From assembly GCF_027587195.1 (NCBI RefSeq), contig NZ_JAPDDP010000069.1:1-43527 (forward strand): a stretch of 43,527 nt of DNA, written 5' to 3'. The DNA is from Solirubrobacter phytolaccae (GTDB lineage Bacteria; Actinomycetota; Thermoleophilia; Solirubrobacterales; Solirubrobacteraceae). Shown here piece by piece: positions 1 through 43,527 of this stretch. The notes under the pieces were generated by a model. The model made no database searches, was not told where the DNA came from, and saw nothing but the letters and a program-made list of their open reading frames with translations. Numbering within the stretch: the stretch's first letter is position 1; each line of letters starts with the position of its first letter. The position numbers and the translations under genes are program-made.

Positions 1-1448
1 CCGCCCCCGCCGCGCCCGCCGCCACCCTCGCCGCGTCCGCCGGCGCCGTCCTCGCCGCGCCCGCCGGCGCCGTCCTCGCCGGGGCCACCCTCGGCGAGGC
101 CCTTCTGGGCGAGCCAGACGTGTGGGGCGCGGTGGCCGGGCGCAGTGCTCGGGCGGACGTGCGCGGGGTCGAAGTCGGGGCCGGGTTCCCCGGCGGGCAG
201 CGCGAGCGGCGACGTCGGGTGGCGCTGGTCGTAGAGCACGCCGTCGGCGCTGCCGTGCAGCAGCGGGGCAACGTGTTCGGCCAGCGCGTCGCGGGCGTCC
301 CGTCCGCCCGGGTCGTCGAGCCGCGGGCCCAGCGCGCGGGCCTGCGCGCCGACGCGCAGCCAGGCCTCGGCGACGCGCAGCGTCGCTTCACCGGTCGCGA
401 CGCTCGCGGCGCGGCGCTCGTGCTCGTAGGCGTCGAGCAGCGCCTCGCCACCCCAGCCCGCGAGCAGCGCCGGGAGCATCCAGCCGAGCGTCACCGCGTC
501 GGCGACGCCGTGGTTGAGGTTCTGGCCCAGGTGGGGCGGGAAGGCCGAGGCGGCGTCGCCCGCGAGCAGCACGCGGCCCGCCCGGTAGACCCAGGCGGTG
601 CGGCGCTGGATCGTGTGCGTCGTCACCGCGGCCTCGGTCACCGGCAGTCCGGCCCGGCCGAGGAAGCGCGCGATCTCCGCGTGGACGTCGAGCTCGTCGA
701 GCGCGACGAGCGGGCCGGCGGCGATCCGCCAGCGATCTCGTTCGTACGGGTGCGTCAGCCCGGCCGCGTCGTGGTTGATCACCCGGAACTGCACGCCGGG
801 ACGCACGCCGAGCCGGCCGAACGCGCCCGGCAGCCGGAAGGTGAGGTTGCGCAGGTGGCCGACGGGCGTCGTGAGCTCGCGGTCGATCCCGACGGCTTCG
901 CGGACGCGGCTACGGCCACCGTCGCAGGCGACGAGCCAGCGCGCGCCGACGACGTCGTCGCCGACGCGGACGGTCACCCCGGTCGCGTCGGGCCGGAGGT
1001 CCGTGACCTCGACGCCGAGCACGAAGCGCGCCCCGAGCGCCGCGGCGCGCTCCCGTACGACCCGCAGGAACCGGTACTGCGGAAGATCGATCGGGGGCTC
1101 CGCGCCGATCGTCGCCCACGGCGCGCTCGGCGCCCACAGCTCACGCCCCGCGCCGACCGGCGGGAGCAGCTCGTGCCCGGCGACGCGCGTCACGGCCAGC
1201 ATCCCGCGGTGCCAGCCCGGCGGCAGCGGGCGCGCGGCACGCAGCGCTTCGGCGACGCCCCAGCGCCGCGCGGCCTCCATCGTGCGGATCGAGAGGTTCC
1301 GGGCGCGGACGTCGGTCGGCGGCGGCAGCGTGGCGCGCCGCTCGACGACGAGGGGACGCACGCCACGCACGCCGAGCTCGATCGCGAGCGCGGAGCCGAC
1401 CGGCCCCGCGCCGACGATCAGCACGTCGACGGCCCGCGGCAGCCGCAC
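1..1448 (-). CDS. FAD-dependent aromatic/phenol-type monooxygenase (3' end beyond window)
   Basis: Flavoprotein hydroxylase of the PheA/TfdB/MhpA type, which uses NAD(P)H and O2 to hydroxylate aromatic-like substrates in the cytoplasm. The N-terminus carries the dinucleotide motif VLIVGAGPVGSAL (about residues 9-21). The second FAD motif, LLAGDAASAFPPHLGQNLN, lies about residues 286-304. The start is a GTG at 1448, four bases after the stop of the upstream monooxygenase gene, so it is the third gene of a leftward operon. 482 residues are visible with no stop. Odd feature: after the usual late motif (HVWLAQKG) the frame enters a Gly/Glu/Arg repeat instead of the normal closing segment. The substrate is not predictable; the context suggests a role with the neighbouring FMNH2 monooxygenase. 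Confidence 0.85.
   Translation of the reverse strand, partial: MRLPRAVDVLIVGAGPVGSALAIELGVRGVRPLVVERRATLPPPTDVRARNLSIRTMEAARRWGVAEALRAARPLPPGWHRGMLAVTRVAGHELLPPVGAGRELWAPSAPWATIGAEPPIDLPQYRFLRVVRERAAALGARFVLGVEVTDLRPDATGVTVRVGDDVVGARWLVACDGGRSRVREAVGIDRELTTPVGHLRNLTFRLPGAFGRLGVRPGVQFRVINHDAAGLTHPYERDRWRIAAGPLVALDELDVHAEIARFLGRAGLPVTEAAVTTHTIQRRTAWVYRAGRVLLAGDAASAFPPHLGQNLNHGVADAVTLGWMLPALLAGWGGEALLDAYEHERRAASVATGEATLRVAEAWLRVGAQARALGPRLDDPGGRDARDALAEHVAPLLHGSADGVLYDQRHPTSPLALPAGEPGPDFDPAHVRPSTAPGHRAPHVWLAQKGLAEGGPGEDGAGGRGEDGAGGRGEGGGGRGGG
31..78. repeat. 24-bp tandem repeat in the monooxygenase 3' region
   Basis: Two copies of a 24-bp unit (31-54 and 55-78) differ at one base (36 versus 60). 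Because 24 is divisible by three, it encodes an in-frame repeat GEDGAGGR on the minus strand. Degenerate GC-rich copies continue toward position 1, so the array probably extends outside the window. Confidence 0.75.
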
Positions 1449-1452
1449 GGCG

Positions 1453-2829
1453 CTACCCGACCGGCACCTGAGAGCGGAACGCCCCGCGGTAGCGCGCCGC
1501 GGGATGGCGCTCGCTCAGCCGGTCGTTGCCGAACAGCTTGCGGCGCAGCGTGCCGGGCGTGTACTCGCGCTGGGCGAGGCCGCGCTCGCGCAGGACGGGG
1601 AGCACGTGGTCGATGAACTCCTGGTAGGAGCCGGGGATGGTGGCGTTGACCACGTTGATCCCGTCGACGCCCGCCTCGCTCCAGCGCGCGAGCTCGTCGG
1701 CGATCTGCTCCGGCGTGCCGGTGACGCGCGTGTTGCGCGTGCGCAGCCGCACGACGTCCTCGAGCGTCGGCGTGCGCCCGTTCGTCGCCTCACGCAGCCA
1801 CGCGAGCCCGCTCTGGCCGCCCTCGGTGTGGATGACGTCGATCGGCGTGTCCGGCTCGTAGGCGCCGAGGTCCACGCCCAGGCTGCCGCCGAAGTGGGCG
1901 ATCTGGCCGTCGATGTCGATCTTCTCCTCCAGCTCGGCCTCTTTGCGGAGCGCCTCCTCCTCGGTCGAGCCGACCACGAACGAGAGGCCCTGGAAGAACT
2001 TCAGGTCGTCGCGGTGGCGGCCGTGCGCCTCGACGAGCCGGCGCGTGTCGTCGATCAGCACGCGCGCCTGCTCGGCGCCGGGGCTGACGATGAACTGCGC
2101 CTCGGCGTGGCGGGCGGCGAAGTCGCGCCCGACCTTCGAGGAGCCCGCCTGGAAGAGCAGCGGCGTGCGCTGCGGAGAGGGCGCGGAGAGGAACGGGCCC
2201 TGGACCTTCCAGTGCTCGCTGACGTGGTTGATCGCGTGGATCTTCGACGGGTCGGCGTGACGGCCGCTGCCGCGGTCCTGCTCGAGCGCGTCCTCGTCCC
2301 ACGAGCCCTCCCAGAGCTTGTAGAGGACGTCGAGGTACTCGTCGGCGAACGCGTAGCGGTCGTCGTGGGAGAGCAGGTCGTCGTGGCCGAAGTTCTTCCA
2401 GCCGTTGGCGAGCGCGCTCGTGACGATGTTCCACGCGATCCGCCCGTTCGAGGCGTGATCGAGCGTGGCGACCTGGCGGGCGAAGTTGTACGGCGGCTGC
2501 TGGATCGGCCCGGCCGTGAACGCGAGCCCGAGGTGCTGGGTGTGCGACGCGAGCGCGGACAGGATCACCAGCGGGTCGTTGCTCGGGATCTGCAGGCCGA
2601 GCTCGGCGTGATGCGCCCAGCCGCCGCGGTAGTCGCCGTACACGCCGACGACGTCGGCGAAGAAGATCGCGTCGAACCCACCGGCCTCCAGGCGCTTCGC
2701 CAGATCGACCCACAGGTCGAGCTCGTTGAAGCGGAGCTGCTCGCCCTCCGGATCGCGCCACAAGCCGTGGACGATGTGCGACGCGGTGTTCATGACGAAC
2801 GCGGAGAAACGCAGCGGTGGTCTGGGCAT
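1453..2829 (-). CDS. FMNH2-dependent monooxygenase, NtaA/SnaA/DszA/SoxA family
   Basis: Two-component flavin monooxygenase (bacterial luciferase-like TIM barrel) of 458 residues, the normal family length. It needs reduced FMN supplied by a separate reductase and cleaves C-N or C-S bonds, or oxidises sulfone/aminopolycarboxylate substrates, depending on the member. Family landmarks are the start MPRPPLRFSAFVMNT, the segment GLWRDPEG, the segment AGPIQQPPYNFARQVATLD, GRIAWNIVTS near residue 130, and RTPLLFQAGSS near residue 220. The ATG at 2829 is 9 nt downstream of the stop of the upstream SfnB/DszC-like gene. A possible internal promoter (TAGTAT at 2841-2836 on the minus strand) would give a leaderless mRNA. 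Two flavin reductases are encoded divergently at 4969-6026, which fits. The substrate is unknown; an organosulfur compound is an inference. Confidence 0.9.
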   Translation of the reverse strand: MPRPPLRFSAFVMNTASHIVHGLWRDPEGEQLRFNELDLWVDLAKRLEAGGFDAIFFADVVGVYGDYRGGWAHHAELGLQIPSNDPLVILSALASHTQHLGLAFTAGPIQQPPYNFARQVATLDHASNGRIAWNIVTSALANGWKNFGHDDLLSHDDRYAFADEYLDVLYKLWEGSWDEDALEQDRGSGRHADPSKIHAINHVSEHWKVQGPFLSAPSPQRTPLLFQAGSSKVGRDFAARHAEAQFIVSPGAEQARVLIDDTRRLVEAHGRHRDDLKFFQGLSFVVGSTEEEALRKEAELEEKIDIDGQIAHFGGSLGVDLGAYEPDTPIDVIHTEGGQSGLAWLREATNGRTPTLEDVVRLRTRNTRVTGTPEQIADELARWSEAGVDGINVVNATIPGSYQEFIDHVLPVLRERGLAQREYTPGTLRRKLFGNDRLSERHPAARYRGAFRSQVPVG

Positions 2830-2838
2830 GACCGGATA

Positions 2839-4386
2839 CTACATAAACTTGATCGGATTACTTATATTTGCGATGGTGCGCCAGTGCTCGTCCAACCCGC
2901 GACCTCGCGTCAGCGCGCTGGCGCCCGCGATCTCGAGCGCGTCGCTGACGATCCGCAGCGCCACCTCGTCGGCGTAGCGGGCGCCCTCCCCGCGGGCGTC
3001 GAGCGCGTCGAGCGCGCGCAGCCGGACAGCGAGCTCGCCGAAGCGCAGGATCGCGTGCGGCTCGTCGACGGCCCGCGCGACGCCGGCCTCGGGCCAGGCG
3101 GAGCGCTGCGCGACGAACTGCGCAGCCTCGGCGAGAGCGGCGCGGGCGGCGTCGGCGACCACGTGGCCGGTGGGCACGAAGGACGGCAGCCGGGGCGGCG
3201 CGACCAGCTCGTCCGCGCGGTGCTTGAGCCCCGGCGAGCGCGGCGCGGGATACGCCCCGGTGAGCACGTGCCGCCCCACGTGGTGGAACGCCCAGCGCCC
3301 GGGATCGTGCACCGAGTGCGTCCGCGCGTTGCGCCAGTGGAGCTCGACCCGCGCCGCGAGCCGGGCGTCGCCGCCGACCCAGCGCGTGGCGGCGTCGGCG
3401 GTCCGCACGGACGTCCGGTACGAAAGCGCCCGCGCGGCGAACAGCGCGAGGCTCGCCTCGCCGAGCGCGAGCCGCGAGGGCGCGACGGTCAGGGCGGCCT
3501 CGCCGGACGCGTCGGCGTCGTTGCGCGGCGCGCCAAGCCCGTTGCGCGGCGCGGCCGTGCGCGGCGCGAGCGCGTCGATTTGCGCGGCGGCGTCGTCCAG
3601 CAGTGCGCGGGCCGCGGCCACGTGCGCCGTCACAGCCGCGAAGGCGTCGCTCTCGCGGACGTGCGCCGGCCACGACTCGGCCAGTACGGCTTCGGCGATG
3701 CCGACCTCGAGCGCCGGGTGCGGGATCTGCGCACGCAGCTCGCGGGCCTGTGCCGCGGGGGCGTCGCGCCACGCGTCGAGCACGTGGTCGCGCGGCACGG
3801 CCACGTCCGTCAACGTGACGCCGACGCTGCGGGTCGCGCGCTGGCCGAACGCCTCCCAGCGCGTCCCGACCTCGATCCCGTCGGCGCCGGCCGGCACCAG
3901 CGCGACGCGCAACTCGTCCCCCAGCAGGGCAGGGACCGCGAGCCACTGGGCGTCGACCGCGCCCGTGCAGTACGACTTCGCGCCGGTCAGCCGGAAGCCG
4001 TCACCGTCGGGCGTGAGCGTCGTCGGCCGGCGCGGGTCGGCGTCGCGGTTGAGGTTGCCGAAGCGCGCGCCGCGGTCGCGGATGTCGTCGCTGATCGCCT
4101 CCCGCACGGCGGGCGACGCCAGCGCCAGCAGCTCGACGTTGCCGACGTGGCCGTGCAGCTGCTGCGCGAGGCCGGGATCGCCCGTGGCGAGGATGCGCAC
4201 GAGGTCGGCGATCGCCGGGCCCGAAGCGCCCGCGCAGGCGCCGAGCAGCCCGCTTGCCGCCAGCGCCTCGAGCGCGCCGTCCTGCACCCACGGGTCGCGG
4301 TCACGGTCGAGCGCGCCGCGCCGCCAGTGGGCAGCCAGCCGCTCGGCGGCAGGAAGAACGGGCGACACCGAGAGCACGGATGGCAT
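2839..4386 (-). CDS. SfnB/DszC-like acyl-CoA-dehydrogenase-fold monooxygenase with an extra C-terminal lobe
   Basis: Flavin-dependent oxidoreductase with the acyl-CoA dehydrogenase fold, closest in style to SfnB/DszC 'sulfur acquisition' proteins that use FMNH2 and O2. 515 residues, against about 400 expected. Residues 1 to about 375 make a complete member, with the mid-domain segment around LTGAKSYCTGA and the usual ending HWRNARTHSVHDPGRW. It is followed by roughly 110 residues resembling a second C-terminal helical bundle ending in GRGLDEHWRTIANI. The start is ATG 4386; the frame stays open further upstream, but that stretch runs over the divergent gene and has no family similarity. First gene of a leftward operon with the DszA-like and FAD monooxygenase genes. 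A 13-bp direct repeat lies inside (3520-3553). Confidence 0.82.
   Translation of the reverse strand: MPSVLSVSPVLPAAERLAAHWRRGALDRDRDPWVQDGALEALAASGLLGACAGASGPAIADLVRILATGDPGLAQQLHGHVGNVELLALASPAVREAISDDIRDRGARFGNLNRDADPRRPTTLTPDGDGFRLTGAKSYCTGAVDAQWLAVPALLGDELRVALVPAGADGIEVGTRWEAFGQRATRSVGVTLTDVAVPRDHVLDAWRDAPAAQARELRAQIPHPALEVGIAEAVLAESWPAHVRESDAFAAVTAHVAAARALLDDAAAQIDALAPRTAAPRNGLGAPRNDADASGEAALTVAPSRLALGEASLALFAARALSYRTSVRTADAATRWVGGDARLAARVELHWRNARTHSVHDPGRWAFHHVGRHVLTGAYPAPRSPGLKHRADELVAPPRLPSFVPTGHVVADAARAALAEAAQFVAQRSAWPEAGVARAVDEPHAILRFGELAVRLRALDALDARGEGARYADEVALRIVSDALEIAGASALTRGRGLDEHWRTIANISNPIKFM
2844..2860. promoter_or_regulatory. Putative operator, copy B (TAAACTTGATCGGATTA)
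   Basis: Shares 12 of 17 positions with the copy at 4396-4412. Read on the minus strand it is CCGATC-N2-GTTTA followed by 14 nt and then the ATG of the FMNH2 monooxygenase at 2829. The same motif-to-ATG distance is found for the other copy. It sits in the last codons of the upstream gene, immediately before a -10-like TAGTAT. The binding protein is not known. Confidence 0.5.
3520..3553. repeat. 13-bp direct repeat, 21-bp period
   Basis: GTTGCGCGGCGCG occurs at 3520-3532 and 3541-3553. The 21-bp period keeps frame and encodes a repeated APRN-type segment in a loop of the SfnB/DszC-like protein. It looks like a small slippage expansion. Confidence 0.6.
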
Positions 4387-4387
4387 A

Positions 4388-4416
4388 TTGTCGACTTTAC
4401 CGATCGGGTTTAGGAT
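4388..4416 (+). promoter_or_regulatory. Candidate promoter for the DsbA-like/flavin reductase operon
   Basis: TTGTCG at 4388-4393, a 17-nt spacer and TAGGAT at 4411-4416. Transcription would begin about 4423-4427, at or just before the ATG at 4427, giving an essentially leaderless mRNA. An alternative -10 is TATTTA at 4416-4421. On the other strand TAAAGT (4399-4394) sits 7 nt before the ATG at 4386, so two divergent promoters probably overlap in this 40-bp gap. Confidence 0.45.
4396..4412. promoter_or_regulatory. Putative operator, copy A (TTTACCGATCGGGTTTA)
   Basis: Contains the perfect 8-bp palindrome CCGATCGG with AT-rich flanks, between the divergent starts at 4386 and 4427. On the plus strand it is CCGATC-N2-GTTTA and then 14 nt to the ATG at 4427, the same geometry as copy B at 2860-2844. 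It overlaps both candidate promoters, so a bound regulator could control both operons together. Functional assignment is inference. Confidence 0.5.
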
Positions 4417-4426
4417 ATTTAAGGCG

Positions 4427-4969
4427 ATGACCGAGTTCCAGGCGTACGAGCACACCGACATCAACAGCGCCACGGCGTTCAACGCCGAGCCCGTCCTGCG
4501 CCGCGTGCGCCACCGGTACGAGGGGCGCGCGTGGTGGCGACGGGTGTTCGGATCGTGTGAGCCTTCGCCCCTCGTGGCCCGGGCGGCGCGGGCCGCCGAG
4601 CACCAGGGCGCGGCCTGTGCCGAGGCCGTCCTGAAGCGGCTGCGCGAGGCGACGTTCGTCGATCGGACTCCGGTCGACGACGTGTCCGCGCTCGCCGCGG
4701 CGCTCGCCGACGTGCCCGGCCTGGACGTGTCGCGGCTCATCCGCGACCTCGAGTCGCCCGACGTCGTGTGGTCGGTCGACGCCGACCGCTCGCTCACCCG
4801 CCGCCGCGGTGGCGGCGAGGCGCCGTGCCCGTACCCGACCGTGCTGTTCCGTGGACCCGGAGGTGATCGTGTGGTGACCGGCCCGCAGCCGTTCGAGGCC
4901 TACGTTGAAGCGATCGAGGCGGTGGCGCCGGCACTGCGCGGCGTGCGCCCGCTCGCGGAGGCCGCCTGA
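4427..4969 (+). CDS. DsbA/FrnE-like thioredoxin-fold protein without the CxxC motif
   Basis: 180-residue protein resembling cytoplasmic DsbA-family dithiol isomerases (FrnE type). The N-terminus reads HTDINSATAFNAEPVLRRVR, where active members have a D-x-x-CPWC-W-A-x-EP arrangement; here S14 and A17 stand at the two cysteine positions. The C-terminal cis-proline region is kept (PYPTVLFRGPGG, then the TGPQPFEAYVEAI helix). It should therefore be unable to do thiol-disulfide exchange and may act as a binding or assembly partner. Its stop shares one base with the start of the flavin reductase (TGATG at 4967-4971), so the two are translationally coupled. The ATG at 4427 is chosen because family similarity begins there. 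Confidence 0.7.
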   Translation: MTEFQAYEHTDINSATAFNAEPVLRRVRHRYEGRAWWRRVFGSCEPSPLVARAARAAEHQGAACAEAVLKRLREATFVDRTPVDDVSALAAALADVPGLDVSRLIRDLESPDVVWSVDADRSLTRRRGGGEAPCPYPTVLFRGPGGDRVVTGPQPFEAYVEAIEAVAPALRGVRPLAEAA

Positions 4970-5463
4970 TGGGCGCCGCCGTGCAGCCGCTCCCCGCGGA
5001 CGCGCTGCGGGCCGCGATGGGCCACTTCGCCACCGGCGTCACCGTCGTCACGGCCGGACCGGGCCGCGACCCGCACGGGAGCACCGTCAACGCGATCACG
5101 TCCGTGTCGCTCGCCCCGCCGCTGCTGCTGATCTGCCTGCGCGAGGACTCGCTGACGCTCGGCGCCCTCCTCACCGCCGGGCACTTCGGCGTCAACGTCC
5201 TGCGCGAGCACCAGACGTCGATCGCGAAGCGCTTCGCCCGTCGGGGCGCGTCGTGGGACGGCGTCACCTACTCGCAGGGCATCGTCGGCGGTGTCCCCGT
5301 GATCGACGGCGCGCTCGCGACGCTCGAATGCGCCGTCCACGACGTCGCCGACGGCGGCGACCACCGGATCATCGTCGGCCAGGTGCTTGCGGTCGAGCAC
5401 CCCGAGGAGCACGTCTCGCCGCTGCTGTTCTACCGCGGCACGTTCACGAAGCTGGGAGCCTGA
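4969..5463 (+). CDS. Flavin reductase (HpaC/flavin_Reduct domain)
   Basis: 164-residue FMN/FAD reductase of the HpaC class, which uses NAD(P)H to make free reduced flavin for two-component monooxygenases. Typical features are the opening LRAAMGHFATGVTVVTA (about residues 12-28), NAITSVSLAPPLLLICL (about 42-58), the GHFGVNVL strand, and the closing LLFYRGTFTKL. Full length. It overlaps the previous stop by one base, and the next gene begins 3 nt after its stop. Its likely clients are the divergently encoded NtaA/DszA-like and SfnB/DszC-like enzymes. Confidence 0.93.
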   Translation: MGAAVQPLPADALRAAMGHFATGVTVVTAGPGRDPHGSTVNAITSVSLAPPLLLICLREDSLTLGALLTAGHFGVNVLREHQTSIAKRFARRGASWDGVTYSQGIVGGVPVIDGALATLECAVHDVADGGDHRIIVGQVLAVEHPEEHVSPLLFYRGTFTKLGA

Positions 5464-5465
5464 GA

Positions 5466-6026
5466 GTGTCGATCGTCGCCATCATCGGATCCGCCACGCC
5501 GCCCGGCCGCCTGCGCCGCGCCGTCGCGGAAGCGCTCGACCGGTCCCCCGCCGAGACGCAGCTGTTCGACCTGGCCGAGCATCCGCTGCCGTTCGCGGGC
5601 TCGGCGCACTTCGAGGCCCCGATCCTCGACGCCGTCGCCACCGCCGACGCTGTGCTCCTCGCCACGCCCGTGTACCGCGGCACGTACACGGGCGTGCTCA
5701 AGAACCTGCTCGACCTGCTGCCCGTCGAGGCGCTCCAGGGCAAGCCGGCGGCGATCGCCGCGATGGGCGCCACCGACCACCACTCGCTCGGGCCCGACTG
5801 GCACCTGCGGGACACGCTCGCGTGGTTCGGGGCGCTGACCCTGCCGACGAGCGCGTACCTGAGCTCGCGCGACTTCACCGACGGCGTCCCCGGCGACCGG
5901 GGCGTGGCGGAGCTCGACGAGCTGCTCGCGGGGCTGGCCGCGCTCGCGGACGCGCTGCCCGAGGGCGTCACGCTCGGGCCGGCGCCGCTGGCCGCGCGGG
6001 CGCGCGCTACGCCGCGAGGCGGGTGA
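5466..6026 (+). CDS. NAD(P)H-dependent FMN reductase (SsuE/MsuE-like)
   Basis: 186-residue flavodoxin-fold reductase. The phosphate-binding loop is near the start (IIGSATPPGRLRRAV, about residues 6-20) and the second family motif is ATPVYRGTYTGVLKNLLD near residue 70. It would generate FMNH2 for sulfonate- or sulfone-type monooxygenases. The GTG start at 5466 is 3 nt after the flavin reductase stop; no better start exists. A second, unrelated flavin reductase in one operon is unusual and implies either two clients or two flavins. Its 3' end overlaps the convergent YbaK gene by 20 bp. Confidence 0.88.
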   Translation: MSIVAIIGSATPPGRLRRAVAEALDRSPAETQLFDLAEHPLPFAGSAHFEAPILDAVATADAVLLATPVYRGTYTGVLKNLLDLLPVEALQGKPAAIAAMGATDHHSLGPDWHLRDTLAWFGALTLPTSAYLSSRDFTDGVPGDRGVAELDELLAGLAALADALPEGVTLGPAPLAARARATPRGG

Positions 6027-6489
6027 CAGTCGCGCCCGCCGCGTCGGCGAGCGCGGAGGGCGCGATCGGGAAGATCGTGTGTGGGTGGCCGGCGGCCGCC
6101 CACACCGTCTCGTACTGCAGGAGGTCCTCGTCCATGAACGTGCGGACGGGCGCGGGATGGCCGACCGGAGGGATGCCGCCGATCGCGTAGCCGGTGACCT
6201 CGCGCACGTAGGTGGCGTCGGGGCGCTCGACCTGCTCGTCGAGCGCCGCCTCCAGCAGCTCGAGGTCCGCGCGGTTGGACCCCGACACGAGGGCGAGCAC
6301 CGGCTGGCCCGACGTGACGCCACGCATCACGAGCGACTTGACGATCGCGCCGAGCTCGCAGCCGACGGCGGCCGCGGCCTCCGGCGCGGTGCGGGTGGCG
6401 TCCTCGAGGTGGACGATGTCGGCCGGGAGCCCGAGCGCGACGAGCGCGGCGTGCACACGGCGGGAGCTGCGAGGCAGGTCGTCGGTCAC
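6007..6489 (-). CDS. YbaK/EbsC-type aminoacyl-tRNA deacylase
   Basis: 160-residue INS-superfamily protein that hydrolyses mischarged tRNAs (Cys-tRNA-Pro or similar). The conserved catalytic lysine is K51 in GAIVKSLVM. Other motifs are ALVSGSNRADL (about 65-75), the TGYAIGGIPPVGH loop (about 98-110), and a C-terminal AAGHPHTIFPI segment. Length is normal. Its last 20 bp overlap the end of the convergent FMN reductase gene. Leftward transcription starts in the repeat-rich gap 6490-6617. Confidence 0.92.
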   Translation of the reverse strand: MTDDLPRSSRRVHAALVALGLPADIVHLEDATRTAPEAAAAVGCELGAIVKSLVMRGVTSGQPVLALVSGSNRADLELLEAALDEQVERPDATYVREVTGYAIGGIPPVGHPAPVRTFMDEDLLQYETVWAAAGHPHTIFPIAPSALADAAGATVTRLAA

Positions 6490-6617
6490 GGCCCGAGACC
6501 TTAGCCACCGGCCGATCGGTCGCCGCCGGGTCCGCCGATCGGCCCAACCGGGGTTCGACCCCGGTTCAGTCCCTTCGTCCCATCCGTCAGTCGGCTGACA
6601 AGGCGAACACCCGGTGC
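6490..6617. promoter_or_regulatory. Divergent intergenic region with four inverted repeats
   Basis: This 128-bp gap separates the YbaK start from the secreted-protein start. It holds two copies of the palindrome CCGATCGG (6512-6519 and 6535-6542, 23 bp apart), a perfect 9-bp-arm hairpin with a TCG loop (6546-6566), and a perfect 5-bp hairpin GTCAG-TCGG-CTGAC (6586-6599). No clear -35/-10 pair is visible. The symmetry suggests protein binding or RNA structure. Confidence 0.55.
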
Positions 6618-8789
6618 ATGACGTACGGACGTGTTCTCTCCACCCTCGCCGTCGTCGCCGCCGTGGCTGGCGGCGCGGCGGCCCCCGCCCACGCGGCGGT
6701 CACCACGAGCTACCCCAGCGCCGCTGAAGCCCGCACCTTCGCCACCACCAGCGGCGGCTGGACCGCGACCAACGCGTTCTCCGGCGTGTGCATCCTGTGC
6801 TCCGATCCGGCCGGGACCTACGTGTCCACGGGCGGCGCGGGCGGCACCGGCGACGGCCACCTGCGCGGCACGTTCACCACGAGCGTCGGCGTGCTGAGCA
6901 CCTCGACGGTGACCTGGACGTCACCGGCGTTCACGGTCTCGGGCGCGCCCGACAGCAGCGTCCTGACCGCCAAGGTCCGCCCGCAGCTCGGCTCGATCCT
7001 CGCCCTGCTCGCCAGCGACGCCGACCTGACGGCGACGATCACCGACGTGGCGACGCCCGCGAGCTCGACCACGCTGCCCGCCCACGCGCTGTCGACCAAC
7101 GCCACCTTCGCGCCCGTGAACCTGACCGTGCCCAACGGCGCGCTCGTCGCCGGCCGCACGTACAAGCTGACGCTCGCGCTGCACGTGCACGGTGGCATCG
7201 CCGCCGCCATCCAGACCGGCACCGTGGACCTCGACGACGTCGCGCTGAACGTCTCCGACCTCGCGCAGCCGTCCGCGCTGACCGCCTCGGCGGACACGAC
7301 CGCCGGCGTCAAGATCACCGGCTCGGTCGACCCACACGGGCAGGCGACCGCCGTCTCCGTCCAGTACGGCCCCACGGCCGCCTACGGCACGAGCACCTCC
7401 GTCACCGCCGTCAACGGCACGGGCGCGCAGAACTTCAGCTTCCCGCTCGCCGGCCTCACGCCGGGCGCGACGTACCACTACCGCGTCCGCGCGGCCAACG
7501 CCGACGGCGAGTCCTTCACCAGCGACGCCACGTTCGTCGTGCCCGCCATCCCCAGCGACGCGGCGCCGTCGGTCAATGGCGACCTGAAGTCGCGCACCCG
7601 CACGGTCATCTACGACCAGGTGCCGGGCACGACCGCGGTCAACATCCAGGTGCTCGCGGCGGACAACACCACCGTCCTCTCCAACACGCCGGACCCCGAC
7701 CTCGACGGCACGGCGCAGATCACGCTCCCCGACGCCGACGGCGTCTACTACGTGCGCATCCAGCGCACGAGCTCGGGCGGCACCTCGACGTCCGCCGGCG
7801 TCCTGGCCCAGCTGGACCGCGTCGGCCCGGCGAACGCCGCCGCGCCCGTCGTCACCGGCGACGTCTCCGTCCGCCCGCGCCACGTGCAGTTCGTCCGCGC
7901 GAGCGACGCGACGGCGGCGACCGTCCAGATCCTCAGCGCCGGCGGCACCGTGCTCTCCAGCACCCCGGTCGCCGCGGGTGGCGACGTCGACGTCACGCTC
8001 CCCGACACCGACGGCACGTACCTCGTGCGCGTCATCCAGACCGACGCCGCCGGCAACGCGACGACGTCGCCGAGCGCGAGCGTCGAGCTGAACCGCCAGA
8101 CGCGCGGCACCGGTGGCGAGGACACCCCGGCACCGCCGACCGACCCGGTGACGCCGGTCACCCCCGAGCCGCCGGTCACGACCACCACCGTCAACGGCGA
8201 CCCGGGCGGCTGGGGCGCGCTGCTGGCCTCCTGCTACGGCAACGGCAAGCTCGCGCTGGTCGACGTCCGCACCGCGGGCAAGACCGTCAAGTTCGCCGGC
8301 GCCGCCGCGCAGCCGGTCGGCACCGCCGTCACCATCGTCGACAAGGCGGGCAAGACCGTCGCCACCGCGAAGATCGGCGCCGACGGCCGCTTCGCCGCCT
8401 CGATCAAGCGCCCGAAGGCCAAGGTCCTGCGCAGCGCCCGCTACCGCGCCGTCGTGGGCACCACCAAGTCGCTCGCGCTGAAGGCCACGCGCGTCGCCTC
8501 CGTGAGCAAGCTGTCCGTCAGCGGCACCACCGCGACGCTCACCGGCACCGTCGACCCGCGCAAGCTCAAGGCGGGCAAGAGCCTCAAGGTCGCCGCCCGC
8601 GGCGGCCGCGGCGGCACCGCCTGCGCCGTGCTCGGCGGCGGCAAGCTGACCACGGTCGGCAAGGCGAAGATCAACAAGAAGACCGGCAAGTTCACGGTCA
8701 AGGTCAAGGTGCCCGGCACCGGTCGCGTCGCCGTGCGCGTCGCGTTCTCCGGCGGTGTCCGCACCGCCACGCTGTACGCGGTGCGCTAG
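6618..8789 (+). CDS. Secreted multi-domain Fn3/Ig-like repeat protein
   Basis: 723-residue exported protein. A classical signal peptide (hydrophobic core LAVVAAVAGGAAAPAHAA, about residues 9-26) is followed by a Thr/Ser-rich domain, an Fn3-like module ending in LTPGATYHYRVRAANADGES (about residues 285-305), two homologous Ig-like repeats of about 90 residues (beginning near SVNGDLKSRTRTV and VVTGDVSVRPRHV), a Pro/Thr linker, and a Lys/Gly-rich basic C-terminal beta domain. No catalytic motif is visible. It probably works at the cell surface or extracellularly; the function is unknown. The stop at 8787-8789 directly abuts the convergent acetyltransferase stop. Confidence 0.82.
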   Translation: MTYGRVLSTLAVVAAVAGGAAAPAHAAVTTSYPSAAEARTFATTSGGWTATNAFSGVCILCSDPAGTYVSTGGAGGTGDGHLRGTFTTSVGVLSTSTVTWTSPAFTVSGAPDSSVLTAKVRPQLGSILALLASDADLTATITDVATPASSTTLPAHALSTNATFAPVNLTVPNGALVAGRTYKLTLALHVHGGIAAAIQTGTVDLDDVALNVSDLAQPSALTASADTTAGVKITGSVDPHGQATAVSVQYGPTAAYGTSTSVTAVNGTGAQNFSFPLAGLTPGATYHYRVRAANADGESFTSDATFVVPAIPSDAAPSVNGDLKSRTRTVIYDQVPGTTAVNIQVLAADNTTVLSNTPDPDLDGTAQITLPDADGVYYVRIQRTSSGGTSTSAGVLAQLDRVGPANAAAPVVTGDVSVRPRHVQFVRASDATAATVQILSAGGTVLSSTPVAAGGDVDVTLPDTDGTYLVRVIQTDAAGNATTSPSASVELNRQTRGTGGEDTPAPPTDPVTPVTPEPPVTTTTVNGDPGGWGALLASCYGNGKLALVDVRTAGKTVKFAGAAAQPVGTAVTIVDKAGKTVATAKIGADGRFAASIKRPKAKVLRSARYRAVVGTTKSLALKATRVASVSKLSVSGTTATLTGTVDPRKLKAGKSLKVAARGGRGGTACAVLGGGKLTTVGKAKINKKTGKFTVKVKVPGTGRVAVRVAFSGGVRTATLYAVR

Positions 8790-9251
8790 CTAGAGGCGCT
8801 TCTCGAAGAAGCGCTCGGCGTACTCGTCCGCATTGAACGGCTCGACCTCGTCGTAGCCCTCGGCCAGATAGAGCCGCTGGGCTTCGACGAGGTCGTCGCG
8901 TGTGTCGATCTGGAGCTTGGTGATGCCGAGCTCGCGCGCGGCGTCCTCGACGCCCCGCAGGAGCAGGCGCGCGCCGCCCCGGCGCCGATACGCCGGCGCG
9001 ATGAACATCCGCGTGAGCGCGCCGTGGCGGCGCAGCCCGGCACAGCCCGCCGGCTCACCGTCCCAGCGCGCGACGAGCCACGCCGCGAGGTCTTCCGTGC
9101 GGTACTCGTCCATCGCCGCGTCGACCTCGTGCGGGGCGATCGAGCGGTCCTCGTAATGGCGGTAGTAGCGCGCGACGATGTCGTGCCAGTACGCCCACAG
9201 CAACGCTTCGGAATCCGGGCTGTCCAGGGGCTCTGAATGGATGGTCCACAC
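8790..9251 (-). CDS. GNAT-family N-acetyltransferase
   Basis: 153-residue acetyltransferase using acetyl-CoA. The acetyl-CoA-binding motif A is visible as LTRMFIAPAYRRRGGARLLL (about residues 85-104), followed by the beta5/alpha4 region LQIDTRDDLVEAQRLYLAEGY, typical of GNATs that modify small molecules. The start is taken as GTG 9251 because family-like sequence begins there; the frame continues open upstream but runs across the divergent gene's promoter and first codons. The acceptor substrate cannot be inferred. Confidence 0.88.
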   Translation of the reverse strand: MWTIHSEPLDSPDSEALLWAYWHDIVARYYRHYEDRSIAPHEVDAAMDEYRTEDLAAWLVARWDGEPAGCAGLRRHGALTRMFIAPAYRRRGGARLLLRGVEDAARELGITKLQIDTRDDLVEAQRLYLAEGYDEVEPFNADEYAERFFEKRL

Positions 9252-9266
9252 GGCGGTTAGCCGCAC

Positions 9267-9295
9267 TTTACGTACCGTCGCGATGCGGGTAGGTT
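9267..9295 (+). promoter_or_regulatory. Candidate leaderless promoter
   Basis: TTTACG at 9267-9272, a 17-nt spacer and TAGGTT at 9290-9295. The predicted transcription start near 9302-9304 coincides with the GTG at 9304. This favours that start over the ATG at 9283, which lies upstream of the -10 box. Confidence 0.45.
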
Positions 9296-9303
9296 CGAAT
9301 CCC

Positions 9304-9720
9304 GTGCGACGACCCTTCACCGCTCTGATCGTCATCGGCGCCACCCTCGGCGTCGGTGCCACCGCACTCGCGCAGAGCGGCGGGAGTGAGCTGTCGATCG
9401 ACTTCCAGGACGGCTGCCTGGATCACTCGCGCGTCGTCGTGAAGGTCGCCGCGCCCAGCGACCGCGCGATCGAGGCGCTGAGCGTGAGCGCGCACGGCCG
9501 CGAGGTCCTGCGCCTGAACGGCCTGTCGGGCGAGGCGCGGATGCGCGTCCGCCTCGCGTCCCCCCGCGGCCAGGTCACCGTGAGCGGCGAGCTGGCCGGC
9601 GGCGAGACGTTCACCCGCTCCCGCGACTACCGGGGCTGCGCGCCGGAGCCGACCCCCGAGCCCGCACCGCAGCGCAACACCCGCCCCGAGCCCACGCTCA
9701 CGGGCGGCGGCGAAGGCTAA
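9304..9720 (+). CDS. Small secreted protein of unknown function
   Basis: 138 residues: basic N-terminus (VRRPF), hydrophobic signal segment TALIVIGATLGVGATALAQS, a single compact beta-rich domain of about 85 residues with two cysteines (GCLDH and YRGCAP) that could form a disulfide, then a Pro/Glu tail (PEPTPEPAPQ). I do not recognise the family. The GTG start is chosen from the promoter position and the signal peptide; ATG 9283 is the alternative and would only lengthen the n-region by seven residues. Confidence 0.7.
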   Translation: MRRPFTALIVIGATLGVGATALAQSGGSELSIDFQDGCLDHSRVVVKVAAPSDRAIEALSVSAHGREVLRLNGLSGEARMRVRLASPRGQVTVSGELAGGETFTRSRDYRGCAPEPTPEPAPQRNTRPEPTLTGGGEG

Positions 9721-9738
9721 AGCGCACCTAACGCGACG

Positions 9739-9759
9739 TTAAAGGCCCTGGGGCTTTAA
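9739..9759. terminator. Palindromic bidirectional terminator candidate
   Basis: TTAAAGGCCC and GGGGCTTTAA arms surround a single T; one mismatch interrupts a 9-bp stem. It lies between two convergent stops (9720 and 9756) and overlaps the leftward stop codon. A competing small hairpin TAACG-CGA-CGTTA precedes it. There is no long T tract, so its strength is uncertain. Confidence 0.5.
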
Positions 9760-10916
9760 CTTTCGGCCTCGTCGCGCGACGGCGGCGGGACGTGGAACGC
9801 GTCCGGCAGCGGGACGGTCGGGGTGCGCGCGACGGTGAGCGCCGCGATCAGGAAGCGCGCCGCGGCCGGGAACGGGCGGCCCGGCGGGGGCGGCGCGAGG
9901 TGCTCGCGGAACAGGTCGAGCAGCTCGAGCGTCGCACCGGCGACGTCGGCGTGCGGCGCGTCGTCGCCGACCGCGCAGGCGAGGCGGGCGAGCGCGATCG
10001 ACTCGTCCGGGTCGGTCTGGCCGAACGCGCGGCCCATCGCCGTGATCAGGTGCGTGACGATCCGGTCCAGCAGCGGGTGCAGCGCGGGCTCGACGGCGCC
10101 GGGCGCGGAGCCGGCCCACGCCGGGTCCTCACCCGCGACGAGCCGGGCCATCTGGCCGCCCATGATCGAGCGCAGCGCCTCGTCGCTCACGCCCGCCTGC
10201 AGCGCGCAGCGGGCGTGGGTGAACGCGGCGGTGATCGGCAGGCCGTACGGCGAGTCGCTCGCCCACACGATGTGCGACGGGTCCACGAGCGCGAACAGCG
10301 CGATCAGGTCCGCCGGGTTCCACCACGAGGTGTCGATGAAGACGTTCCGGTGCTCGGGCAGCACGTGCCAGAGCCAGGCGAGGTCGGAGATCGCGCCGTG
10401 GGCGAGGATCAGCCGCGCGTCCGGGAACTCGCTCGAGAGCGCGACCGTGGTCTGGCCGAGCGCGGGGATGCCGCGGCCGGCGTGGATGAGCACGGGGACC
10501 TTGCGCTCGTGCGCGATCGTGATGATCTCGCGCACGCCCGGCTCGTCCATCCCGAACTGCTCGGCGCGCGGGTGCAGCTTGATGCCGACCGCGCCGGCGT
10601 CCAGGCAGCGGCGCGCCTCCTCGGCCGGGTGGTCGCGTGGGTCCAGCCGGCAGAACGCCTCCAGCCGATCGGAGGACGCCGCCGCCGCGATCGCGGCGTC
10701 GTTCGGCCCGCGGTAGCCGTCGGGCTCGTGCATCGGGAACGTGACCGCGCGCGCGTCGGCGCGGGTCATGACGTCGATCAGCTCCTCCGGCGTCTGCTTG
10801 AAGCCGTCGGGGTCGTTCTGGCCGATGTGGGTGTGGGCGTCGTAGAGCTCCAGCGGGCCGTGCGCCGCCTGGATGCTGTCCCACCACGGGCGGAGGATCG
10901 CGTCAATGTCCAGCAT
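9756..10916 (-). CDS. Amidohydrolase-2 family metal-dependent hydrolase
   Basis: 386-residue TIM-barrel hydrolase of the amidohydrolase_2 group. Metal ligands seen: YDAHTHIGQ (H-x-H, about residues 25-33), a histidine in GIKLHPRAEQFG (about 110), LIHAGRG (about 143), ILAHGAISDL (about 170), and the terminal aspartate in VWASDSPYG (about 217). The last ~120 residues are an added helical region after the barrel. Likely cytosolic hydrolase or decarboxylase; substrate unknown. A hairpin GGGTT-GGC-AACCC (10917-10929) directly precedes the ATG on the coding strand. Confidence 0.87.
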   Translation of the reverse strand: MLDIDAILRPWWDSIQAAHGPLELYDAHTHIGQNDPDGFKQTPEELIDVMTRADARAVTFPMHEPDGYRGPNDAAIAAAASSDRLEAFCRLDPRDHPAEEARRCLDAGAVGIKLHPRAEQFGMDEPGVREIITIAHERKVPVLIHAGRGIPALGQTTVALSSEFPDARLILAHGAISDLAWLWHVLPEHRNVFIDTSWWNPADLIALFALVDPSHIVWASDSPYGLPITAAFTHARCALQAGVSDEALRSIMGGQMARLVAGEDPAWAGSAPGAVEPALHPLLDRIVTHLITAMGRAFGQTDPDESIALARLACAVGDDAPHADVAGATLELLDLFREHLAPPPPGRPFPAAARFLIAALTVARTPTVPLPDAFHVPPPSRDEAES

Positions 10917-10929
10917 GGGTTGGCAACCC
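10917..10929. repeat. Perfect 5-bp inverted repeat adjoining the amidohydrolase ATG
   Basis: GGGTT-GGC-AACCC ends exactly at the start codon of the leftward gene. A -10-like TAGGGT (10931-10926, minus strand) overlaps it. It could be an operator or a start-proximal RNA hairpin. Confidence 0.35.
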
Positions 10930-10967
10930 TACAGACGCGCGCTGCGCCGGCCGACATACTGGGAGCC

Positions 10968-11231
10968 ATGCAGTCCCGCCACGAACGCGTCCGGATCGAG
11001 ACCGCGCGCCACGAGATCGAGGCCACCCTGCAGCTGCCGCAGGAGGGCTTCCGCTCGCGGCTGACCGACTTCCTGAACGCCCAGGGCGACGACTTCCTGC
11101 CGCTCACGGACGCGCGGGTCACGTGGGCCGACGGCTCGCGCGAGCCCGAGCATCACGAGTACCTGGCGCTGGCCACGCGCCACGTCGTGCTGGTGCTGGA
11201 GCTCAGCCCAGCGCCGACGCCATCCGCCTGA
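10968..11231 (+). CDS. Small conserved protein, DUF6812-like
   Basis: 87-residue protein with the pattern RVRIETARHEIEATLQLP, then RLTDFLNAQGDDFLPLTDARV, then a beta-rich tail. This resembles small bacterial proteins in which a nucleotide- or RNA-binding-like beta fold is predicted, but the function is unknown. The ATG at 10968 is preceded by GGGAG. The 3' end overlaps the convergent PLP lyase gene by 29 bp. Confidence 0.7.
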   Translation: MQSRHERVRIETARHEIEATLQLPQEGFRSRLTDFLNAQGDDFLPLTDARVTWADGSREPEHHEYLALATRHVVLVLELSPAPTPSA

Positions 11232-12276
11232 CGGCCTCGCGCACCAGCTCGGGCGTCGTGCCGACGTTCAGGCGCACGTGGCCCTTGCCCGGCGCGCCGA
11301 AGCCGAGCCCGGACTGCAGCGCGACGCGCCCGCGCTCGAGGAAGACCGCGGCGGGATCGTCGCCCAGGCCGGGGTCGCAGCGCAGCCACGCGAGGTAGGA
11401 CGCGTCGGCGGGATAGGTGACCGCGACGCCGTCCGGGAGCAGCGCGGGGAGGTCGCGCTGGTTGGCGGCGATCGTCGCGAGCGTCTCGTCCAGCCACTCG
11501 TCGCCGCCCGAGAACGCCGCCTCGGCCGCCACCAGCCCGGCGTAGCCCGCGTGGTAGCGAAGATGCGGATGGAGCTTCGTCGCCGGCTCGCCGACCACGA
11601 ACCCGAGCTTGAGGCCCGGGACGTTGAACGCCTTCGACGCCGAGGTGAGCACGGCGCCGCGCGTGGACACCGCCTGCCACGGGGTGAAGCTGCCGTTGAA
11701 AGTCAGCGGCGCGTGGATCTCGTCCACGACCACGAACGCGTCGTGGTCCTCGGCAACCGCCGCGACCGCGGCCAGCTCCTCCCGCGTGTACACGCGGCCG
11801 GTCGGGTTGTGCGGCGAGCACAGCAGCAGCGCGCGGGCACCGGCGGCGAACGCCTTGTCCAGCCCGTCGACGTCGAGCGCGCCGTCCTCACCCAGCGGCA
11901 CCTCGACCACACGCCGCCCGACGTGCGGGATGTCGTCGAAGTACGGCGGGTACGCGGGCGGGTTGATGATCACGCCTTCACCCGGCTGCGTGTGCACGAG
12001 CAGCAGCTCCTTGAAGCCGACCATCACGTCGGCGACGAGCGCGACCTGCTCGGTGTCGAGCTCCCAGCCGAGCCGCCGCGCGTAGAAGCCGTGCATGGCC
12101 TCGAGCAGCCCGCCGGTCGGCCCGATGTAGCCGAGGTCACCGCGGTCGATCGCGAGGTGCAGCGCCTCGCGCACGGGCGGCGCGAGCGGGAAGTCCATCT
12201 CTGCCACCCACGCCGGCAGGACGTCGGGCGGGTACCTGCTCCACTTCTCGCTGCCGCGAACTAGGAGATCGTCCAC
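11203..12276 (-). CDS. PLP-dependent C-S lyase/aminotransferase, PatB/MalY type
   Basis: Fold-type I PLP enzyme of 357 residues; family members act as cystathionine beta-lyases, with thiol, pyruvate and ammonia as products. Motifs: PAWVAEMDFPLAPPV (about residues 21-35), NPPAYPPYFDD, CSPHNPTGRVY, VVVDEIHAPLTF, the PLP-lysine motif SASKAFNVPGLK, and the late arginine LNVGTTPE. The GTG start at 12276 lies inside the korB gene (16-bp overlap), immediately before the family N-terminus. A few residues shorter than typical at the N-terminus. Translational coupling to KorAB suggests pyruvate or another 2-oxoacid it forms could feed that oxidoreductase (inference). Confidence 0.88.
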   Translation of the reverse strand: MDDLLVRGSEKWSRYPPDVLPAWVAEMDFPLAPPVREALHLAIDRGDLGYIGPTGGLLEAMHGFYARRLGWELDTEQVALVADVMVGFKELLLVHTQPGEGVIINPPAYPPYFDDIPHVGRRVVEVPLGEDGALDVDGLDKAFAAGARALLLCSPHNPTGRVYTREELAAVAAVAEDHDAFVVVDEIHAPLTFNGSFTPWQAVSTRGAVLTSASKAFNVPGLKLGFVVGEPATKLHPHLRYHAGYAGLVAAEAAFSGGDEWLDETLATIAANQRDLPALLPDGVAVTYPADASYLAWLRCDPGLGDDPAAVFLERGRVALQSGLGFGAPGKGHVRLNVGTTPELVREAVRRMASALG

Positions 12277-13241
12277 GTGTCTCCGCTGCGCATGAGCGCG
12301 TCGAGCGCGGCGTCGTCGGCGCCGGCGCGGGCGGCCGCCAGCTCCGCCGTGAGGTCGCTCCCGCTGACCGGGCGCCGGACGTCGCGGAAGATGCCGATCG
12401 GCGTCGGCCCGTCCGGCGAGGACGACAGCCGGGAGAGCGCGAACGCGAACGCCGGGTCCTCGCGGTGCGCGTCGTGGACCACCGGCGCGCCGCCAGAACC
12501 CAGCCGCAGCGCCCCGTCGGCGTCCCGCACGACGCCGCGGATCGGCTCGCCGTGCTCGAGGTAGATCCGGTTCACCTCGCCACGCTTCTTGTCGCGCAGC
12601 GCGTCGAACGCGCCGTCGTTGAACACGGGGCAGTTCTGGTAGATCTCGACGAGCGCCGCGCCCTCGTGGGCGGCGGCCGCGCGCAGCACCGCGGGCAGGT
12701 GCTGCTTGTCGGTGTCGATCGTGCGCGCGACGAACGTGGCCTCGGCGCCGATCGCCAACGACAGCGGGTTGAACGGGGCGTCGATCGAGCCGAACGGCGT
12801 CGACTTCGTGACCTTGCCGAGCTCTGAGGTCGGCGACGCCTGGCCCTTCGTGAGCCCGTAGATCTGGTTGTTGAACAGCAGGATCTTCACCGGCACGTTG
12901 CGGCGCAGCGCGTGGATGAGGTGGTTGCCGCCGATGCTCAAAGCGTCGCCGTCGCCGGTCACGACCCAGATCGAGAGGTCGTCGCGCGCACTCGCCAGCC
13001 CGGTCGCGAGCGCCGGCCCCCGGCCGTGGATGCCGTGCATCCCGTACGTGTCCATGTAGTACGCGAAGCGCCCCGCGCAGCCGATCCCGGACACGAACAC
13101 GATCCGCTCCGGCGGGATGCCGAGCTCGGGGAAGAACGACTGGACGGCGGCGAGCACCGCGTAGTCGCCGCAGCCCGGGCACCAGCGCGTCTCCTGGTTG
13201 GACTGGAAGTCGGCCTTCGTCAGCTGCTCAGTCGCCGCCAT
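12261..13241 (-). CDS. korB: 2-oxoacid:ferredoxin oxidoreductase, beta subunit
   Basis: 326-residue thiamine-diphosphate-binding subunit of a 2-oxoglutarate/2-oxoacid:ferredoxin oxidoreductase, forming acyl-CoA, CO2 and reduced ferredoxin. The opening is RWCPGCGDYAVLAAV. The ThDP/Mg motif is GDGDALSIGGNHLIHA (about residues 95-110) with NNQIYGLTKGQASPTSE downstream. Full length. The ATG overlaps the korA stop region by 22 bp, as usual for coupled KorAB. The [4Fe-4S] ligand cysteines are partly visible (WCPGCG and later C196-type NCPVF). Which oxoacid is used cannot be told from sequence by eye. Confidence 0.93.
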   Translation of the reverse strand: MAATEQLTKADFQSNQETRWCPGCGDYAVLAAVQSFFPELGIPPERIVFVSGIGCAGRFAYYMDTYGMHGIHGRGPALATGLASARDDLSIWVVTGDGDALSIGGNHLIHALRRNVPVKILLFNNQIYGLTKGQASPTSELGKVTKSTPFGSIDAPFNPLSLAIGAEATFVARTIDTDKQHLPAVLRAAAAHEGAALVEIYQNCPVFNDGAFDALRDKKRGEVNRIYLEHGEPIRGVVRDADGALRLGSGGAPVVHDAHREDPAFAFALSRLSSSPDGPTPIGIFRDVRRPVSGSDLTAELAAARAGADDAALDALMRSGDTWTIS

Positions 13242-15052
13242 ATCTCCTGCTCCATCTCCGACGGCAGCAGCGGCTGCCCCTGGACCTTGCCGTAGGACTC
13301 CACGTTCACGAGGTACTGCGCGCGCAGCTCGTGCGCGAGCTGGCCGCTGTTCATCTCCGGCACGAGCACGCGGTCGAACTTGCGGAGCAGCGCGCCGGTG
13401 TTCTTCGGCATCGGCCGCAGGTGGCGCAGGTGCGCCGTCGCCACGCGGCCGCCGCCTTCCCGCACCCGCCGCGCGCCCGCCCGGATCGTCCCGTAGGAGG
13501 AGCCCCAGCCGAGCACGAGCAGGTCCGCGTCCGCCTCGCCGTGGATCTCCAGGTCCGGCACCTCGATGCCGTCCACCTTGTCCGCGCGCAGCTTGGTCAT
13601 CCGCGCGTGATTCTTCCCGTCATAGGAGATCGCGCCCGTGCCGTCCGCCTTCTCCAGGCCGCCGATCCGGTGCTGGAGCCCCGGCGTGCCGGGGATCGCC
13701 CACGGCCGCGCGAGGTTGTCGTCGCGCGTGTACGGGAGGAACGCTCCCGTTGAGGTCGTGCGGAAGTGCGGGTCGATCGGCGGCAGCGACGCGGCGTTCG
13801 GGATCCGCCACGGCTCACTCGAGTTGGCCACGAACAGGTCGCTGAGCAGGATCACCGGCGTGCGGTAGGTGATCGCGATCCGCGCCGCCTCGTACACCGC
13901 CTCGAAGCACTGCCCGGGCGAGGAGGCCGCGAGCACCGGCAGCGGCGACTCGCCGTGGCGGCCGTAGAGCGCCTGAAGCAGGTCGGACTGCTCGGTCTTG
14001 GTCGGCATCCCGGTCGACGGGCCGGCGCGCTGGACGTCGATGATCACGAGCGGCAGCTCGAGCATCACCGCGAGCCCGATCGTCTCGGTCTTCAGATCCA
14101 GGCCAGGGCCGGACGTGCACGTCACGCCCAAAGCACCCCCGAACGCCGCGCCCAGCGCCATCGACGCCGCCGCGATCTCGTCCTCGGCCTGGATCGTGCG
14201 CACGCCCATGTCGTGGCGGCGCGCCAGCGCGTGCAGCAGGTCCGACGCGGGCGTGATCGGATAGGCGCCGAACACGAGCGGCAGCCCCGACTTCACCGAC
14301 GCCGCGATGAGCCCCAGCGCCGTCGCCTCGGTGCCGTTGACGTTGCGGTAGGTGCCCGGCAGGACCTCGGTGTTGCGGTCCACCTTGACCTGCACGTCGA
14401 TCAGCTCGGACGTCTCGCCGAAGCTCCACCCCGCCCGGAACGCGGCGAGGTTCGCGGCCTCCACGGGACCGTCGAACTTGCCGGTGATCCAGCGCTCGGT
14501 GACGTCCGTCGGCCGGTCGTAGAGCCAGCTGAGCACGCCGAGCGCGAACAGGTTCTTGGCCTTCTGCGCGTCCCGGCTGGTGACGCCGTCCAGGTCCTCG
14601 ACGGCCCGCGTGGTGAGCGAGCTCATCGGGATCCGCTTGACCGTGAACCCCTCGAGCGTGCCGTCCTCCAAGGGACTTTCCGCGTAGCCCGCCTTCTGCA
14701 CCGCGCGCACGCTGAACGCGTCCTCGTTGACGAGGATCGTCGCGCCGCGCTGCAGCAGCGGCAGGTTGGCCTTCAACGCCGCGGGGTTCATCGCCACCAG
14801 CACGTCCGGCGTGTCGCCGGGCGTGAGGATGTCGCGCGACGCGAAGTGGATCTGGAACGCCGACACGCCCGCGACCGTCCCGGCCGGCGCCCGGATCTCC
14901 GCGGGGAAGTCCGGCAGCGTGGCCAGGTCGTTGCCGAAGATCGCGGTGGCGTCGGTGAACCGGCTGCCCGCCAGCTGCATCCCGTCGCCGGAGTCTCCGG
15001 CCATGCGGACGACGACGCGTTCACGGGTTTCACTCCGGTGACTCGTCTCCAC
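13220..15052 (-). CDS. korA: 2-oxoacid:ferredoxin oxidoreductase, fused gamma-alpha subunit
   Basis: 610-residue subunit: residues 1 to about 190 are the gamma domain (VVRMAGDSGDGMQLAGSRF near the start), followed by the alpha/pyrimidine domain (NGTEATALGLIAASVKSGLP; FGAYPITPASDLLHAL; TCTSGPGLDLKTETIGLAV; QRAGPSTGMPTKTEQSDLLQ). The C-terminal transketolase-like segment is LLVLGWGSSYGTIRAG. This fused organisation is standard for actinobacterial KorA. The start is GTG 15052, where the family N-terminus begins; the divergent hydrolase starts 20 bp away, so the promoter is compact. Confidence 0.93.
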   Translation of the reverse strand: METSHRSETRERVVVRMAGDSGDGMQLAGSRFTDATAIFGNDLATLPDFPAEIRAPAGTVAGVSAFQIHFASRDILTPGDTPDVLVAMNPAALKANLPLLQRGATILVNEDAFSVRAVQKAGYAESPLEDGTLEGFTVKRIPMSSLTTRAVEDLDGVTSRDAQKAKNLFALGVLSWLYDRPTDVTERWITGKFDGPVEAANLAAFRAGWSFGETSELIDVQVKVDRNTEVLPGTYRNVNGTEATALGLIAASVKSGLPLVFGAYPITPASDLLHALARRHDMGVRTIQAEDEIAAASMALGAAFGGALGVTCTSGPGLDLKTETIGLAVMLELPLVIIDVQRAGPSTGMPTKTEQSDLLQALYGRHGESPLPVLAASSPGQCFEAVYEAARIAITYRTPVILLSDLFVANSSEPWRIPNAASLPPIDPHFRTTSTGAFLPYTRDDNLARPWAIPGTPGLQHRIGGLEKADGTGAISYDGKNHARMTKLRADKVDGIEVPDLEIHGEADADLLVLGWGSSYGTIRAGARRVREGGGRVATAHLRHLRPMPKNTGALLRKFDRVLVPEMNSGQLAHELRAQYLVNVESYGKVQGQPLLPSEMEQEIWRRLSS

Positions 15053-15071
15053 GCTTGTAGCCTCTCGCACA

Positions 15072-15872
15072 ATGCGGCGGATGTTAAGTCCCGACGGCCT
15101 CGAAATGGCCGTTGAGGTGGCCGGCGACGGCCCGCCAGTGCTGCTCCTGCACGGTTTTCCGGACCGCGCGGATTTGTGGCGGCACCAGCTCGAGGATCTG
15201 AAAGCTGACTTCACGGTGATCGCTCCGGACCTGCGCGGCTTCGGTGACACCGACAAGCCCGACGACGTCGACGCGTACCGGATGCGCCGCAGCGTCCAGG
15301 ACGTGCTGGGCCTCCTCGACACGCTCGGGTTCGAGCGCGCGCACGTCGTCGGCCACGACTGGGGCGCGGGCCTCGCCTGGTCGCTCGTGCACGCGGCGAC
15401 CGACCGTGTGGACCGGCTCGTCGTCCTCTCCGTCGGCCATCCCAGCGTGCCGCGGACGCTCGCCCAGCGCGAGAAGTCCTGGTACACGAGCTACTTCCAG
15501 TTCGCGGAGGCCGAGGAGCTGATCCGCCGGGACGACTGGGCGATGCTGCGCGAGTGGGCGAGCACGCATCCGGAGCTGGACCGCGTGCTCGAAGACCTGG
15601 CTCGGCCTGGAGCCTTGAGGGCCGGGCTCAACTGGTACCGGGCGAACCACCATCCGAAGCTCGAGCTGCGCGAGCGCGAGCTGCCGCGCCTGCCCATCCC
15701 GATCCTCGGCGTCTGGAGCGACGGCGACGCCTACCTGACCGAGGAGCAGATGACCGGTTCGCAGGCGTACGTTCCCGACTGGCGCTACGAGCGGATCGAG
15801 GGCGCCGGCCACTGGATGCAACTGGACGCCCCGGATGCGGTCAGCGCGCTGATAAGAAGCCACCTGTGCTGA
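15072..15872 (+). CDS. Alpha/beta hydrolase, epoxide-hydrolase-like
   Basis: 266-residue alpha/beta hydrolase. HGFPDRADLWRHQL is the oxyanion region (about residues 27-40), and HDWGAGLAW gives a nucleophile Asp at about residue 96, as in epoxide hydrolases and haloalkane dehalogenases rather than Ser esterases. An acid residue lies in VWSDGDAYL, and the catalytic His in GAGHWMQLD near the end. The cap domain is about residues 130-200. The start is ATG 15072 (ATG 15081 also possible). It overlaps the next gene by 7 bp, so the two are coupled. Confidence 0.88.
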   Translation: MRRMLSPDGLEMAVEVAGDGPPVLLLHGFPDRADLWRHQLEDLKADFTVIAPDLRGFGDTDKPDDVDAYRMRRSVQDVLGLLDTLGFERAHVVGHDWGAGLAWSLVHAATDRVDRLVVLSVGHPSVPRTLAQREKSWYTSYFQFAEAEELIRRDDWAMLREWASTHPELDRVLEDLARPGALRAGLNWYRANHHPKLELRERELPRLPIPILGVWSDGDAYLTEEQMTGSQAYVPDWRYERIEGAGHWMQLDAPDAVSALIRSHLC

Positions 15873-17167
15873 ATGCCGTATCGCTGCGTGCCGCGTTCGC
15901 CGCGCGCGAGCTCTCACCGGTCGAAGTCGTCGACGCCTTCGAGGAGCTGCCGGAGTACGGCGCGTTCGTGACCCTCACGCTCGAGCGCGCCCGGGAAGAG
16001 GCCAAGGCCGCCGAGGCCGCCTACAAGGACGGCACCGCGCGGCCGCTGGAAGGGCTCACGCTCGCCGTCAAGGACCTCTTCGACACCGAGGGCGTGCGCA
16101 CCACCTACGGCTCGACGATCTTCGGCGGCCATGTCCCCACCGCCGACGCGTGGGCCGTTCGGCGGGCGCGCGAGGCGGGCGCGATCGTCGTCGGCAAGAC
16201 GCTCACGCACGAGTTCGCGTGGGGCATCACGTCGATCAACCCGCACTTCCCGCCGTGCCGGAACCCGCACGACCCCGAGCGCGTGCCCGGCGGCTCCAGC
16301 GGCGGCTCGGCCGTCGCGCTCGGCCTCGGCCAGGCGGCGCTCGCGCTCGGCACGGACACGGGCGGCTCGATCCGCATCCCGGCCTCGTTCTGCGGCGTCT
16401 CGGGCCTGAAGCCCACGTTCGGGCGACTGAGCACCGGCGGTGTCTTCCCGCTCGCCCGTTCGCTCGACCACGCCGGCCCGATGGCGCGCACGCCCGCCGA
16501 CGTGCGGCTGTTCTACGAAGCGCTCGTCGGCGAGCGCGGCCGGACCGAGCCCGCCACGCGGATCGCGGTCTGCCCCGACCTGCACGTGCGCGCGCCCGAG
16601 CCCGGCATCCAGCGCGCCTTCGACGCCGCCGTGGCCGCGCTCGAGGCCGAGGTGATCGAGGTCCGCTTCGACGCGTCCCCCGAGCGCCTGTACCCGACGT
16701 ACGCGAGCATCCAGAACGCCGAAGCCGCGCTCACCCACGCGCAGCTGTTCGGCGCGCATCGCGACCAGTACGGCCCGGACGTCGCGGGCCGGCTCGAGCA
16801 CGCCCAGAGCGTCACGCTCGCCGAGTACGCGGAGGCGACCGCGGAGCGCGAACGCATCCGCTCGGCCTTCGCGCACATCTTCGCGGCCGCCGACCTGCTG
16901 ATCACGCCGATCTCCGCCGTCCCGCCGGAGCGCATCGACGCGCCGACCAACCAGCAGTTCCGCGACGGCGTGCTGCCCTACACCGTGCCGCAGGACCTCG
17001 CGGGCCTGCCGACGTGCGCGGTGCCGGTCGGCTTCGACGACGAGGGCCTGCCGGTCGGCGTGCAGCTGACCGGCCCGGCGTGGAGCGAGGCGCGCGTGCT
17101 CGCCGCCGCCGAGGGGCTCTTCAGCGCGACAGCATCGGCGAGGGCGGAATCCGCGTCTGCCCGGTGA
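15866..17167 (+). CDS. Amidase signature enzyme
   Basis: 433-residue amidase. The Ser-cisSer-Lys triad is visible: K69 in LTLAVKDLFDTEG, the glycine/serine loop PGGSSGGSAVALGLG, and the nucleophile region GTDTGGSIRIPASFCG. The C-terminal DLAGLPTCAVPVGF is also conserved. Length is typical. It hydrolyses a carboxamide; the substrate is unknown. The GTG start at 15866 overlaps the hydrolase stop. The 3' end overlaps the convergent zinc-finger gene by 47 bp, the longest such overlap in the window. Confidence 0.9.
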   Translation: MLNAVSLRAAFAARELSPVEVVDAFEELPEYGAFVTLTLERAREEAKAAEAAYKDGTARPLEGLTLAVKDLFDTEGVRTTYGSTIFGGHVPTADAWAVRRAREAGAIVVGKTLTHEFAWGITSINPHFPPCRNPHDPERVPGGSSGGSAVALGLGQAALALGTDTGGSIRIPASFCGVSGLKPTFGRLSTGGVFPLARSLDHAGPMARTPADVRLFYEALVGERGRTEPATRIAVCPDLHVRAPEPGIQRAFDAAVAALEAEVIEVRFDASPERLYPTYASIQNAEAALTHAQLFGAHRDQYGPDVAGRLEHAQSVTLAEYAEATAERERIRSAFAHIFAAADLLITPISAVPPERIDAPTNQQFRDGVLPYTVPQDLAGLPTCAVPVGFDDEGLPVGVQLTGPAWSEARVLAAAEGLFSATASARAESASAR

Positions 17168-17444
17168 CCTGCGGGATGAGCATCCCGACCTCGTCCTTGA
17201 AGCACCAGCACCAGTTCTCACCCGGCTCGAGCGAGCGGATGATCGGGTGCTCGTCGTGAGTGCGCGCGTGCGCGCTCGCGTGCTTGTTGGGTGAGTCGTC
17301 GCAGCAGCCGACGTGCCCGCACGTCAGGCAGATGCGCAGGTGCAGCCAGACGCCGCCGGCCTGCAGGCAGTCCTCACAGCCGGCGACCTCGGCCGGCAGC
17401 TCGGTGATCTCGATCGCGTCGGTGTGGGTGCAGCGGGAGCTCAT
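17121..17444 (-). CDS. UBP-type zinc finger protein
   Basis: 107-residue stand-alone UBP (BUZ) zinc finger. Cys/His ligands: C5 and H7, C23 and C26 (GCEDC), C39 and C42 (CLTCG), C47, then H55, H59, H63/H66 (KHASAHARTHDEHP), with the WCWC motif after GEN. In eukaryotes this fold binds ubiquitin C-termini; bacterial copies regularly sit next to histidine kinases and thioredoxin-reductase-like proteins, where their role is unknown. The ATG at 17444 overlaps the kinase stop (ATGA). Last gene of the operon. Confidence 0.9.
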   Translation of the reverse strand: MSSRCTHTDAIEITELPAEVAGCEDCLQAGGVWLHLRICLTCGHVGCCDDSPNKHASAHARTHDEHPIIRSLEPGENWCWCFKDEVGMLIPQVTGQTRIPPSPMLSR

Positions 17445-18853
17445 TTCTTCTTGCCCTCCAAGGGAAGCCAGATGTGGAACGTCGTGCCCGCGTCGCTCGT
17501 GTCGAACGTCAGCGAGCCGCCGTGCTTCTGCTCGACGATCCGCCGAGCGGTGTCCAGCCCCATGCCCGTGCCGCTGCCGGGGGCCTTGGTGGTGAAGAAC
17601 GGGTCGAAGATGCGGCTGCGGACGTCCTCGGGGATGCCGGGTCCGTCGTCGGCGATGTCGACCTTGATGCAGCCGTTCTCGGGCCCCGTCGTGATCGTGA
17701 TCGTCCCGTCCTCGCCGAGCGCGCCGAGCGCGTTGTCGAGGATGTTCGTCCACACCTGGTTGAGCTCGGAGCCGTGCATCGTGATCTGCGGCAGCGACTG
17801 GTCGTAGTGGCGCTCGACCTTGATGTTCGTGTGCTTGATCTTGTGCTTGAGCATGATCAGCGTGCTGTCGATGCCCTCGTGCACGTCCGCGACGATCACG
17901 CCGCCGCGGTCCATGTAGGCGTAGGTCTTGATCGCCTTCACGAGCTTGGACATGCGGTCGGTCGAGTCCACGAGCTCGGTGGCCAGCGCCTGCGCGGAGA
18001 TCGTCGACGCGACCCACCACAGCGCCTTCAGCGACGCGTGCGTCCCCTCGCCGGTGATCGCGATCACGCGCCGGACCCAGTCCTCGTCGAGCCCCGCCGA
18101 GGCCAGCGGCTCGGAGAAGCGGTAGCCCTCGGTGATGCCGAGCTCGTCGAGGATGTCCTCCATCGCGTCGATCGCGTCCGACTCGTCGAGCGCGCTGCTC
18201 GCCTCGCGGCTCTCGGAGCGCTCGAGCGCCTCCTTCTGCAGCGCGAGCAGCTTCTCCGCGTCCTCGCGCTCGATGCCGGCCTCGACGAACGCCCGCAGCG
18301 CGTAGTTGATGACCTGCATCGCCTGGACGAGGTCGCTCGCCGCGCGCCGCGCCGCCGCGGCCGGGTTGTTGAGCTCGTGCGCCAGGCCCGCCGCCATCGT
18401 GCCGAGCGAGGTGAGGCGCTCGCGGCTGGACTCGCGCGAGTTGATCCCGCGCATGACCGGCCCGATCACCTTCATGACCTTGCGGTGCACGGAGCGGTGC
18501 TTGATCGCGAGCTCGATGAACTCGGCGCGCGGGATGATCGTGTAGCGGCACGTCGAGGTGGCCTCGATCGTGACCGGCAGCGCGCTCTCGGTGACCGCGG
18601 CGATCGCGCCGATCCACGTCGCGCCGTTGCTGACCTGGCCGAGGTCGGTGCCGCCACCGGACTTGATCAGCGAGCGCGTGCCGCCGTCGAACATCAACAG
18701 CGGGCCGGGCGAGTCGGCGCCCTGCTCGAGCAGGATGTCGCCCTCCTCGGCGGTCTGGATGGCCGGCGTGATCGCGGCGAACTCGGCGAGCCCCTCGTCC
18801 GACACCTCGTCGAACAGGTCGATCCGGCGCAGCTCTTCGACCGGAACGCTCAT
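17441..18853 (-). CDS. Histidine kinase with N-terminal cyclic-nucleotide-binding-like domain
   Basis: 470-residue soluble sensor kinase. Residues 1-130 look like a cNMP-binding (CRP-like) beta barrel (LRRIDLFDEVSDEGLAEFA; EGDILLEQGADSPG). The dimerisation/phosphoacceptor segment has H159 in MAAGLAHELNNPAAAA. About residues 200-330 are a long helical insert. The ATPase domain has the N box NQVWTNILDNALGAL, G1 DIADDGPGIP, the F box FDPFFTTK and G2 GSGTGMGLDTA. No membrane segment. It is coupled by 4-nt overlaps to the response-regulator/TrxR fusion upstream and the UBP zinc finger downstream; the receiver of the former is its natural partner. The ligand of the sensor domain is unknown. Confidence 0.92.
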   Translation of the reverse strand: MSVPVEELRRIDLFDEVSDEGLAEFAAITPAIQTAEEGDILLEQGADSPGPLLMFDGGTRSLIKSGGGTDLGQVSNGATWIGAIAAVTESALPVTIEATSTCRYTIIPRAEFIELAIKHRSVHRKVMKVIGPVMRGINSRESSRERLTSLGTMAAGLAHELNNPAAAARRAASDLVQAMQVINYALRAFVEAGIEREDAEKLLALQKEALERSESREASSALDESDAIDAMEDILDELGITEGYRFSEPLASAGLDEDWVRRVIAITGEGTHASLKALWWVASTISAQALATELVDSTDRMSKLVKAIKTYAYMDRGGVIVADVHEGIDSTLIMLKHKIKHTNIKVERHYDQSLPQITMHGSELNQVWTNILDNALGALGEDGTITITTGPENGCIKVDIADDGPGIPEDVRSRIFDPFFTTKAPGSGTGMGLDTARRIVEQKHGGSLTFDTSDAGTTFHIWLPLEGKKK

Positions 18854-20508
18854 TCGGCCAGGTACTCGTGGATCAGCGAGACGGCCATCGAGCCTTCGCC
18901 CACCGCGCTCGCGACGCGCTTGATCGAGCGCGCGCGGACGTCGCCGGCGACGAACACGCCGGGCACGGTCGTCTCGAGCGTGTAGGGGTCGCGTTTGAGC
19001 GGGAAGCCCGCGGCCTTGGCGTCGGCGCCGGCGAGGATGAAGCCGCGCGCGTCGCGGCCGACCACGCCGTCGAGCCAGTCCGTGCGCGGGGCCGCGCCGA
19101 TGAAGACGAACGTCGCGTCGACGTTCTCGTCGTGCTCGCCGTCCGCGTCACGGATGCGCAGCGTGCGCAGGTGGTCATCGCCGTCGGCGGCCACGGCCTG
19201 CGCGTTGGTGCGCACGTCGATGTTCGGAATGGCCGCGATCTGCTCGATCAGGTAGTGCGACATCGACTTCGCGAGCGAGTCGCCGCGCACGAGCATCGTG
19301 ACCTGCTTCGCGTAGCCGCTGAAGTGCACGGCGGCCTGGCCGGCGGAGTTCGCGCCGCCGATGATCACGACGTGCTGCTCGGCGCACGAGCGCGCCTCGC
19401 TCAGCGCCGCGCCGTAGTAGATGCCCTTGCCGGTGAAGGTGTCGAAGCCCTCGGCGGTGAGGTGGTTGTAGGAGACGCCGGACGCCACCAGCACGCAGTT
19501 CGCGCTGAGCGTGCCGCCGCCGGAGAGCTGCAGGATCCGCCCGGCGCCTTCAACGCGCAGCGAGACCGCGTCCTGCACGGTCAGCAGCTCGGCGCCGAGC
19601 CGGCGCGCCTGGTCGGTCGCGCGCCGCGCGAGGTCCGAGCCGGAGAGGCCGGTCGGGAAGCCGAGGTAGTTCTCGATCCGGGAGGAAGTACCCGCCTGGC
19701 CGCCGGGTGCCTCGCGCTCGACCATCACGGTCCGCAGGCCTTCGCTCGCCCCGTACACCGCCGCCGCGAGCCCCGCGGGCCCGCCGCCGACGATCGCCAG
19801 GTCGTAGTGGTCGGACGCGGGCGCGGCCGAGACACCCAGCCGCTCGGCCAGCTCCAGCACGGTCGGGCGCTCGAGCACGGTGCCGTCTTCCAGCAGCGCG
19901 ACCGGCAGCCGGCCGTCGTCGATCGCGGCCACCTGCAGCAGCTCGCGCGCCTCGGAGTCGCGCTCGACGTCCAGCCAGCGCATCGGCACGCGGTTGCGGG
20001 CGAGGAAGTCGCGCAGGTCGTGCGAGTCCCGGCTGAAGCGATGGCCGATCACGCGCACGCCGCCGGACTCGAGCGCGGCGCCCGACTCCCACGTCGTCAG
20101 CAGGTCCTCGACCACCGGGTACAGCTGCTCCTCCGGCGGGTCCCACGGCTTGAGCAGGTAGTAGTCGAGGTCGACCTCGTTGATCGCCTGGATCGCGGCC
20201 TCGGTGTCGGCGTACGCGGTCAGCAGCACGCGCTTGGCGTCCGGCACGAGCTTGCGCGCCTCCACCAGGTACTCCGTGCCGGCCATCTGCGGCATCCGCT
20301 GGTCGGCGACGAGCAGCGCGACCTGCTCCCCGCGCGACACGAGCTCCTTCAGCGCGCCGAGCGCCTCCTGCCCGCTGGTGGCGCGCACGATCCGGTAGCG
20401 CTCGCCGAACTGGCGGCGCAGGTCACGGGCGACGGCGGCGAGCACCGCGGGTTCGTCGTCGACGCAGACGATCGCGGCGCGGCGACGGCGCGGTTCAGAA
20501 GCCTCCAT
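18850..20508 (-). CDS. Response regulator receiver fused to thioredoxin-reductase-like flavoprotein
   Basis: 552-residue three-part protein. Residues 10-140: receiver domain with acidic pair D17/D18, phospho-acceptor D69 (VADQRMP), T97 and K120 (YLLKPW), all intact. About residues 150-225: a thioredoxin/glutaredoxin-like fold whose usual CxxC spot reads S159-R-D-S162. Residues 235-552: FAD/NAD(P)H thioredoxin-reductase fold with IVGGGPAGLAAAVY, the second site VIIGGANSAGQAA and the final FAD motif FVAGDVRARSIKRV. The active-site CxxC of thioredoxin reductase is absent (only C375 nearby). It probably signals redox or flavin state rather than reducing thioredoxin (inference). Starts 11 nt after the YkuD-like gene. 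Confidence 0.9.
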   Translation of the reverse strand: MEASEPRRRRAAIVCVDDEPAVLAAVARDLRRQFGERYRIVRATSGQEALGALKELVSRGEQVALLVADQRMPQMAGTEYLVEARKLVPDAKRVLLTAYADTEAAIQAINEVDLDYYLLKPWDPPEEQLYPVVEDLLTTWESGAALESGGVRVIGHRFSRDSHDLRDFLARNRVPMRWLDVERDSEARELLQVAAIDDGRLPVALLEDGTVLERPTVLELAERLGVSAAPASDHYDLAIVGGGPAGLAAAVYGASEGLRTVMVEREAPGGQAGTSSRIENYLGFPTGLSGSDLARRATDQARRLGAELLTVQDAVSLRVEGAGRILQLSGGGTLSANCVLVASGVSYNHLTAEGFDTFTGKGIYYGAALSEARSCAEQHVVIIGGANSAGQAAVHFSGYAKQVTMLVRGDSLAKSMSHYLIEQIAAIPNIDVRTNAQAVAADGDDHLRTLRIRDADGEHDENVDATFVFIGAAPRTDWLDGVVGRDARGFILAGADAKAAGFPLKRDPYTLETTVPGVFVAGDVRARSIKRVASAVGEGSMAVSLIHEYLAE

Positions 20509-20519
20509 GGCCAAGGACG

Positions 20520-21530
20520 CTATACGACGCGAACCGGCGTGCCGACTTCCACGAAGTCGAAGATCGCTTGGACCTCCGGCATAGGCACGCGCGCGCCGCC
20601 GTGCGACGCGGGACCCGCGGGCACGTCGGTGGCGCCGTAGATCGCCAGGCCGGTGGCCCAGTAGACCGCGTGGTCGAACCAGCTCTTGAACGGCACCGAC
20701 CACGCCTGCTCGACCTTGCGCGTGACCTTGAAGGTGCCGGCCGGCGTGCCCATGTCGGTGCTGTTGTTGCCGACACCGGTGGAGGTGTGGATGACGCGCA
20801 CGACGCGGCCCGCCTCGATCAGCAGCACGGCGCTGCGGCCGCGGTTGATCTCGACCTGCTTGCCGTCTCCGGTGCGGTCGGTCGCGAGCGGGCGGCCGGC
20901 GCTGTCGAGGCGCTGCACCGTCATCTCGCCCACGATCCCGTCGCGCTCGAGGCCCTCCCAGGACTGGAAGGCGAGCACGGCCTGCTGGGAGCGGTAGTCC
21001 CACTTGCCGGTGATCGCGTCCTCGGGCAGGTAGCCGAGCTGGGCGAGCTTGGTCTGAACCGCCTTCGGGTCACGCGGCGCCACGGGCTTCTTGGTCGGCG
21101 GCTTGGGGGCCGCGTATTCCTCCGGCGGGGCGAAGTCCGCGCGCGTGAACGTGCGGCCGCGGATCTCGACCTCCTCCGCGTCGGTCGCGCCGGTCACCGT
21201 GTAGACGATCTGGGCGACGCGCGCGAGGTAGGAGACGTCGGCGGCGGCGAAGTTGGTGCTCAGCTCGACCTCGACCTGCTCGTCGTCGACCTCGGCGGAC
21301 GTGAGCGTGACGCCGTTCGGGATCGCCGAGCCGTAGCCCTTCTTGCGCTCGGCGGCGGTGATGCCCTGGAGCAGCACCTTGATCGCGGCCTCGGGGCCGT
21401 CGGCGGCCTGGCGCTTGACCGAGGTGAGCGCCTCGCCGCGCAGGACGTAGATCTTGATCGACTTGGCCTCGGCGGCCGCGGGCGCGGCGAGCACGAGGAG
21501 GGCGACGACGAGGAGGAGAAGTCTGCGCAT
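20520..21530 (-). CDS. GerMN/peptidoglycan-binding/YkuD-fold protein lacking catalytic Cys and His
   Basis: 336-residue exported protein: signal peptide (RRLLLLVVALLVLAAPAAA), a GerMN domain (about 30-130), a peptidoglycan-binding domain (AVQTKLAQLGYLPED to WEGLERDGIVGEMTV, about 158-205), and a C-terminal YkuD L,D-transpeptidase fold (about 225-336). Active YkuD enzymes have IHG and SHGC-x-R; here the motifs are I-Y298-G and S-H-G-G312-A-R314. Both the conserved His and the nucleophile Cys are gone, so transpeptidation is not expected. It may bind cell wall as a pseudo-enzyme. The start is ATG 21530; the longer form adds nine residues before the signal peptide. First gene of the redox-signalling operon. 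Confidence 0.85.
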   Translation of the reverse strand: MRRLLLLVVALLVLAAPAAAEAKSIKIYVLRGEALTSVKRQAADGPEAAIKVLLQGITAAERKKGYGSAIPNGVTLTSAEVDDEQVEVELSTNFAAADVSYLARVAQIVYTVTGATDAEEVEIRGRTFTRADFAPPEEYAAPKPPTKKPVAPRDPKAVQTKLAQLGYLPEDAITGKWDYRSQQAVLAFQSWEGLERDGIVGEMTVQRLDSAGRPLATDRTGDGKQVEINRGRSAVLLIEAGRVVRVIHTSTGVGNNSTDMGTPAGTFKVTRKVEQAWSVPFKSWFDHAVYWATGLAIYGATDVPAGPASHGGARVPMPEVQAIFDFVEVGTPVRVV

Positions 21531-21559
21531 CACGCGCCAGTTTGACAACGTGCGCAAGC

Positions 21560-24091
21560 GTGACGCCCGAGCACGTACGGCTGGAGGAGGCCAGAAGCGG
21601 CACGGCGGCGTGGAAAGCGTGGGGTCCCTACCTGTCGGAACGTCAGTGGGGGACGGTCCGCGAGGACGACTCCGCGAGCGGCGACGCCTGGAACGCGTTC
21701 ACGCACGACGAAGCGCGCTCGAAGGCGTACCGGTGGGGCGAGGACGGGCTCGCCGGCGTCTCCGACGACAAGCAGCGCCTCTGCCTGGCGCTCGCGCTCT
21801 GGAACGGGCACGACCCGATCCTCAAGGAGCGCATCTTCGGGCTCACCAACAGCGAGGGCAACCACGGCGAGGACGCCAAGGAGTACTGGTTCTACCTGGA
21901 CTCCACGCCCACGCACTCGTACATGAAGTGGGCGTACAAGTACCCGCAGGCCGCGTTCCCGTACGAGCAGCTCGTCCACCACGGGCGTGGGCGCGACGAC
22001 CTGGAGCTCGAGCTGCTCGACACGGGCGTGTTCGACTCAGGCCGGTACTTCGACGTGGTCGTCGAGTACGCGAAGGGTGGGCCCGAGGATCTGCTGATGC
22101 TGATCACGGTCCACAACCGCGGGCCGGAGGCGGCGACGCTGCACGTGCTGCCGACCCTGTGGCTGCGGAACACCTGGCACGACGGGTCGACGCGCCCCTC
22201 GCTGCACCTCGACGACGAGGTCGTCGCGGGCGACTTCCGCTTCAGCGCCGACGGCGACTATCTCTTCTGCGAGAACGAGAGCGACGGGCCGTACCCCAAG
22301 GTCACGATCAACGACCACGTGCTGCACGGCGCGCCGACGAACCCGGATGCGACCGGGACCAAGTGCGCGGCCCATTCGGTGCTGGAGGTCCCCGCGGGCG
22401 AGTCGGTGACGGTCCGCGCGCGGCTCTCGACAGCACCGCTCGGCGGCTTCGACGCGGTCTTGGCCACCCGCCGCGAGGAGGCCGACGCGTTCTACGCCGC
22501 CGTCCTCCCGGAGAGCCTGGGCGAGGACCGCGCGCGGATCATGCGCCAGTCGCTCGCCGGGATGCTGTGGACGAAGCAGTTCTACGCCTACGACGTCCAC
22601 CGCTGGCTGCGCGAGCGCGGCATCAACCCGTGGAGCGCGGAAGCCGCCGGGCAGCGCAACGGCACCTGGTTCCACATGGTCGCCAGCGACATCATCTCGA
22701 TGCCGGACAAGTGGGAGTACCCGTGGTTCGCGGCCTGGGACCTGGCGTTCCACTGCGCGCCGCTCGCGCTCGTCGACCTGGACTTCGCCAAGGAGCAGGT
22801 CGAGCTGCTCCTGCACACGCGCTACGTGCACCCCAACGGGCAGATCCCGGCCTACGAGTGGAACTTCTCCGACGTCAACCCGCCGGTCACGGCGTGGGCG
22901 GCGCTGTGGGTCTACCACCGCGAGCAGGAGACCCGCGGCGCCGGCGACCGCGTCTGGCTCGGACGCGTCTTCCAGCGGCTGCTGACCAACTTCACCTGGT
23001 GGGTCAACCGCAAGGACCCGGACGGCCGCAACCTCTTCCAGGGCGGCTTCCTCGGGCTCGACAACATCGGCATCTTCGACCGCTCGAAGGAGCTGCCGGG
23101 CGGCGGGACGCTCCAGCAGGCCGACGGCACCGCGTGGATGGCGTTGTACTGCCAGTGGATGCTGCAGATCGCGGTCGAGCTCGGCCGCGAGGACCAGAGC
23201 TACGCCGACATCGCGCTGAAGTTCGTCGCGCACTTCGCGTGGATCGCGATCGCTTTGAACCCACCCGACGCGGACACGCCGCTGTGGGACGAGGCCGACG
23301 GCTTCTTCTACGACGTGATGCGGATGCCCGACGGGACGACGATCCCGCTGCGGGTGCGCTCGCTGGTCGGCCTGCTGCCGCTGTGCGCGGCGACCGTGTT
23401 CGAGCCGGAGGACCTGGCGGGGCAACCGGGCTTGGTGGAGCGGGCGCTGGAGTTCGCGGAGCGCTTCAAGGACTCCGTGCCCGCGCTCGCGCACGTCCCG
23501 CGCGAGGGCCACGAGGGGCGGCGGATGCTCTCGCTCGTCGACCATCACCAGCTCCGCCAGCTGCTGACGGTGATGCTCGACGAGGACGAGTTCCTGTCCC
23601 CGCACGGCATCCGCTCGCTCTCGCGCCGCCACGCCGACGAGCCGTGCGAGTTCGACTGGGCGGGCGAGCACTACGAGGTCCGCTACCAGCCTGCCGAGTC
23701 GGACTCCGGCATGTTCGGCGGCAACTCGAACTGGCGCGGGCCGGTGTGGTTCCCGATGAACCTCGTGATCCTGCGGGCGCTGTTCCAGATGCACCGCTAC
23801 TACGGCGAGGACTTCAAGGTCGAGTGCCCGACCGGGTCGGGCACGCAGATGAGCCTGCAGGAGGTCGCGCTGGAGATCTCCCGGCGGCTGATCTCCACCT
23901 TCGAGCGCGGCGAGGACGGCAAGCGGCCCGTATATGGGTCGCTCGAGGCGTTCCAAGACGACCCGCACTGGCGCGACCTGCTGCTCTTCTACGAGTACTT
24001 CCACGGCGACAACGGCGCCGGGCTCGGTGCCTCGCACCAGACGGGCTGGACGGGAACGGTCGCCACGCTGCTGTGGTTGGTCTCGCAGTGA
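21560..24091 (+). CDS. GH63-family glycosidase (MGH1-like)
   Basis: 843-residue cytoplasmic glycosidase of the GH63 alpha-glucosidase group (bacterial branch annotated as glucosidase or MGH1-like). Recognisable stretches: [20 protein letters not shown] near the start, [18 protein letters not shown], then the (alpha/alpha)6 barrel with [50 protein letters not shown] and [11 protein letters not shown]. Substrates are likely glucosylated small solutes or alpha-glucan-type oligosaccharides (inference). The GTG start at 21560 lies where family sequence begins; a TTG at 21542 is the alternative. Only 29 bp separates it from the divergent YkuD-like start. It overlaps the GH13 gene by 4 bp (GTGA). 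Confidence 0.88.
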
Positions 24092-25368
24092 CCGGCGACA
24101 CTCGCCCAACGGCTCGCGTCGCTGCGAGTTCTCGCCCGGAGGGCTCGGACTCGCGCGCCAGGAGGGGTCCAGCGATCTACGAGATCAACACCGCCGTGTG
24201 GCTGCGCGGGCACTCGCTGGCCGACGTGCCGGCGCGGCGCTGGGACGCGATCGCCGCCCTCGGCGTCGACGCGGTGTGGCTGATGGGCGTGTGGGAGCGC
24301 TCCCCGGCCGGGCTGAAGATCGCGCTCGGCGAGCCGGGGCTGGTGGCGAGCTTCGCGGAGGCGCTGGGCGAGGTGCGCGAGGGCGACGTGATCGGCTCGC
24401 CCTACTGCGTGCGGCGCTACGTGGTCGACGAGCGGTTCGGCGGGCGCGCGGGCCTGGCGCACGCGCGGCGCGAGCTGGCCGCGCGTGGCATGAAGCTCAT
24501 CCTCGACTACGTGCCCAACCACGTCGCGCCCGACCACCCGTGGGTGGACGAGCGGCCCGGCGTGTTCGTGCGCGGCGCGGACGGCACGATCAAGCGCGGC
24601 AAAGACCCCTACTTCCCGCCCTGGCCGGACGTGATCCAGCTCAACGCGTTCTCCCCCGAGCTGCGGGAGGCGGCGGCCGAGACGCTGATCGACATCGGCG
24701 CGCAGTGCGACGGGCTGCGCGTGGACATGGCGATGCTGATGGTCAACGAGGTGTTTGCGCGCACCTGGGGGCTGGAGGCGCCGGCGGAGGAGTTCTGGCC
24801 CGCGCTCATCGCGCGCGTGAAGTGGACGCACCCCGAGCTGCTGCTGATCGCCGAGGCCTACTGGGACATGGAGTGGACGCTCCAGCAGCAGGGCTTCGAC
24901 TACTGCTACGACAAGCGGCTCTACGACCGGCTCGTCGAGCGCGGCGACGTGGCCGGGCATCTGGTCGCCGGGCTGGACTACCAGGAGCGGCTGGTGCGCT
25001 TCATCGAGAACCACGACGAGCCGCGCGCGGCCTCGGTGTTCGGCCCCGAGCAGGCACGCGCGGCCGCGGTCGTGATGTCCACGCTGCCGGGCGCGCGGCT
25101 CTACCACGACGGGCAGCTGAGCGGGCGGCGCAAGCACATCCCGGTCTTCCTGGGACGGGCACCGGACGAGCCGGTGGACGCGGAGCTGCGCGCGTTCTAC
25201 GCGTGGCTGCTGCCGCGCGCGGCGGGGCTGCGCGGGGCGTGGCGGCGGGTCGACGCTGAGCCGCCGCTCGTGTCCTGGGCGTGGGACGACGACGTCGTGG
25301 TCGTGAACCTGAGCGACACGCCGGCCGGCGGCCTGGAGCCCTGGGGCTTCAACCTGCCGTTCGGATAA
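24088..25368 (+). CDS. GH13 alpha-amylase-family glycosidase
   Basis: 426-residue GH13 enzyme. Conserved regions: I, LDYVPNHVAPDHPW; II, GLRVDMAMLM with the nucleophile Asp; III, LLIAEAYWD with the acid/base Glu; IV, IENHDEPR with the third carboxylate. A short linker (about 25 residues) precedes YEINTAVWLRGHS, where family sequence starts. It is shorter than typical amylases and has a minimal C-terminal beta domain. The GTG start overlaps the GH63 stop, so the two are translationally coupled and probably act on the same alpha-glucosidic pool. Confidence 0.9.
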   Translation: MTGDTRPTARVAASSRPEGSDSRARRGPAIYEINTAVWLRGHSLADVPARRWDAIAALGVDAVWLMGVWERSPAGLKIALGEPGLVASFAEALGEVREGDVIGSPYCVRRYVVDERFGGRAGLAHARRELAARGMKLILDYVPNHVAPDHPWVDERPGVFVRGADGTIKRGKDPYFPPWPDVIQLNAFSPELREAAAETLIDIGAQCDGLRVDMAMLMVNEVFARTWGLEAPAEEFWPALIARVKWTHPELLLIAEAYWDMEWTLQQQGFDYCYDKRLYDRLVERGDVAGHLVAGLDYQERLVRFIENHDEPRAASVFGPEQARAAAVVMSTLPGARLYHDGQLSGRRKHIPVFLGRAPDEPVDAELRAFYAWLLPRAAGLRGAWRRVDAEPPLVSWAWDDDVVVVNLSDTPAGGLEPWGFNLPFG

Positions 25369-25380
25369 GCCCGCCGTACA

Positions 25381-25397
25381 CCGTGTTGTACGCACGG
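25381..25397. promoter_or_regulatory. Inverted repeat upstream of the PII gene
   Basis: CCGTG-TTGTACG-CACGG, perfect 5-bp arms, 13 bp after the GH13 stop and 41 bp before the PII ATG. It could be the end of the GH13 transcript or an operator for the nitrogen operon. A -10-like TAAAGA follows at 25399-25404 without a convincing -35. I could not make it fit a GlnR box. Confidence 0.35.
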
Positions 25398-25438
25398 CTA
25401 AAGACGATCGCCGCGCGTCCTTGAAGGCTGTGCGGACT

Positions 25439-25798
25439 ATGAAGCTCGTAATCGGGATTGTCCGCCCCGAAAAGACGAACGAAGTCCTCGAAGCGCTCTA
25501 CCGCGCCGAAGTCAGAGGCTTCTCGATGAGCCGCGTGCAAGGGCACGGCGGCGAGCTCGACCGCGTCGAGACCTACCGCGGCACCACGGTGCGCGTCGGC
25601 CTCACGGAGAAGGTGCGGTTCGAGATCGCGGTGTCCGACGACTTCGTCGACCCGGCGATCGAAGCGCTGTGCTCCGGTGGCCAGACCGGCGAGGTCGGCG
25701 ACGGCAAGATCTACGTGCTCGACCTCGAGCAGGTCGTCCGCATCCGAACCGGCGAGACCGCCAACGCCGCCGTCACGCCCGTCGGGGCCTCCGCATGA
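25439..25798 (+). CDS. PII-family nitrogen regulatory protein, GlnB/GlnK-like, without Tyr51
   Basis: 119-residue PII trimer subunit that senses ATP/ADP and 2-oxoglutarate and controls the ammonium channel encoded next. The start is MKLVIGIVRPEKTNEVLEAL, and the B-loop TGEVGDGKIYVLDLEQVVRIRTGE-like region is intact. In the T-loop the core Y46-R-G48 is kept, but residue 51, the tyrosine uridylylated or adenylylated in well-studied homologues, is Val (YRGTTV). The upstream part of the loop (GHGGELDRVE) also differs from the common GRQKGHTE type. A GAAGG lies 13-17 nt upstream of the ATG, and the stop overlaps the Amt start (ATGA). Confidence 0.93.
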   Translation: MKLVIGIVRPEKTNEVLEALYRAEVRGFSMSRVQGHGGELDRVETYRGTTVRVGLTEKVRFEIAVSDDFVDPAIEALCSGGQTGEVGDGKIYVLDLEQVVRIRTGETANAAVTPVGASA

Positions 25799-27084
25799 GC
25801 GGGGTGAACGCGGGCGACACCGCCTGGGTCCTGATGGCCACGGCGCTCGTGCTGCTGATGACGCCCGCGCTCGGGCTCTTCTACGCGGGGCTCGTGCGGT
25901 CCAAGAACACGCTCAACACCTTCATGATGTGCGTGGCCGCGCTGGCCGTGGCGACGATCACGTGGGCGCTGGTCGGCTACTCGATCGCGTTCGCTCCAGG
26001 GAATCCCATCGTCGGCGGGCTCGACCACATCGGGCTGTCCGGCGTGGCCTTCGAGCCGCGCGAGGGCCAGACGATCCCGCACCTGCTGTTCATGGCCTTC
26101 CAGGCCACGTTCTGCATCATCACCACGGCGCTCGTCGCCGGCGCGGTCGTCGAGCGCATGCGCTTCGGCCCGTTCCTGATCTTCTCCGCCCTGTGGTCGG
26201 TGCTCGTCTACGCGGTGCTCGCGCACTGGGCGTGGGGCGGCGGCTGGCTGCAGGAGCTCGGCGCGCTGGACTTCGCGGGCGGCATCCCGGTCGAGATGGG
26301 CTCAGGCTTCAGCGCCCTCGCCGCCGCGATCGTCGTCGGCGCGCGCAAGGACCACGGCCGCGTCGCGATGCTCCCCCACAACTCCGTCTACGTCCTGCTC
26401 GGCGCCGGCCTGCTGTGGTTCGGCTGGTTCGGCTTCAACGGCGGCAGCGGGCTCGCCGCGGGCGAGGTGTCCGTGCTCGCGTTCGTCAACACGCTGCTCA
26501 CCCCGGCGTGCACGCTCGCCGCCTGGTTCGTGCTCGACCTGCTGCGCTCGCGCCAGGTGACCGCGATCGGCGCGGCGACGGCGATCGTCGTCGGCTGCGT
26601 CGGCATCACGCCCGCCGCGGGCTTCCTCTCCCCGATCTGGGCGATGGTCCTCGGCGTCGTCGCCGCGCTCCCGTCCTACGCCGTGATCATGTGGCGCCCG
26701 CGCTGGCGCGTGGACGAGACGCTCGACGTGCTCGCCGCCCACGGCGTCGCGGGCCTCACCGGCATCGTCTTCATCGGGTTGGTCGCGCAGCAGAGCTGGA
26801 ACGGCATCGCGGACGGCGCGCTCTACGGCGACGTCGGTCAGCTCGGCAAGCAGCTCGTCGCCGTGCTCGCCGCCCCGGCCTACGCGTTCGTCGCCACGTT
26901 CGCCCTGCTGAAGCTGATCGCCCTCTTCACGCCCCTGCGCGCGACCGCGAGCGAAGAGGCGATCGGCATGGACATCGTCGCCCACGGCGAGGAGGCCTAC
27001 GCCACCGGCGAGGGCGCGATCCTCGTCATGCCCGACGCCCCGCGCCCCGAGCCGCGCCCGTCCAAGGAGCGCGTGCTGGCATAG
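25795..27084 (+). CDS. amt: Ammonium transporter Amt with a Glu replacing the first twin histidine
   Basis: 429-residue Amt/Mep channel with about 11 transmembrane helices. Pore landmarks aligned to E. coli AmtB: gate phenylalanines F106 (FQATFCIIT) and F214 (WFGFNGGS). The signature region is LDFAGGIPVEM, where AmtB has TVVH, so E167 stands at the AmtB H168 position. The second pore histidine is kept (H316 in LAAHGVAGL). The N-terminus lacks a signal peptide, as in many actinobacterial Amts. The C-terminal tail (about 40 residues, Pro/Glu-rich) is the PII contact region. Coupled to the PII gene by a 4-nt overlap. Confidence 0.95.
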   Translation: MSGVNAGDTAWVLMATALVLLMTPALGLFYAGLVRSKNTLNTFMMCVAALAVATITWALVGYSIAFAPGNPIVGGLDHIGLSGVAFEPREGQTIPHLLFMAFQATFCIITTALVAGAVVERMRFGPFLIFSALWSVLVYAVLAHWAWGGGWLQELGALDFAGGIPVEMGSGFSALAAAIVVGARKDHGRVAMLPHNSVYVLLGAGLLWFGWFGFNGGSGLAAGEVSVLAFVNTLLTPACTLAAWFVLDLLRSRQVTAIGAATAIVVGCVGITPAAGFLSPIWAMVLGVVAALPSYAVIMWRPRWRVDETLDVLAAHGVAGLTGIVFIGLVAQQSWNGIADGALYGDVGQLGKQLVAVLAAPAYAFVATFALLKLIALFTPLRATASEEAIGMDIVAHGEEAYATGEGAILVMPDAPRPEPRPSKERVLA

Positions 27085-27094
27085 GCTCCGACCG

Positions 27095-27451
27095 ATGACG
27101 CTGGTCCTCCACGAGCATCCGTTCGCCGCGTACTGCTGGAAGCCGCTGATCGCGTTCTACGACCGTGGCGTGCCGTTCGAGCGCGTGAACATCGGCGGCG
27201 ACGAGGATCGGGCGCGGCTCACCGAGCTGTGGCCGACGGGGAACATCCCCGTGCTCGTCGACAGCTTGCGGCCGGAGCACGGGCGCGACCCGTACGGCGT
27301 GGACGAGGCCCGCGCCACGCTCGACCGCGCCTATCCGATCCTCGAGGCCCACGAGCGGCTGGAGGCGCGGCCGAGCGTCAAGCGCGTGATCGACGAGGCC
27401 CGGTTCTTCCGCGAGTTCTTCCCGCTGGGCTGGCCGGACCACGTCAAATAG
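27095..27451 (+). CDS. Shortened glutathione-S-transferase-like protein
   Basis: 118 residues, about half the usual GST length. Residues 1-56 look like a GST N-terminal thioredoxin fold (HEHPFAAYCWKPLIAFY; TGNIPVLVD with the cis-Pro). Residues 57-85 (LRPEHGRDPYGVDEARATL) and 86-118 (LEARPSVKRVIDEARFF) match two separate parts of a normal C-terminal helical domain. The intervening pieces (end of the N-domain plus first helix, and the central helices) seem deleted in frame twice. Could be a minimal protein or a decaying gene. It starts 10 nt after amt and overlaps the convergent LuxR gene by 8 bp. Confidence 0.6.
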   Translation: MTLVLHEHPFAAYCWKPLIAFYDRGVPFERVNIGGDEDRARLTELWPTGNIPVLVDSLRPEHGRDPYGVDEARATLDRAYPILEAHERLEARPSVKRVIDEARFFREFFPLGWPDHVK

Positions 27452-28043
27452 CGAGGTGGGCGCGCACCGCCAGCACCCGGCGGTGCGTGCGCGTCGACGG
27501 CGGCAGCCGGAGCTTGTCGAAGATCGAGGTGACGTGGCGCTCGACGGCGCGCTCGGACAGGTAGGCCTGCTGGGCGATCGCGCGGTTGCTGCGGCCCTCG
27601 GCCATCAGCGTCAGCACCTCGCGCTCGCGCTCGGTGAACGTGTTCCGGGTCGAGCGGCGGCCGAGCACCTGCGGGACGACGGCGGGGTCGATCACCGAGC
27701 CGCCCGCGGCCACCTCCCGCACGGCGGAGACGAGGCGCTCGACGTCCGGGACCCGCTCGGCCAGCAGGTACCCCGCGCCGGCCGGGCGGTCCTCGAGCAG
27801 GTCGAGCGCGGCGTCGGGATCGGCGGTGTCGGCGAGCACGAGGAACGGGACCTGCTCGCGCACCGGGGGCTCGCGCAGCGCGACGACGGCCATGTCGGGC
27901 CGGTGCGCGCGGGCCTTGCGCGCCAGCTCCTCGCCGTCCGCCGCCTGGGCGACGACCGCGATCCCGTGCTCCTCGAGCAGGCGCGTGAGGCCGGCGCGGA
28001 GGAGGGCGGAGTCGGCGGCGACGATGACATGGAGTTGCTGCAT
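27444..28043 (-). CDS. NarL/LuxR-type regulator with a degenerate receiver domain
   Basis: 199-residue transcription factor. Residues 1-115 are a receiver-like domain in which the phospho-acceptor Asp is replaced (A55 in MAVVALREPP), the conserved Lys is A95 (GYLLAERV), and the Ser/Thr position is Ala. It is about 17 residues shorter than usual just after the acceptor loop. The C-terminal GerE helix-turn-helix is intact (TEREREVLTLMAEGRSNRAIAQQ; ERAVERHVTSIFDKL). It should bind DNA as a dimer independently of phosphorylation. No kinase adjoins it. The divergent gene is deoC, a possible but unproven target. Confidence 0.88.
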   Translation of the reverse strand: MQQLHVIVAADSALLRAGLTRLLEEHGIAVVAQAADGEELARKARAHRPDMAVVALREPPVREQVPFLVLADTADPDAALDLLEDRPAGAGYLLAERVPDVERLVSAVREVAAGGSVIDPAVVPQVLGRRSTRNTFTEREREVLTLMAEGRSNRAIAQQAYLSERAVERHVTSIFDKLRLPPSTRTHRRVLAVRAHLAI

Positions 28044-28100
28044 GACCCTCCAGACGGTGAAGGGCCGCGCGCTATTCCCGGCTCATGCCAAACTGGCCGC

Positions 28101-28988
28101 ATGAGCCGTTCCCTCACCCCCGTCAATCGTGTCGGGGTCGACGAGCGGGCCGCGGCACTCGGGCGCCGGTCGATCAAGACGACCGCCAAGCGCGAGGGCA
28201 TCCGTCTCGCCACGTCGATGATCGACCTGACGACGCTGGAGGGGTCGGACACCCCCGGCAAGGTCCGCCACCTGTGCGCGAAGGCCGTCTGCCCGGACTC
28301 CTCGCGGCCCGAGATCCCTTCGGTCGCCGCCGTCTGCGTGTACCCGGCGCTGGTCGAGGTGGCCGCGGCGGCGCTGCGCGGGTCCGGCGTCGCCGTCGCG
28401 TCCGTCGCCACCGGGTTCCCGGCCGGGCAGACGTCGCTGAAGGTCAAGCTCGACGAGACGCGCGAGGCGGTGGCCGCGGGCGCGGCGGAGATCGACATGG
28501 TGATCTCGCGCGACGCCTACCTGCGCGGCGACGACGCGCGCGTGGCGGGTGAGATCGAGGCGGTCAAGGAGGCGTGCGGCGCGGCGCACCTGAAGGTGAT
28601 CATCGAGACCGCCGAGCTGCCGACCTACGCGCACGTGCGCCACGCGTCGGAGCTGGCGATCGCGGCGGGTGCGGACTGGATCAAGACGTCGACCGGCAAG
28701 TCGACCTCGGGGGCGACCCCGGGCGTGGTGCTGGTGATGCTGGAGACGGTCCGCGACCACGCGCACCGCACCGGCGAGATCGTCGGCGTCAAGGCCGCGG
28801 GCGGCGTCTCGAACACGAAGGCCGCGCTGCACCAGCTGGTGCTCGTCAAGGAGACGCTCGGCGACGAGTGGCTGACGCCGGAGCGCTTCCGGATCGGCGC
28901 GTCGTCGCTGTTGAACGACCTGCTGATGCAGTACGCCAAGCTCGACGGCGGCCATTACGGGCGCGCCGAGGACTTCTCGAAGGAGTGA
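28101..28988 (+). CDS. deoC: Deoxyribose-phosphate aldolase
   Basis: 295-residue class I aldolase that splits 2-deoxyribose-5-phosphate into acetaldehyde and glyceraldehyde-3-phosphate. Visible motifs: the aspartate/lysine region KVIIETAELPT, the Schiff-base lysine in DWIKTSTGKS, and the second active lysine in VGVKAAGGVSNTKAAL. The N-terminal extension of about 35 residues (RSLTPVNRVGVDERAAAL) is common in actinobacterial DeoC. It starts at ATG 28101 and lies 6 nt upstream of the aldehyde dehydrogenase gene; together they would turn deoxyribose into acetyl units. Confidence 0.95.
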   Translation: MSRSLTPVNRVGVDERAAALGRRSIKTTAKREGIRLATSMIDLTTLEGSDTPGKVRHLCAKAVCPDSSRPEIPSVAAVCVYPALVEVAAAALRGSGVAVASVATGFPAGQTSLKVKLDETREAVAAGAAEIDMVISRDAYLRGDDARVAGEIEAVKEACGAAHLKVIIETAELPTYAHVRHASELAIAAGADWIKTSTGKSTSGATPGVVLVMLETVRDHAHRTGEIVGVKAAGGVSNTKAALHQLVLVKETLGDEWLTPERFRIGASSLLNDLLMQYAKLDGGHYGRAEDFSKE

Positions 28989-28994
28989 CGCTTC

Positions 28995-30452
28995 ATGGCG
29001 ACCGTTGAACGAACAGCTGTGAAGTGGGACTACGCGCCGGCGCCTGAGTCGCGCGACTCGGCGACGATCAAGCCGCGCTACGACCTGTTCATCGGCGGCA
29101 GGTTCGTCGCGCCGACGGACGGGACGGTGGTCTCGACCGTCAACCCCGCCACCGAGGAGGTCCTCGCGGAGGTCGCCTTCGCGGGGCCGGGCGACGTGGC
29201 GCTCGCCGTGGAGGCCGCGCGCGGTGCCGCCGCCGGCTGGGCCGCGCTGCCCGCGCTCGAGCGCGGCAAGTACCTGTTCCGGATCGCGCGGCTGCTGCAG
29301 GAGCGCGCGCGGGAGCTGGCGATCGTGGAGACGCTGGACGGCGGCAAGCCGATCCGCGAGTCCCGCGACGTGGACGTGCCGCTCGCCGCGGCGCACTTCT
29401 TCTCCTACGCGGGCTGGGCCGACAAGCTGCAGTACGCCTTCGCCGGCCGCGAGTTCGCGCCGCGCGGTGTGGTCGGCCAGGTCGTGCCGTGGAACTTCCC
29501 GCTGCTGATGGCGGCGTGGAAGCTCGCGCCCGCGCTGGCGACCGGCAACACGGCGGTCCTCAAGCCCGCCGAGACGACGCCGCTGACGGCGCTCCTGCTC
29601 GCCGAGATCATCGAGGAGGCCGGGCTGCCCGACGGCGTCGTGAACATCATTCCCGGCGACGGTTCCGCGGGCGCGTCGCTGGTGCGCAGCGACGTCGACA
29701 AGGTCGCCTTCACCGGCTCGACGGCGGTCGGCAAGGAGATCCAGCGCGCGCTGGCCGGCACCGGCAAGGGGCTCACGCTGGAGCTCGGCGGCAAGTCCGC
29801 GAACATCGTCTTCGAGGACGCCGCGCTCGACCAAGCGGTCGAGGGGATCATCGAGGGCATCTTCTTCAACCAGGGCCACGTGTGCTGCGCGGGCTCGCGG
29901 CTGCTGCTGCAGGAGAGCGTGGCCGAGGAGGTCGTGCGCAAGCTGTGGGCGCGGATGGAGCGCCTGCGCGTCGGCGACCCGCTGGACAAGAACACCGACG
30001 TGGGCGCGATCAACTCCGCCGAGCAGCTCGCCCGCATCACGTCGATGGTCGAGGCCGGTGAGCGCGAGGGCGCGACGCGGCGCTCGGTGTCCTGTGCGCT
30101 CCCGGAGGCCGGCTACTGGTTCGCGCCGACGATGTTCCTCGACGTCGCGCCCGCCAACCGGATCGCGGTCGAGGAGATCTTCGGGCCGGTCGTGTCGGTG
30201 ACGACGTTCCGGTCGCCGGGCGAGGCCGTCGAGAAGGCCAACAACTCCGCCTACGGGCTGGCCGCGGGTGTGTGGACCGACAACGGCGCCAAGGCGTTCG
30301 AGGTCGCCTCCAAGCTCCGCGCCGGCGTGGTCTGGCAGAACACCTACAACAAGTTCGACCCGACGGCCGCCTTCGGGGGCTACAAGGAGAGCGGGTTCGG
30401 ACGTGAAGGCGGGCCCGCGGGCCTGTCGCCGTACGTGAGGTTCGGCGGATGA
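28995..30452 (+). CDS. NAD(P)-dependent aldehyde dehydrogenase
   Basis: 485-residue ALDH. The NAD site is VPWNFPLLMAAWKLAPAL, the Rossmann loop VAFTGSTAVGKEIQ, the general base E263 (LELGGKSAN), and the nucleophile C297 in GHVCCAGSR. The late motif EEIFGPVVSV and the closing GGYKESGFGREGG are typical. Full length. Probably oxidises acetaldehyde released by DeoC (inference from operon position). The stop overlaps the start of the truncated ALDH-like gene by 4 bp. Confidence 0.95.
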   Translation: MATVERTAVKWDYAPAPESRDSATIKPRYDLFIGGRFVAPTDGTVVSTVNPATEEVLAEVAFAGPGDVALAVEAARGAAAGWAALPALERGKYLFRIARLLQERARELAIVETLDGGKPIRESRDVDVPLAAAHFFSYAGWADKLQYAFAGREFAPRGVVGQVVPWNFPLLMAAWKLAPALATGNTAVLKPAETTPLTALLLAEIIEEAGLPDGVVNIIPGDGSAGASLVRSDVDKVAFTGSTAVGKEIQRALAGTGKGLTLELGGKSANIVFEDAALDQAVEGIIEGIFFNQGHVCCAGSRLLLQESVAEEVVRKLWARMERLRVGDPLDKNTDVGAINSAEQLARITSMVEAGEREGATRRSVSCALPEAGYWFAPTMFLDVAPANRIAVEEIFGPVVSVTTFRSPGEAVEKANNSAYGLAAGVWTDNGAKAFEVASKLRAGVVWQNTYNKFDPTAAFGGYKESGFGREGGPAGLSPYVRFGG

Positions 30453-31231
30453 GCTCCCGCGCGGCGGTCGCCAAGACGTACAAGCTCTACCTGGGAGGCG
30501 CGTTCGTGCGTTCGGAGTCCGGCCGGACCGACCCGATCGGCGGGGTCAACGTGCCCCGCGGCTCCCGGAAGGACATCCGTGACGCCGTGAAGGCGGCGCG
30601 CGGCGCCGCCGGCGGCTGGGCGAAGAAGACGGCCTACAACCGCGGGCAGGTGCTGTACCGGTTCGCGGAGGCGCTGGAGTCGCGGTCGGACGGCTCCGAC
30701 GAGTACGGCGAGGCCATCGACCTGCTCGTGCACTACGCGGGCTGGACGGACAAGCTCGCGGCCGTGATGGGCGGCGTGAACCCGGTCGCGGCGCCGTTCC
30801 TGTCCTTCTCGTCGCCGGAGCCGACGGGTGTCGTCGCCGTGCTGGCGCCGGACCGGCCGGACGTGCTCGGCCTCATCCGCGAGATCGCGCCGGCCCTGGC
30901 CGCGGGCAACGCGGTGGTGGCGGTCGTGTCCCGAACCTCGCCTTTGCGGGCGCTGGACCTCGGCGAGGTGGCCGGCGTCTCGGACATCCCGGCCGGCGTG
31001 TTGAACCTCATCTCCGGCCGGCTGGACGAGCTGCTGACGCCGCTGTGCGGGCACCGCGACGTGAACGCGATCATCGACGCGACGAGCGACGACGCGGTCG
31101 CCGCGCAGGTCGACGAGCTGGCGGCGGAGACGGTCAAGCGCGTCTCCCGGCCCACGCCCTACACGGACTCGCTGACGCGCCTGGAGCCACTGGTCGAGCT
31201 CAAGACGGCCTGGCACCCAGTCGGGTCCTAG
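30449..31231 (+). CDS. Truncated aldehyde-dehydrogenase-like protein (no catalytic domain)
   Basis: 260 residues resembling only the N-terminal/cofactor part of ALDH: KLYLGGAFVRSESGRT near the start, AARGAAGGWAKKTAYNRGQVLYR, VHYAGWTDKLAAV, then GVVAVLAPDRPDVLGLI at the position of the NAD loop and ALAAGNAVVAV. The Cys/Glu catalytic region is absent and the NAD motif WNFP is replaced. Coupled (ATGA) to a complete ALDH. Such DeoC-ALDH-short ALDH sets occur in other actinobacteria, so this is likely a retained pseudo-enzyme subunit rather than a fresh truncation (general knowledge plus inference). Confidence 0.8.
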   Translation: MSSRAAVAKTYKLYLGGAFVRSESGRTDPIGGVNVPRGSRKDIRDAVKAARGAAGGWAKKTAYNRGQVLYRFAEALESRSDGSDEYGEAIDLLVHYAGWTDKLAAVMGGVNPVAAPFLSFSSPEPTGVVAVLAPDRPDVLGLIREIAPALAAGNAVVAVVSRTSPLRALDLGEVAGVSDIPAGVLNLISGRLDELLTPLCGHRDVNAIIDATSDDAVAAQVDELAAETVKRVSRPTPYTDSLTRLEPLVELKTAWHPVGS

Positions 31232-31234
31232 TTC

Positions 31235-32578
31235 GTGCTCACTCGCTGGCTTCGCGTCGTCCCGCAGTCGGCGCTGGCGGATGGTCTTGCGGCCATCCGC
31301 GCCGAGCTCGGCGTGCCGGGCGCGTTTCCGGAGGACGCGCTTGAAGAGGCCGAGGCCGCGGCGGCCAAGCCCGTCGAGGGCACGCGGGTCGAGCTGCCGT
31401 TCATCACGATCGACCCGCCCGGCGCGCGCGATCTCGACCAGGCGCTGCACCTCGCCCGGCGCGAGGACGGCTACCGGGTCTCGTACGCGATCGCCGATCC
31501 CGCGTACTTCCTGAAGCCCGGCGGCGCGCTCGACCGCGAGGCGCACGAGCGGGGCGCCACGGTCTACATGCCCGACGGCAAGCTCCCGCTCTACCCGCCG
31601 GCGCTGTCCGAGGGCGCGGCGTCGCTGCTCCCGGACGACTGGCGACCCGCCGTGCTGTGGACGCTGGACCTCGACGCGCGGGGCGAGCTGGTGGCCACGC
31701 ACGTTGCGCGCCGTGTCGTGCGCAGCACCGCGCAGCACACCTACGAGGACGTCCCGGACGACGTCGCGCCGCTGCTGCGCGAGATCGGCGAGCTGCGGCT
31801 GGCGATCGAGCGGGCGCGCGGCGGCGTCCGGCTCGCCGTGCCCGAGCAGGAGGTGATCGCGCAGGACGATGGCTGGACGACCTCCTACCGCGTCCCGAAC
31901 GCCTACGAGGAGTTCAACGCCCAGCTCTCGCTGCTGACCGGCATGGCCGCGGCGCGGCTGATGCTGGACGCGCGCGTCGGCATCCTGCGCACGCAGCCCG
32001 CGCCGTCGGAGAAGTCGTTCGCGCGCTTCGGCCTCACCGCCGCCGCGCTCGGCGTGCCGTGGCCGGAGGACGTCGCCTACCCCGAGTTCGTCCGGGCGCT
32101 CGACCCGACCATCCCCGCGCACGCCGCCGTCATGCACGAGGCGTCGCGGATCGGCTCGGGCGCCGGCTACACGGCCTTCGACGGCGCGCTCCCGGAGCTC
32201 GGCAGCCACTGGGCGGTCGCGGCGCCCTACGCGCACGCCACCGCGCCGCTGCGCCGGCTCCAGGACCGCTACGTCTCCGACTGCTGCCTCGGCACGCCGG
32301 ACCGGGAGGCGCTGCCGGGGCTTCCCGCGACGATGGCGGCCGCGGGTCGCCGCGCCGGCGCTGTCGACCGTGCGGTCGTCGATCTGGTCGAGGCCGTCCT
32401 GCTCGCCGGCCGCGAGGGCGAGTCCTTCGAGGCGGTCGTGATCGACGACGGCGTGATCCAGCTCCGCGACCCGGCCGTCCGCGCGAAGGTCTCCGGCTCC
32501 CCCGCTCCCGGCACCACCGTCACCGTGCGACTCGAGCGCGCCGATCCCGCGACGCGCACGGTCACCTTCACGCTCTAG
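31235..32578 (+). CDS. RNB-domain ribonuclease (RNase II/R family, catalytic domain only)
   Basis: 447-residue 3'-5' exoribonuclease-like protein. The RNB metal-binding cluster is DPPGARDLDQALHL (about residues 61-74), followed by YAIADPAYFLKPGGALDREA, the LYPPALSEGAASLLPD loop, and the C-terminal HATAPLRRLQDRY. The usual N-terminal cold-shock and C-terminal S1 domains are missing or minimal, as in the actinobacterial short RNB proteins. The GTG start at 31235 comes 3 nt after the ALDH-like stop. Its 3' end overlaps pyrD (convergent) by 11 bp. Confidence 0.92.
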   Translation: MLTRWLRVVPQSALADGLAAIRAELGVPGAFPEDALEEAEAAAAKPVEGTRVELPFITIDPPGARDLDQALHLARREDGYRVSYAIADPAYFLKPGGALDREAHERGATVYMPDGKLPLYPPALSEGAASLLPDDWRPAVLWTLDLDARGELVATHVARRVVRSTAQHTYEDVPDDVAPLLREIGELRLAIERARGGVRLAVPEQEVIAQDDGWTTSYRVPNAYEEFNAQLSLLTGMAAARLMLDARVGILRTQPAPSEKSFARFGLTAAALGVPWPEDVAYPEFVRALDPTIPAHAAVMHEASRIGSGAGYTAFDGALPELGSHWAVAAPYAHATAPLRRLQDRYVSDCCLGTPDREALPGLPATMAAAGRRAGAVDRAVVDLVEAVLLAGREGESFEAVVIDDGVIQLRDPAVRAKVSGSPAPGTTVTVRLERADPATRTVTFTL

Positions 32579-33614
32579 CGAGCAGGCCCGTGAGGATCTC
32601 CTTCACGAGCCCCGGCCCGTGGTAGATCAGGCCGGTGTAGAGCTGGACGACGGTCGCCCCCAGCTGCAGCTTCGTGTACGCCGCCTCGGCGCTGGCGACG
32701 CCGCCCGCCGCGATCAGGTCGTAGCGGTCGCCGGTGATCGACTTCAAGGTGCCGAGGATCGCGTTCACGAACGCCTCCACGGGCGGGCCGCCGACCGCGC
32801 CCGGCATGCGGTCGAGCGAGTCGCGGGCGACGGTGAGGTTCAGGTCGGCGGGCTTGCCCGACGGAAGGTTGATGGCGAAGCCGGACACGAACGGGTGGCC
32901 GTCGGCGATCGCGACGATCTCGCGCAGCACGCCCGCGTCCCGAGTGGGCTTGAGCTTCAGGATCAGCGGGCGGCGCACGTCCTCCTGCGCGAGGCGGGAC
33001 AGCAGCGCGTCGATGCGGGGGAGCTCGTCGAAGAAGTCCCGGTCGGCGGCCGAGTTCGGGCAGCTCAGGTTGAGCGCCACGTAGTCGGCGCGGTCCTGGA
33101 GCACGGCGAACGAGGCCGCGTAGTCCTCGTAGACCTCCGGTCCCGCGGCGGGCTTGGCGGGGTCGTTCGTCTTGACGAGGTTGATCCCGACCGGAACCCG
33201 GCGCGGCCCGCTCAGCCGCTCCCGCACCGCGTGCGCGCCCTCGTTGGGCACGCCGTAGGCGACGACGATCGCCTCGTCCTGCGGCACGCGGAACAGTCGC
33301 GGCTTCGGGTTCCCGTCGGAGGCGTCCGCGGACACGGAGCCGATCTCCAGGTGCCCGAAGCCCAGCGCGCCGAGCATCCGCACGGCGCGCGCGTTCTTGT
33401 CGAAGCCGGCGGCGAGCCCGAGCGGGTTCGCGAGCGGGATCCCGGCCAGCGACGTCTCCAGCCGCGGGTCGCGCACCGTGAACGCGCGGCCGGCGGCCCT
33501 GCGGACGAGCGACGAGCGTCCGCCCAGCTCCGACGCCGCGAGCGTCAGGTTGTGCGCGCGTTCGGGGTCCAGCCGGAACAGCAGCGGCCGAACGGCGGAC
33601 TCGTAGACGCTCAT
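32568..33614 (-). CDS. pyrD: Dihydroorotate dehydrogenase, class-2-like architecture
   Basis: 348-residue FMN enzyme of pyrimidine synthesis. The N-terminal helices (YESAVRPLLFRLDPERAHNL) are those of membrane-associated, quinone-dependent class 2 enzymes. FMN contacts: NPLGLAAGFDKNA, IEIGSVSADASDGNPKPRLFR-like region, INLPSGK, GGVASAEAAYTKLQLGA. Catalytic-base segment: ALNLSCPNSAADRDFF, with Cys where E. coli class 2 PyrD has Ser175 (class 1 enzymes use Cys). ATG 33614; the divergent gene starts 15 bp away. Confidence 0.92.
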   Translation of the reverse strand: MSVYESAVRPLLFRLDPERAHNLTLAASELGGRSSLVRRAAGRAFTVRDPRLETSLAGIPLANPLGLAAGFDKNARAVRMLGALGFGHLEIGSVSADASDGNPKPRLFRVPQDEAIVVAYGVPNEGAHAVRERLSGPRRVPVGINLVKTNDPAKPAAGPEVYEDYAASFAVLQDRADYVALNLSCPNSAADRDFFDELPRIDALLSRLAQEDVRRPLILKLKPTRDAGVLREIVAIADGHPFVSGFAINLPSGKPADLNLTVARDSLDRMPGAVGGPPVEAFVNAILGTLKSITGDRYDLIAAGGVASAEAAYTKLQLGATVVQLYTGLIYHGPGLVKEILTGLLARA

Positions 33615-33629
33615 GCCAGGATCGTACGG

Positions 33630-33872
33630 ATGACGGACGCGCCCTTCACGCTCGAACCCGGCCCCGACGGCACCGCGGTGCTCGCCGTCGACGACGCCCG
33701 CCTCACCCTCGACCAGGACGGCCTGCGCCAGCTGCGCGACGGCATCGACGCCGCCGTCGCCCGCGGCGCGGCGGGCGGCCAGGGAGTCGTGCACGAGTTC
33801 GAGGCCGGCAACGCGGTCGTGACGATCTCGGCCGTGCCCGGCGGCTCGGTCAAGATCCGCATCGACCGTTAG
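33630..33872 (+). CDS. Small hypothetical protein
   Basis: 80 residues: FTLEPGPDGTAVLAVDDARL, a helical centre (QLRDGIDAAVARGA) and a C-terminal beta pair (AVVTISAVPGGSVKIRIDR). I do not recognise a family; no signal or membrane segment. It starts at ATG 33630, divergent from pyrD, and ends with a stop codon that interleaves with the stop of the convergent RidA gene (TTAG at 33869-33872). Codon use matches its neighbours. Confidence 0.6.
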   Translation: MTDAPFTLEPGPDGTAVLAVDDARLTLDQDGLRQLRDGIDAAVARGAAGGQGVVHEFEAGNAVVTISAVPGGSVKIRIDR

Positions 33873-34258
33873 ACGACCGCCACCGCGTCGATCTCGACCA
33901 GGAAGCCCGGGCCGAGCCCGGCGACGGTGTGGACCGTGATCGCCGGCGGCGGGTCCTCGCGGTTCCACACCTGCTGGAAGGCGCCGACGCCCTCCTGCAC
34001 CGGCTGCCCGTCGACGACGGCGATCCGCCAGTGCACGACGTTCGCCAGCGTCCCGCCCTCGCTCTCGACGACGAGCTGGATCCGGCGCAGCGCCTGCAGG
34101 GCCTGCTCGCCGAGCGTGTCGCCGACAACCTTGCCCTCGGCGTCGACGCCGTTCTGCCCGCCGATGTAGATCGTCTTCGCGGGCTGCTCGACCACCACCG
34201 CCTGGCTGAACGCCGGGCTGTGATGCAGGCCTTCGGGGTTGATGTGCCGTACGGTCAT
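33869..34258 (-). CDS. RidA/YjgF-family protein
   Basis: 129-residue member of the Rid superfamily, whose RidA branch hydrolyses reactive enamine/imine intermediates to ketones. The start is MTVRHINPEGLHHSPAFSQ, then YIGGQNGVDAEGKVV. The region aligned with the RidA catalytic arginine reads VVHWRIAVVDG, so it may belong to another Rid subgroup. The C-terminal PGFLVEIDAVAVV is conserved. The start at ATG 34258 is fixed by GGAGG at 34270-34266, 7 nt upstream; a longer frame exists but has no ribosome site. Divergent from the CGNR regulator, with two operator-like repeats between. Confidence 0.9.
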   Translation of the reverse strand: MTVRHINPEGLHHSPAFSQAVVVEQPAKTIYIGGQNGVDAEGKVVGDTLGEQALQALRRIQLVVESEGGTLANVVHWRIAVVDGQPVQEGVGAFQQVWNREDPPPAITVHTVAGLGPGFLVEIDAVAVV

Positions 34259-34265
34259 CACGCGA

Positions 34266-34270
34266 CCTCC
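34266..34270 (-). promoter_or_regulatory. Ribosome binding site of the RidA gene
   Basis: GGAGG on the minus strand, 7 nt before the ATG at 34258. It decides against the upstream in-frame start at 34303. Confidence 0.7.
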
Positions 34271-34271
34271 G

Positions 34272-34290
34272 TAACCGGTAAGAGGGGTTA
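34272..34290. promoter_or_regulatory. Operator-like inverted repeat 1 (TAACC-N9-GGTTA)
   Basis: Perfect 5-bp half-sites 9 nt apart in the RidA/CGNR divergent gap. The same AACC-N9-GGTTA layout recurs 25 bp away at 34297-34315. It lies just upstream of the RidA ribosome site. Confidence 0.55.
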
Positions 34291-34296
34291 GTGTCG

Positions 34297-34315
34297 CAAC
34301 CACTTATACTGGTTA
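34297..34315. promoter_or_regulatory. Operator-like inverted repeat 2 (CAACC-N9-GGTTA) overlapping a -10 box
   Basis: Second copy of the AACC-N9-GGTTA element. Its centre contains TATACT (34305-34310), a good -10 for the CGNR gene, placing the transcription start at about the ATG at 34317. Binding here would block the promoter, suggesting autoregulation by the CGNR protein (inference). Confidence 0.55.
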
Positions 34316-34316
34316 C

Positions 34317-34889
34317 ATGCACGGGATGTCGACCGGTCGCCGGCTGCAGGACCCCAAGGGCGGCTCCTTCTGGTTCGACGCGGGCGCCGTCTGCCTGGAC
34401 TTCGCCCACACGGGCGGCGAGGGCGACTACGCAATCTTCGAGTCGCTCCACGCACCGTCCGACTTCACGACGTGGCTCGCGGAGCTCGGCGTCGTCGTCG
34501 ACGCCCTGAGCGATGCGGACCTCGTCGCGGCGAAGACGCTGCGTCAGGCGATCTGGGAGGTCGCGCACGCGCAGGCCGACGGCGTCGCGTTGCCCGCGGA
34601 AGCGGTCGCGATCATCAACGCGGCCGCGATCGAGCCGCCGCTGGTCCCCCAGCTGGGCACGGGCTGGGCGCCACCGGTGACCGCCTCACAGGTGCGGTCG
34701 GCGCTGGCGCGTGAGCTGATCGAGCTGCTGTCCGGCCCGCTCGCCACCCGCTTCCGCGAGTGCGCGAGCGACAACTGCCCGCTCGTCTTCGTCGACGCCT
34801 CACGTCCCGGAACCCGGCGCTGGTGCTCGATGGAGCGCTGCGGCAACCGCAGCAAGCTGCGGGCGCACCGCGCGCGGCACGCCCCGTGA
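34317..34889 (+). CDS. CGNR zinc finger transcriptional regulator (ABATE domain)
   Basis: 190-residue DNA-binding regulator. The N-terminal ABATE stress-sensing-type domain begins FWFDAGAVCLDFAHTGG. The C-terminal CGNR treble-clef is complete: FRECASDNCPLVFVD gives the first cysteine pair, and RWCSMERCGNRSKLRAHRARH supplies the second pair and the basic DNA-contact helix. Length is normal. ATG 34317 is favoured because a -10 box ends 6 nt upstream (leaderless); ATG 34326 is possible. Divergent from a RidA-like gene, a frequent arrangement for such regulators and a small detox enzyme target. Confidence 0.92.
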   Translation: MHGMSTGRRLQDPKGGSFWFDAGAVCLDFAHTGGEGDYAIFESLHAPSDFTTWLAELGVVVDALSDADLVAAKTLRQAIWEVAHAQADGVALPAEAVAIINAAAIEPPLVPQLGTGWAPPVTASQVRSALARELIELLSGPLATRFRECASDNCPLVFVDASRPGTRRWCSMERCGNRSKLRAHRARHAP

Positions 34890-34897
34890 GAGCCGCC

Positions 34898-34911
34898 CTT
34901 TGGTCACAAAG
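34898..34911. promoter_or_regulatory. Inverted repeat between the CGNR and ECF sigma genes
   Basis: CTTTG-GTCA-CAAAG, perfect 5-bp arms, 9 bp after the CGNR stop and 27 bp before the sigma GTG. It may be a weak terminator or part of a sigma autoregulated promoter. No T tract follows. Confidence 0.35.
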
Positions 34912-34937
34912 CGGGGATCTCGAGGCATGGACTGGAT

Positions 34938-35504
34938 GTGTCCGATCTGCGACCGCGCTCCGATGAGCGCCTTCTCAGGGAACGCGAGCCGGGAGTTGCC
35001 GGCTCGGCATTCGCGGTCTTCTACGAGCGTCACAGACGCGCGGTTCTCGCGTACTTCCAGCGACGTACGCGAACACCCGAGCTTGCCGCCGACCTGGCCG
35101 CCGAGACCTTCGCTCAAGCGCTGCAGTCGCGCTGGCGCTTTCGCGCCCACACGGATGACGGCTCGGCCGCAGCCTGGCTCTTCGGCATCGCCGGGCACGT
35201 GCACAGCCGAAGCCTTCGGAAAGGGCGCGTTGAAGACCAGGCCCGACGCCGTCTCGGCCTCCCCGCCATGGCTCTTGACGATGAGGCCATACGTGAGATC
35301 ACGGAGTCCGATGGCGATCAGGCGATCACCGACGCGCTCGCCCGCCTGCCCGAGGATCAGCGGGCAGCGATTCGGGCGCGCATCGTCGAGGAGCAGAGCT
35401 ACGCCGACATCGCGTCGCGTCTGCGCTGCTCGGAAGGCGTAATCCGCAAGCGAGTCAGCCGCGGGCTGGTGTCGCTACGTCGAGACCTAGGGGAACTCGC
35501 GTGA
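34938..35504 (+). CDS. ECF-type RNA polymerase sigma factor
   Basis: 188-residue group 4 sigma factor. Sigma region 2 is VFYERHRRAVLAYFQRR through AADLAAETFAQALQS and WLFGIAGHVHSRSLRKGR; region 4 is DALARLPEDQRAAIRARIVE, then the helix-turn-helix SYADIASRLRCSEGVIRKRVSRGL. No extra C-terminal domain. Starts at GTG 34938. Its stop overlaps the next gene by 4 bp (GTGA), which encodes a membrane-anchored partner, the usual place for an anti-sigma. Slightly lower GC than its neighbours (about 70% in three sampled 60-nt lines over the two genes). Confidence 0.92.
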   Translation: MSDLRPRSDERLLREREPGVAGSAFAVFYERHRRAVLAYFQRRTRTPELAADLAAETFAQALQSRWRFRAHTDDGSAAAWLFGIAGHVHSRSLRKGRVEDQARRRLGLPAMALDDEAIREITESDGDQAITDALARLPEDQRAAIRARIVEEQSYADIASRLRCSEGVIRKRVSRGLVSLRRDLGELA

Positions 35505-36301
35505 CCGCGTTCGATCAGTTCGAGAAGCATCTCTCCGACGCCGGGGACGCAATGGCGCTCCGAAACGTGCGAAGCCGACGCCGTCGTCGCCTGGCGACCA
35601 TCGCGCTTACGGGTACGTTGGCCTTCGGCGGTGTGGCCGCTGCGGCGGCACCGTTGTGGCAACCACTGCTCGGCGATGATCAACGGGGAAACCCGACGAC
35701 AGACCGCTCGGCGGTTCCCGCCGACCAGCTCGAAGCCATCGGAGCGCTTCGGCGGCCGCAGACGCCGGGTGACCGCGCCGAAGCGACTCGGTACGCCCTC
35801 ACCCAACTCCCGGCTCACCGTGTTGCCGGCGTGCGACTCGATGGTGTACGTGCCATCACGCCGCCGGACACCGACGTCGAGCTGATCCTCATCCCGGCCC
35901 AGGCCGCGTCCGAAATTCGCGACGCGCTCTGCCTCTTCGTCGCCGATGAGGCCGACGGCGGAGCGATGAGTTGCTTCGCGACGTCGGACGTCCTCGAGGG
36001 AGGAGCGACGCTTCAGACGGCAGGGCCCGCCTCGGCGGCTCCTTCCGCCCCCGAGCTCCGGCCCACGAAGACCATCACGCCGTCCGATCGCATCACGACC
36101 TCCGATGCGTTCACCGGAAAGAACCCAGAAGCCGGCTTGATGGACTTCTACGGGCTCGTACCCGACGGGGTCAGCCGCGTCCGGATCGACAGCGTGGACG
36201 CCACCGTCCGCGAGAACGCGTTCCATCTCCGCGCGAGCGAGGCGACGTCCCCAAGGTCCATCGAGTGGTTCGACCGAGCGGGACGTCCGGTCTCGAAATG
36301 A
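35501..36301 (+). CDS. Membrane-anchored protein of unknown function, partner of the ECF sigma factor
   Basis: 266 residues: a short cytoplasmic N-terminus with an arginine cluster (RSRRRRRLA), one transmembrane segment (about 31-55, IALTGTLAFGGVAAAAAP), then an extracytoplasmic domain of about 200 residues with two cysteines (DALCLF and MSCFAT). No zinc-binding anti-sigma motif (HxxxCxxC) in the N-terminus, so it is not a classical ZAS anti-sigma. It may still modulate or report to the sigma factor, given the coupled start. The stop codon ends one base before the tRNA-Ser gene. Confidence 0.75.
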   Translation: MTAFDQFEKHLSDAGDAMALRNVRSRRRRRLATIALTGTLAFGGVAAAAAPLWQPLLGDDQRGNPTTDRSAVPADQLEAIGALRRPQTPGDRAEATRYALTQLPAHRVAGVRLDGVRAITPPDTDVELILIPAQAASEIRDALCLFVADEADGGAMSCFATSDVLEGGATLQTAGPASAAPSAPELRPTKTITPSDRITTSDAFTGKNPEAGLMDFYGLVPDGVSRVRIDSVDATVRENAFHLRASEATSPRSIEWFDRAGRPVSK

Positions 36302-36388
36302 CGGAGAGAGGGGGATTCGAACCCCCGGACGAGTTTCCCCGTCACACGATTTCCAGTCGTGCCCGTTCAGCCGCTCCGGCACCTCTCC
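36302..36388 (-). tRNA. tRNA-Ser (GGA)
   Basis: 87-nt class II tRNA on the minus strand. Acceptor stem GGAGAGG pairs with TCTCTCC (one G-T), discriminator G. Anticodon arm CACGA-CTGGAAA-TCGTG with anticodon GGA (bases 36354-36352), a long variable arm (TGACGGGGAAACTCGTC), and T arm GGGGG-TTCGAAT-CCCCC. No encoded CCA. Reads UCC/UCU. It follows the M29 aminopeptidase gene by 25 nt on the same strand and abuts the convergent membrane-protein gene. Confidence 0.96.
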
Positions 36389-36413
36389 TGGATCGACGCG
36401 ACAGGATAGTGCG

Positions 36414-37616
36414 TCAGACCTGCCACGCACCCCCGTACAAGACGGGAACGCGTTCGCCGTCCTTGGTGATGCCCGTGATGTTGAGCTGCTCGGAGCCGAT
36501 CATGAAGTCGATGTGGATGTCGGACTCGTTCATCCGGCCGGCGGTCTCCTCGTCGCCGGCGAGGAACGGGAACGCCCGGCCCAGCGCGATGTGCGAGGCG
36601 GCGTTCTCGTCCAGCAGCGTGTCGTAGAAGACGGTGTCGAGCGCGCCGATCCGGCCCTCGTTGTCCACCAGCGCGACCTCGCCGAGGCGGGCGGCGCCCT
36701 CGTCGCGGGTGATGATCGTGCGCATGGTCTCCTGCGCCGTCGACGAGTTCAGCTCGACCGCGCGGCCGTTCTCGAAGCGCACGTAGAGGTCGCGGACGAC
36801 CGTGCCGTCGATCAGCACGAGCGGCTTCGACGAGGTCACGTAGCCGTCCACGCGCGTCGGGTCGGGGCTCGTGAACACCTCCTCGGTGGGGAGGTTCGGC
36901 ATGTGCGGGATGCCGTCGGCGGTCTCGAAGCGGGCCGCCTGCCACGAGGCGCCGGGCAGCAGCCCGACAGTCATCTCGGTGCCGGGCCCCTCGTAGTGCA
37001 GCGCGTCGAACTGGCGCTCGGTGAGCAGCTTGGCCACGGACACGAGCCGGTCGGCGCGCGAGCGCCACGCGGCGACGGGGTCCTCCTCGTCCAGGCGCAG
37101 CACGTGCAGCAGCTGCCCCTCGAGCTTGGCGAGCGCCTCCGCGGGCTCCAGGCCCGGATGGACGAGCTCGGCCCAGGCGGGCGTCGGGCCGGGCAGGATC
37201 GTCCAGTTGAGCTCACGCCGGCCGACGACCTCGCCGGTCTCGCGGATCGCCGGCAGGCGGTCGCGGCCGGACCGCACGGGGTCCAGGTCGTCCAGCAGGC
37301 CGGGCGCGACGGGGCCGCTCAGCGTGATCGCGGCGCCGCGGTCCTTGCCGAGCGCGAGGATCCGCTCGCCGTACCAGGGCGGCACGAACTCGAGGGTGTC
37401 GTCGGCGGCGTGCTCGATCCGCGCGCGCTTGATCCAGGGGTCGAACCAGGCGAGGTCGACGAACTTGGCGCCCTTCTCATAGGCGCGATTCGCGATCGCG
37501 CGGACGAGGGCTTCCTTGCCTGGTGCCCCGCTCAGGGAGACGACCTGGCCAGGCTGGAGGTTGGCGCCGAAATCGACAGCGAGCTCGGCGAAGCGCGCAA
37601 GCGTTACATCGTCCAT
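36414..37616 (-). CDS. M29-family metalloaminopeptidase
   Basis: 400-residue thermophilic-type aminopeptidase with a dinuclear metal site. Candidate ligands: Glu in YEGPGTEMTVGLLPG (about 225), Glu in RLGEVALVD (about 295), His in LDENAASHIALGRAFP (about 328), and His/Asp in MNESDIHIDFMIGS (about 355). The N-terminal domain begins LARFAELAVDFGANLQPGQVV. Length is normal for M29. Start at ATG 37616. Cytosolic peptide turnover. Possibly cotranscribed with tRNA-Ser downstream. Confidence 0.93.
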   Translation of the reverse strand: MDDVTLARFAELAVDFGANLQPGQVVSLSGAPGKEALVRAIANRAYEKGAKFVDLAWFDPWIKRARIEHAADDTLEFVPPWYGERILALGKDRGAAITLSGPVAPGLLDDLDPVRSGRDRLPAIRETGEVVGRRELNWTILPGPTPAWAELVHPGLEPAEALAKLEGQLLHVLRLDEEDPVAAWRSRADRLVSVAKLLTERQFDALHYEGPGTEMTVGLLPGASWQAARFETADGIPHMPNLPTEEVFTSPDPTRVDGYVTSSKPLVLIDGTVVRDLYVRFENGRAVELNSSTAQETMRTIITRDEGAARLGEVALVDNEGRIGALDTVFYDTLLDENAASHIALGRAFPFLAGDEETAGRMNESDIHIDFMIGSEQLNITGITKDGERVPVLYGGAWQV

Positions 37617-37652
37617 AGGCACGGCGAGCGTATCTGGTGACACTATGCCGCC

Positions 37653-38042
37653 GTGCTGCGCTATCGCCACATCCTGATCGCGTTCGACGGCTCGCCCGAA
37701 GGCGAGCTCGCGCTCGCCCACGCCGTGGCGATGGCTCATTCCTTCCGCGCCCGGCTCACGATCGTCGCGGTGCGGCCCCGGCCCAAGTGGCCGGCGCGCC
37801 CGGGGCAGGAAGATCTCGAGGAGCGGCTGCGCGCCGCGGCCGACGGCGTGCCCGACGACCTCGGCGTCACCACCCAGCTGCTCGACGGCGACGTGGCGGA
37901 CGAGGTGCTGCGCGCCGCACGCGACGGGGAGCACGACCTGATCGTGATCGGTGGCGCCGCCGCCGGCCGCGTGGCGCAGGACACGGAGATCCCGGTGATC
38001 GCCGTCCATCGACCGAACGAAGGGCCCGACCTTGCCGCATAG
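37653..38042 (+). CDS. Universal stress protein (UspA family)
   Basis: 129-residue single-domain Usp. The start is YRHILIAFDGSPEGELALAHA (the typical DGS motif), then AVAMAHSFRARLTIVAV. The ATP-type loop normally G-x2-G-x9-G(S/T) reads VIGGAAAGRVAQDTEIPVIAV, which is a shortened, serine-poor version, so nucleotide binding is uncertain. GTG 37653 start. Its last codons overlap the arginase-fold gene (TTG start) by 11 bp. Confidence 0.88.
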   Translation: MLRYRHILIAFDGSPEGELALAHAVAMAHSFRARLTIVAVRPRPKWPARPGQEDLEERLRAAADGVPDDLGVTTQLLDGDVADEVLRAARDGEHDLIVIGGAAAGRVAQDTEIPVIAVHRPNEGPDLAA

Positions 38043-38838
38043 ACCGTGGACGGTGCTCGACGCACCCTCGAACCTCGGCCTCCGGCAGCTGCGGCCCGGG
38101 GTCGAGCCGGGCGCGCGGCGGTTGGCCGACGCGCTGCGAGCGTGCGGTCTCGTCGACCGGCTGGGCGCGCGCGACGCCGGCCGCGTGGCGGCACCGCCGT
38201 GGGTGGAGCTGTTCGCCAACCGGGAGCAGATCCCCGGCTACACGCGGGAGTTGGCGGAGCGGCTCGGCGAGCTGCTGCGAGACGGCGCGAAGCCGCTCGT
38301 GCTCGGCGGCGACTGTTCGATCCTGCTCGGCGCGATGCTCGCGCTGCGCCGCCGCGGCCACTACGGGCTCGCATTCGTGGACGGCCACCTGGACTTCCGC
38401 ACCGAGGACGTGGACGCCGTCGCGGGCGAGGACCTGGCGGTGGTCACAGGTCGGGCGGAGGACGCGCTCGCGGACCTCGACGGGCTGCGGCCGTACGTGC
38501 TCGACGAGGACGTCGTGGCCTACGGCTCGCGCGACGGCTCGACGGCGCCGGTCCGCGTCATCGACCTCGACGCGCTGCGTGCCGGCGAGTGGGCGGTCCC
38601 GCCCGTGCCGTACTGGGTGCACGTCGACGCCGATGTGCTGCGCCTGGACGCGGTCGACTCCCCGCAGCCGGACGGGCTCTCCTACGAGGAGCTGGCGACG
38701 CTGCTGCGCCTGCTGCTCAGCGGCCCGGTCGTGGGCATGCAGGTCACGATCTTCGACCCGGATCTGGACCCCGACGGGTCCGCGGCGGAGGCCTTGACGG
38801 CGTGCCTGGTCAGCGCCGCTGCGCCAGCGGCGCGATGA
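38032..38838 (+). CDS. Arginase/agmatinase-fold (ureohydrolase) family protein
   Basis: 268-residue ureohydrolase-superfamily protein. Metal-site motifs are VLGGDCSILLG (about residues 90-100), where the classical GGDHS histidine is Cys; FVDGHLDFR (about 118-126), matching D-x-H-x-D; and VHVDADVLRLDAVD (about 198-211), the D-x-D motif. The guanidino-substrate specificity is unknown, and the Cys ligand argues against ordinary arginase. Start TTG 38032 is supported by GAAGGG about 8 nt upstream; GTG 38053 is the alternative. Its 3' end overlaps the convergent secreted-protein gene by 29 bp. Confidence 0.87.
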   Translation: MPHRPWTVLDAPSNLGLRQLRPGVEPGARRLADALRACGLVDRLGARDAGRVAAPPWVELFANREQIPGYTRELAERLGELLRDGAKPLVLGGDCSILLGAMLALRRRGHYGLAFVDGHLDFRTEDVDAVAGEDLAVVTGRAEDALADLDGLRPYVLDEDVVAYGSRDGSTAPVRVIDLDALRAGEWAVPPVPYWVHVDADVLRLDAVDSPQPDGLSYEELATLLRLLLSGPVVGMQVTIFDPDLDPDGSAAEALTACLVSAAAPAAR

Positions 38839-40027
38839 CGCGACCCTCGGCGGTCCGGCCGAAGACGACCGTGTCCGGCGTCTCCTTCGGGTCGAACCGG
38901 CGCGCGTCGATCACGGCCAGGCCGGGCTTGCGGCGCAGCTCTTCGGTGCCGACGAGCGCGTGCACGGTGTCGACGACGCCGGAGGACGCGAGCAGCAGGT
39001 AGGGGAAGTTGTCGAACGTCGTGTAGGCGTACGCCGCGAACGTGTCCGCGCTCTTGAAGACCTGGTCGGCGGAGGCGGTGCCGAGGCCGACCGTGCGCTC
39101 GTCCTTGTCCTCACCCCGGTCGGGCCGGTTGCCGTAGCCGAGCGCCGCCGCCCGGCGACCGCTGAGCGCGTCGCCGTGCAGGACCACCGCGGCGCGCTTG
39201 TAGCCCGGGACCTCACCCGTCCACGTGACGGTCAGCGCGGGCGGCTCGTCGTCGGTGCGCTGCTGCTGCTCGTCGTCCTCGAGCAGCGCGGCCGCCGCCT
39301 GGGTCGCGAGGAACACCGCGCGCGCGTAGCCGCCCTCGAGCGCGCTGGTGAAGGCCTCGTAGGCCTCCGGGCGGATGTAGCGCCCGCCTTCGCCGGTGAC
39401 GTAGATCGGCACGCGGTCGCTCACGGCCTGCGTGGGGACGACGAACCCGTCCGAGTCCAGGCCGCCATTACTCCACAGCAGCCCGTCGCCCACGTCCTCG
39501 TAGCCGTTGCCGTAGCCCGCGTCGACGAAGCGCCAGTCGTTGCGCGCGGGGGTGAGGATCGCGTCGCCGACGCCGATCGGGACGTCGCCGGGGTAGTCGC
39601 CCTCGGTGCGCACACGCTCGGCGTCCACGAACCAGCCGTCGCTGGACTCACGGCGCGTCAACCCCGCGAGCAGGCCACCCTGGCTCTCCAGGATCGCGAG
39701 CTGCTCGTCGTCGACCGTGCCGATCCAGAGCACGGTGACGTCGTCGTCCGGGTCGGGTTGGCGGGCCCGGCGTTCGCGCGTCTCCGGGCTCTCGCCGTCA
39801 TCGTCGTCGTCCTCCTCGGCTTCCTGCTCGTCCTCGGCCGCTTCCTCGCGCCACTCGGCGACCGCGCTGTCGATCGCTTTCTCGTCCTTGGCGAGCGAGC
39901 CCCGCAGCGGGAACCCGCGCGCCCCGAGCTCGGTCTCGCCCTTCGGGTCCTCCCCACCCGAGGTGAGGAGGAGGACGGCGACGACGGCTACACCGACAAC
40001 GGCGAGCCCGAGGAGGAGACGGCGCAT
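38810..40027 (-). CDS. Secreted or membrane-anchored acidic protein of unknown function
   Basis: 405 residues. The N-terminus MRRLLLGLAVVGVAVVAVLLL is a signal or anchor. It is followed by an Asp/Glu-rich, probably disordered stretch (about 50-95, including EEDDDDDG), and then a mixed alpha/beta region with motifs DDVTVLWIGTVDDEQLAIL and ALTVTWTGEVPGYKRAAVVL. I do not recognise the family. It starts inside the 3' end of the cydDC gene (40-bp overlap), so it may be cotranscribed with it, and ends overlapping the arginase-fold gene. Confidence 0.72.
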   Translation of the reverse strand: MRRLLLGLAVVGVAVVAVLLLTSGGEDPKGETELGARGFPLRGSLAKDEKAIDSAVAEWREEAAEDEQEAEEDDDDDGESPETRERRARQPDPDDDVTVLWIGTVDDEQLAILESQGGLLAGLTRRESSDGWFVDAERVRTEGDYPGDVPIGVGDAILTPARNDWRFVDAGYGNGYEDVGDGLLWSNGGLDSDGFVVPTQAVSDRVPIYVTGEGGRYIRPEAYEAFTSALEGGYARAVFLATQAAAALLEDDEQQQRTDDEPPALTVTWTGEVPGYKRAAVVLHGDALSGRRAAALGYGNRPDRGEDKDERTVGLGTASADQVFKSADTFAAYAYTTFDNFPYLLLASSGVVDTVHALVGTEELRRKPGLAVIDARRFDPKETPDTVVFGRTAEGRVIAPLAQRR

Positions 40028-43000
40028 GAGGTACGCATGTACCCAGAACCGTCGCGAAGCTCCACAACGGCGTCGAACGCCTCCAGCCCCGTGGGGTCGT
40101 GCGTGATCACGATCAGCGTCCGGTCGGTCACCAGGATGTCCTCGCGGACGGCGCGGGCCGTGTCGGGGTCGAGCATGGCCGTCGGCTCGTCGAGGATGAT
40201 GATGTCGGCGGGGCTGATGAGGGCGCGGGCGAGCCCGATCCGCTGGCGCTGGCCACCGGAGACCGCGAGGCCGTCCTCGCCGACGCGCGTGTGGATGCCG
40301 TCGGGCAGCGCGTTGATCCAGTCGGCCAGGCCGGCTTCGACGAGCGTGCGGTGCACGTCGTGATCGGTCGCCTCGGGGCGGCCGATGCGCACGTTGGCGG
40401 CGATCGTCCCTGCGAGCAGGTGCGCGTCCTGGCCGGCGAGGCGGATGTGGCGGCGGATCGCATCCGGGTCCGCGTCCTTGAGGTCGACGTCGCCGAGCGC
40501 CACCGTGCCCGCATCCGGGTCGGCGAGGCGGGCCAGCAGGTTCGCGAGCGTGGTCTTGCCGGTGCCCGACGGTCCGACGATCGCGACGTGCTCGCCCGGG
40601 TTGACGGTGAGGTCGACGCCGTCCAGGACGATCGGCGCGCCGGGACCGCCGGGGCGGTGGACGAGGCCCGTGGCGGTGAGCGTGGCGCGGCGCGGGAGGG
40701 GTTCCGTTCCTGCGCGCTGCAGCTGCGGCGGACCGGCGGTGGCGGCGGCGAGCCGCTCGCGGGCGGCGCGCACGCCGATGAAGCGCAGCGCCGCCTCTGG
40801 GAGCGCCGCGGGCGCCTCGAACGCGCCGAGCGTGAGCAGGGCGAGGGCGCCGAGCCAGACCGTCGCGAGGTCGCTCTGCGTGCCGATCGCGAGGACGCCG
40901 GTGAGCGTGGCGCCCGCCGCGAGGGTGGTGGTGACGGCACCGAACGCGGCGGCGCGGGCCTGGCCGCGGTCGACGCGGGCGAGCGTTCGGCTGGCGTCGG
41001 TGAGCGCTTGGAGGCGGTTCGGGCCCTGCCCGGCGACCGCGAGCTGCGGGCCGAGCGTGAGCGCTTCCACGAGCTCGGCGCCGAACGCCGCGCGGGCCTT
41101 CCCGGGCGCGCTGTGGCGGGCCAGGGCGTGGGTCGCGAGCGGGACCAGCACGGTGGCCGTGGCGAGCCCGGCCGCGACGACGAGCGCGGTCTCCGGCAGG
41201 ATCAGCGCGGCGGCGACGACCACGGCGAGCGACGCGACGGCCGCGACCGCCGCCGGCAGCACGACGCGCGGGTGCAGGTGCTGAAGCTCGTCCACGTCGC
41301 TCGTGAAGCGCGTGAGCAGGTCGGCCGCGCCGGGCACGCCGGGCCGCCCGATCCGAGCCGCGAGCCGCTCGAAGAACCCGACGCGCACCTCGGCGAGCTG
41401 CCGCAGCGCGACGTCATGCGAAGCGAGCCGCTCCCCGTAGCGCGCGAGTGATCTGACCAGCCCGAGCGCGCGGACGGTGACGATCCCGACCAGCAGCGCG
41501 AGCACGGGCGGCTGCTCGGCCGCACGCGTGACGAGCCAGCCGCTCGTGGCGAGCACGGCGAGCGCCGACAGCGTGCCCGCGACGCCGAGCGCGACCCCGG
41601 CCCACTTCGGCCATTCCCGCGCGGGCCGCGCGTCGGTGTGTGCGCCGGGCAAGGACAGCCCCGAGCCGCCCGAACTTAAAGAGGGACTGTCCCTCTTTAG
41701 CGACAGCTGTCGCGTTTCCCGCGCGTCCTCTCCGGCCCGCGCGTCGCGCCGCGCCGTCGCGCCGTCGGCCGCGCGGAGCGAGCCGGCGCCGGTTCTCCCC
41801 ACGAGGCCGGCGCGCAGCGAGCCGCTCGTCCACTCGAGCCGGGCGGGCTCCTGCCGGGCCAGTTCGGCCAGGTCGATCACGACGTCGCAGATCGAGGCCA
41901 GGCGGGCGTCGTGGGTCGCGACGACCAGCGTGCGGCCGCGGGCAGCGGCGAGGATGCCCTCCGCGACGCGGCGGGTCGAGGCGTGGTCGAGGTGGGCGGT
42001 CGGCTCGTCGAGCAGGAGCAACGGCGTGTCGGCGCCGAGCGCGGCGGCGAGGCCGAGGCGCTGCTCCTGGCCGCGCGAGAACGGGCGCCCGCCCGCCCCG
42101 ACGCGCGTGCTCTCCGGCACGGCCGCGATGATCTCCTCCGCGTCGGCGGCACGCAGCGCGGGCTCGCCGCCGTGCAGGCGCAGCGCTTCGCCGAGCGTGC
42201 CGGTGGGCAGCGGCGGGCGCTGGTCGAGCCAGGTGACCTGCCGCCACCAGGCGTCGCGGTCGAGCTCGCGGGCGTCGATGCCGCCGATCGTGATCGTGCC
42301 CGTGTCGGGGTCCTGGACGCGCGCGAGCAGCCGCAGCAGCGTCGACTTGCCGACGCCCGACGGGCCGACGAGCGCCACGGACGTCCCCGGCTCGATCGTC
42401 AGGTCCAGGTTCCGGAGCGGGTCCGGGCGGCCGTGCCCGTCGACGCCGACACCGCGCAGGACGATCGGCCCGGCGACCGGCGCGCAGGTGCCGCTGTCGG
42501 CGAACGGCGCGGGCTCGTCGAGCAGGTCGAAGAGCCGCTGCACGGCGACGGCGCCGTCCTCCGCGGCGTGGAAGCGCGCGCCCGCGGCCCGCAGCGGCGT
42601 GTAGACCTCCGGCGCGAGGACCAGCACGAATAGGCCGGTCGCGAGGTCCAGGTGTCCCTCGGCGAGCTGCACGCCGACGACGGCGGCCGCGATCGCGGTG
42701 CCGAGCATCGCCAGGAACTCGAGCACGAGCGCGCTCAGGAACGCGACTCGCAACGCCCCGAGCGACTCGTCCCGGTAGCGCTCCCCGACAGCCTGCAGCG
42801 ACGCGGCCTGCGCCTGCTCACGGCCGTGCGCGCGGAGCGTCGGCAGCCCACGGACCACCTCGAGGAAGTGCGCGCCGAGCACGGCCAGCGCGTGCTGGCG
42901 CTCCCGCGCGTGCTCGGCCGACTTGCGACCGACCAGGACCATGAAGACGATCACGATCGGGAGCGTGATCGCCAGCAGGACGCCGACCACGAGGTCGCGC

Positions 43001-43524
43001 GTGGCGATGACCGCGACGACGCCGATCGGGACGGCGGCGGCGAGCGCGAGCTGCGGTACGGCCCGCGCGTAGTACTCCGCGAGCGCGTCCAGGCCCTGCG
43101 TGGCGGCGGTGGCGATGTCGCCGCGGCGAGCGTCCCGGGCGCGCCCGGCGAGCGCGCGCCCTGCGACGAGCTCACGCAGCCGCGCCAGCGCCACTTCGGC
43201 CGCACGGCGCCCCGCCAGCTCCACGACGCCCGCGAGCGCGGCGCGGATGGCGACGACGGCGATCAGCCCGAGCGCGAGCTCACGCGTGGCGACGGCGTCG
43301 GCGACGATCCACGCCTGCACCACGAGCAGCGCCGCGGCGAGGAGCCCCGCACCGGTGGCGATGCCCAGCGCTGTGCGCGCCCGCGGCGCGACGGCGAGCA
43401 GTCGCCGGTACACGGGTGGGATCGGCCCGCCGCGCTCGCGGCCACCGACCGCGGCATCGCTGTGCCCAGCGCGCCCGCGGGCGCCGTTCGCCGCGCCACT
43501 GGCCGCCGCCTCGCCGCGCGCCAA
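39988..43524 (-). CDS. cydDC: Fused CydDC thiol/cytochrome bd assembly ABC exporter (5' end uncertain)
   Basis: About 1140-1178 residues containing CydD then CydC. These heterodimeric ABC exporters move cysteine/glutathione-type reductants to support cytochrome bd. First half: membrane helices (about 50-320), Walker A GPSGVGKST, signature FSRGQEQRLGLA (LSGGQ is the norm), Walker B LLLLDEPTAHLD. Second half: LATSGWLVTRAAEQPPVLAL typical of CydC, Walker A GPSGTGKTT, signature VSGGQRQRIGLA, Walker B IILDEPTAMLD. The frame is open to the window edge; the leftmost codon used here is TTG 43524. A low-complexity Ala/Gly leader precedes GTG 43413, which may be the real start. Confidence 0.9.
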   Translation of the reverse strand: MARGEAAASGAANGARGRAGHSDAAVGGRERGGPIPPVYRRLLAVAPRARTALGIATGAGLLAAALLVVQAWIVADAVATRELALGLIAVVAIRAALAGVVELAGRRAAEVALARLRELVAGRALAGRARDARRGDIATAATQGLDALAEYYARAVPQLALAAAVPIGVVAVIATRDLVVGVLLAITLPIVIVFMVLVGRKSAEHARERQHALAVLGAHFLEVVRGLPTLRAHGREQAQAASLQAVGERYRDESLGALRVAFLSALVLEFLAMLGTAIAAAVVGVQLAEGHLDLATGLFVLVLAPEVYTPLRAAGARFHAAEDGAVAVQRLFDLLDEPAPFADSGTCAPVAGPIVLRGVGVDGHGRPDPLRNLDLTIEPGTSVALVGPSGVGKSTLLRLLARVQDPDTGTITIGGIDARELDRDAWWRQVTWLDQRPPLPTGTLGEALRLHGGEPALRAADAEEIIAAVPESTRVGAGGRPFSRGQEQRLGLAAALGADTPLLLLDEPTAHLDHASTRRVAEGILAAARGRTLVVATHDARLASICDVVIDLAELARQEPARLEWTSGSLRAGLVGRTGAGSLRAADGATARRDARAGEDARETRQLSLKRDSPSLSSGGSGLSLPGAHTDARPAREWPKWAGVALGVAGTLSALAVLATSGWLVTRAAEQPPVLALLVGIVTVRALGLVRSLARYGERLASHDVALRQLAEVRVGFFERLAARIGRPGVPGAADLLTRFTSDVDELQHLHPRVVLPAAVAAVASLAVVVAAALILPETALVVAAGLATATVLVPLATHALARHSAPGKARAAFGAELVEALTLGPQLAVAGQGPNRLQALTDASRTLARVDRGQARAAAFGAVTTTLAAGATLTGVLAIGTQSDLATVWLGALALLTLGAFEAPAALPEAALRFIGVRAARERLAAATAGPPQLQRAGTEPLPRRATLTATGLVHRPGGPGAPIVLDGVDLTVNPGEHVAIVGPSGTGKTTLANLLARLADPDAGTVALGDVDLKDADPDAIRRHIRLAGQDAHLLAGTIAANVRIGRPEATDHDVHRTLVEAGLADWINALPDGIHTRVGEDGLAVSGGQRQRIGLARALISPADIIILDEPTAMLDPDTARAVREDILVTDRTLIVITHDPTGLEAFDAVVELRDGSGYMRTSCAVSSSGSPLSV
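41677..41713. repeat. Two adjoining perfect palindromes in the CydD-CydC linker
   Basis: First hairpin: TAAAGAGGGA-CTG-TCCCTCTTTA (41677-41699), 10-bp perfect arms. Second: GCGACAG/CTGTCGC (41700-41713), a 14-bp perfect palindrome. Together they form a block in frame inside the linker between the two halves of the fused exporter. It resembles a REP/MITE-like unit; coding capacity is kept. Confidence 0.7.
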
Positions 43525-43527
43525 GTC

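What the first reader, a model, noticed from the sequence alone, without database searches (positions are those of the whole stretch)
2827..4429. A shared motif stands at exactly the same distance from two start codons in the flavin cassette
CCGATC-N2-GTTTA followed by 14 nt and ATG occurs before the DsbA-like gene (plus strand, 4400-4429) and again before the NtaA/DszA-like gene (minus strand, 2856-2827). Over the 17-bp core the two copies match at 12 positions, and I saw no other copy in the window. Copy A also sits between the divergent starts at 4386 and 4427. Identical spacing to ATG in a leaderless-looking context suggests one regulator, or one promoter class, controlling both arms.
Basis: partly seen in the sequence, partly recalled or inferred. 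Interest (0 to 1): 0.6.

Follow-up and report, generated by a model that had tools for sequence, protein, structure and literature searches.

The report
Sulfur-regulon operator, shared across a bacterial order
The two matching DNA stretches are copies of a short mirror-image control site that also stands before sulfur-uptake and cysteine-making genes in related soil bacteria, so they are very probably switches that turn on organic-sulfur scavenging when sulfur runs short.

Summary
In detail: CCGATC-N2-GTTTA-N14-ATG occurs twice in the window, where about 0.002 exact cores are expected. Both copies are parts of a 16-bp palindrome, consensus AAACCCGATCGGGTTT. It is not peculiar to the flavin cassette. 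EM with no preset motif finds it upstream of sulfite reductase genes (log-likelihood 211.5; best of 20 shuffles 76.9). It also precedes sulfate ABC, MetN, cystine-type symporter, cysK, cysH-sat, metH, moeZ, sulfurtransferase and organosulfur genes across the order. A TANNNT -10 box stands at a preferred +13. Both window ATGs fall at +25, the expected start of a leaderless mRNA; this explains the equal spacing. Copy B overlaps the last codons of the SfnB/DszC-like gene.

Best explanation: operator of a sulfur-limitation regulon. The leading regulator candidate is a cysteine-poor, CymR-like Rrf2 protein ending MY[YHQWF]I in 33 of 33 sequences read, like CysK-docking tails, and in 3 of 9 neighbourhoods directly followed by cysK. 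A paralogue beside sulfur transport genes is second. Operator identity is strong; regulator identity and repression are inferred. No paper describing this operator turned up in the searches made.

The parts
4396..4411 (+). Palindromic operator A, TTTACCGATCGGGTTT, between the divergent SfnB/DszC-like and DsbA-like starts
   Evidence: 18.3 bits with the symmetrised 16-bp matrix; third-best place in the window scores 12.2; R2 model E=0.00032 (A and B are among its 19 seeds)
4416..4421 (+). AT-rich -10-like hexamer TATTTA (imperfect TANNNT, at +14), 5 nt before ATG
   Evidence: sequence; position compared with other sites
2845..2860 (-). Palindromic operator B, TAATCCGATCAAGTTT, inside the 3' end of the SfnB/DszC-like ORF, before NtaA/DmoA-like
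   Evidence: 21.5 bits; R2 E=0.0014
2836..2841 (-). -10 box TAGTAT at +13 from GATC; its TAG is also the stop codon of the upstream ORF; 6 nt before ATG (leaderless geometry)
   Evidence: sequence; +13 offset
1453..2829 (-). NtaA/DmoA-family FMN-dependent monooxygenase
   Evidence: TIGR03860 486 bits, cut-off 280
2839..4386 (-). SfnB/DszC-like acyl-CoA-dehydrogenase-fold flavoprotein
   Evidence: TIGR04022 SfnB 210 bits, below its cut-off 431; Acyl-CoA_dh_M 31 bits, just below cut-off 33.3
4427..4969 (+). DsbA/FrnE-like thioredoxin-fold protein
   Evidence: Pfam Thioredoxin_5, 29.3 bits, cut-off 27
4969..5463 (+). Flavin reductase
   Evidence: Pfam Flavin_Reduct E 1.4e-42
5460..6026 (+). MsuE/SsuE-like FMN reductase
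   Evidence: TIGR03566 95.8 bits, below cut-off 212.5

Best explanation
Copies A and B are operators of a global sulfur-limitation regulon conserved in the Solirubrobacteraceae-like family and its order. A dimeric transcription factor binds the palindrome AAACCCGATCGGGTTT, which covers the spacer just upstream of the -10 box (shown by sequence: conservation, palindrome, preferred +13 spacing, sulfur targets). The factor is most likely a CymR-like Rrf2 protein of about 130 aa whose C-terminal MY-x-I tail could dock into cysteine synthase CysK (inferred from family, conserved tail and cysK linkage). When sulfur is ample, the regulator, probably with CysK, would sit on the promoter and block it. 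When cysteine is short and O-acetylserine rises, it would let go, and the sulfate, cystine, methionine and organosulfur genes, including the NtaA-like and SfnB/DszC-like flavoenzymes and their flavin reductases, are transcribed. At A and B the mRNA is predicted to start at the A of ATG. My rough parts: operator of a dedicated sulfur regulon 0.95; Rrf2 regulator 0.75; the CysK-tail protein rather than its paralogue 0.6; repression rather than activation 0.65.
For: EM with no preset motif on 16 sulfite reductase upstream regions gives this motif with log-likelihood 211.5 (20 shuffles: best 76.9), and 145.4 with one member of the window's genus only (best shuffle 69.7). A CysH-like gene follows the reductase in G000 and G005 (by eye). 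In the own genome 10 of 14 distinct R2 places are upstream of genes, among them SiR-cysH, a sulfate binding protein, MoeZ/rhodanese-CysO, an SDF symporter, OsmC and a nucleoside hydrolase plus sugar-type ABC pair. In the order but outside the family, 11 of 17 hits precede core sulfur genes (NIR/SIR 6, metH 2, cysK, cysH-sat, rhodanese), 2 precede a peroxiredoxin, 4 are coding or unclear; 0 of 5 hits outside the order are at sulfur genes. TANNNT at +13 in 22 of 51 listed sites (2000 composition-keeping shuffles: at most 7 at any offset) and in 30 of 181 core-only contexts, next-highest offset 6. The CysK-tail protein matches in 108 of 121 family genomes, 3 of them over the first 90 or so residues only; 33 of 33 sequences obtained end MY[YHQWF]I; cysK is directly downstream in 3 of 9 neighbourhoods. 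Its paralogue, in 7 of 7 genus genomes, has an operator 8-12 nt downstream in G000, G001 and G006. Literature passages: CymR with CysK represses cysteine genes (PMC2869319; PMC2940859); C-terminal Ile motifs occur in CysK partners including CymR (PMC12895370).
Against: No binding or expression data. All three Rrf2 groups score far below the curated NCBIfam CymR cut-off (80.2, 86.3, and 97.0 for the SUF-linked one, against 195). The CysK-tail protein was not found in G066, G104 and G112, whose sites were read, nor in G113 (SiR site), G123 and G140 (sites not read); these six assemblies have 290 to 1060 contigs. The paralogue is absent from G011, G015, G021, G033, G062, G094 and G113, which have SiR sites. 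A 16-bp palindrome is shorter than the 23-39-bp Rrf2 operator fragments in the structures cited in PMC9338935. Some targets (carbonic anhydrase, M14 peptidase, peroxiredoxin) are not obviously sulfur genes. Some model hits are plainly coding, for example inside the first codons of cysK in G129. The phase to the -10 is unusual for a plain repressor site. R2 models columns near the -10, so R2-found sites are biased towards +13; the ATG excess at +25/+26 (6 and 8 of 181) is weak, since +17 has 7.
Confidence: 0.68

Rival explanations
1. The operator is read mainly by the second Rrf2 paralogue (about 153 aa, no CysK-type tail) encoded beside sulfur transport genes; the CysK-tail protein serves other genes or shares the sites.
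For: Gene beside the sugar-type ABC gene in G000, G001 and G002, between MetQ and CysP in G005, and about 5 kb from MetN/CysP in G004; operator 8-12 nt downstream in G000, G001 and G006; convergent with cysPTWA in G035 and G086.
Against: Seven genomes with SiR sites lack it (G011, G015, G021, G033, G062, G094, G113), though G113 and G094 are incomplete and their sites are among the weaker ones.
Confidence: 0.22
2. Activation, not repression: the dimer binds in the promoter spacer at a fixed phase and replaces a poor -35 box, turning genes on during sulfur limitation.
For: Phasing to the -10 at +13; no obvious -35 consensus seen by eye upstream of the sites listed.
Against: Described CymR proteins repress (PMC2869319, PMC2940859 passages); the site lies where polymerase must sit; the left arm AAA could form part of a -35 box.
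Confidence: 0.22
3. A regulator from another family (TetR McbR-like, LysR, ROK or MarR) reads the palindrome.
For: Perfect short palindrome without spacer; a LysR gene is divergent from one site in G065 (L162); C. glutamicum uses McbR and CysR for sulfur (PMC2580772, title and abstract start in the listing).
Against: I noticed no other regulator family recurring beside sites in the loci read (not a systematic search); two cysteine-poor Rrf2 proteins with sulfur linkage were found.
Confidence: 0.2
4. Chance resemblance, or codon constraint for copy B (conserved NP-I-K-F protein motif).
For: Copy B is coding; SNPIKF resembles an end motif of DszC-like proteins (recalled).
Against: 0.002 copies expected in the window; the L028 orthologue does not keep the peptide end; AT-rich codons in a GC-rich gene; conservation at sulfur genes in the family and order.
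Confidence: 0.02

Closest known systems
CymR-CysK cysteine regulon of Bacillus subtilis and Staphylococcus aureus
   Same: Rrf2 fold; cystine uptake and cysteine synthesis targets; a C-terminal Ile motif is reported for B. subtilis CymR as for other CysK partners (passages of PMC2869319, PMC2940859, PMC12895370)
   Different: Different phylum; GC-rich 16-bp palindrome (the Firmicute CymR box is AT-rich: recalled); below the curated CymR cut-off; targets include sulfate ABC transport, sulfite reductase, metH and NtaA/SfnB-like flavoenzymes
Proposed CymR/Rrf2 regulator of Rhodococcus qingshengii IGTS8 (peg394)
   Same: Actinobacterial Rrf2 protein proposed as global sulfur regulator; dsz, an NtaA-like protein, MetQ and tau proteins are listed as up in the dibenzothiophene culture (PMC8557817 passages)
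   Different: The passages read describe no operator, and state that its immediate neighbourhood has no sulfur genes; orthology to the proteins here not tested
McbR/CysR sulfur regulation in Corynebacterium glutamicum
   Same: Actinobacterial control of sulfur metabolism (PMC2580772, listing and abstract start only)
   Different: ROK-type CysR under McbR (listing); that McbR is TetR-type is stated in PMC8557817; operators differ (recalled)

Membership tests
CymR (NCBIfam NF047409 equivalog) | Curated score cut-off 195 bits | tested here: not met
   80.2 (CysK-tail protein), 86.3 (paralogue), 97.0 (SUF-linked) bits
Rrf2 superfamily (TIGR00738 / PF02082) | Score above curated cut-off | tested here: met
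   91.3 and 114.6 bits against 73.3; PF02082 88.6 and 122.1 bits against 30
CymR-type (as against Fe-S Rrf2 proteins) | No three-cysteine Fe-S ligand set | tested here: met
   The 33 printed CysK-tail sequences have 0 or 1 cysteine by eye; the paralogue 0 or 1 in the 27 of 30 read
CymR-type | C-terminal Ile tail able to dock into CysK | tested here: met
   33 of 33 sequences obtained from 36 loci end MY[YHQWF]I; actual docking not tested
CymR-type | Direct binding to operators of cysteine genes, relieved by O-acetylserine through CysK | not testable with these tools
   needs EMSA or footprinting
Sulfur-limitation regulon | Same operator upstream of several sulfur assimilation genes in several genera | tested here: met
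Leaderless promoter class | -10 box 6-7 nt before ATG | tested here: inconclusive
   B: TAGTAT-N6-ATG fits; A: TATTTA-N5-ATG has an imperfect box one base off; 5' ends not mapped

The most novel reading that the evidence does not exclude
A whole actinobacterial order senses sulfur through a biosynthetic enzyme: CysK docks onto the MY-x-I tail of a cysteine-poor Rrf2 protein, and the pair controls sulfate, cystine, methionine and organosulfur use through a GC-rich palindrome locked at a fixed phase to the -10 box, with a tail-less paralogue competing for the same sites.
Probability: 0.4. Interest if true: 0.7.

Novelty: new member of a known kind. Interest (0 to 1): 0.6.

Why it matters
PMC8557817 (passages) reports that a Rhodococcus desulfurizer lacks homologues of the known global sulfur regulators CysB, Cbl, CmbR and McbR, and proposes an Rrf2 protein as candidate; the passages read give no operator. 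Here an operator, a target list and two candidate regulators are given for an order of Actinobacteria. That makes the question of who controls organosulfur monooxygenases directly testable, and predicts that NtaA/SfnB/DszC-like cassettes under this site are sulfur-scavenging genes. It would also extend CysK moonlighting as a sulfur sensor beyond Firmicutes.

Tried and rejected
Coding constraint as the sole origin of copy B: rejected (and L028 lacks the peptide end). The genome copy at C88:9550 is beside or in a trp gene and taken as chance. Of the 22 exact-core places outside the own genome, I regard six as real (L010, L013, L014, L026, L017, L018, the last two beside the Rrf2 paralogue); the rest look coding or were not followed up. 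The tail-less paralogue as sole regulator: weakened by genomes with sites but without it. Class-level co-occurrence: 35 of 163 genomes with a CysK-tail match have sites and 4 of 87 without (Fisher p 0.0004), but it is confounded by relatedness, by a model trained on the family, and because several of the 163 matches cover only about 90 residues and may not be the tail protein. NtaA regions, 11 examined: a site of 14.7-25.3 bits upstream of the promoter-proximal transporter gene in G000:C109, G065, G072 and G314:C197; no place of 12.5 bits or more before the operon in G016, G023, G067, G093 and G324; the promoter is not visible in G105 and G314:C100. C44:92132 lies at the start of a PucR-type gene and was left unassigned. 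The cysK place in G129 (L169/L257) first looked like a promoter hit but lies in the gene's first codons and is not counted. The SfnB-like search of genome contigs gave only 1 relative.

Rows dropped: G006 from the EM run (duplicate of G001); G002, G004 and G094 SiR sites were not put in the R2 alignment; G039 was not counted in the out-of-family test because it is a seed; three of the 12 neighbourhoods fetched for the tail protein (L188, L192, L195) proved to hold another Rrf2 group. The 51 sites and the 34 are hand-picked lists; orientation follows the downstream gene except G031 and G265, which follow R2.
Full report
OBSERVATION. The two copies are real and at the stated places: CCGATCGGGTTTA at 4400-4412 (+), 14 nt before the ATG at 4427, and CCGATCAAGTTTA at 2856-2844 (-), 14 nt before the ATG at 2829. 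They agree at 12 of 17 positions. No other exact copy is in the window. A first-order model of the window expects 0.002 exact cores in the window and 0.38 in a genome of 7.74 Mb; the genome has 4 and the reversed control pattern has 0. Copy B is inside the 3' end of the SfnB/DszC-like ORF (4386 to 2839, -): the codons are AAT CCG ATC AAG TTT ATG TAG. GC3 falls from 0.946 to 0.50 over the last 12 sense codons, and the ORF's TAG is also the first half of a TAGTAT -10 box. The orthologue in L028 (58% identity, Solirubrobacteraceae MAG) does not keep this peptide end, so protein constraint does not explain the site.

FROM TWO COPIES TO A MOTIF. Of the other two exact copies in the genome, C96:642 stands before a secreted M14 carboxypeptidase and is conserved in G002; C88:9550 looks like chance. 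In 61 genomes (G000 and 60 relatives), 19 have an exact core. I take six of the 22 places outside the own genome as real: the M14 orthologue in G002; a SsuD-like N-terminus in G023, where 23 of 25 bases equal copy B and its flank (by eye; the gene looks frameshifted); a NIR/SIR-family reductase in G021; a peroxiredoxin in G039; and two beside an Rrf2 gene in G001 and G006. I then took the reductase as bait: 17 of 121 family genomes have it at E <= 1e-80. EM on 16 of these upstream regions (G006 dropped as a duplicate of G001), with no motif given, returned AATCCcGATCcGGTTT, beginning 34-91 nt before the start. The method assigns one place to each sequence by construction (scores 19.4-33.4 bits, G113 weakest), so I added a control: log-likelihood 211.5 against at most 76.9 in 20 shuffles; with one member of the window's genus only, 145.4 against at most 69.7. 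In the two genus loci read, G000 and G005, the reductase is followed by a CysH-like PAPS reductase gene (by eye), so I read it as an assimilatory sulfite reductase, although its best NCBIfam model is ferredoxin-nitrite reductase below cut-off. From 34 hand-picked sites the matrix is AAACCCGATCGGGTTT, a perfect 16-bp palindrome. With the symmetrised matrix, the window's best places are B (21.5 bits) and A (18.3); the next is 12.2. In 214,659 bases of regulator neighbourhoods only 1 place reached 14 bits.

THE REGULON. In the own genome, model R2 gives 16 matches at E <= 10, that is 14 distinct places. Ten are upstream of genes: A, B, the M14 peptidase, a nucleoside hydrolase, a sugar-type ABC binding protein, an SDF-family symporter (TcyP-like by recall; Pfam shows SDF only), sulfite reductase-cysH, ThiF/rhodanese MoeZ followed by a CysO-like gene, OsmC, and a sulfate ABC binding protein over the curated cut-off, whose site overlaps the called 3' end of the preceding ORF. 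Four are inside genes or at a PucR-type gene start. In G004 a site separates MetN from the sulfate transporter. At family level 61 of 121 genomes have a site at E <= 0.5. Of 21 places read, 12 precede core sulfur genes (NIR/SIR 6, sulfate binding protein 4, sulfurtransferase 2). One precedes a flavin reductase and one the transporter that leads an NtaA operon (G065). Three precede carbonic anhydrase, two precede other genes (DUF4395-type and amidohydrolase, by eye), one is inside the first codons of cysK, and one is unclear. Away from the training set, the class was searched (250 genomes at least 85% complete): 39 genomes have a site at E <= 0.1, 34 of them in the order. Seventeen hits lie in the order but outside the family (seed genome G039 not counted). 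Eleven precede core sulfur genes (NIR/SIR 6, metH 2, cysK, cysH-sat, rhodanese), 2 a peroxiredoxin, and 4 are coding or unclear; of 5 hits outside the order, 4 are inside genes, 1 precedes an SDR gene, and 0 are at sulfur genes. Gene names in these lists are by eye except those confirmed by HMM.

PROMOTER GEOMETRY. Counting from the G of GATC, a TANNNT box begins at +13 in 22 of 51 listed sites; in 2000 composition-keeping shuffles no offset exceeded 7. Using only the 16-bp core (17 bits or more, all held loci, both orientations of each palindrome), 30 of 181 contexts have it at +13; the next-highest offset has 6. R2 itself models these columns, so part of the enrichment in R2-found sites is built in. 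With a -10 at +13 the transcript should start near +25. ATG is at +25 exactly for both window genes, and at +25 or +26 with a +13 box in 8 contexts; over all 181 contexts the ATG excess is weak (+25: 6, +26: 8, but +17: 7). Copy A has an imperfect box (TATTTA at +14).

THE REGULATOR. The genus has three Rrf2 groups over the Pfam cut-off, each in 7 of 7 genomes. One is SUF-linked. One (about 153 aa, 0 or 1 cysteine) lies beside the sugar-type ABC gene (G000, G001, G002), between MetQ and CysP (G005) or about 5 kb from MetN/CysP (G004), with an operator 8-12 nt downstream in G000, G001 and G006. The third (about 130 aa) matches in 108 of 121 family genomes at E <= 1e-20, three of these (G084, G099, G138) only over the first 90 or so residues and so probably another group. 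The second is missing from seven genomes that have sulfite reductase sites, so the third is the better candidate. Of 12 neighbourhoods fetched for it, 9 are truly its own (L188, L192 and L195 hold another group): gltX is called nearby in 7 of 9, and cysK follows directly in 3 of 9 (G069, G029, G024). Of 36 loci, 33 yielded its sequence by my search, and all 33 end MY[YHQWF]I. C-terminal Ile motifs are how several proteins engage CysK, and CymR is listed among them (PMC12895370, passages). CymR and CysK form a complex that represses cysteine genes (PMC2869319 and PMC2940859, passages). By sequence the closest solved structures are Rrf2 proteins including B. subtilis and S. aureus CymR. Against this, none of the three groups reaches the curated CymR cut-off, so I do not file it as CymR: it probably works like CymR. 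G066, G104 and G112 (sites read), G113, G123 and G140 lack a detected third-group gene; their assemblies are fragmented.

MECHANISM. Most likely the regulator occupies the promoter spacer when sulfur is ample and leaves when cysteine is low and O-acetylserine accumulates. Shown by sequence: operator, palindrome, phase, targets, tail. Inferred: which protein binds, the CysK link, the signal, and repression. The phase and the lack of a visible -35 keep activation from the spacer open.

THE CASSETTE. The window genes are an NtaA/DmoA-family FMN monooxygenase, an SfnB/DszC-like protein, a thioredoxin-fold protein, a flavin reductase and an MsuE-like FMN reductase, a set that fits organosulfur scavenging. 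Site A, being palindromic and between divergent starts, may serve both arms. The paralogous NtaA operon of the same genome (C109) also begins with a site of 21.8 bits. NtaA relatives at E <= 1e-130 are in 10 of 146 family genomes; across 11 regions, four have a site before the first transporter gene, five do not, and two do not show the promoter.

LITERATURE. PMC8557817 (passages) proposes an Rrf2/CymR-type global sulfur regulator in Rhodococcus; the passages read give no operator. No paper in the searched library holds the 16-base consensus, and none holds both Solirubrobacter and Rrf2. Other searches, seen as listings, are. Subscription journals and regulon databases were not searched, so novelty is claimed only within this library.

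VERDICT. A real operator of a sulfur regulon spanning an order; new member of a known kind of regulation; interest 0.6.

Noticed in passing
G000:C44 79545-82144 (L078 7546-10145): Strong operators precede a nucleoside-hydrolase-like gene and a sugar-type ABC binding protein next to the Rrf2 paralogue; this could be a scavenging route for methylthioadenosine or methylthioribose sulfur.
   Followed up: partly
L013 1501-1650 (G023): Operator almost identical to copy B precedes what looks like the first 25-30 residues of an SsuD-like alkanesulfonate monooxygenase that then goes out of frame (pseudogene or assembly error); 33 aa gave no family hit.
   Followed up: partly
L159, L161, L170: Beta-type carbonic anhydrase genes carry the operator in three genomes of two genera; no obvious sulfur role.
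   Followed up: no
L010, L042, L244, L246: A peroxiredoxin gene follows the operator or is divergent from sulfite reductase across it in four genomes (1-Cys type by Pfam in L244 only).
   Followed up: partly
window 2839-4386 (-): The SfnB/DszC-like protein seems to carry two HWR-type C-terminal motifs (HWRNARTHSVHDP and, at its very end, HWRTIANISNP), as if the end of the domain were repeated.
   Followed up: no
L002/L026: Operator conserved before a secreted M14 zinc carboxypeptidase in G000 and G002, not an evident sulfur gene; perhaps peptide scavenging.
   Followed up: partly
L032, L034, L037 (genus sulfite reductase promoters): Some genus members have, by eye, two operator-like sites about 31 bp apart (about three helical turns) before sulfite reductase.
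   Followed up: no
G001:C22:93176 (L091) and G093:C231:6784 (L172): The operator precedes an amidohydrolase-like gene (MRLDVHQHL / IDIHQHLWP type) in two genera; a possible further regulon member of unknown role.
   Followed up: no
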